A DNA stretch of 32,601 nt from Pseudomonadota bacterium (lineage in GTDB: Bacteria; Pseudomonadota; Gammaproteobacteria; Arenicellales; UBA868): the NCBI GenBank assembly GCA_016845525.1, contig JAERSQ010000096.1, forward strand, positions 1-32,601, written 5' to 3'. Both the position numbers and the translations under genes were made by a program. Positions 1 to 32,601 of the stretch are shown one piece after another (the stretch's first letter is position 1; every line of letters begins with the position of its first letter). A model generated the notes under the pieces. The model was not told where the DNA came from and did no database searches. It saw only the letters and a list, made by a program, of their open reading frames with translations.

Positions 1-110
1 CCTTTAAGGTCCCTAAAGGGTCGTTGTAGACCACAACGTTGATAGGCGGGGTGTGGAAGTGCAGTAATGCATTAAGCTAACCCGTACTAATTGCCCGTGA
101 GGCTTGATCA
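1..110 (+). rRNA. rrl: 23S ribosomal RNA, 3' end (partial)
   Basis: The first about 110 bases match the conserved 3' tail of bacterial 23S rRNA, including GTTGATAGGC, CTAACCCGTACTAATTG and the closing CCGTGAGGCTTGATC. The equivalent E. coli tail reads CTAACCGGTACTAATGAACC. The 5' part lies outside the window. The exact mature end cannot be fixed by eye; 108-112 is likely. The 5S gene follows after a spacer of about 97 bases, the usual order of an rRNA operon. Confidence 0.95.
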
Positions 111-177
111 TATAACACCCAAGAAGACTGGTATGCTGGAAGCTCAGTAGCGCCGTCTTTATCACTACCCAATTCGT

Positions 178-197
178 CTGAATGATTTTTCATTCAG
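178..197 (+). other. hairpin in the 23S-5S spacer
   Basis: A perfect 8-bp stem, CTGAATGA (178-185) and TCATTCAG (190-197), closes a TTTT loop about 10 bases before 5S rRNA. Its position in the rRNA precursor fits a processing structure. That role is inferred from place alone. The rest of the 111-207 spacer contains no tRNA. Confidence 0.5.
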
Positions 198-207
198 GCA
201 GCCAGTT

Positions 208-326
208 TGCCTGGCGGCCATAGCGTGTGGGTCCCACCTGATCCCATCTCGAACTCAGAAGTGAAAACGCATAGCGCCGATGATAGTGCGGGGTCTCCCC
301 GTGTGAAAGTAGGACACTGCCAGGCA
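208..326 (+). rRNA. rrf: 5S ribosomal RNA
   Basis: A roughly 118-base segment begins TGCCTGGCGGCCATAGCG and ends ACACTGCCAGGCA, so its two ends pair as helix I of 5S rRNA (TGCCTGGC with GCCAGGCA). The internal blocks CCCACCTGATCCCATC and CGAACTCAGAAGTGAAA are the classic conserved 5S loops. It is complete and lies directly upstream of a terminator, so this is the end of the rRNA operon. Confidence 0.97.
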
Positions 327-332
327 TATATT

Positions 333-367
333 TGAAAACCCCGAGGCCAATGCCCCGGGGTTTTTTT
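333..367 (+). terminator. rho-independent terminator of the rRNA operon
   Basis: A GC-rich hairpin, with AACCCCG on the left and CGGGGTT on the right, is followed by seven T residues (361-367). It begins about 7 bases after 5S rRNA. A diverged copy of the same sequence occurs at 1017-1049. Confidence 0.93.
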
Positions 368-381
368 ATATCCGTTTTATC

Positions 382-585
382 CTAACTTGAGCGTCTCGCT
401 ATTGGTTTTGGAATGTATCGCTCAAAACCCATAGTCAGTACTCCATCTATCTGGTTCTTAAGCGAATCTGGGACAAAAGCCCAAATTCGTAAGTTCGCTG
501 TCTTAGCCCAAAGCCGCGAGTCTTTTCGGTTCGTCGTGCCCGACACATCCCATTGCACTGATTGCAATAAAGGGTGTTCGCCCAC
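382..585 (-). CDS. possible small hypothetical protein (67 aa)
   Basis: This leftward ORF opens with GTG at 585. A GAGG ribosome-binding sequence sits 7 bases upstream and overlaps the stop codon of the next gene upstream (TGA at 595-597), so the two could be translationally coupled. The predicted protein is basic at its C terminus, has no signal peptide or membrane segment, and matches no family I recognise. An overlapping rightward ORF at 413-643 lacks comparable support. The segment between the rRNA terminator and the usp gene looks like decayed sequence, so this may equally be chance. Confidence 0.25.
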   Translation of the reverse strand: MGEHPLLQSVQWDVSGTTNRKDSRLWAKTANLRIWAFVPDSLKNQIDGVLTMGFERYIPKPIARRSS

Positions 586-594
586 CGAAAAACC

Positions 595-918
595 TCAGAG
601 CAGCATAGCGAGAACAAAGGCACCGAAAATCACAGCAGCGTAAACCGGAATCTTGCCTGTCCTTTCCTTCATGATCTCTCTGATCTCAGCCTGCTCCTGT
701 AGATCCTCGTGAAACCTGAGTCGCAGGGCTGACTTAAGGGCGGGAGGCAACTGCCGACCCCGCAGATAGTCGCTCAGGCGATAGGTCGTCGAGTGCAGGT
801 CGTTAAGCTCATCAATCAGGCACAAGACACTGGTGTTTTCGATAAATGCAACCCCCTCCAGAAGCGCCTGTGCATCATGGGTGGGCGGAAAGCCAATGCG
901 TTTTGGTTTCGAAGGCAT
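595..918 (-). CDS. hypothetical protein with a C-terminal membrane anchor (107 aa)
   Basis: Two ATG codons lie in tandem at 921 and 918. GAGGTG sits 3 bases before the first and 6 before the second, so the second is preferred. The protein has a charged soluble body of about 85 residues with predicted helices (LIDELNDLHSTTYRLSDYL, then a Glu/Arg-rich stretch near EDLQEQAEIREIMKERTGK). A single hydrophobic segment of about 18 residues, starting IPVYAAVIFGAFVLAMLL, ends the protein. That layout suggests a tail-anchored inner-membrane protein with a cytoplasmic coiled-coil-like domain. I do not recognise the family. The good ribosome-binding site and protein-like composition argue that it is real. 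It may be cotranscribed with the short ORF at 382-585. Confidence 0.55.
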   Translation of the reverse strand: MPSKPKRIGFPPTHDAQALLEGVAFIENTSVLCLIDELNDLHSTTYRLSDYLRGRQLPPALKSALRLRFHEDLQEQAEIREIMKERTGKIPVYAAVIFGAFVLAMLL

Positions 919-1016
919 CATTTACACCTCGGCAGCAGGAATTACCCGAAAACACTATAGATTCAGCAAAGCCGGTCGATATTGACTTGGGTCAGAGAGT
1001 GCAGCACCAATTACAT

Positions 1017-1049
1017 TGAAAATCCCGAGACCGATACCTCAGGGTTTTT
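1017..1049 (+). repeat. diverged copy of the 5S rRNA terminator
   Basis: These 33 bases align without gaps to the rRNA operon terminator at 333-365 with 27 identities. All six differences are transitions. The hairpin (CCCGAG, then CTCAGGG) and a run of five T residues survive, so it may still terminate rightward transcripts. Weaker similarity continues downstream (GGTTTTGTCC against CGTTTTATCC). Apart from this the 922-1277 gene-free stretch holds the ribosome-binding site of the 595-918 gene and nothing else I can identify. Confidence 0.6.
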
Positions 1050-1277
1050 CAGGTTGGTTTTGTCCAAATTGGGCTCGGGAGAGTGTGAAAATTCTGCCGG
1101 GAAGGGAATCTCGTGAGCACAGTGAGTCCGAAGGGCGCGGCCTGGGGATGGGGTAAACCGGCCCAGTTTTTGCCGCCCTATAGGCGCGCAATCAGACTAG
1201 CTCGCCGAAGAGCGCTCCAGACCAGAGCGAAAGCGGAAGGTTTTGAGCGTGACTGGAAGCCTTGATTCTTCGCTGCG

Positions 1278-1799
1278 TTAACGGACGACGAGGCAGGAAC
1301 ACGGTGCCAGATGCAGCAGTTTCTGCGAGACGCTGCCCAGCAGTACACTTCCGATCCCGCCAAGACCACGGCTCCCTGCGATCAGCAGGTTGACGTTTTG
1401 TGTTTCTGCAATCCCGGCAATTTCCATTGCCGGATCACCTTCCTTGAGGATGGTTTCGACATTCTCACACCCGGCTTTCGACGCCGTGTTTTTTGCTTCG
1501 CTGAGAATGTGTTCACCCAGTACTCGGAAAACCTGCCACGAGCGATAGGCATCAACCCCGATGCCGGTGCTGAGTCCCGTGGAAAGCCGTAATTCAGCCA
1601 CACTGGGGTCAATGGGCGGTTCTTCCGCGAGATGTTCTGATGCCGCCCAGTCACGGTAGTGCTCCGGCACCTTTCCGTGCAGCATGATATGGGCGATGAG
1701 CAGTTTGGATCGGCACTTTATGGCGAGTTCAGCAGCGGTGCTGATGGCTTTGCCCGCTGCGGGGGAGCCATCGGTCGCGATCAGGATCTTGTCAAACAT
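1278..1799 (-). CDS. uspA: universal stress protein, UspA family (173 aa)
   Basis: This is a single-domain cytoplasmic Usp protein. It opens with the family start MFDKILIATDGSPAAGKA, where the Asp contacts adenine nucleotide in ATP-binding members. The C-terminal nucleotide-binding pattern G-x2-G-x9-G-(S/T) is exact: GSRG, nine residues, then GS. The following SVSQKLLHLAPCSCLVVR is the usual last strand. Length is slightly above the common 140-160 aa because of an insertion near residues 45-75. No strong ribosome-binding site is visible before ATG 1799. The gene diverges from hsp20, and the shared intergenic region carries two FNR/ANR-like boxes, one centred 41.5 bp before a plausible usp start point. 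Usp genes under ANR control are known in Pseudomonas. The general family call is firm; the subfamily and the exact stress role are inferred. Confidence 0.93.
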   Translation of the reverse strand: MFDKILIATDGSPAAGKAISTAAELAIKCRSKLLIAHIMLHGKVPEHYRDWAASEHLAEEPPIDPSVAELRLSTGLSTGIGVDAYRSWQVFRVLGEHILSEAKNTASKAGCENVETILKEGDPAMEIAGIAETQNVNLLIAGSRGLGGIGSVLLGSVSQKLLHLAPCSCLVVR

Positions 1800-1833
1800 G
1801 AGTTCACTGTGAATTCCCGGTGGTCAGGACGCC

Positions 1834-1840
1834 TATTAGC
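1834..1840 (-). promoter_or_regulatory. putative -10 element of the usp promoter
   Basis: On the minus strand 1840-1835 reads GCTAAT, sharing the last four bases of TATAAT. It lies where the -10 should be if transcription starts near 1828, which is 41.5 bp from the centre of the FNR-like box at 1863-1876. This would leave a leader of about 29 bases before the usp ATG. It is a prediction from spacing only. Confidence 0.4.
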
Positions 1841-1862
1841 CCACAGGCCATGACGGCTACGG

Positions 1863-1876
1863 TTGATGCAGATCAA
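1863..1876. promoter_or_regulatory. perfect FNR/ANR-type binding site
   Basis: The sequence TTGATGCAGATCAA matches the FNR/ANR consensus TTGAT-N4-ATCAA at every defined position and is palindromic. It lies between the divergent usp and hsp20 genes. Its centre (1869.5) is placed for class II activation of usp. FNR-family factors activate transcription under low oxygen, and DNR/NNR relatives respond to NO. Which family member this organism has is unknown. Confidence 0.8.
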
Positions 1877-1901
1877 AGGCGAAGAATTATCTGTACCTCT
1901 A

Positions 1902-1915
1902 TTGATGCAGATCAC
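1902..1915. promoter_or_regulatory. second, near-perfect FNR/ANR-type site
   Basis: The sequence TTGATGCAGATCAC repeats the first box, with one consensus mismatch at the last base. Even the four spacer bases (GCAG) are the same, and the two centres are 39 bp apart. Its centre (1908.5) lies 41.5 bp before position 1950, a natural start point for hsp20 transcription. Confidence 0.75.
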
Positions 1916-1937
1916 AGCCTGTTGCAGACAGCGAATG

Positions 1938-1943
1938 TGTAAT
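1938..1943 (+). promoter_or_regulatory. putative -10 element of the hsp20 promoter
   Basis: TGTAAT differs from TATAAT at one position and occupies exactly -12 to -7 if transcription begins at 1950. That start lies 41.5 bp downstream of the centre of the second FNR-like box, the standard class II layout. A leader of about 45 bases would precede the hsp20 ATG. No start site has been measured. Confidence 0.55.
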
Positions 1944-1994
1944 GTAGATACCTGGATGGTCCAGGGATGTGATGAGCACCAGGAGGTTATTAAT

Positions 1995-2441
1995 ATGTTT
2001 GACCTGATAAAACGTGGTGAACGCCACCGCGACTGGGATCCCATGGAATTGTTTGATGAAGTCCACTGGCCCAGGAGTTGGCCGTTTTCCCAAAGCGGCC
2101 AGATGCTGCCGGCGACCGACATTACCGAGACCGATGATGCTTACGAGGTGGTTGCGGAGCTACCGGGAATCAGCAAAGAGGATATCAAGGTATCGATCAA
2201 GGATGGAGTGCTGACGATCAATGCTGAACGGGAGCAAAAGCAGGAAGAAAAGGACAAGAAAGCCAGTGGCCGGGTCATCCGTCAGGAACGGCACTACGGC
2301 AAGTATGTCCGGTCCCTTCGTCTCGGAGGCGACATAAAAGAGGCAAAGATCCAAGCGGCGTTTGACAACGGCGTGCTTAAACTGACGTTGCCCAAAGTTC
2401 CGGACACCGAGCCCAGACGGCTGGACATCAAGCTCGATTAG
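1995..2441 (+). CDS. hsp20: small heat-shock protein, Hsp20/alpha-crystallin family (148 aa)
   Basis: The start is ATG 1995, which has AGGAGG 9 bases upstream. A longer TTG-initiated reading from 1863 would run through the FNR-like boxes and is rejected. The protein has a short Trp-rich N-terminal arm (residues 1-38) and an alpha-crystallin domain from about residue 40 to 138. The domain shows the typical PATDITETDDAYEV, the ELPG turn and the family hallmark AAFDNGVLKLTLPK near the C terminus. Small heat-shock proteins are ATP-independent holdases that form oligomers and keep unfolded proteins soluble in the cytoplasm. The arrangement opposite usp with shared FNR-like boxes suggests induction by oxygen limitation rather than by heat alone. 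No heat-shock sigma promoter was evident. Confidence 0.95.
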   Translation: MFDLIKRGERHRDWDPMELFDEVHWPRSWPFSQSGQMLPATDITETDDAYEVVAELPGISKEDIKVSIKDGVLTINAEREQKQEEKDKKASGRVIRQERHYGKYVRSLRLGGDIKEAKIQAAFDNGVLKLTLPKVPDTEPRRLDIKLD

Positions 2442-2467
2442 TGCGGCGTTGGTTCGCCCCAAAGTTG

Positions 2468-2497
2468 CCCGCCCCCTTCCATTCAGCTGGGGGCGGG
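2468..2497 (+). terminator. hairpin downstream of hsp20
   Basis: A perfect 9-bp stem, CCCGCCCCC with GGGGGCGGG, closes a 12-base loop 27 bases after the hsp20 stop. The stem is very stable, but the bases after it (TGGTTGCGGTTTATGTTTT) are only moderately T-rich. It may be a weak intrinsic terminator or an RNA 3'-end stabiliser. Confidence 0.6.
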
Positions 2498-2555
2498 TGG
2501 TTGCGGTTTATGTTTTATCCTGGCACTTGGTTCGCAGTCACGGATTCCTGAGTGA

Positions 2556-2744
2556 TCTTCAGTATCCCGCAGTCAGCGGCTGTCGGGCTTGGGTGAAAAG
2601 GGCGTTTATCCTTCCTATATTTCAATCCACTTGATTGAAGATGCCGAGCTGAGGCTGATCGGCAGGGGTTTCAAAGCGGATAAAGGGAGAGAGAGGATCT
2701 GCACATGGGGAAGTATTGACCCAGCCCGCTGCTCCGCCAAGTGA
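2556..2744 (+). pseudogene. possible C-terminal remnant of an unrecognised protein, copy 1
   Basis: An open frame without a start codon runs from a stop at 2553 to TGA 2742-2744. It contains LGEKGVYPSY, which matches LGKKGVYPSY in the remnant at 7130-7315. The nucleotide match covers 2567-2619. The part after about 2630 lies antisense to the tail of the broken glycosylase gene and may not be coding. I do not recognise the parent family. Similarity between the two copies in this frame is the only evidence that it was coding. Confidence 0.3.
2567..2619 (+). repeat. 53-bp direct repeat, copy 1
   Basis: The segment is 47/53 identical to 7246-7298 in the same orientation, and the last 24 bases (AAAAGGGCGTTTATCC...TATA) are identical. 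Five of the six differences are transitions. The two copies bracket 4.6 kb of mostly broken genes. A shorter, gapped resemblance to the 3' part occurs at 4962-4980. It could be a duplicated gene end or an old recombination site. Confidence 0.7.
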
Positions 2745-3092
2745 CCCGGCCACGAACCGGTATGACCTCTTTGCGTCTTCGCCCGCGTAGTCCACGCTGA
2801 TTCGTGGGCCCGCTGTCACTTCGACGGGGTCGATGCCGTAACAGAGATGGACGTAGGCGATCCCGTCTGGTCCGAACATCGGATCCGCTCGCTTCATACG
2901 TCGTCCGCCGAAGGCATGACTCGCCCGATCGGTGACACACGCATAGGCTTTTGTCTCCGTGATGATCGCGCGCGTGATATTCCATCGATGTGCGTTGCAG
3001 CACCTTGCCCAACAGGTCGCGGCCAGCTTGCACGACATCCTCACGCCCGTAGAAATCGAGGTCGAGTTTGGTGGCACACCGGTCTAGCACGC
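2640..3092 (-). pseudogene. mpg: broken 3-methyladenine DNA glycosylase (Mpg/AAG family)
   Basis: The family N terminus, KLDLDFYGREDVVQAGRDLL followed by GKVLQR, is readable leftward at about 3075-2990 in one frame. The next block (ITETKAYACVTDRASHAF, MFGPDGIAYVHLCYGID) lies in another frame, so there is a frameshift near 2985. After HLCYGID the sequence jumps to TAGPRISVDYAGEDA, the C-terminal block, which implies loss of roughly 60-70 central residues. The Glu of ITETKAY, the usual general base, is still present, but no start codon precedes the N-terminal block. Intact members are about 190-200 aa and excise alkylated purines. The remnant follows the SLC13 stop within a few bases and cannot make a working enzyme. 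Confidence 0.85.
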
Positions 3093-3095
3093 GAA

Positions 3096-4586
3096 TCAGC
3101 CGAGCAAGCGCGGCGCCAGGGTCAGTGAAGCGATCGAGACAATGATAATGCCGATGATGTTCAGGAATACGCCGGCCCTGGCCATCTGCGGAATACTGAT
3201 CGCACCTGTGGAAAACACGATGGCATTCGGCGGCGTTGCTACTGGCAACATAAAGGCACAACTCGCCGCGATAGTGATCGGCACCGTCAGCAAAATTGGC
3301 GGGACGCCGGCTTGTACGGCAATCGCACCCATGACGGGCAACAGCGTCGCCGTCGTCGCCAGGTTGCTCGTCAGCTCTGTCAGGAATATAACCAAAGCGA
3401 CGGATGCGACGACCAGCACCGCCGTGCCCAGGACATTCAGAGGTGCCAGTTGTTCGCCCAACCACAAGGCCAGACCGCTGTCCGATACCGCACCGGCGAG
3501 ACTGAGTCCGCCGCCAAACAGGATCAATACGCCCCACGGCAGTTTGACCAGCGTCTCCCAGGTCATCAGTCGCGGCTCGTCACGGTCTCCGCTCGGCAGC
3601 AAAAAGAGGATGAGTGCGGCCGTCATCACGACACCGGCATCTGAAATACCGCTGATACCCAATGCGTCCGCCACCGGCTTCCTGAACATCCACGACAGGA
3701 TGAGACAACCAAAAATGATACCAACGCGTCGTTCTGCTGTGCTCATCTCGCCCAGCTCCTCGCGCAGTTCGTGCAGATGATTCTTAACGGCCAGGCTCGC
3801 CGGGATCTCGCAGGGAAACAGGAAGCGGGTCAGCGCAAACCAGGCGATCGGCAGCATGACGAAGCTGACAGGGATACCGACGAGCATCCAGCGCGCGAAA
3901 CTGATTTCGATGCCGTAGTGCTCAGCCATGAAACCCATGAGCAATGCATTGGGCGGCGTTCCGATCAATGTTGCGAGACCGCCGATACTGGCTGAGTAGG
4001 CGAGGCCAAGGAGCATGGCGATCTGGAAATCGCTCCGTGTCTTCTCGGTCAGGTTCGGCACGTTGTCGCGGATGACGGCCGCGACGGAGATTACGATAGG
4101 CAACAACATCATTGTCGTTGATGTGTTCGTCATCCACATACTGAGAATGGCGCAGACAAACATGAAGCCGCCAATCAGTCGCCGGCCATCTGTGCCCGCA
4201 TGATCGACGATGGCGAGTGCGATGCGTCGGTGCAGGTTCCAGCGCTCCAGCGCCAGCGCCATGATGAATCCGCCCATGAACAGGAATAGGATGGGATGCG
4301 CATAAGGCGCCGCCGCATCCCGGATGCTCGAGATACCGAGCGGATCGAAGACCACGAGGGGCAACAGTGCAGTGACCGGTACAGGAATGGCTTCCGTTGC
4401 CCACCACACGGCCATCCAGATGCCGACTGCCGCCGCGCGCCAGGCCATGTCCGGCATCACTTCCTGCCACTGCCCCATGACGAGCATGAGCAAGAATATG
4501 GACGGACCCAGTATCCGGCCGACGATCTGGTAGGTCTGCAGAGTTTGCTTGTTTGCCAGGCCTGACGCTGCGGTTTCGTTTGTCAT
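3096..4586 (-). CDS. SLC13/DASS-family sodium:anion (dicarboxylate-type) symporter (496 aa)
   Basis: This is an inner-membrane protein with about 11-12 hydrophobic segments. The two family hairpin motifs are both present: MTNTSTTMMLLP in the first half, followed by GTPPNALLMGF, and ELTSNLATTATLLPV in the second half, followed by ATPPNAIVFSTG. These SNT-like and TPPNA motifs bind sodium and the anion in VcINDY and related carriers. Full length is typical for the family (450-500 aa). A GGAGG lies 13 bases before ATG 4586, rather far. The likely cargo is succinate, malate or a related di- or tricarboxylate, but some family members carry sulfate or other anions, and the exact substrate cannot be read from sequence. 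It is one of the few intact genes in the 2.5-7.3 kb decayed region. Confidence 0.93.
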   Translation of the reverse strand: MTNETAASGLANKQTLQTYQIVGRILGPSIFLLMLVMGQWQEVMPDMAWRAAAVGIWMAVWWATEAIPVPVTALLPLVVFDPLGISSIRDAAAPYAHPILFLFMGGFIMALALERWNLHRRIALAIVDHAGTDGRRLIGGFMFVCAILSMWMTNTSTTMMLLPIVISVAAVIRDNVPNLTEKTRSDFQIAMLLGLAYSASIGGLATLIGTPPNALLMGFMAEHYGIEISFARWMLVGIPVSFVMLPIAWFALTRFLFPCEIPASLAVKNHLHELREELGEMSTAERRVGIIFGCLILSWMFRKPVADALGISGISDAGVVMTAALILFLLPSGDRDEPRLMTWETLVKLPWGVLILFGGGLSLAGAVSDSGLALWLGEQLAPLNVLGTAVLVVASVALVIFLTELTSNLATTATLLPVMGAIAVQAGVPPILLTVPITIAASCAFMLPVATPPNAIVFSTGAISIPQMARAGVFLNIIGIIIVSIASLTLAPRLLG

Positions 4587-4625
4587 TATTGTTTGTGCGC
4601 CTCCGGCAAGCGAGGATAGCGCGAA

Positions 4626-4852
4626 TCACAGGTTGGCGCTCTCTATTGCGGTCAACGCAGAATCAGCGCGGTACTCGAAATAGCAGGGGATCGCACCGAG
4701 AAAACAGACGAGGTAGAACCGCTCTTCGGTGACGAAGGTGCCGACCCGTCGTGAACAACGGCATTGAGGTCGATAGGTATTGAGGGACCCGGCCGTATCC
4801 GGGCAGCGGCTGTCGCTTACCTCAGGTCGACCTTTTGCATTGATTCATGGAC
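4626..4852 (-). other. start-less open frame in a gene-free stretch
   Basis: Between the symporter start (4586) and the EamA fragment (4991) no complete gene is visible. A leftward frame without ATG runs from about 4852 to TGA 4626-4628. Its end (RVGTFVTEERFYLV, then GAIPCYFEYR) looks protein-like but matches nothing I know. It may be the tail of another lost gene or chance. Confidence 0.2.
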
Positions 4853-4990
4853 TGATATTAATGGATTGCGGCGTGTTTCAATAACGCACCAGGCACGCGC
4901 TCGCCTTGATTGGGGTGTCAAGGACATCAGTGGTTCATTCCCCATCTTTTTTCATTAAGTACGTTTTATACTTCCTATACTTGCGCTGTT

Positions 4991-5248
4991 TTCGCTGTGA
5001 TATCTGGCGCCGTGACCTCGGGGCTTGGCTACGCGCTCTGGTATGCAGTTTTGCCAAAAATTACCGCCGGTGTGGCCGCTGTTGCGCAGCTTAGCGTGCC
5101 GGTGATTGCGCTGCTTGGTGGTGCGCTTTTGCTTGGCGAAGTGATCAGCGTTGCGGTCTATGGGCATCCGCTGGTATTGGGCGGCATTGCCCTATCGGTT
5201 GTGCCGCTTGGCCCCCGCCAAGAATCGTCAAACGGGATAGATTCATGA
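4991..5248 (+). pseudogene. C-terminal fragment of an EamA/DMT-family permease
   Basis: About 85 codons encode the last transmembrane segments of a drug/metabolite transporter: SGAVTSGLGYALWYAVLPKI, then [19 protein letters not shown], then [14 protein letters not shown]. Intact EamA carriers are about 290 aa with ten segments, so roughly the first 200 residues are missing. The sequence before 4991 shows no EamA similarity and no start signal, so the 5' end was lost. The stop overlaps the lipase start as ATGA (5245-5248), meaning the two genes were once a coupled operon. The break marks the left edge of a transferred or deleted block. Confidence 0.85.
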
Positions 5249-5976
5249 TCCTAAATATGCTTCGGATATTGGTTTTCATTCTGGCGCTAGCACCTATCAC
5301 GGCAGGGGCGGACTGTGTCATCCTGCTGCATGGTCTGGCACGTTCGTCTTTGTCTTTAACCTTGCTCAACGAAGTTCTGCAGCGGCAAGACTATCGCACT
5401 GCGCTGATGAATTACCCGTCGAGGAAGGCATCGATTGATACGTTGGCTCGATTGGTCCTGCCGGCTGGTTTTGACGCCTGCAAAGGCGAAACAACGCATA
5501 TTGTTAGCCACTCTATGGGCGGTATCCTAACCCGCTACTGGCTGGCGCAAAACCGCCCTGAGAACCTTGGGCGGGTGGTGATGCTGGCGCCGCCAAACCA
5601 CGGATCCGAGTTGGTCGATGTGTTGGGGGATTTACCGCCGTTCAAATGGATCAACGGGCCCGCCGCGCTTGAGCTGGGACAAGATGGCATCATCTTGCGC
5701 CTGCCCGAAGTGGATTTTGATCTTGGGGTAATCGCTGGATCGCAAACCATCAACCCGGCCTATTCTGCCCTGATCGACGGACGCGATGATGGTAAGGTGG
5801 CCGTTGCCTCGACCAAAGTGGACGGCATGAACGACCATATCATCCTGCCGGTTACCCATACCTTTATGATGAATTCACCTTCGGTCATGGCGCAGATTCT
5901 CATTTATCTTGAAACGGGCCGCTTTGATCCGTCACTTACAGATAGGGAGGCATTAATGCGGGTTCTTGGGCGATGA
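5245..5976 (+). CDS. secreted or periplasmic alpha/beta-hydrolase, lipase-like (243 aa)
   Basis: The N terminus is a signal peptide: [20 protein letters not shown], with cleavage likely after Gly21-Ala22. The hydrolase core starts at [11 protein letters not shown], whose LHG is the oxyanion turn. The nucleophile elbow is SHSMGG with Ser90, followed by [13 protein letters not shown], as in triacylglycerol lipases and PGAP1-like esterases. A late His in LPVTHTFMM is the likely catalytic histidine, and an Asp near GRDDGKV or DGMND completes the triad. It is intact. The start codon overlaps the stop of the EamA fragment and the stop overlaps another ORF start at 5973, both as ATGA. Substrate is unknown; a short- or medium-chain ester is the usual guess for this family. 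Confidence 0.88.
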
Positions 5977-6140
5977 ACGCATTGGCGATGACGCTCGAAA
6001 ACGCCGAGGTTTTCGCCGGCCAAAAGGTGAATGGGCGACGTCCGTCGGTGGCAAATAAACGGCGTGTCGGATCAGACGCACACTTTTGCCCAATGTTGGG
6101 AGTTGCAGGTCGGGCCGGATTAAAGGTTCGAGACTGCTAG
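5973..6140 (+). CDS. short ORF coupled to the lipase, probably a truncated gene (55 aa)
   Basis: ATG 5973 overlaps the lipase TGA as ATGA, and the frame stays open to TAG 6138-6140. The first about 15 residues ([15 protein letters not shown]) look like a natural protein start. The remainder is Arg/Gly-rich and resembles read-through into unrelated sequence. It probably represents the beheading-in-reverse of the EamA fragment: here the gene keeps its start and has lost its body. No family is recognised. It could also be chance, though the exact ATGA overlap is the pattern used by the two preceding genes. Confidence 0.35.
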
Positions 6141-6157
6141 CGATAGGAAATCTGAAG

Positions 6158-6934
6158 ATGAAAGCACATATCGTTCTGGCTCACCCGGAGAGCAAATCGT
6201 TCAATGGTCAACTGGCGAAGGCCACGCGCAGCACGCTACAAACGGCCGGATGGGAAGTGACCTTGTCGGACCTGTACACGGATGGCTTCGATCCACTGGA
6301 GGGGCCGGGACACTATCAGACGCGGGCGGACAGTGAGCGTTTTCACGCGCAGACCGAGCAACGGTTTCACGCCGACAACGACTCGACACCGCAGGACGTG
6401 GTTGCAGAAAAGAGCAAACTGCTGCAAGCCGACCTGCTGGTCGTGCACTTCCCGCTTTGGTGGTTCGGTATGCCAGCGATGTTGAAGGGATGGATCGATC
6501 GGGTGTTCGTCTACGGTGCCGTCTATCGCGGGCAAATGCGTTACGACACCGGTATCTGCCGGGACAAGAAGATGCTGGCCTGCATCACCACGGGTGCGTC
6601 CGAAGCTTCCTGTTCGTTCAACGGTCGAGAGGGCGATTCCAGACTGCATGCCTGGCCGCTGCTGTTTCCGTTTCGCTACATCGGCTTCGATGTGCTGGAG
6701 CCGGTATTCTTCCATGGCGTCGGAGGTGTGGCTTCAATCGAGGCCGACGAGGACGGCCTCACCGGTACGGATCTGTTCATGCAACAGTGGGTCGAGGTAT
6801 TGACCGATCTCGACGACCGTGGCAGTACGCCTTACAACACGGACGACGATTTTGACGAGAACAAGCAATTGAATCCCGGCGCCCCGGTTTTTGGTCCGTT
6901 CATCTCACACCGTGCGAATACTCCCTGGGACTGA
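6158..6934 (+). CDS. NAD(P)H dehydrogenase (quinone)-like flavoprotein, flavodoxin-2 fold (258 aa)
   Basis: The start is ATG 6158, with AGGA 9 bases upstream. The longer frame from 6086 has no ribosome-binding site and a non-homologous start. The protein begins MKAHIVLAHPESKSFNGQLA, the FMN/FAD phosphate-binding loop of the flavodoxin-like NQO/KefF/MdaB family. The family hallmark ADLLVVHFPLWWFGMPAMLK, followed by GWIDRVF, is present. These enzymes reduce quinones or nitro compounds by two electrons with NAD(P)H in the cytoplasm. The C-terminal extension of about 40 residues is longer than in KefF and more like NQO1-type proteins. It is intact although its neighbours are remnants: a short ORF upstream and a racemase tail 15 bases downstream. 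Confidence 0.9.
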   Translation: MKAHIVLAHPESKSFNGQLAKATRSTLQTAGWEVTLSDLYTDGFDPLEGPGHYQTRADSERFHAQTEQRFHADNDSTPQDVVAEKSKLLQADLLVVHFPLWWFGMPAMLKGWIDRVFVYGAVYRGQMRYDTGICRDKKMLACITTGASEASCSFNGREGDSRLHAWPLLFPFRYIGFDVLEPVFFHGVGGVASIEADEDGLTGTDLFMQQWVEVLTDLDDRGSTPYNTDDDFDENKQLNPGAPVFGPFISHRANTPWD

Positions 6935-6949
6935 CTGTCCCTGACGGTT

Positions 6950-7099
6950 GCCACGGCGCGGCATGCGGATGCGGTAGACGGTGTCATATTCGGTTGCACA
7001 GAAGTGGGTTTGCTGGTGCGCCCGGACGATTTCGACGTGCCGTGCTTTGATACGACTGAAATTCATGCACGTGCGGCCATCGACTTTGCGATTGCATAG
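6950..7099 (+). pseudogene. C-terminal remnant of an aspartate/glutamate racemase
   Basis: The frame ending at TAG 7097-7099 encodes AVDGVIFGCTEVGLLV followed by FDVPCFDTTEIHARAAIDFA. This is the conserved end of the YgeA/aspartate racemase family, in which the Cys of GCTE is one of the two catalytic acid/base cysteines. About 45 residues remain of a protein of about 230. There is no start, and the frame begins right after the stop of the preceding flavoprotein gene. The first catalytic cysteine region is absent, so it cannot be active. Confidence 0.85.
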
Positions 7100-7129
7100 A
7101 CAAGTGTGTATGAGAGGCCCGGGCGTTAA

Positions 7130-7315
7130 TGTCGACGAACATTGCCGGTCGAATGGGTGCGGACTGCCCCCCTCGGCGCGTGGCAGTATCAGGTCGCAGC
7201 GGTGCCGGATTCGGGGCGGCATTACACCGTTGCCAGGGGATACAACCGCAGGCAGCAGCTGTTGGACCTGGGTAAAAAGGGCGTTTATCCTTCCTATACT
7301 CCTGAGACGTTCTGA
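7130..7315 (+). pseudogene. C-terminal remnant of an unrecognised protein, copy 2
   Basis: Following a stop near 7127, an open frame without a usable start codes for EWVRTAPLGAWQYQVAAV, then YNRRQQLLDLGKKGVYPSY, and stops at TGA 7313-7315. The composition looks protein-like. It shares LG-K/E-KGVYPSY with the frame at 2556-2744. I do not recognise the family, so it is recorded as a probable gene tail of unknown function. The segment from 7316 to 7530 holds no gene I can support, only the FNR-like site at 7404. Confidence 0.45.
7246..7298 (+). repeat. 53-bp direct repeat, copy 2
   Basis: This is the partner of 2567-2619, with 47/53 identity and the last 24 bases identical. It lies inside the protein-like remnant at 7130-7315. 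Similarity fades quickly on both sides. Confidence 0.7.
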
Positions 7316-7403
7316 TACTCCCGACGTCGAGCCGCGATGGCACAGCAAAGGTGCAGTTTTAACCGCCCGGGCATTCCCGGTCACTTTCGAATTGTGGGGA
7401 AAG

Positions 7404-7417
7404 TTGACCATGATCAA
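7404..7417. promoter_or_regulatory. FNR/CRP-like palindrome upstream of the FtsX operon
   Basis: TTGACCATGATCAA matches the FNR pattern TTGAT-N4-ATCAA with one mismatch. It lies 113 bases before the likely first start of the LolA-like/FtsX operon. A poor -10-like TATGCT occurs at 7441-7446, near the position expected for a class II promoter. This is a candidate only. Confidence 0.35.
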
Positions 7418-7530
7418 CCGCCGCGGTCCTCAGCCTCAGATATGCTCCCGGTGGAACGCGATCAGTTACCGTCATCACCCCTGATCACTGACGCCGCCAC
7501 ACTTTGACAGTCCACGAAAATCCAGTATCC

Positions 7531-8304
7531 GTGCAGACCCGCCCGGCAAGACGTTGGTGGTGGCGGGCATTGTTGCCGCTGCTGGTGTTCAGCCATGATG
7601 CTGCGGGTTTTGACCCCGGGAACGCGTACGACATCGTTAAGAGGGCTTGGACCCATTGGCGCGGGCTGTCGTCTTACTCCGAGGTGACCATGACCATCCA
7701 TCGACCGGAGTGGGAGCGGGTCATGTCCATGCGGATTTGGACTAAGGGGGATTCGCGTTCACTCGTCCGGGTGACGGCACCCAGGCGGGATGCAGGCAAC
7801 GGCACGCTGCTGGTGGATAACAGCATGTGGACATTCTCGCCCAAGATCAATCGGATCATGAAGATTCCCTCGTCGATGATGCACCAGGGCTGGCTGGGAT
7901 CGGATTTCAGCAACAGTGATGTGTCCAGAGCGGATAGTATTCTCGATCAGTATGATCACCGGCTGGTCGACCAATACCGGCAGGACGATGTTCCCATCTA
8001 CGTCATCGAATCCGTACCGCATGAAGATGCACCAGTGGTCTGGGGCCGTGAGGTGTTGCATATATCAGACCACAACATCCTGGTCCGTCATGAATTCTTT
8101 GACCAGGAAGGTCAGCTGGTCAAGCGCCTGAGCACGCTTGAGATTGCCCGGATGGACGGCCGGATGATTGCCGCGCGGCAGCGGATGCACAGAGTGGGCA
8201 AGGATAATGAGTGGACCGAGATCAGGGTGAATTCGGCCAGGTACGATATCGTACTGGACCAGAATCTGTTCACCCGCGCTAACCTGCGCAACCCCCGTGA
8301 ATGA
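7531..8304 (+). CDS. periplasmic LolA-like (outer-membrane lipoprotein-sorting type) protein (257 aa)
   Basis: GTG 7531 gives an Arg/Trp-rich n-region followed by the hydrophobic ALLPLLVFSHDAAG, a plausible signal peptide. TTG 7504 is the alternative, and neither has a clear ribosome-binding site. The mature part resembles the LolA-like 'outer membrane lipoprotein-sorting protein' family: SEVTMTIHRPEWERVMSMRI, then LVRVTAPRRDAGNGTLLVDN, then MWTFSPKINRIMKIP, then WLGSDFSNSD. Such proteins form a half-barrel that shields lipid chains, and many are encoded beside exporters. The stop overlaps the next start as ATGA. It heads a five-gene operon with two FtsX permeases, an ATPase and an outer-membrane protein, so it is likely the periplasmic carrier of that system. 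The cargo is unknown. Confidence 0.85.
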   Translation: MQTRPARRWWWRALLPLLVFSHDAAGFDPGNAYDIVKRAWTHWRGLSSYSEVTMTIHRPEWERVMSMRIWTKGDSRSLVRVTAPRRDAGNGTLLVDNSMWTFSPKINRIMKIPSSMMHQGWLGSDFSNSDVSRADSILDQYDHRLVDQYRQDDVPIYVIESVPHEDAPVVWGREVLHISDHNILVRHEFFDQEGQLVKRLSTLEIARMDGRMIAARQRMHRVGKDNEWTEIRVNSARYDIVLDQNLFTRANLRNPRE

Positions 8305-9530
8305 TTTACGGCATTACCCTTAGCCTCGCTTGGCGGAACCTCTGGCGGCAGCCCTGGCGCACCTGGCTGACGGTTGTGGCGATGGTGTTCTCGAACACCC
8401 TGCTGGTGTTCATGGTCTCGCTGCAGTTCGGGATGTATCGTTTGATGTACGAGAACAGCCTGAATATGTTTCATGGGCATCTTCAGGTTCAGGCCGAAGG
8501 CTATCTGGATGAACCGTGGATGCGTTTTTCGGTGCCTGGTATTGCGGCGCTTGCAAGCGACCTGCGGACTGCCGTACCCGAAGCCCGGGTTTCCGCCCGT
8601 GCCTCGGCATTCGTCCTTGTGTCGAGTGCCGATCGCAGTTACGGCGTGCAGTTGATCGGTGTCCAACCGGACTTCGAACCGGCCGTATCCACCTTGCCCG
8701 GCTTGATTAAGGCCGGAAGATGGCTGAGCGGCACCGCTCCCGAGGCGGTGATCGGTTCGGTTCTGGCGCGCAATCTGAAAGTTCAACCCGGCGATGAACT
8801 GACCTTTTTGGGCAGTGGCCGGGATGGCTCCTTCGCGGCCGCAGTGGCGACCGTGGTGGGAGTCTTCGACAGCGGGGCTGCAGACATCGACCGGAGCCTG
8901 ATCGAGATTCCGCTCGCGGCTTTTCAGGATATTTTCAGCATGGACGGCCATGGCCACAGTGTGGTCATCAGTATGCCAGACGTGTTCGATCTGGATCCGG
9001 CCAAAGCCGCCATCCGGCAGTCCATAGACGATGCGGGGCCGGTACTCCACCACTGGGATGCACTACAGCCCGGACTGCGGCAAACGGTGCAAGCCGACAT
9101 GGTCGGTTCGTGGTTCATGTACGCTGTGCTGATTGCGCTGGTTGCATTCAGCGTACTGAACACCCAGCTCATGTCAGTACTCGACCGCACCCGGGAGTTT
9201 GGTATCGTCATGGCGCTCGGACTGAAACCAGGCCGGCTGGGGCGTCTGTTGTTGTTTGAGACTGCCATCATGGCCGGGCTGGGACTGCTGCTTGGGGTTG
9301 CACTCGGTGTTGCGGTAGTACTTTATTTTCAGGTGTACGGGTTCAGTTATCCCGGTCTGGAAGAGGCGGCAGCGCGATTCAACCTGCCGGGACGGATCTA
9401 CCCCAGTGCCTCATTTGCTTCAGTCATACTGGGCCCGTTGGTGGTGTTCGCCGCGTGCCTCGCAGCTGCTGTATATCCGATAGCGAAATTGTTGCGTATG
9501 CAGCCGGTGGCTGCCATGCAGGCGGCATGA
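8301..9530 (+). CDS. FtsX/LolC-E-type ABC permease, first subunit (409 aa)
   Basis: This is an inner-membrane protein with the standard FtsX/MacB layout. It has an N-terminal amphipathic start (SLAWRNLWRQPWRTWL) leading into transmembrane segment 1 (about 18-40), then a large periplasmic domain (about 45-265). Three C-terminal segments follow, near 270-293, 315-340 and 375-397. Between segments 2 and 3 lies LDRTREFGIVMALGLKPGRL, the cytoplasmic coupling-helix region that meets the ATPase. It overlaps both neighbours by four bases (ATGA). With the next gene it would form a heterodimeric permease like LolC/LolE. Unlike a true lolCDE locus, the operon also encodes its own LolA-like protein and an outer-membrane protein. 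Confidence 0.9.
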   Translation: MIYGITLSLAWRNLWRQPWRTWLTVVAMVFSNTLLVFMVSLQFGMYRLMYENSLNMFHGHLQVQAEGYLDEPWMRFSVPGIAALASDLRTAVPEARVSARASAFVLVSSADRSYGVQLIGVQPDFEPAVSTLPGLIKAGRWLSGTAPEAVIGSVLARNLKVQPGDELTFLGSGRDGSFAAAVATVVGVFDSGAADIDRSLIEIPLAAFQDIFSMDGHGHSVVISMPDVFDLDPAKAAIRQSIDDAGPVLHHWDALQPGLRQTVQADMVGSWFMYAVLIALVAFSVLNTQLMSVLDRTREFGIVMALGLKPGRLGRLLLFETAIMAGLGLLLGVALGVAVVLYFQVYGFSYPGLEEAAARFNLPGRIYPSASFASVILGPLVVFAACLAAAVYPIAKLLRMQPVAAMQAA

Positions 9531-10759
9531 TGGGTATACCGCTGGCAGTGCTGCTGCGTATGGGCTGGCGCAACCTGTGGCGGAACTACCGGCGGACGCT
9601 GATCATGCTTGCCGCGATTACCACCGGTGTGTGGGCCATGATTTTCATGAGTGCAATCATGCGGGGCATGGTTGATGACATGGTGCAAACGGCAGTAGGT
9701 AACCTGCCGGGGCACATCCAGATCCATCATCCTGAGTATCTCGACGATCCGAGTATTGCAAACTCCATGCCGCCCCCCGATCAGGCCCTGCGCGAGGCGC
9801 TGGCCCATCCGGACATCCTAAAATGGTCATCGCGGGTGCGGGTGCCTGCGGTCATCACCAGCGAGCACGATACCCGGGGTGTGACCCTGGTCGGCATCGA
9901 CCCTGAGGCCGAGTCGGGTCTGTCATCCGTTGCCGATGCAGTGGTTAGCGGCCGGTTCCTGCACTCGGCACAGGACCGCGGACTGATCGTGGGCCGTAAA
10001 CTGCTCAACAACCTGAAGACCCGGGTGGATCGCCGGGTCGTCGTGATGAGTCAGGATCCTGATAACCAAATCATTGATCGGGGTTTCCGCATCGTCGGCG
10101 TGTTTGAGGCAGAACTGGAAAGCACCGAGCAGGCCTTTATCTTTGCCGGGCGCAAAACAGTTCAGTCCCTTTTGAGCATGGGCGACCGCATCTCGGAGGT
10201 CGTTGTGCTCGGGCGCAGTTACCGGGACGTGCAGGCGCTGGCCCCCCTCGAGCAGGCCGCAGGTGCCGGACGGGAAGTGTTGCCGTGGTATGAACTCGAT
10301 ACTTACCTCGGCACCATGTTGTCCACCATGGACGGCTTCGTATGGGTGTGGATTGTAGTGATATTCCTCGCCTTGTCCTTCGGCCTGGTCAACACTCTGG
10401 CCATGGCGGTGTTCGAGCGGGCGCGGGAGATCGGACTGATGCAGGCTCTCGGTATGCGGCCGTTTATGATTCTCTCTCAGGTCCTGCTTGAAACACTGCT
10501 GCTGCTGGCCATTGGACTGATCACCGGCAATCTGCTGGCGCTGCTATCCATCGCTCTGACGCAAGAGGGTATCGACCTGTCTATGGTCTCAGAGGGGATG
10601 CAGATGATGGGGGTCAGCCAGGTGCTACGGCCAGCGCTGCTGCCGGGCGATGTCCTCCTCGCCGACGCTGTGGTCATCGTGCTGGGGTTGCTGGCCGGGT
10701 TGTTTCCGGCCTGGCGTGCTGCCCGCCAGCGGCCGGTAACAGCCCTCAGCCGGAGTTGA
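9527..10759 (+). CDS. FtsX/LolC-E-type ABC permease, second subunit (410 aa)
   Basis: ATG 9527 overlaps the preceding TGA as ATGA. An earlier in-frame start would reach far into the upstream gene. The protein has the same architecture as its neighbour: MGWRNLWRNYRRTLIML leading into segment 1 (about 22-47), a periplasmic domain of about 220 residues, and three C-terminal segments (about 275-297, 322-345 and 384-402). The coupling region reads FERAREIGLMQALGMRP. Paralogy with the first permease suggests an obligate heterodimer. Shared N-terminal WRNLWR motifs support duplication of an ancestral subunit. Confidence 0.9.
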   Translation: MMGIPLAVLLRMGWRNLWRNYRRTLIMLAAITTGVWAMIFMSAIMRGMVDDMVQTAVGNLPGHIQIHHPEYLDDPSIANSMPPPDQALREALAHPDILKWSSRVRVPAVITSEHDTRGVTLVGIDPEAESGLSSVADAVVSGRFLHSAQDRGLIVGRKLLNNLKTRVDRRVVVMSQDPDNQIIDRGFRIVGVFEAELESTEQAFIFAGRKTVQSLLSMGDRISEVVVLGRSYRDVQALAPLEQAAGAGREVLPWYELDTYLGTMLSTMDGFVWVWIVVIFLALSFGLVNTLAMAVFERAREIGLMQALGMRPFMILSQVLLETLLLLAIGLITGNLLALLSIALTQEGIDLSMVSEGMQMMGVSQVLRPALLPGDVLLADAVVIVLGLLAGLFPAWRAARQRPVTALSRS

Positions 10760-10764
10760 CCATC

Positions 10765-11448
10765 ATGAGTACCGTTCGCTGTGTCGACCTGTGCCGCACT
10801 TTTGTGCAGGGGGAACAGACCATCAAGGCCCTCGATCATGTCGATCTGGAGATCGACAGACGGGAGTTCGTATGCCTGTCTGGTCCATCCGGGTCGGGCA
10901 AGACCACATTGCTGAACGCCATCGGCGGGCTCGATAAACCGACCAGCGGCGAGGTGTGGGTAGCGGGGAAGCGGATAGACAACCTGAACAAAGGCGAACT
11001 CGCGGACCTGCGGCTGCACCATATCGGGTTCGTGTTTCAGGCCTACAACCTGATTCCCGTGCTGACTGCGCTGGAGAATGTCGAGTTTGTCATGCAGGTC
11101 CAGGGGGTTCCGGCGGAACAGCGGCGCCTGGCGTCACTCAGCATACTGCAAGAGGTGGGCCTGCGGGGGATGGAAGAGCGCCGGCCGGCGCAACTCTCGG
11201 GGGGGCAGCAGCAGCGGGTTGCCGTGGCGCGGGCGATCGTATCGCATCCTGCCATGATACTCGCGGACGAACCAACAGCGAACCTGGATTCGACCTCCGC
11301 CGAGCGCTTGATGGATCTGTTTGCCGCCCTAAACCGCCACCACGATACCACGTTTATCGTGTCCACCCACGACCCCCGGGTGATGGCCTATGCCCGGCGC
11401 TTGATCCGGCTGGTAGACGGTCGTATCGAGAAAGATGAATTCCGCTAA
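10765..11448 (+). CDS. ABC transporter ATP-binding protein, LolD/MacB type (227 aa)
   Basis: ATG 10765 has GGAG 9 bases upstream, inside the end of the previous gene; an earlier TTG at 10756 is less likely. All ATPase motifs are present: Walker A GPSGSGKTT from residue 40, Q-loop FQAYNLIPVLTALENV, signature LSGGQQQRVAVARA, Walker B MILADEPTANLDS and the H-loop STHDPRVM. The spacing and the DEPTANLDS form are characteristic of the LolD/MacB/FtsE branch that powers FtsX-type permeases by mechanotransmission rather than by moving substrate through the membrane. The 3' end overlaps the outer-membrane protein gene by 14 bases. Confidence 0.94.
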   Translation: MSTVRCVDLCRTFVQGEQTIKALDHVDLEIDRREFVCLSGPSGSGKTTLLNAIGGLDKPTSGEVWVAGKRIDNLNKGELADLRLHHIGFVFQAYNLIPVLTALENVEFVMQVQGVPAEQRRLASLSILQEVGLRGMEERRPAQLSGGQQQRVAVARAIVSHPAMILADEPTANLDSTSAERLMDLFAALNRHHDTTFIVSTHDPRVMAYARRLIRLVDGRIEKDEFR

Positions 11449-12694
11449 AGGGCTGGTGGCGGGGTTGCTGCTGGCGGCCGGCGCTGCGTACGGTCAGGGC
11501 ACGGCCGATCTCGATGGACACCTCAAGTACCGCTTCACCGGCGTCCGTAATCCGGGGGACAGTTTATGGACCGAATCCGCAGGCCGCAGCACGGTTGATC
11601 AGGGTGCCGGCGTCCGGATGAACTTCCATTGGCGCAGGGGAGCTGTCGACGCCCGGATGGATTACCAGTTGACCGGCGTTAAAGGCGAGCGGCTCCTGGC
11701 CGCCGGCGAAGTGTTCCCTGAATCCCTGTCCCCGGGGAGCCGGGCATCCGCTGACGGGTTGCGTCTGCTTGACCTCGCGAGCGTGATCTCCGAGGGAGAG
11801 GACTACGCACTTCAGCACCGGCTGGACCGGTGGTGGTTTGGCCACAGCGGAGAAAACACCACCTTGCGGTTTGGCCGCCAGGCCGTCACATGGGGCAATG
11901 GGCTGTTTTACACACCGATGGATTTTTTCAATCCGTTCGATCCAACCGGTGTCGACAAGGAGTACAAGCCCGGTGATGACATGGTGTACGGCCAGCACCT
12001 AATGAATACCGGTAACGACCTGCAGGGTGTGGCGGTAGTCCGCCGTGATCCTGTCAACCGTGAGGTGGAGCAGGATCAGGCCACGCTGGCTTTTAAGTAT
12101 CACGGACTGCTGGAAACCAGCGAGGTTGACCTGCTGGCTGCGCGTCACTTCAGCGATCAACTGTTCGGGATCGGCGGCAACCGGGAACTTGGGCAAGCTC
12201 TGTGGCGCGGTGATCTGGTGGCCAGCCGCACCGGGGACGATACGGTTTTCACATTTGTCACGAACCTGGCGTATTCCTGGGTCTGGGGTGGAAAGAATGT
12301 CAGCGGTGCTCTGGAATATTTCTTCAATGGCTTCGGCCAGACCGGCGGTGACTACGATCCAGAGGCGCTGTCGCAAAATCCCGCGCTGGTCCAGCGGCTC
12401 GCGCGAGGCGAACTGTTTACGCTGGCGCGCCACTATGTGGCCGGGAGTGTCACCGCCGAAGCCTCACCATTGGTATTGGTGACTCCTAACCTGTTTGTCA
12501 ATCTGTCGGACCAGAGCGGCCTGTTTCAGGTTCTGATCCAGGGTGACGTGAAGCAGGATCTGCTGCTGACGGTAGCGTTCAGTGTCCCGATCGGCCCCGC
12601 AGGCACCGAGTTTGGTGGTATCGAAAGCGACTCGCCGGGAAGGTACCTGTCGACCGGACCGGCAGTTTTCGTGCAGCTGGCGGCCTATTTCTAG
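11435..12694 (+). CDS. putative outer-membrane beta-barrel protein of the FtsX operon (419 aa)
   Basis: A signal peptide (MNSAKGLVAGLLLAAGAAYG, cleaved near GQG) is followed by a sequence of alternating polar and hydrophobic strands. These are rich in Tyr, Trp, Gly and Asn, for example LKYRFTGVRNPGDSLW, TTLRFGRQAVTWGNGLFYTP and FVTNLAYSWVWGGKNVSGAL. It ends in VQLAAYF, with the C-terminal Phe recognised by the BAM machinery. No family is recognised with confidence. Its start lies within the ATPase gene (14-base overlap), so it is translationally coupled to the ABC genes. It is thus the probable outer-membrane component or acceptor of the same system. It could instead be a stand-alone porin-like protein that happens to be cotranscribed. 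Confidence 0.75.
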   Translation: MNSAKGLVAGLLLAAGAAYGQGTADLDGHLKYRFTGVRNPGDSLWTESAGRSTVDQGAGVRMNFHWRRGAVDARMDYQLTGVKGERLLAAGEVFPESLSPGSRASADGLRLLDLASVISEGEDYALQHRLDRWWFGHSGENTTLRFGRQAVTWGNGLFYTPMDFFNPFDPTGVDKEYKPGDDMVYGQHLMNTGNDLQGVAVVRRDPVNREVEQDQATLAFKYHGLLETSEVDLLAARHFSDQLFGIGGNRELGQALWRGDLVASRTGDDTVFTFVTNLAYSWVWGGKNVSGALEYFFNGFGQTGGDYDPEALSQNPALVQRLARGELFTLARHYVAGSVTAEASPLVLVTPNLFVNLSDQSGLFQVLIQGDVKQDLLLTVAFSVPIGPAGTEFGGIESDSPGRYLSTGPAVFVQLAAYF

Positions 12695-12786
12695 GAGTCG
12701 GGTTTTGACCTGAAGATGATCAGCCGATAAAGTGCCATGTATGCGGGGCGCCAATATATTCTCCGCGTTCGTTTTGGGAGACTCTT

Positions 12787-13056
12787 TTGGAATACGACAA
12801 GACCTACACCACTCAAACTGGCACTGACGTTGGCGAGAAGGGCAGCGCGACCCGCCTAAGAGATCGCTGGTTCAGCAGGCGTCACCCCAAGGTAAGCAAA
12901 AAGGCTGACTTTCCGAAATCACGGGATTCGAACCTCGGCAGTCAGCGCAGTGAGCCGTTTCCCAAATGGAGTGTCTGGCTTCCTGGAGAACCCTTCCCGG
13001 AGCATCCGGCAAACCGGCCCGGCAGTCGGTCTGCGGGCCAGCCGAAACGTCGTTAA
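12787..13056 (+). CDS. small basic hypothetical protein (89 aa)
   Basis: A TTG start at 12787 has GGAG 6 bases upstream. The product is strongly basic and Pro/Ser/Arg-rich (for example NRPGSRSAGQPKRR at the end) with no hydrophobic segment, and is likely disordered. No family is recognised. The stop TAA is immediately followed by a 7-bp GC hairpin, and the next gene is convergent. The ribosome-binding site and hairpin are modest support. It is the only candidate gene in 12695-13079. Confidence 0.35.
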   Translation: MEYDKTYTTQTGTDVGEKGSATRLRDRWFSRRHPKVSKKADFPKSRDSNLGSQRSEPFPKWSVWLPGEPFPEHPANRPGSRSAGQPKRR

Positions 13057-13076
13057 GCCGCGAGTTCTGCGCGGCT
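13056..13076. terminator. hairpin between convergent genes
   Basis: A perfect 7-bp stem, AGCCGCG (13056-13062) with CGCGGCT (13070-13076), lies between the small basic ORF and the stop of the convergent EamA gene. No T-tract follows on either strand, so it is a weak or rho-assisted terminator at best. Confidence 0.4.
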
Positions 13077-13079
13077 GGA

Positions 13080-14003
13080 TTAGGTTTCTCCCAGGCGAAG
13101 CAGTCTTCGTGCCATAGGCAGCAGCACTTCCGAAAGTCCCGCGAGGCTGATCAGGACGATTCCTGCGATCTCACGAGGCCCGATGACTTCACTGGTTAAC
13201 CATGCGGCGGTCAGTGTCGCAACGCTGATTTCTGTCATAAATAACAGCCCAGAGGTGCCCGGATTCAGCTGCGGCAGCCCCCATGTGATGGCAAGGTAAA
13301 CCGGCAGGACGACACCCAGGCTGAGCGGGACAAGCCAGGGCATTACAGACATAAACGCCTCGGCCGGGGGAATACGGATGCTGGCCGGCAGGAAGACGAG
13401 CGCCAGAATGGCCAAGAAGCTCGCCCAAACCATCCACGATGCGACCACATCAACGGCAGGCTGGTCGGGAAATCGCCTCGTCAGTGTGGCGGCTACGGCC
13501 CAGATGATCCCCGAGGTCAACCCCATCCAGTCGCCTGGATTTCGGGGCAGGGGAATGCCCTCATCCACATTGAAAATCACCAGCATCCCCGCGAAGCCCA
13601 AAGCGATTCCGAATACCCTGTCGAGGGAAATTCGCTCGGAGAGCCAGGCTCTTGCGAGGAGCGCGCCCCAAACAGGCGTGAGGTAGTAAAGCAGCGTGGC
13701 CCGGACTACGTCGGTATAGAGGAAGGCGGTGGAATACAGCAAAAGAGCCAACCCCATGACGGCGCCGGTTGCCTGTAGCGCTATCCCGCCTCGACGGATG
13801 CTCCGGTATCGAAACAGCATCAGGGGGACGAGGAGCAACGCAGGAATGATGTGTATCAGTCCTGCGCCGAGTGTTCCGGAAAAACCGGCCGCGTCGAGAC
13901 TCCTGATAGGAATCCAGTAGGCACCCCAAAGCGCGCCGCCCAGAAGGCATGCGGATCTTGCGAGGCCCAGATGGCCGTTTTTCAGAATTTGAGAGATCAG
14001 CAT
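13080..14003 (-). CDS. EamA/DMT-superfamily permease (307 aa)
   Basis: The protein has ten predicted transmembrane segments in two EamA halves. The first half begins LLGGALWGAYWIPIRSLDAA and includes TDVVRATLLYYLTPVWGALL. The second includes WMGLTSGIIWAVAATL and GTSGLLFMTEISVATLTA, then EIAGIVLISLAGLSEVL. Length is normal. These inner-membrane carriers usually export amino acids or other small metabolites. Substrate is not predictable. ATG 14003 has no strong ribosome-binding site. It is transcribed away from the aminotransferase gene, leaving a shared 221-base intergenic region. Confidence 0.88.
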   Translation of the reverse strand: MLISQILKNGHLGLARSACLLGGALWGAYWIPIRSLDAAGFSGTLGAGLIHIIPALLLVPLMLFRYRSIRRGGIALQATGAVMGLALLLYSTAFLYTDVVRATLLYYLTPVWGALLARAWLSERISLDRVFGIALGFAGMLVIFNVDEGIPLPRNPGDWMGLTSGIIWAVAATLTRRFPDQPAVDVVASWMVWASFLAILALVFLPASIRIPPAEAFMSVMPWLVPLSLGVVLPVYLAITWGLPQLNPGTSGLLFMTEISVATLTAAWLTSEVIGPREIAGIVLISLAGLSEVLLPMARRLLRLGET

Positions 14004-14224
14004 GGAACCAAGTTAGTGCAGCCTTTCATGAGTCTGATCCGCGCTGGCGACGTGCCGGTTCGATTTGATGACACGCGTCGCGGCGTGGGGCGGTGCTTGG
14101 ATCTGCACAATCAGGTCGTGAAAGAGCGGTATGATAACGGCTTGTGAGAAGTCGCGAAGCACGCCCGTGTGATGACAGACAATAATTCAAAAACGTTACC
14201 CGCCCCAAAGGAGAGTGCTCGCTG

Positions 14225-15133
14225 ATGATAACGTCCACCGCCAATGTCGATGGGATTATTTCTGCGGCAGAAGAGGCTTCCATTCCTGTGCTCGATCGGG
14301 GGTTCCTTTATGGAGATTCGGTCTATGAGGTGTTTCGAACCTATCGGTCCGTACCCCTTTTTCTGGAAGATCATTTTGAGCGTCTTGAGAATTCCGCCCA
14401 CCTGATTCAAATGCAGATCAGCCAGTCTCGAGAGCAGCTGCTGGAGGAGATTCGCCGGACTGCCATCGAGGCAGGCGTTTCCCGCGAATCAGACGCCTAT
14501 GTGCGTTATCAGATTACCCGGGGAGAGGGAGCCGTTGACCTGTACCCTGATCCGAGCCTCAAGACCCGGTATGTCATCATCGTCAAGGCTTTGCCCTCGT
14601 GGAATCCGGTTTTCTACGAGCGGGGGGTCCATATGGCGATCCCCAACGTGCGGCGTAATCCCGTGAATTCCCTGGACCCCAACATCAAAGGCGGAAACTA
14701 CCTGAACAATATTATGGGACTGACCGAGGCCAGAGAAGCGGGAGCAGATGACTGCGTCATGCTGAACCGTGATGGTTTTGTGACTGAGGCAGCCAACAGT
14801 AATGTCTGGTTCCTGATCCGGGGGCGGCTGGTGACGCCTGGATCAGGAAACCTTAAGGGGTTGACCAAAAAACATGTGCATCGTGCACTTAAGGCTGCCG
14901 ATATGGAGAGCTTTGAGGAAGATGTGCATGTCAATGAACTGCTCGACGCGACTGAATGCTTTATCACCAGCGCTACGAGAGAAGTCATGCCGGTGGTGTC
15001 GCTGACACTGCTTGACGGCGAACGCCTTGAGTTTCCAGTCGGCGGCGGTGAGCTGACCCGTCAGACTCGACAGATTTTCTCTGACTACGTCGAGGCCCAT
15101 ATCTCCGAACACGCACAGGATGCACTTGCCTGA
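14225..15133 (+). CDS. class IV (fold type IV) PLP aminotransferase, D-amino-acid/branched-chain type (302 aa)
   Basis: AGGAG lies 11 bases before ATG 14225. The fold-type IV hallmarks are present: PVLDRGFLYGDSVYEVFRTY near the N terminus, the Schiff-base Lys155 in DPNIKGGNYLNN, and GFVTEAANSNVWFL. The FLYGDSVYE form is closer to D-alanine transaminase and related enzymes than to IlvE's typical HYGTG-like start. However, the Arg-x-His carboxylate trap of Bacillus D-amino-acid transaminase is not seen (TRGEGAVDLYPD instead). The substrate is therefore open: D-alanine/D-glutamate, branched-chain, or aminodeoxychorismate. The ddl gene starts 41 bases downstream, which favours a D-alanine role by context only. 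Confidence 0.85.
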   Translation: MITSTANVDGIISAAEEASIPVLDRGFLYGDSVYEVFRTYRSVPLFLEDHFERLENSAHLIQMQISQSREQLLEEIRRTAIEAGVSRESDAYVRYQITRGEGAVDLYPDPSLKTRYVIIVKALPSWNPVFYERGVHMAIPNVRRNPVNSLDPNIKGGNYLNNIMGLTEAREAGADDCVMLNRDGFVTEAANSNVWFLIRGRLVTPGSGNLKGLTKKHVHRALKAADMESFEEDVHVNELLDATECFITSATREVMPVVSLTLLDGERLEFPVGGGELTRQTRQIFSDYVEAHISEHAQDALA

Positions 15134-15174
15134 AGTGGGTCTTGGACAAGTGAGAATGTTCGGTACCCCCTGTT

Positions 15175-16263
15175 ATGAGTAAGACCCGAGTCCTGCTGGT
15201 ATTCGGAGGACAGTCTGCTGAGCATGAGGTGTCGGTTGTCTCAGCGCGGTCGGTGTATCGGGCAATTGATGCTGACCGTTACGAAGTGGTCCTGGCAGGG
15301 ATCTCCCGCACCGGACAATGGGTTCTCGAGGACGGTAAAGCCGCGCTACTGGAGCAGAGCGAGGTTTCAGGCGCGAGCGGCCGGCCCGTGCAGTTGGGTG
15401 CCGGTCAGCGTGACCTTGTGGCGTTGGACGGCACGCCCGCGGGCACTGGCTCGTTCGACGTCGTGTTTCCTCTGCTGCATGGACCTCGTGGGGAAGACGG
15501 CTGTGTTCAGGGTTTGCTCGAGCTGGCGGATGCCGCGTACGTCGGAGCGGGAGTGGCCGCATCTGCGGTGGGGATGGATAAAGAACTGGCCCGAGCGGTC
15601 TTTGCTCATGCCGGCCTGCGTCAGACAGAGTACCTGGTTATTCGTCGCAGCGCGTGGAATGCCGACCGTCAGGGCACGCTAGAAGATATTGAAGCCAAGC
15701 TGCGCTACCCGCTATTCGTCAAGCCGGTGAACCTCGGCTCCAGTATCGGTATTTCAAAGGTGCATGACACCCAGTCGCTTGAGAGCGCAATCGAGCTTGC
15801 TGCGAGCTATGACGTCAAAATAATGGTGGAGACATCAGTGGAAAACGCACGCGAACTCGAATGTGCTGTGTTGGGAAACGATGACCCCAAAGCCTCCGTC
15901 ATCGGCGAGATCATTCCGGGCGCTGAGTTCTATGATTACACCACCAAATATATTGATGACCGCTCCCAGTTGATTGTCCCGGCCGAACTGCCGGAATCGA
16001 TCAGCGCTGAGATTCAGAGAATGTCGGTGGACGCGTTTCGCGCGATAGACTGTGCGGGGCTTGGGCGTGTGGATTTTCTGTTGGCGCCCTCCGGCGACAT
16101 TTTCCTAAACGAGATCAATACGATGCCTGGCTTTACCCCCATCAGCATGTATCCCCGGCTCTGGCAGGCGAGTGGTATTCCGTACCCAGAACTGATCGAT
16201 GAATTGATTCAACTGGCGCTCGACCGGCACCGCGAAACCCGAAAAGTCAGTGTTAACCGGTAG
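15175..16263 (+). CDS. ddl: D-alanine--D-alanine ligase (362 aa)
   Basis: This is an ATP-grasp cytoplasmic enzyme that joins two D-Ala for peptidoglycan. Visible motifs are VLLVFGGQSAEHEVSVVSA at the N terminus, FPLLHGPRGEDG, the ATP-site KPVNLGSSIGISKV, the omega-loop FYDYTTKY, and GLGRVDFLL with the Mg-binding LNEINTMPGFTPISMYP. The Tyr-Lys of the omega-loop and the H-G-x-x-G-E-D motif match D-Ala:D-Ala enzymes, not the D-Lac vancomycin-resistance type. Length agrees with DdlA. No clear ribosome-binding site precedes ATG 15175, so it may be coupled to the upstream aminotransferase. A hairpin follows at 16292. Confidence 0.97.
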   Translation: MSKTRVLLVFGGQSAEHEVSVVSARSVYRAIDADRYEVVLAGISRTGQWVLEDGKAALLEQSEVSGASGRPVQLGAGQRDLVALDGTPAGTGSFDVVFPLLHGPRGEDGCVQGLLELADAAYVGAGVAASAVGMDKELARAVFAHAGLRQTEYLVIRRSAWNADRQGTLEDIEAKLRYPLFVKPVNLGSSIGISKVHDTQSLESAIELAASYDVKIMVETSVENARELECAVLGNDDPKASVIGEIIPGAEFYDYTTKYIDDRSQLIVPAELPESISAEIQRMSVDAFRAIDCAGLGRVDFLLAPSGDIFLNEINTMPGFTPISMYPRLWQASGIPYPELIDELIQLALDRHRETRKVSVNR

Positions 16264-16291
16264 ATTGGCCGTATTTCGACAGGCGTCTGGC

Positions 16292-16312
16292 ACAACAAGA
16301 CGTGTTTGTTGT
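16292..16312. terminator. hairpin downstream of ddl
   Basis: ACAACAA (16292-16298) and TTGTTGT (16306-16312) form a perfect 7-bp stem with a 7-base loop. There is no T-tract and the stem is AT-rich, so it is weak as a terminator. It could instead be an operator-like palindrome before the phosphonate-type transporter genes. Confidence 0.35.
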
Positions 16313-16436
16313 CTCATGGAACCAAACACACTAATATGGACGGACGTTGTGTCATCTTTCTGTAAAAAACAATAGTGATGATACGAATCCGGTGATTCAT
16401 CCGGAAACGTATTGACTTTCTCAATAGGAGGAGCAG

Positions 16437-17468
16437 ATGAAAAACAGTTTATTTGGTGTTCGCTCAGGCCTTGCGGCCGCGTTGGCATTCGGCCTTAGCC
16501 ATGCCACTTTTGCTGCGACGGATCTCACTGTCTACACCGCAGTCGAGGCAGAAGATCTCAAGAAATATGCAGCACGATTTAATGAAGATCATCCTGATAT
16601 CAAAATCAATTGGGTCCGTGACTCCACCGGCATCGTGACCGCAAAGCTGTTGGCGGAGAAAGAAAATCCGCGCGCGGATGTCATATGGGGCCTGGCGGCC
16701 ACCAGTTTGTTGTTGATGAAAGGCGAGGGAATGCTGCACGCTTACGCTCCCAACGGGCTGGACGGACTTGATTCAAAGTTCCGGGATAAATCGAACCCGC
16801 CAAGCTGGACAGGGATGGATGCCTGGGTGGCAGCTGTCTGCGTGAATACTGTCGAGTCGGACAAGCACAACCTGCCGATGCCTGCCTCCTGGAAGGATCT
16901 GACCAAACCTGTCTACAAGGGTCATGTCGCTATGCCCAATCCGAATTCCTCCGGAACCGGCTTTCTCGATGTTTCCAGCTGGCTTCAGATGTTCGGTGAA
17001 GAGGGTGGATGGGCGTTCATGGATCAACTGCACCAGAACATCGACCACTACACCCATTCCGGCTCGAAGCCCTGCAAGCAGGCTGCAAGAGGAGAGGTGG
17101 CAATTGGAGTGTCGTTTGCATTCCGAGGCGCAAAGTCCAAGGCTGCTGGCGCACCGCTCGAAGTCATTATTCCCAGTGAAGGCATCGGTTGGGATATGGA
17201 AGCCACCGCGATCGTAGCGGGGACCAAGAAGCTTGATGCGGCCAAGACCTTGGTCGATTGGTCGGTCAGCGAAAAAGCCAACAAGATGTACAACGAAGGC
17301 TATGCGGTCATCGGTATCCAGCGTCTGGCCAAGCCGGTTGAGCATTTCCCTGAGAATATTCCTCAGGCCATGATCGACAACAACTTTGAATGGGCCGCAC
17401 AAAACCGCAAGCGCATCCTCGCCGAATGGCAAAAGCGCTACGATTCAAAATCGGAACCCAAGAGCTAG
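16437..17468 (+). CDS. phnS2: 2-aminoethylphosphonate-type ABC transporter, substrate-binding protein (343 aa)
   Basis: AGGAGGAG lies just before ATG 16437. A signal peptide (MKNSLFGVRSGLAAALAFGL, cleaved near THFA/AATD) directs it to the periplasm. The mature protein matches the Fe3+/AEP-type binding-protein family: LTVYTAVEAEDLKKYAARFN, then WVRDSTGIVTAKLLAEKENP, then ADVIWGLAATSL. The blocks GMDAWVAAVCVNTVE, MPNPNSSGTGFLDVSSW, YTHSGSKPCKQAARGE, GWDMEATAIV and WAAQNRKRILAEWQKRY are those of the putative AEP-binding PhnS2 family, to which the experimentally studied AepX type appears related. It is followed by a hairpin and then the ATPase and permease genes. The ligand is inferred from family resemblance. 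Confidence 0.9.
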   Translation: MKNSLFGVRSGLAAALAFGLSHATFAATDLTVYTAVEAEDLKKYAARFNEDHPDIKINWVRDSTGIVTAKLLAEKENPRADVIWGLAATSLLLMKGEGMLHAYAPNGLDGLDSKFRDKSNPPSWTGMDAWVAAVCVNTVESDKHNLPMPASWKDLTKPVYKGHVAMPNPNSSGTGFLDVSSWLQMFGEEGGWAFMDQLHQNIDHYTHSGSKPCKQAARGEVAIGVSFAFRGAKSKAAGAPLEVIIPSEGIGWDMEATAIVAGTKKLDAAKTLVDWSVSEKANKMYNEGYAVIGIQRLAKPVEHFPENIPQAMIDNNFEWAAQNRKRILAEWQKRYDSKSEPKS

Positions 17469-17489
17469 GACAGAGTCTTGACGCATTGC

Positions 17490-17530
17490 CGGCCGGTCGC
17501 TGTGTAATCAGTGATCGGCCGTTTTGTTTT
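17490..17530 (+). terminator. intrinsic terminator/attenuator after the binding-protein gene
   Basis: GGCCGGTC (17491-17498) pairs with GATCGGCC (17513-17520), 8 bp with one G-U, followed by GTTTTGTTTT. Placed between the binding-protein gene and the ATPase gene, it would reduce expression of the membrane components relative to the abundant binding protein. This is a common arrangement in importer operons. Confidence 0.8.
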
Positions 17531-17590
17531 GGGTAAAACCCTGTTGCTGCACGGCAGGGCAACCGACAAGTTCAAGGGTTTTCGGCGGCG

Positions 17591-18667
17591 ATGAGCGAAG
17601 CATTTCTTAAGATAGAGAATCTGACCAAGAACTTCGGTCAGTTCACCGCGTTGCGGAAGATCTCCCTTGAGGTGTTCGAAGGGGAGTTTGTCTGCTTTCT
17701 GGGCCCTTCAGGGTGCGGGAAAACCACGTTGCTCCGCGCCATCGCAGGACTGGATATCCAGACGCAAGGGAGTATTGCCCAGGCCGGTGCAGATATCTCT
17801 GTTCTGCCCCCGTCAGAGCGCGACTTCGGAATTGTGTTTCAATCCTATGCGCTTTTCCCCAACCTCTCGGTCGAAAAGAATGTTGCTTATGGCCTTGAGA
17901 GCCGACGTGCACATCGAGATGAGGTCAGCCAACGTGTCACCGAGTTGCTGGCGCTCGTCGATCTCGCCGACCAGGCGAAAAAGTATCCTGCCCAACTCTC
18001 GGGAGGGCAGCAGCAGCGTGTTGCCTTGGCGAGGGCCTTAGCGACGTCTCCAGGATTACTGCTCTTGGATGAGCCCTTGTCGGCGCTGGATGCAAAAGTG
18101 CGTGCCCACTTGAGAATGGAGATCAAGGAACTCCAGCGGCGACTGGCGGTCACCACCATCATGGTAACCCATGACCAGGAAGAAGCATTGACGATGGCTG
18201 ATCGGATTGTGGTGATGAACCATGGAGTCATCGAGCAGATTGGTACACCGCAGGAGATTTACGCGAGTCCTGCCTCACAGTTTGTCGCGGACTTTATCGG
18301 AACCATGAACTTCATCAGCGCAAGGACCGCGTCTGCCGGAAAATGTGTCCTCGAAGATCTTGAGATTGCTGTCGACACGTCGGGCCTGGAGGCGGGTCAG
18401 CCGGTGCAGCTTGCCATCCGCCCGGAGGATGTCCAACTGGGTGCGAACGACGCGCTGGAAGATCAAAGTCAGGCGCGGGGGACAATCGAATCCCTGGAGT
18501 ATCTGGGCGCTTTTGTTCGAGCGACCGTGAAGTTGGGTCAAAGCGGGGCGACGGTGCAGGCAGATTTATCCACTGGAGATATCGACCAATTCGCATTGGA
18601 ACCGCAATCGTCGGTTGCGGTGACTTTTCCTGCCGAAAAAATCCGACTGTATTCCCTGGACGCCTGA
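17591..18667 (+). CDS. phnT2: 2-aminoethylphosphonate-type ABC transporter, ATP-binding protein (358 aa)
   Basis: This is an importer ATPase with Walker A GPSGCGKTT from residue 38, Q-loop FQSYALFPNLSVEKNVAYGL, signature LSGGQQQRVALARA, Walker B LLLLDEPLSALDAKVR and switch VTHDQEEALTMADR. A C-terminal regulatory TOBE-like domain of about 110 residues (from FIGTMNFISA) is typical of the Fe3+/polyamine/AEP class. It lies 122 bases after the binding-protein gene and overlaps the permease start by one base (TGATG). Generic motifs do not show the substrate; the partner genes do. Confidence 0.93.
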   Translation: MSEAFLKIENLTKNFGQFTALRKISLEVFEGEFVCFLGPSGCGKTTLLRAIAGLDIQTQGSIAQAGADISVLPPSERDFGIVFQSYALFPNLSVEKNVAYGLESRRAHRDEVSQRVTELLALVDLADQAKKYPAQLSGGQQQRVALARALATSPGLLLLDEPLSALDAKVRAHLRMEIKELQRRLAVTTIMVTHDQEEALTMADRIVVMNHGVIEQIGTPQEIYASPASQFVADFIGTMNFISARTASAGKCVLEDLEIAVDTSGLEAGQPVQLAIRPEDVQLGANDALEDQSQARGTIESLEYLGAFVRATVKLGQSGATVQADLSTGDIDQFALEPQSSVAVTFPAEKIRLYSLDA

Positions 18668-20385
18668 TGGCTGGCGCAAGTCATCTGAGCGGCACTCGCG
18701 GATCGCCGCTACGCCGTAAATCCAGTTCGGACGACCGGGCCATGCGGCTCTTTATCCTGGTGATTGCGGTCTACCTGGTGATCGCGCTGGCCTTTCCCTT
18801 ATATGTCATGTTCTCCAAGAGTCTGGAGAATTCACAGGGTGGCTTTGTCGGGCTTCAAAACTACCTCGAATATTTCAATACGCCTTCCCTGGTTTATTCC
18901 ATCCAGAACAGTCTTTTTATTGGGTTTGTGACCACCTGCATTACGGTCACGATAGCGTTTGTCCTTGCCTATGCACTCACTCGCAGTCGGATGCCAGGAA
19001 AGCCTGTCTTCAAGACCATCGCGATGATCCCGATCCTCGTGCCCTCTCTCTTGCCCGGCATCGCGCTGATTTATCTTTTCGGCCGTCAGGGATTGATCAA
19101 TGAGTTGTTGTTTGGCCACGACATCTACGGACCGATCGGTATTGTCATTGCTGAAGTATTTTTCACGCTGCCCCACGCACTCATCATCATTATCACCGCG
19201 TTATCTATCGCCGACGCGAGACTCTACGAGGCAGCTACTGCGCTTCGCGCCAGTCGCCCCCGGATATTCTTTACGGTAACCCTGCCTGGTGTACGTTACG
19301 GGCTGATCAGCGCCGCTTTCGTTGTTTTCACGCTGTCGGTAACGGACTTCGGCGCGCCCAAGGTGATCGGTGGAGATTTCAACGTTCTTGCGACTGATAT
19401 ATACAAACAGGTGATCGGGCAACAGAACTTCGAGATGGGCGCGGTCGTTTCGATGGTGCTGTTGCTTCCAGCCGGTCTCGCCTTTGTTGTGGATCGCATT
19501 GTCCAGAAAAAGCAGGTGGCGCTCCTGTCGGCCCGGGCGGTGCCTCTTGAGCCGCTTCCGAACAAACGATTCGACAGCCTGATGCTGGTTTATTCAATCA
19601 TCATCAGCATTTTTATTTTGGGCATCCTCGGCGTCTGTCAGTTTGCAGCGCTGGTGAAGTTCTTCCCCTATAACCTGAGCCTCGGCTTCAGCAATTACCA
19701 GTTTGACCTGATGGATGGGGGCGGTTGGGACAGTTACTTCAACTCTATTGAAATGGCCTCCTACACGGCGGTATTCGGCACGCTCATTGTTTTTGCCGGG
19801 GCATATCTGGTCGAAAAAGGTCAGGGGTTAGGACCCATTCGTGGGGCTTTTCAGTTTCTGGCGATGCTGCCCATGGCGATCCCTGGCCTGGTGCTGGGTC
19901 TGGCCTACATCTTTTTCTTCAACTCGCCGTCGAACCCGCTGAATTTTTTATACCACACGATGACGATACTCGTGATCAGCACCATCACCCATTTCTATAC
20001 TGTGAGTCATCTGACCGCGACGACCGCGCTGAAACAGATGGATGCGCAGTTTGAGTCGGTCGCCGCTTCCTTGAAGCAGCCGTTTTATCGCACCTTCCTG
20101 AGAGTTACGGTGCCAGTGTGCACGCCTGCGATTCTGGATATCAGCATTTATCTTTTTGTCAACGCAATGACTACGGTTTCCGCAGTCGTCTTTCTGTATT
20201 CCCCGCATACGACACTAGCCTCTGTGGCGGTGCTCAACATGGATGACGCTGGCGACATCGCACCGGCGGCCGCGATGGGAATGATGATCTTCTACACCGC
20301 AGCGAGCGTTAAAATCCTGCACTACCTTTTGAGCCGGGGCATCGAGTCCCGCACACAGGCATGGCGGGTCGCCGTCGCAAATTAG
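18667..20385 (+). CDS. phnU2: 2-aminoethylphosphonate-type ABC transporter, fused permease (572 aa)
   Basis: This is an inner-membrane protein with two permease modules in one chain, each of about six segments, like the putative AEP permease and the FbpB class. The ATPase-contact (EAA) loop appears twice. The first is at about residues 188-213 ([20 protein letters not shown]), and the second, degenerate, is at about 463-490 ([20 protein letters not shown]). The single fused permease plus single ATPase and binding protein completes the importer. The start ATG shares its first base with the ATPase stop. The glyoxalase gene follows after 8 bases, probably in the same transcript. Confidence 0.93.
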
Positions 20386-20393
20386 AGAAAAGT

Positions 20394-20813
20394 ATGAAAT
20401 ACCTGCACACCATGGTCAGGGTCAGCGATCTCGATGCGTCGCTGGATTTTTATTGCGCGAAGCTGGGTCTGGTCGAACTGCGTCGCTACGATGAGCCCAA
20501 AGGGCGCTTTACCAATGTGTTTCTTGCGGCCCCTGGCGATGAATCGGCCCAGGTTGAGTTAACCTTTAACTGGGATCCGGAAGAATATGGGGCCGGCCGT
20601 AATTTTGGGCACCTGGCCTACGAAGTAGAGGACATCTACGGCTTGTGTCAGCGTCTGATGGACGAGGGGGTGACCATCAACCGTCCGCCGCGGGATGGCC
20701 GTATGGCGTTTGTCCGTTCTCCCGACGGCATCTCAGTTGAACTGCTGCAAAAAGGTGAGGCCTTGCCTCCGGCTGAGCCTTGGCTGTCCATGTCCAACAC
20801 GGGGTCCTGGTAA
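20394..20813 (+). CDS. gloA: lactoylglutathione lyase (glyoxalase I), VOC family (139 aa)
   Basis: The start is ATG 20394; a longer frame from 20361 would overlap the permease. The protein has the paired beta-alpha-beta-beta-beta units of the VOC fold: [20 protein letters not shown], then [15 protein letters not shown], then [20 protein letters not shown]. The metal ligands expected for glyoxalase I are all in place: His5, Glu55, His73 and Glu116. It converts the methylglyoxal-glutathione adduct to S-lactoylglutathione in the cytoplasm. Position in the phosphonate-type importer operon is unusual; it may protect against aldehydes or have been recruited to another VOC reaction. Confidence 0.92.
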
Positions 20814-20824
20814 GACGCACTTCG

Positions 20825-21349
20825 ATGCAGTCCCCCGGCGCGCCCCTGGAAATCAATTCGGTCACGCTAGGGGACCACGGCGGCTTGATAGGGATGTGCT
20901 GCTGCCCTGGCCGGGTCGAACAGCATAACGATGGGGTTCATCGCTCCAGGGATCTTGCTGAAGATCTGGCCGTCGTCAGCGATTGGCAGCCCGATCTGGT
21001 GATTTCTCTCGTTGAACTGCACGAGTTCGATTTTCTGGGTGTCGCGCAGCTGCCGGAGGAGTTCGAAAGACGGTTTCAGTGGCAGCATCATCCCGTCAGA
21101 GACCTTGCTGCCCCCTCTGAAGCAAGCGGAGAAAGCACCGTTTTGGGGGAGTGGTTCGCTTCGGTGGGTCGGGGCGAGCGCATTCTCCTGCACTGTGCGG
21201 CGGGACTCGGGCGAACAGGCACCGTGGCGGCCCGCTTGCTGATGATGGCAGGCGAAGATGCGGATACAGCGATCAAGACGGTGCGTGCCGCAAGGCCCGG
21301 CACCGTTGAGTCAGGCGCCCAGGAGCGCTTTTTGCGCCAGTCGGATTAG
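20825..21349 (+). CDS. CDKN3-like dual-specificity/tyrosine protein phosphatase (174 aa)
   Basis: The start chosen is ATG 20825, 11 bases after gloA. The longer frame from 20780 overlaps gloA out of frame. The signature HCAAGLGRTGTVAARL gives the C-x5-R catalytic loop with Cys124 and Arg130. A likely general-acid Asp is in HPVRDLAAPSE. The N-terminal LGDHGGLIGMCCCPGR and RDLAEDLAVVSDWQPDLVIS resemble the bacterial CDKN3-like phosphatase family. It removes phosphate from Tyr/Ser/Thr or possibly from a small molecule; the substrate is unknown. It ends only 5 bases before the convergent HAD gene. Confidence 0.85.
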   Translation: MQSPGAPLEINSVTLGDHGGLIGMCCCPGRVEQHNDGVHRSRDLAEDLAVVSDWQPDLVISLVELHEFDFLGVAQLPEEFERRFQWQHHPVRDLAAPSEASGESTVLGEWFASVGRGERILLHCAAGLGRTGTVAARLLMMAGEDADTAIKTVRAARPGTVESGAQERFLRQSD

Positions 21350-21354
21350 TTGTC

Positions 21355-22113
21355 TCAAGCGGGGCGTATTTGTCCGACATCCTCGATAAGCACGTCAGCG
21401 TGGGGCTGTAACTGCTCAATACTGCCCGCGCCGCCCGTCACCCCAACACACAGCGCTGCACCTGCCTTTCTTGCCATGGCGAGATCGCTCACCGTATCGC
21501 CCACCATGATGAGATCCGAAACGTTTAACTGAAGTGTCGCCGCGATTCCTTCCAGAACCGCTGTATCCGGCTTGACGGGGCCGGTGTCGTCACCGCACCT
21601 GACGTCAGTGAAGAACCGTCTCAGGTCCAGCGTATCCAACATGGCTTCGGTAGCAGATCGATTGTCGGTTGTGGCGATGGTCGTCCGGATGCCAGCCTCG
21701 TTGAGTCGCCGCAGGGACTCGGTTACTGCGCCTTTAGGAATAATCTCTTTTGGATTTGGCCTGGCTGTCATCGCAGCGCCGATATGTTCTTGACTGAGTT
21801 CAAGTGCTTCGTCCCAGTTAATTCCATGCTGATAAACCACGCTGGCAATGACCACCGTAAATTGGTGCAGCGGTGCAGTGGCGAGCGGCCCCTGGCCGGA
21901 GGTCGTGCCGTCAGCGGGGTCATAGCCGGCCGCACGATATAGCTGCCCTAGAAACTCATTACCAAGATCCGCTGCCTCAGCGAGCGCCGCAGCACCTCTT
22001 TCCAGTCTTGGTCCCCAAATGGCATGAAAATCAATCAAGGTCCCGTCCTTGTCGAAGACAACACAACGGGCGGGCGCCTCGATATCAGCCACATGAATCA
22101 GGTTGTTGGCCAT
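21355..22113 (-). CDS. HAD-superfamily phosphatase, Gph-like (252 aa)
   Basis: ATG 22113 is preferred because homology begins shortly after it; ATG 22134 would add seven residues. Motif I is VVFDKDGTL (nucleophile Asp21, acid/base Asp23), motif II is TIATTDN, the motif III Lys is in GPVKPD, and motif IV is MVGDTVSDLAMA. A helical cap lies between residues about 35 and 110. Phosphoglycolate phosphatase is the nearest well-known relative by layout. It is not a phosphonoacetaldehyde hydrolase by its motif I, so it does not supply the missing phosphonate-degradation step. Cytoplasmic; substrate undetermined. Confidence 0.88.
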   Translation of the reverse strand: MANNLIHVADIEAPARCVVFDKDGTLIDFHAIWGPRLERGAAALAEAADLGNEFLGQLYRAAGYDPADGTTSGQGPLATAPLHQFTVVIASVVYQHGINWDEALELSQEHIGAAMTARPNPKEIIPKGAVTESLRRLNEAGIRTTIATTDNRSATEAMLDTLDLRRFFTDVRCGDDTGPVKPDTAVLEGIAATLQLNVSDLIMVGDTVSDLAMARKAGAALCVGVTGGAGSIEQLQPHADVLIEDVGQIRPA

Positions 22114-22189
22114 AGGCCTGCCAATGTAGCCCATTTGCGAGCGGTTGCGTAAACCAATGATTTATCAAAAACGTGAAATAATCAGCGCT

Positions 22190-23899
22190 ATGCGTGATTG
22201 TGATTATCTGATCGTCGGCGCCGGTTCGGCCGGGTGTGTGCTCGCGGCCCGCCTCAGCGAAGATCCTGCTGTGAACGTCGTCCTTCTCGAGGCTGGGGGC
22301 AGCGACCGCAGCATTATCGTCCAGATGCCCTCGGCGCTTTCCATGCCGATGAATACCCGCCGCTTCAACTGGGGATTTCAGACCGAGGCAGAACCGGGGC
22401 TGGATGGGCGTGTGCTGGATTGTCCGCGCGGACTCGGCCTCGGCGGCTCCTCCTCGATCAACGGGATGGTCTATGTCCGCGGTCATGCCGAGGATATCAA
22501 CCAGTGGGAATCCAGCGGCGCGGCCGGCTGGAATTATGCTTCCTGCCTGCCTTACTACCAGCGTGCGGAGGCCTGGTATCGCGGCGCAGACCAGTACCGC
22601 GGCGGCAGCGGTCCGCTCGGTGTCTGTGCGGGTAATGACATGAAACTGAACCCGTTGTATCGGGCATTTATCGATGCGGGCGTTGAGGCAGGGTATCCGT
22701 CTACTGAGGACTACAACGGTTACCAGCAGGAAGGATTTGGTCAGATGCATATGACGGTCGATCGCGGACGTCGTGCGTCTACCAGCCACGCCTATTTGAA
22801 GCCTGCGCGTAACCGGAAGAATCTGAGAGTGATCAGCGGTACGTTGGCGACCAAGGTGCTGCTCGAGGGCAACCGAGCTGTGGGTATCGCTTACGAAAAA
22901 GACGGCAATGACTTTGAGGTGTTTGCCCGGGCAGAAGTGATTTTGTCCTCGGGCTCTATTGGTTCTCCAGTTCTGCTTCAGCGCTCCGGCATCGGTTCGC
23001 CCGCCGGACTTGAGGCAGCTGGGATTCCGGTAGCACACCCCTTGGAGGGTGTCGGCCAGAATCTGCAGGATCATCTTGAGGTCTACTTTCAGCACCGCTG
23101 TCTGGAACCGATATCCCTGAACTCCCGCCTGGGTCTCATCAGCAAAGGAATGATCGGATTGCAGTGGTTGTTGTTGAAAACCGGGCTCGGCGCGACCAAT
23201 CACTTTGAATCCTGCGCCTTCATTCGTTCAACTGCCGGGGTCAAGTCGCCGGATATCCAGTATCACTTTCTGCCCGGCGCCATGAGATACGATGGCCGTG
23301 CCGCATTTGACGGCCATGGCTTCCAGGTCCACGTCGGCCCGAACAAGCCCGTGAGTCGGGGATCGGTATCGGTGGTGTCTGATGATCCGCGCCAGCACCC
23401 AAAAGCCCTGTTCAACTACCTGACTGCAGAAAAAGATGTTGCAGACTGGCGTGCTTGTATCCGATTGACGCGCGAGATTCTTGGACAGTCGGCAATGGAT
23501 CGTTTCCGTGGCGAAGAAATCGCTCCCGGCAAAGAGGTGCAAACAGACGCCGAGATTGATGCCTGGGTCAGGCAAAGCGTTGAGAGCGCCTACCACCCCT
23601 CGTGCACCTGCAAGATGGGCGCCGATGATGATCCCGCTGCTGTGCTGGATGAGAACTGCCGGGTGCGCGGTATAGATCAACTGCGGGTGGTGGATTCGTC
23701 CATATTCCCAACCATCACCAACGGCAACCTTAATGCGCCCACTATCATGGTGGCTGAGCGCGCGGCCGACCTGATTGTCGGCAATACGCCATTGCCGGCA
23801 TCAGCTGCGCCTGTGTGGATCGACCCCGCCTGGCGTGATACCCAGCGCGCGGGAAGGCCTCGACGCGACATGGCCGGCGGCTCGGCGACACGCTCTTGA
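22190..23899 (+). CDS. betA: GMC-family oxidoreductase, choline dehydrogenase type (569 aa)
   Basis: ATG 22190 gives the normal family start [20 protein letters not shown] with the FAD-binding GxGxxG. Upstream in-frame starts (22145 TTG, 22157 ATG) add an unmatched leader. Further motifs are [20 protein letters not shown] (GMC signature 1) and the catalytic His in [13 protein letters not shown] conserved Asn lies in [20 protein letters not shown]. Length agrees with BetA (about 555 aa). BetA oxidises choline toward betaine, but close relatives act on other alcohols, and no betB or betI is seen here, so the choline assignment is provisional. The stop overlaps the Nudix gene start. Confidence 0.88.
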
Positions 23900-24423
23900 G
23901 TCGCGCAGCAGAAGACGCCGAAATCCTGTCAGTAGTCGATTCGACAGATTCGGTTATCGGCGAAAACCGCCGGGATGAGATCCATCGTCTGCGATTGCGC
24001 CACCGGGCAATACACGTGCTGGTGTTCAATCCGAAGGGCGCAGTGTTTTTGCAAAAGCGGGCCGCGCACAAACAAGAGAACCCCGGCATGTGGGATTCGT
24101 CAGTGGCAGGGCATGTGGATGCGGGCGAGAGTTACGATGAGTGCTGCGTGCGTGAAATCGAAGAGGAGGTGGGATTGGTTCTCAACCGTGTGCCGCCACG
24201 GCTTTTCAAACTGGAAGCCACGGAAGTCACCGGGATGGAATTTGCCTGGGTCTACCGGGTAGACACGGACCAAACGCTCAGTCCCAACGCGCAAGAGATA
24301 TCCGGCGGCGGCTGGTTCGACCCTGCCGAGCTGGACGACCGGATTGATTCCGGCGACCCCTCTTTATCCGGGGTTTTCTGCCTGATATGGCAGACCTATA
24401 GAAAACTCAAGACGTCGACCTGA
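23896..24423 (+). CDS. Nudix hydrolase (175 aa)
   Basis: TTG 23896 overlaps the preceding TGA (TTGA), a coupled alternative start. The Nudix box G-x5-E-x7-R-E-U-x-E-E-x-G-U is exact, running from GHVDAGES to REIEEEVGL. Other blocks ([20 protein letters not shown], then [12 protein letters not shown]) are like the YfcD/isopentenyl-diphosphate-isomerase-like branch. Nudix enzymes cleave nucleoside diphosphate-linked compounds with Mg2+. The particular substrate is not predictable. It converges with avtA, leaving 12 bases between stops. Confidence 0.93.
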
Positions 24424-24435
24424 GTGTCTCGGGAA

Positions 24436-25707
24436 TCAGGGCGTGCCGGCAGCACTTTCGTTGTAGGCCCGAGCCACTTCTTCACCGATGATCGCGATAC
24501 CGGATTGAACGGTTTGCGCATCCTGGGCATAGGAAACCCGGATGCATTCGTGGCGGTGGGCCCACGGATCATGCATTCCCGGGAAGAAGTGCTCCCCCGC
24601 GATCACGAGCACCCCTCTTTGCTTTAACCGCTGATACAGGGTCTCGCTGGTAATGGGCAGGCCCTCAAACCACAGCCAGAGGAATATCGCCCCCTCAGGG
24701 GTGTGGATCCGGCAGGGCAGGTCGCCCATGGCGGCAGTTACCCAACCGACCGCTTGTTTCACCTTGTCGCGATAGTAGGGCCTGATGACGTTGTCTGACA
24801 GGTCGAGAATGCTGCCGTTTTCCACCATGGCGCTCACGAGCGCCGGTCCGGTGCTGCCGGGCGCAAGCGATATGATGGCGTTGGCTGAGGTTATCGCACG
24901 GATCACCTGCTCGTTAGCCACAATAATGCCGGTGCGAAGACCGGGCAGGCCGAGTTTGGAGAGGCTGAGACAGGCAATCGTGTTTTCATCCCAGAGATTA
25001 CTCGCCTGAGGAAAGACAATATTCGGAAAGGGTCCGCCATACGCGGAATCCAGAATAAACGGAATGCCATGGTCATGTGCGAGTTCCCGAAGATGCGCCA
25101 CCTCCTCGTCAGTCAGAACGTTGCCCGTGGGGTTGGTTGGACGGGAAACAGCAATTGCACCCATTTCATCAGAGATCGTCAGGCTCTCAAAGTCCACGTG
25201 ATACTTGAACTCACCATCACCTATAAATTCGATGGAAGGCCTGTAGGTGTGGAAAAGTTCGGCGCCCATTCCGACGTCGGCATAGCCGATGTATTCCGGT
25301 GCGAGGGGCAGAAGGATTTTTCGTTTTTTTCTTTGGCCGAACTCTCCGGCGAAAAGATGGAACAATACATAGAAAGAACTTTGGCTGCCGTTGGTGATGG
25401 CGATATTCTTTGGTTCAACATCCCAGCCGCATCGGGATTTCAACAGGGCCGCAAGCCCATCGATAAATCGGGCGTGACCTCTTGCGCCGTCGTAATCTCC
25501 AGTGACTCTTTCAAATTGCTCGCCGTCGGCAAGCAGGTCAACCATGGCGCGGCGGAAGCGGTCTTGTGCCTCGGGAATGCGGGCAGGGTTGCCCCCTCCG
25601 AGAAGCCGCATGTCAGCACTGCTCGTAGCGGCGCTTTCGAGGTCCTCCATCAGCGTCAGGATTCCTGAGCCTGAGGACAGAAAATCGCCAAATTGGGAAA
25701 ATTGCAT
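24436..25707 (-). CDS. avtA: valine--pyruvate aminotransferase (423 aa)
   Basis: This is a fold-type I PLP enzyme. Hallmarks are LLGGGNPARIPEAQDRFR, the substrate-site NGSQSSFYVLF, SRPTNPTGNVLTDEEV, LDSAYGGPFPNI and the Schiff-base Lys251 in CLSLSKLGLPGLRTG. A late Arg in ECIRVSYA binds the carboxylate. AvtA transfers the amino group between valine and pyruvate (alanine). It is the last gene of a leftward run, 24 bases after the Prc stop. Confidence 0.95.
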   Translation of the reverse strand: MQFSQFGDFLSSGSGILTLMEDLESAATSSADMRLLGGGNPARIPEAQDRFRRAMVDLLADGEQFERVTGDYDGARGHARFIDGLAALLKSRCGWDVEPKNIAITNGSQSSFYVLFHLFAGEFGQRKKRKILLPLAPEYIGYADVGMGAELFHTYRPSIEFIGDGEFKYHVDFESLTISDEMGAIAVSRPTNPTGNVLTDEEVAHLRELAHDHGIPFILDSAYGGPFPNIVFPQASNLWDENTIACLSLSKLGLPGLRTGIIVANEQVIRAITSANAIISLAPGSTGPALVSAMVENGSILDLSDNVIRPYYRDKVKQAVGWVTAAMGDLPCRIHTPEGAIFLWLWFEGLPITSETLYQRLKQRGVLVIAGEHFFPGMHDPWAHRHECIRVSYAQDAQTVQSGIAIIGEEVARAYNESAAGTP

Positions 25708-25731
25708 CAGGGGATTGAGCCGCGAGAAGAC

Positions 25732-27897
25732 CTATTGGCCGACCCCGTTCTGATGCTTTCCCGCGTTGGCAAGTGGTGCGGTGTTTTCTTTCACTAACTG
25801 CACGACGAGCCGATCACCGAGGCTGTCGATACTCATGTTGGTCAGAATACGGGCGGATTCAAGCAGAACAGCATCTCGAGGAAGATCCTCGGACACCCCG
25901 TCAGCATCATCACTGAATCCGTAGGCCTTTTTTAGGTTCCCAAAGATGCGTTCCTGCTCCGCTTCCCTTTGATCCCGTTCCGCCTTGCGCTGGGTTTCCA
26001 GAAGAGAGATTTCAGTGGACTGGGTTAGCGCCAGGTCGAGTTCTCGAATACCGGCGAGGTAAGTGAAGTCCGGATCATCTATGACACGCCTGCTGTGAAC
26101 TTCGCGGAGCTGTTCGAGATTAACTTCGGAGTCGGCAAACCGGGCAAAGGCGGCCGCGTCAATCTGCGCGAACGGCAGGGCGTTGTCGAGGGCCTTTTCA
26201 CCATAGGGGAGATCCGGTTCGGCACCTGGCAGTACAAAATCGGGCACGACACCCCGGTGCTGGGTGCTCTCACCGTTTATCCGGAAGAACTGGGCAATGG
26301 TGAGCTTCAACTGACCGAGGGGCTGCTCTTGATCCTTGGAGTAGGGATCGAGGTTAATGAGATTCTGTACGGTCCCTTTCCCATAGGTTGGCTCCCCAAT
26401 GATGATGCCGCGTCGGTAATCCTGTATCGCGCCTGAAAAAATCTCCGAGGCCGAGGCGCTGTCACGATCCACGATGACCGCGAGCGGTCCGGCATAGGCA
26501 ATGCCCTTGTTGGGGTTGCGGTTCACGCTGGTCCGCCCGCGGGCATCCCGCACCTGCACTACGGGTCCTGAATCAATAAAGAGACCCGTTAATGCTGTGG
26601 CCTCCGCGAGGGCGCCACCCCCGTTGCCTCGAAGATCAACAATAAGACCATCCATACCTTGGCGTTCAAGGTTACTGATCAGGGCGCGCACGTCCCGGGT
26701 GGTGCTGCGATAATCGGCATCGCCCCGCGACCGTGCGTCGAAGTCGACATAGAAAGTCGGGATATCTATTACCCCAACGCGGCGGACCTCATCGGGGCCT
26801 ATGACCTCCAGAAGCATGCTTTGCGCGGCCTGTTCCTCCAGTTTGATCTGGTCCCGGGTGAGCGCCAGAATGCGTGACTCGCTCTTCCCGGTCTTCGGGT
26901 CAGGCCGGATCTTAAGCCGCACGATGGAGCCTTTTGGTCCCCGGATCAGATCAACGACATCATCCAACCGCCAGCCGATGACATCGACGATCGGATCACC
27001 GTCGCCCTGGCCCACGCCGGTAATCCGGTCACCCGGCCGCAGGCTGCCTTCGAGCTCCGCAGGACCGCCCGGGACAACGCGCTGGACTACGGTAAATTCA
27101 TTCTGTGACTGCAGTACTGCCCCGATGCCTTCCAGAGACAGACTCATGCGGATCTTGAAATTTTCGGTGGCTCGCGGTGAGAAGTATCCGGTGTGCGGCT
27201 CAATGGCCGACATATACGCATTGATAATGGTCTGAAACACGTCCTGGCTGGAAATCTGCAGGATGCGTCGTTTCTGCTGCTGGTACCGGTCACTGAGGGT
27301 ATCGACGATTTCCTCGTGCTGTTTGCCCTCGAGCTTTAAGATCAGATAGTCGTTTTTGACCCGCCGCCGCCACAAGTCGTTTAGGGCTGTCGCATCTATC
27401 GCCCAAGGGGCCTCGGTGCGGTCGAACGGATAACTCTCGTCGACCGAAAAATCAAAGGGCTGCTCCAGTAACCTGAGGGCGTAGTCGATTCTGTCAATGA
27501 CCCGGCCTCGATAACGGTTAAAGATAGAAAACAGCGGTTCGGTATCGTGCGACCCGAGATAGTCGTCGAGTTCAAATCTAAGCGCCTCGAATGATTCAAT
27601 ATCCTCCGCCAGGAAATAGCTGCGGTTGCCGTCCAGTGCATTGAGGTACCGATCCAGAATTCTGGATGACAGGGGGTCATCGAGCCTGGTTTTCCGGTAG
27701 TGGTACCGTTCGACGAAATAGTTGACGTATTTCAGTGTTTGGTCGTGATGCGGCTGTGCACTCAATGCCGACGCTGCTGATATGGGCGCGCTGACCCCGC
27801 TTCCGATGAGCACAGCGAATAATCCAGCCGCAATCACCCCCGAGCAGCGCTTGGATATGGCGCCCTTGATCAAACCGGAGAAATCGAGATAGTGCAA
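25732..27897 (-). CDS. prc: tail-specific (carboxy-terminal processing) protease Prc, S41A (721 aa)
   Basis: TTG 27897 is the only reasonable start that includes the signal sequence CSGVIAAGLFAVLIGSGVSA; an internal TTG (LIKGAISKR) is the alternative. Domains are an N-terminal helical region to about residue 240, a PDZ domain (ALRPGDRITGVGQGDGDPI-like, near 290) and the peptidase core. The core holds the catalytic Ser region DRDSASASEIF and the Lys of EPTYGKGTVQN. A long C-terminal domain follows, as in E. coli Prc (682 aa). The periplasmic enzyme degrades proteins with nonpolar C termini and trims penicillin-binding proteins and cell-wall hydrolases. Confidence 0.96.
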   Translation of the reverse strand: MHYLDFSGLIKGAISKRCSGVIAAGLFAVLIGSGVSAPISAASALSAQPHHDQTLKYVNYFVERYHYRKTRLDDPLSSRILDRYLNALDGNRSYFLAEDIESFEALRFELDDYLGSHDTEPLFSIFNRYRGRVIDRIDYALRLLEQPFDFSVDESYPFDRTEAPWAIDATALNDLWRRRVKNDYLILKLEGKQHEEIVDTLSDRYQQQKRRILQISSQDVFQTIINAYMSAIEPHTGYFSPRATENFKIRMSLSLEGIGAVLQSQNEFTVVQRVVPGGPAELEGSLRPGDRITGVGQGDGDPIVDVIGWRLDDVVDLIRGPKGSIVRLKIRPDPKTGKSESRILALTRDQIKLEEQAAQSMLLEVIGPDEVRRVGVIDIPTFYVDFDARSRGDADYRSTTRDVRALISNLERQGMDGLIVDLRGNGGGALAEATALTGLFIDSGPVVQVRDARGRTSVNRNPNKGIAYAGPLAVIVDRDSASASEIFSGAIQDYRRGIIIGEPTYGKGTVQNLINLDPYSKDQEQPLGQLKLTIAQFFRINGESTQHRGVVPDFVLPGAEPDLPYGEKALDNALPFAQIDAAAFARFADSEVNLEQLREVHSRRVIDDPDFTYLAGIRELDLALTQSTEISLLETQRKAERDQREAEQERIFGNLKKAYGFSDDADGVSEDLPRDAVLLESARILTNMSIDSLGDRLVVQLVKENTAPLANAGKHQNGVGQ

Positions 27898-27929
27898 ATC
27901 AGACTCGTAAAGAAAAAAGCCGACCGAAA

Positions 27930-29039
27930 TTATATCTTTTGTGTTTCAGCATCCTGTGGAAAAAGCGCGACAAGATCGTCCTCGCTGGCTTTTGCGATAC
28001 CCTTCTCGGTGATGATGCCATCCACGAATTTGCGCGGCGTGACGTCAAACGCGGGGTTGGCTGCTGAACTGCCGTCGGGGATGATCCGAACCCGGACGAG
28101 TTTGTCCGCTTCACTGTCATGACCGCAGATGTGGGTGACTTCCTCCTCCGCACGCTCCTCAATCGGGATACCGCGAACGCCATCCGAAATTGTCCAGTCG
28201 ATGGTGGAAGAGGGCAGTGCGGCGTAGAAGGGAATCCCGTTGTCATGCGCTGCCAGTGCTTTGAGATAGGTCCCGATTTTGTTGCAGACATCGCCGGAAC
28301 GGGTGGTCCGATCCGAACCGACGATGCAAAGGTCCACTTCACCATGCTGCATCAAGTGGCCGCCGGCGTTATCGGCGATAACGGTATGGGGGACACCGTG
28401 AGCAGCGAGTTCCCACGCCGTTAGTGAAGCGCCCTGGTTGCGCGGCCGCGTTTCGTCGACCCACACATGAACCGCAATGCCCTGATCATGCGCTTTGAAG
28501 ATCGGCGCAAGTGCGGTGCCCCAGTCGACAGTGGCGAGCCAGCCGGCATTGCAGTGTGTCAGGATATTCACTGGCCGATGGGAGCAGGCTTTCGCCGCTT
28601 TGGAAATAAGTGTCAGCCCGTGGTCGCCGATAGCGCTGTTGGTAGCAACGTCCTCGTCACAGATCCGCTGTGCGAGTTCGCGGGCAAGGTCGGCGCGACC
28701 CGATTCGGGCACTTCGAGCAATAAAGGCAGCATCCGGTCAAGGGCCCAGCGCAGGTTTACCGCGGTGGGCCGTGACGACAGCAGTTCTTGATAGGCATGC
28801 CTCAGATTAGCCTCACCCGCATCACTGACTGCAGCCAGAAACAGCCCGCAGGCAGCGGTGGCTCCGATGAGCGGCGCGCCGCGGACAACCATCTCACGGA
28901 TGGCGAGTGCTGTTTCGCTCGCGGTGTTAAGCGTCCGCGCCTCAAAGGTGAAGGGCAAGAGAGTCTGGTCAATGACCAGAACCTCCGGCTTCTCCTGAGA
29001 GAGCCAGATTGAGCGGAATGGGTTGCCGTTGACCTGCAA
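27930..29039 (-). CDS. mtnA: S-methyl-5-thioribose-1-phosphate isomerase (369 aa)
   Basis: TTG 29039 is the likely start, with GAGG 7 bases upstream and only 9 bases after the crotonase stop. Conserved parts are MVVRGAPLIGATAACGLFLA, the catalytic Cys163 in ILTHCNAG, and Asp243 in GSDRTTRSGDVCNKIGTY. The C-terminal NPAFDVTPRKFVDGIITEKG is the family ending. It isomerises methylthioribose-1-P to methylthioribulose-1-P in methionine salvage. No other mtn gene is in the window. Confidence 0.96.
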   Translation of the reverse strand: MQVNGNPFRSIWLSQEKPEVLVIDQTLLPFTFEARTLNTASETALAIREMVVRGAPLIGATAACGLFLAAVSDAGEANLRHAYQELLSSRPTAVNLRWALDRMLPLLLEVPESGRADLARELAQRICDEDVATNSAIGDHGLTLISKAAKACSHRPVNILTHCNAGWLATVDWGTALAPIFKAHDQGIAVHVWVDETRPRNQGASLTAWELAAHGVPHTVIADNAGGHLMQHGEVDLCIVGSDRTTRSGDVCNKIGTYLKALAAHDNGIPFYAALPSSTIDWTISDGVRGIPIEERAEEEVTHICGHDSEADKLVRVRIIPDGSSAANPAFDVTPRKFVDGIITEKGIAKASEDDLVALFPQDAETQKI

Positions 29040-29048
29040 GTTAAAGCC

Positions 29049-29825
29049 TCAGCGGTTCTTGAAGTCGGCGGGACGTTTCTCGGCAAATGCCGCCATCCCT
29101 TCTTTTTGATCGTCGGTGGCGAACAGTGACTGGAACATGATCCGCTCGGCGGCGACGCCTTCCGCCAGTGTCGTCTCATAAGCTTTGTTTACTGCCGTTT
29201 TTGCCATAAAAACGGAAGGTCGGGACATCGCAGCGATCTCACCGGCAGTTTTCATCGCCTCTTCCAAGAGATCGGCCAGAGGAACGACCCGGCTAACCAG
29301 TCCGGCGCGTTCTGCCTCTTCTGCCTCCATCATGCGCCCCGTCAGGCACATTTCCATTGCCTTGGATTTGCCGACAAAACGCGTCAGCCGTTGGGTGCCG
29401 CCGGCCCCCGGGATAATGCCGAGCTTGATCTCGGGTTGGCCGAAACGGGCGTTGTCGGCCGCCAGGATAAAGTCACACATCATCGCGAGTTCGCATCCTC
29501 CGCCCAGCGCATAGCCGGCCACAGCGGCAATCACCGGTTTTCGGCAGCGCGTGACTTGTTCCCAGTTGCGGCCGATAAAATTTCCGAGATAGACGTCCAT
29601 ATAAGAGCGGTCTTTCATTCCCTTGATATCCGCGCCCGCGGCAAAGGCTTTCTCACTCCCGGTGATGACGATGGCTCCGATGGCATCATCTTGCTCAAAA
29701 CCCGTCAGGGCTTGGCCCACCTCATCCATTAGCCCATCAGACAGCGCGTTCAGGGCATCAGGTCTATTCAACGTAATCAGTCCCACGTTGTCGCGGGTCT
29801 CGCTCAGGATATATTCAAAACTCAT
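29049..29825 (-). CDS. enoyl-CoA hydratase, crotonase family (258 aa)
   Basis: AAAGGAG lies 6 bases before ATG 29825. The active-site glutamates of true hydratases are both present: Glu112 in [13 protein letters not shown] and Glu132 in [19 protein letters not shown]. The oxyanion hole is [10 protein letters not shown]. The enzyme adds water to trans-2-enoyl-CoA in short-chain acyl-CoA breakdown. It leads the mtnA-prc-avtA run and is divergent from prpE, which also handles short acyl-CoAs. Confidence 0.95.
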
Positions 29826-30038
29826 GAGAACTCCTTTGGGGAAGCAAATACAAACCGTTACAATGGGCCTGGTGTCGGCGGATAAGTCGATACAGGAATA
29901 ACAGTTCGGGATCTGGTACGACGTCGAAAGAAGGAGTCTATCAGACAGGCGGCGGGTTTCGTGCTTGGGAAGAGTCCATACGAGCGACGTGTTTCACCTT
30001 CACGGACTAATAGCCGGTCAGTAAACTCAGGAATCATT

Positions 30039-31952
30039 ATGAATACAAAATCGGGTACGCACTATTCGACAGTCTTCGAGGCATCGCTTCAAGACGCCGA
30101 ACATTTCTGGTCCGAAGCTGCCAAGGATATTCGGTGGACCCGCCCGTGGGAACGGGTGCTGGACGATTCAGATGCCCCGTACTACCGTTGGTTTTCCGGC
30201 GGTGAGCTGAACACCTGCTACAACGCACTTGATCTGCATATCGACGAGGGCAACGGGGACCGTACCGCGCTTATCTATGACTCCGCGGTGACGAAGGCCC
30301 GGCAGACTTTTTCGTTTTCCGAGCTGCGTGATGCCGTAGCTGATTTTGCCGGAGTGCTCGCTGCTCGCGGGGTCAGCAAAGGGGATCGGGTCATTGTGTA
30401 TATGCCGATGGTGCCCGAAGCCGTAATCGCGATGCTCGCCTGTGCCCGTCTGGGGGCTGTTCATTCGGTCGTTTTTGGCGGGTTTGCCGCCAATGAGCTC
30501 GCGGTTCGGCTTGATGATGCCACCCCCAAGGCGATTGTCAGTGCCTCGTGCGGGATCGAGCCTGGTCGGGTCGTTGAATACAAGCCCCTCTTGGATGAGG
30601 CGATCACGCTGGCTGACCATAAACCTGATTTTTGTGTTGTCCTGCAGCGTCCTCAGGCAGAGGCGGCAATGAGTCCCGGCCGTGATTTTGATTGGCAGGA
30701 GGAGGTAGCGAAGGCAGAACCACATGATTGTGTGCCTGTGCTGGCAACAGATCCGCTTTACATCCTTTATACGTCTGGCACAACAGGACAGCCCAAGGGA
30801 GTTATCCGGGATAACGGCGGACATGCCGTTGCGCTGAAGTGGACGATGAAAAATATCTACGATGTTGATCCGAACGAGATTTTCTGGGCGGCTTCTGATG
30901 TCGGCTGGGTCGTTGGACACTCCTATATCGTCTACGCGCCGTTACTGGCTGGCAACGCTACGGTGCTTTATGAAGGCAAGCCTGTAGGGACTCCGGATCC
31001 CGGCGCCTTTTGGCGTGTGATCAGCGAAAACCGTGTCAGTGTGCTGTTCACTGCGCCTACGGCATTTCGTGCCATCAAAAAAGAAGATCCCTTGGGAGAG
31101 CACATCGGCCGATACGACATCTCATCTTTGCGGTATCTCTTTCTTGCAGGGGAACGCACTGACCCTGACACCCTCCACTGGGCGGAGGACAAACTCAATG
31201 TCCCGGTAATCGATCATTGGTGGCAGACGGAGACGGGCTGGCCAATTGCGGCGAACTGCGCGGGTATAGAACTGCTTCCCATCAAGGAAGGGTCGCCTTC
31301 TCTGCCGGTACCCGGTTGGGATCTGCAGGTCCTGGATGAAGCTGGCGTACCTGCCCCCGCCGGTGAGATCGGGACGCTGGCGGTGAAGCTGCCGCTGCCG
31401 CCCGGTACGTTCCCCGCCTTATGGAATGCGCGCCAGCGCCATTTCGATTCCTATTTGAGCCGATTCCCGGGTTACTACGATACTTCTGACGCCGGCATCA
31501 TTGATGAAGAGGGTTACGTCTATGTGATGTCCCGCACCGATGACATCATCAACGTGGCAGGGCACCGTCTTTCTACCGGCGCCATGGAGGAAGTGCTGGC
31601 AGATCATCCCGATGTGGCGGAATGCGCGGTCACCGGTGTTGCAGATGATCTCAAAGGCCAAAGCCCGTTGGGTTTTCTGGTATTAAGCGCAGGTTGCGAT
31701 CGTCCGACCGAGGAGATTTGTGCCGAGGTGGTCGGAATGGTGCGTGATCGGATCGGCCCTGTGGCCGCTTTCAAACAGGCGCTTGTGGTCAAACGTCTAC
31801 CAAAGACGCGTTCGGGCAAAGTGCTGCGGGGCACCATGAGAGCGATCGCTGACGGCGAGGAATGGAAGATGCCCGCTACGATCGACGATCCAGCCATACT
31901 GGATGAGATTACCGATGCCTTGGAAGATATTGGACTGCCCCGAGCGGGATAA
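30039..31952 (+). CDS. prpE: propionyl-CoA synthetase (637 aa)
   Basis: ATG 30039 has AGGA 6 bases upstream; the frame from 29961 lacks a ribosome-binding site. This is an ANL-family acyl-AMP-forming enzyme with the P-loop [20 protein letters not shown], the motif [16 protein letters not shown], and [11 protein letters not shown] where acetyl-CoA synthetase carries a comparable WQTE. The C-terminal [11 protein letters not shown] contains the catalytic, acetylatable Lys594. PrpE-specific features, such as [17 protein letters not shown], favour propionate over acetate. Methylmalonyl-CoA mutase follows after 17 bases, so product flow is likely propionyl-CoA to methylmalonyl-CoA to succinyl-CoA. 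Confidence 0.94.
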
Positions 31953-31969
31953 GGCCCGGGAAGGATGCC

Positions 31970-32601
31970 ATGACTGACTCAACTGACCCCTCCCTGAAAT
32001 CCTGGCAGGACCTCGCGGCCCGTGAGTTGTCGGGTGACAAGCCTGAAGATTTGGAATGGGTTACGCCTGAGGGGATCCGGATCAAGCCGCTCTATACCCC
32101 GGATGACCTTGAAGACCTCGAGCATCAGGGAGGCCTGCCCGGCTTACCGCCCTATGTGAGAGGGCCGCGTGCCACGATGTATGCCGGACGTCCCTGGACC
32201 ATCCGCCAGTATTCCGGCTTTTCGACTGCAGAGGAGTCCAACGCCTTTTATCGGCGCAATCTTGCGGCGGGGCAAAGCGGGCTATCAGTGGCTTTTGATC
32301 TTGCAACCCATCGAGGTTATGACTCAGATCATCCGCGCGTCACCGGCGATATCGGTATGGCTGGTGTTGCAATTGATTCGGTCGAGGACATGCGGATTCT
32401 CTTTGAGGGCATTCCCCTCGACCAGATGTCCGTCTCCATGACCATGAACGGTGCCGTGACCCCCGTGCTGGCGATGTTTATCGTTGCCGGCGAGGAGCAG
32501 GGCGTGGACAAGGCAAGTCTTTCCGGAACGCTGCAGAACGATATCCTGAAAGAATTCATGGTACGCAATACCTATATTTATCCGCCGCAGGAGTCCATGC
32601 G
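31970..32601 (+). CDS. scpA: methylmalonyl-CoA mutase, large (catalytic) subunit, N-terminal part (partial)
   Basis: ATG 31970 has AAGGA a few bases upstream. The frame runs off the window after 210 codons of an expected about 700. Conserved parts are [20 protein letters not shown], then [20 protein letters not shown], then [20 protein letters not shown], then [18 protein letters not shown], then [19 protein letters not shown]. These form the substrate-binding TIM barrel of the B12-dependent mutase. The C-terminal cobalamin domain (DxHxxG) lies outside the window. It converts methylmalonyl-CoA to succinyl-CoA and probably shares a transcript with prpE. Confidence 0.95.

Follow-up and report, generated by a model that had tools for sequence, protein, structure and literature searches.

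The stretch of DNA analysed here (the window, 32,601 nucleotides) holds, between positions 7531 and 12694 of the + strand, five adjacent genes for a carrier, two permeases, an ATPase and a predicted outer-membrane barrel. The first gene (7531..8304) encodes a LolA-like periplasmic carrier of the PF17131 family, 257 aa long from a GTG start, to which an in-frame TTG at 7504 is an alternative. It is followed by the genes of two type VII ABC permeases (permease 1, 8301..9530, 409 aa; permease 2, 9527..10759, 410 aa), each with four hydrophobic regions and a MacB-like periplasmic domain, by the gene of a MacB/LolD-branch ATPase (10765..11448, 227 aa from the ATG at 10765, or 230 aa if the start is the TTG at 10756), and by that of an outer-membrane beta-barrel, probably a divergent DUF1302 relative, with a signal peptide and a C-terminal Phe (11435..12694, 419 aa). 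Open reading frames, Pfam matches, hydropathy, ATPase motifs and the barrel model agree on the presence of the five gene types named in the original prediction. The accompanying claim that all genes are joined by overlaps holds for three junctions: carrier/permease 1 and permease 1/permease 2, with 4-nt ATGA overlaps, and ATPase/barrel, with a 14-nt overlap. The genes of permease 2 and the ATPase probably do not overlap, because in the close relatives L057 and L058 the ATPase starts with MSTV, which fits the ATG at 10765, 5 nt past the permease 2 stop; an overlap would require the TTG at 10756. The promoter scan returned 4 promoter-like sites (2.2 expected), none of them on the + strand upstream of 7531, and the terminator scan 4 terminator-like sites (4.1 expected).

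In Pfam, the permeases matched FtsX (3.9e-16 and 8e-15 for permeases 1 and 2, respectively) and MacB_PCD (2.1e-15 and 8e-13), and in each of them hydropathy analysis placed one hydrophobic region at the N-terminus and three towards the C-terminus, with about 220 residues in between. Their scores against the lolCE model (TIGR02212, cut-off 362.45 bits) were about 90 (89.6-90.2) and about 119 (118.5-119.1) bits. Since a single 835-aa reading frame replaces both permeases in 5 of the 22 loci of the class (L039-L042 and L044), the two proteins appear to form a 1:1 pair; fused permeases were also found among the loci of the relatives/phylum set. The ATPase carries the Walker A, signature and Walker B motifs and matched ABC_tran with an E value of 1.4e-32. 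Its best NCBIfam match was LolD (TIGR02211) with 216 bits, below the cut-off of 307.75, and DevA (209.3) and MacB (208.8) scored almost the same. Thus, profiles and motifs uphold the predicted engine of FtsX/MacB_PCD permeases and a LolD/MacB-type ATPase. The traits found (four-TM permease, extracytoplasmic domain after TM1, FtsX C-terminal domain and partner ATPase) are those of the type VII ABC (MacB/LolCDE/FtsEX) superfamily, to which the ABC part belongs.

The carrier begins with positively charged residues followed by a hydrophobic stretch. PF17131 (LolA_like) was its only Pfam match up to E 1 (E 5.5e-44, 150.5 bits, cut-off 30), and PF03548 (LolA) did not appear in this search. An AlphaFold2 model was obtained with a pLDDT of 90.7. 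Among the matches listed, the top folds were 4z48 (DUF1329 family), 9tp6 (Porphyromonas gingivalis LolA3), 3bk5 and 3buu, with TM scores of 0.72-0.78 normalised to the model. Within the best 50 matches P. gingivalis LolB reached 0.56, and canonical LolA chains at most 0.47. With an above-cut-off Pfam match and agreement in fold, the carrier belongs to the PF17131 LolA_like/DUF1329 superfamily, in line with its earlier description as LolA-like.

Identification of the last gene product as a barrel, likewise anticipated, is supported by the signal peptide, the C-terminal Phe and an AlphaFold2 model (mean pLDDT 92.3) with 18 strands of at least 7 residues each. In fold comparison with VIA-align the model gave Z scores of 20.9-23.6 to OprD/Occ porins, AlgE and Wzi; the Omp85-type chain CdiB, with 15.0, ranked below these types. 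Ordinary porins for solutes and exporters of polysaccharides have the OprD/AlgE/Wzi fold as well. Against DUF1302 (PF06980) the score was 17.4 bits, short of the cut-off of 23.2; of the 59 members of the barrel family, however, 30 matched DUF1302 at E<=0.01, and the member from L039 scored above the cut-off (26.3 bits). No solved structure related by sequence was found up to E 1. By alignments and secondary structure, conservation is strongest in residues 147-182 (11873..11980, + strand), GRQ..WGNG...P.D.FNPF.P...KEYK.GDD, the columns of which are invariant or nearly so in alignments A1 and A3. In the model, this segment would mostly form a long loop joining two predicted strands.

A housekeeping Lol locus was rejected as the identity of the cluster, because LolA (PF03548, on another contig), LolB, LolC/E and a LolD-like ATPase are present elsewhere in the same assembly, for which completeness is 88% and contamination 7.4%, so that contigs other than the window could be foreign. 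The canonical LolC/E, on contig C14, scored 508.5 bits against the lolCE model, and the adjoining ATPase 305.4 bits, itself slightly below the LolD cut-off. The locus is therefore additional to the canonical genes, the check proposed with the original prediction. Of the idea that a barrel replaces LolB, the part that stands is the presence of a barrel in the unit; the re-wired Lol pathway that it implies does not fit a PF17131 carrier, Lol scores below cut-off and relatives in RND cassettes. For these reasons the natural comparison for the barrel, as far as sequence relationships indicate, is DUF1302 and not LolB.

All five genes were found in 19 of the 22 loci detected in 20 other genomes of the class, the other three ending at contig edges. 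The larger collection was scanned with a six-sequence barrel alignment, an 18-barrel alignment having proved too diverse; owing to this tighter query the 80 named loci are the nearest of 386. Among these 80, the complete set occurred in 59, 19 were truncated by contig ends and two were exceptions. It also occurred in 27 of the 40 loci of the relatives/phylum set, where the remaining 13 are only partly accounted for. The gene order is identical in Vibrio campbellii and Persicobacter, and Candidatus Litorirhabdus singularis IMCC14734 is another carrier of the operon. Within the genus the distribution is patchy (2 of 20 genomes); the barrel is present without the partner genes in L312 and L321, and the layout differs in L231 and L232. 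Taking the three counts together, the grouping exceeds chance: the barrel does travel with the ABC genes, and the unit is self-contained and conserved across genomes, as had been proposed.

A conserved cargo gene was not found: any cluster of flanking genes spans at most 23 of 103 sources (102 loci and the window), and of the reading frames that flank the five genes in the window itself, out to 17 kb, none belongs to a cluster. Nor is TetR a general partner: of 89 ABC loci, 4 have a gene of this type immediately upstream of the carrier, and of 56 RND loci none, as counted with search seeds from two of the four TetR-bearing loci. The barrel had no match at E 1e-3 in the plasmid collection, a weak negative in that two records of this collection, retrieved by the carrier, contain distant barrels. 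Two other identities were considered and rejected. For phage or plasmid cargo, one viral stretch fitted a pattern, and none encoded a relative of the barrel; for a defence system, the PADLOC matches were all partial, both permeases aligning with a LolE-like TM portion in a CARF model.

The assembly also contains, on contig C203, a cassette of RND protein, PF17131 carrier and barrel. Of the 94 best-scoring PF17131 places in 114 genomes of the class, 59 were RND-linked, 16 ABC-linked, 15 neither and 4 unclassifiable; the RND/MMPL-driven cassette is thus the commoner one. Comparison of ABC-linked with RND-linked barrels by hhalign gave a probability of 97.3 (E 1.7e-11), with the conserved segment 147-182 included in the pairing, and controls gave 1.1 (reversed), 0.1-0.2 (five shuffles) and 0.2, 0.3, 0.5 and 6.2 (four other protein clusters). 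Judging from these profiles, carrier and barrel are homologous to their counterparts in the RND/MMPL cassettes, the reference being the RND cassettes retrieved here and not the AmeA and AmeB sequences. In a tree of 91 carriers, 32 rows on the ABC side and 59 on the RND side are separated by one change, on a branch with an SH-aLRT of 100. ABC loci retrieved by the carrier alone (L136, L137, L228 and L237) fall on the ABC side, and the L232 row, a fragment, clusters with RND carriers. Together with the RND cassette in this assembly, the homology shows that the same kind of carrier-barrel pair is linked to two different engines.

The best reading of these observations is one carrier-barrel pair with two alternative engines, which would move an apolar or amphipathic molecule from the inner to the outer membrane. 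For the locus in the window we favour, with a probability of roughly 0.6, a dedicated ABC-driven trans-envelope shuttle, its carrier-barrel kind being found in RND cassettes too and its cargo probably being a small hydrophobic compound or lipid. The ABC complex would pull a greasy molecule from the inner membrane and hand it to the LolA-like carrier, whose modelled fold is shared with known carriers of hydrophobic ligands; the carrier would then pass it to the 18-strand barrel for insertion into the outer membrane or release outside, a step suggested by co-occurrence and homology. By analogy, a lipoprotein cargo seems less probable because monoterpenes and alkanes are the compounds to which the published RND relatives have been linked. 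Deletion of AmeABCD is reported to lower monoterpene tolerance and to make de-energised cells accumulate more Nile Red (PMC6394551), and the C28 alkane to induce an MMPL-LolA protein and the adjoining predicted porin (PMC6304351). The barrels of the RND relatives behind this analogy are distantly similar. Among type VII ABC systems, YbbAP-TesA has been proposed to extract hydrophobic compounds (PMC12646458). More broadly, we see an even chance of a hitherto undescribed transport system of the envelope, occurring at least in Pseudomonadota and Bacteroidota and probably in Acidobacteriota. In it, an ancient carrier-barrel pair, joined to engines of two kinds unrelated to each other (RND or type VII ABC), would move apolar lipids or hydrocarbons between the membranes without Lol, Mla or Lpt.

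An unlikely alternative, though the strongest, is a second, specialised lipoprotein route, with the ABC complex extracting certain lipoproteins, the carrier covering their acyl chains and the barrel either inserting them or displaying them on the surface. It would agree with LolC/E and LolD as the best NCBIfam matches of the permeases and the ATPase, with the LolA-superfamily fold modelled for the carrier, and with lipoproteins being listed as possible cargo by the authors of the Borrelia BBJ23-29 study (PMC13078400). However, every Lol-model score is far below cut-off, the carrier lies outside PF03548, clustering of the flanks revealed no widely conserved gene, whatever its type, and the RND relatives are linked to apolar small molecules. 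Moreover, P. gingivalis LolA3, whose fold is close to that of the carrier model, is reported to interact with LolB very weakly (PMC13103446).

Still less likely is uptake, with the barrel admitting an external hydrophobic compound, the carrier ferrying it inwards and the ABC complex driving the last step or regenerating the carrier. OprD/Occ porins are nearest to the barrel fold by Z, alkanes that serve as food induce RND-linked relatives (PMC6304351), and the Thalassolituus relative could act in uptake; but type VII ABC complexes as reviewed in PMC12646458 perform periplasmic export, extraction or regulation, the AmeABCD data favour efflux (PMC6394551), and no neighbour, catabolic or other, is widely conserved with the cluster. 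An efflux pump of the MacB kind, acting on a soluble substrate or a peptide and with the carrier-like protein as adaptor, can be largely discounted: the MacB_PCD domains, the MacB-branch ATPase and the few TetR-type regulators directly upstream of the carrier (see above) would suit it, but in Pfam none of the five genes matched the MacA/HlyD or TolC families, and the barrel model lacks a TolC-like helical tunnel, leaving no obvious periplasm-spanning part.

The shuttle favoured here bears on the question of how the bacterial outer membrane receives hydrophobic molecules that are not LPS, lipoproteins or phospholipids. As the unit has its own engine, carrier and barrel, this question can be tested by a single knock-out. 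The exchange of engines is a natural experiment, in which the shared carrier and barrel should define the path of the cargo and the differing parts the energy supply alone. If true, the proposal would give context to the solved carriers 4z48, 3bk5, 3buu and 9tp6.

With LolABCDE the system shares a type VII ABC complex of two permeases and a LolD-like ATPase, a LolA-fold carrier and the inner-to-outer membrane logic, but it is a five-gene unit scoring below the Lol cut-offs, with a carrier of another Pfam family and a barrel inside the operon. Unlike MacAB-TolC, the five genes include neither a MacA-type adaptor nor a TolC-type duct, and the barrel is modelled as a single chain of 18 strands. 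YbbAP-TesA of E. coli differs in its 10-TM permease and hydrolase partner, and its description, as far as available, has neither carrier nor barrel (PMC12646458). P. gingivalis LolA3 (9tp6), at TM 0.78 a near fold match of the carrier, shares with it a short C-terminal helix, but is described as a LolA paralogue of unknown function (PMC13103446). In P. gingivalis and P. intermedia, iron-regulated operons are reported with an MMPL transporter, a lipoprotein-sorting protein and ABC ATPases (PMC10434189). In the open-access literature (titles and starts of abstracts, preprints aside), the Borrelia paper alone, among the matches listed, described an ABC-carrier-barrel cassette. Borrelia BBJ23-BBJ29 likewise combines a MacB-like type VII ABC transporter, a LolA-like protein and a barrel, with a non-polar ligand proposed; it differs in its single permease, proposed to form a homodimer, its Omp85-family barrel, its spirochaete host, and the two TPR proteins and one protein of unknown type in the cluster (PMC13078400). 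AmeABCD of Castellaniella defragrans and the related RND(HAE3/MMPL)-LolA/DUF1329-DUF1302 cassettes have in common with our locus a LolA-superfamily carrier, a barrel (DUF1302-type there, probably a divergent relative here) and one energised inner-membrane protein alongside them (PMC6394551). There, however, an RND pump is the engine where our locus has a type VII ABC complex, AmeA, with 605 aa, is larger, and AmeC is without a counterpart here. The nearest published systems are AmeABCD, driven by RND, and Borrelia BBJ23-29, which pairs an ABC transporter with an Omp85 barrel.

Translation and Pfam matches bore out the five ORFs of the original prediction, all on the forward strand: a PF17131 LolA-like carrier (7531-8304), permeases 1 and 2, each with MacB_PCD and FtsX domains (8301-9530 and 9527-10759), a LolD/MacB-type ATPase (10765-11448) and, by translation, a 419 aa protein (the predicted barrel) with a signal peptide and a C-terminal Phe (11435-12694). 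Overlaps had been predicted at every junction. They were found at three (4, 4 and 14 nt), and permease 2 and the ATPase are probably separated by 5 nt: in two compared loci (L057 and L058) the ATPase starts with MSTV, matching the ATG at 10765. Upstream of the carrier lie genes for a flavodoxin-like oxidoreductase (Pfam) and a lipase-like hydrolase, downstream of the five genes one for a DMT-type permease on the opposite strand, the latter two named from reading the ORFs.

The five genes are not the housekeeping Lol locus: the canonical components, whose presence elsewhere in the genome had been proposed as a check, were found as a PF03548 LolA on contig C103, a LolC/E permease on C14 (508.5 bits) adjoined by a LolD-like ATPase (305.4 bits, cut-off 307.75) and a LolB on C128. 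The window permeases scored 89.6 and 118.5 bits against the LolC/E model (cut-off 362.45). The C14 permease (L053:4045-5974), beside the LolD-like ATPase, is the single LolC/E-type permease over the cut-off in the assembly (88% complete, 7.4% contamination); therefore a LolF-type homodimer may serve the canonical pathway, or a second gene may be missing from this incomplete assembly.

That the five genes travel together, barrel included, was confirmed in three samples. The barrel was present in 21 of 274 genomes of the class, own included, and at the 22 other class places the five genes were adjacent in 19, the remaining three ending at contig edges (L037, L038 and L047). One of the 19 (L035), from a genome that is a single contig, has the ATPase broken into two ORFs (about 6831-7818, reverse strand) separated by some 220 nt, as if by an insertion. 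In L039-L042 and L044 the permeases are fused as a single 835 aa ORF with the ATPase ahead of it. Scanning the collection with six close barrels yielded 427 stretches, 386 with encoded relatives, and the best 80 of the 386 were kept. The order carrier-permease-permease-ATPase-barrel on one strand was seen in 59 of these best 80 loci (in L125 with an extra ORF between ATPase and barrel), 19 were cut by the contig start, and the exceptions were L102 (short broken frames) and L112 (different layout). Their record titles name mainly uncultured Gammaproteobacteria, with Woeseiaceae and Lysobacterales, Candidatus Litorirhabdus singularis IMCC14734, an Olavius algarvensis endosymbiont and six MAGs of Acidobacteria or Thermoanaerobaculia/-ales, labels that may reflect binning. 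In a sample of 299 genomes from the phylum, the profile of the barrel family matched in 83, often weakly. Searches among relatives and in the phylum supplied a selection of 40 loci: 27 had gene calls for all five, two (L312 and L321) had the barrel without partners, and the other 11 had contig-end cuts or one gene call missing. Identical gene order was found in Persicobacter (Bacteroidota) and in a Vibrio campbellii record labelled as a 2.06-Mb plasmid, which is probably the second chromosome; these barrels show 23-25% identity. Within the window's own genus the barrel occurred in 2 of 20 genomes (own included, genomes incomplete), and the system looks accessory.

The second PF17131 protein of the assembly is encoded on contig C203 (L052:7415-11803, reverse strand), between an MMPL/RND transporter and a 407 aa barrel-like protein without Pfam match. 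In this cassette the assembly has an RND-driven equivalent of the window's system. A PF17131 search of 114 class genomes gave matches in 70, in 60 of them over the cut-off. The best 94 places, down to 139.5 bits, comprised 12 ABC loci from the preceding searches, the window's among them, the C203 cassette, one unretrieved contig-end fragment and 80 retrieved places, three of which had no carrier ORF. The carrier had a same-strand RND transporter as its neighbour in 58 of the remaining 77, ABC permeases were found in four, and no engine was called in 15. The 58 RND loci contained a homologous barrel in 31 cases, a protein barrel-like only by a crude rule of length and end residue in 12, and no call of either in 15. 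Altogether, the best 94 places included 59 RND, 16 ABC, 15 with neither and 4 not classifiable; as RND was recognized by one query sequence, some of the 15 engine-less loci may be missed RND loci. In L231 (G070:C217) and L232 (G021:C62) two permeases and the ATPase share one strand and the carrier lies between them on the opposite strand; L232 additionally has a barrel-like protein and, in fragmentary form, a second carrier. Fusobacteriota, too, seem to have the RND cassette: Ilyobacter polytropus plasmid pILYOP01 (L138, 6944-11588) encodes in succession a LolA-like protein, a 416 aa hypothetical protein weakly matching DUF1302 (E 0.014) and an RND permease. A TetR-type regulator directly upstream of the carrier was found in 4 of 89 ABC loci (L094, L098, L137 and L292) and in none of 56 RND loci, which suggests small-ligand control in some hosts.

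When the profile of 59 ABC-linked barrels was compared with that of 27 RND-linked ones, the probability was 97.3 (E 1.7e-11), the match spanning 258 columns with the motif core among them. The controls gave 1.1 (reversed profile), 0.1-0.2 (five column shuffles) and 0.2, 0.3, 0.5 and 6.2 (four flank protein clusters, the first of which reads like a TonB receptor). In a tree of 32 ABC-linked and 59 RND-linked carriers the two groups split at one branch (SH-aLRT 100; short search without bootstrap). Because most ABC rows had come via their barrels, loci found by the carrier only were the fairer test. Of these, L136, L137, L228 and L237 fell on the ABC side. L231 attached to that side from outside by a long path (98), and L232, represented by a 106 aa fragment of its second carrier, sat with RND. 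With L228, L237, L231, L232 and the 15 engine-less carriers included, the ABC/RND labels need two changes. As the tree required one and then two label changes, engine switches seem, judging from the carrier sequences, to be rare and ancient.

The barrel model, built on a 59-sequence alignment, has 18 strands of at least 7 residues (mean pLDDT 92.3). Its top Foldseek match was Campylobacter MOMP (5ldt, E 9.3e-12), and VIA-align gave Z values of 20.9-23.6 with OprD/Occ porins, AlgE and Wzi. The most conserved stretch, residues 147-182, is predicted to be mostly a long loop linking strands. The nearest folds to the carrier model (61-sequence alignment, pLDDT 90.7) were 4z48 (DUF1329 family), 9tp6 (P. 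gingivalis LolA3), 3bk5 and 3buu, with TM 0.72-0.78 of the model; among the matches listed, TM was up to 0.56 for P. gingivalis LolB and at most 0.47 for canonical LolA chains. The carrier resembles P. gingivalis LolA3, as PMC13103446 describes it, in its short C-terminal helix and in a predicted beta2-beta3 turn without arginine; in the carrier this turn, placed by predicted strands and not by LolA superposition, is Gly-Asp-Ser (residues 73-75).

Extraction of lipid-like molecules is described for LolCDE and, as proposed, for YbbAP-TesA (PMC12646458). In the window's system the LolA-fold carrier and the barrel could form the rest of a path toward the outer membrane. The analysis itself demonstrates gene content, conservation, homology and predicted folds; we infer the cargo and this direction, and that the proteins would form a complex. 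The RND relatives have a carrier and a barrel of the same kind and are tied to apolar compounds: deletion of AmeABCD (RND) lowered monoterpene tolerance and made de-energised cells accumulate more Nile Red (PMC6394551), a Thalassolituus MMPL-LolA protein and the predicted porin next to it were induced on C28 alkane (PMC6304351), a DUF1329/MMPL cluster was highly expressed in a benzene-degrading culture (PMC13101534), and deletion of a Delftia DUF1329 gene, as reported in the same paper, led to poorer growth on phenanthrene. By analogy, the cargo would be a small molecule or lipid of apolar or amphipathic nature. Among the papers listed by searches of mainly open-access literature without preprints, none was seen to describe an ABC-carrier cassette with a DUF1302-type barrel. 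Closest among published proposals is Borrelia BBJ23-29, which combines a MacB-like ABC transporter, a LolA-like protein and an Omp85 barrel (PMC13078400).
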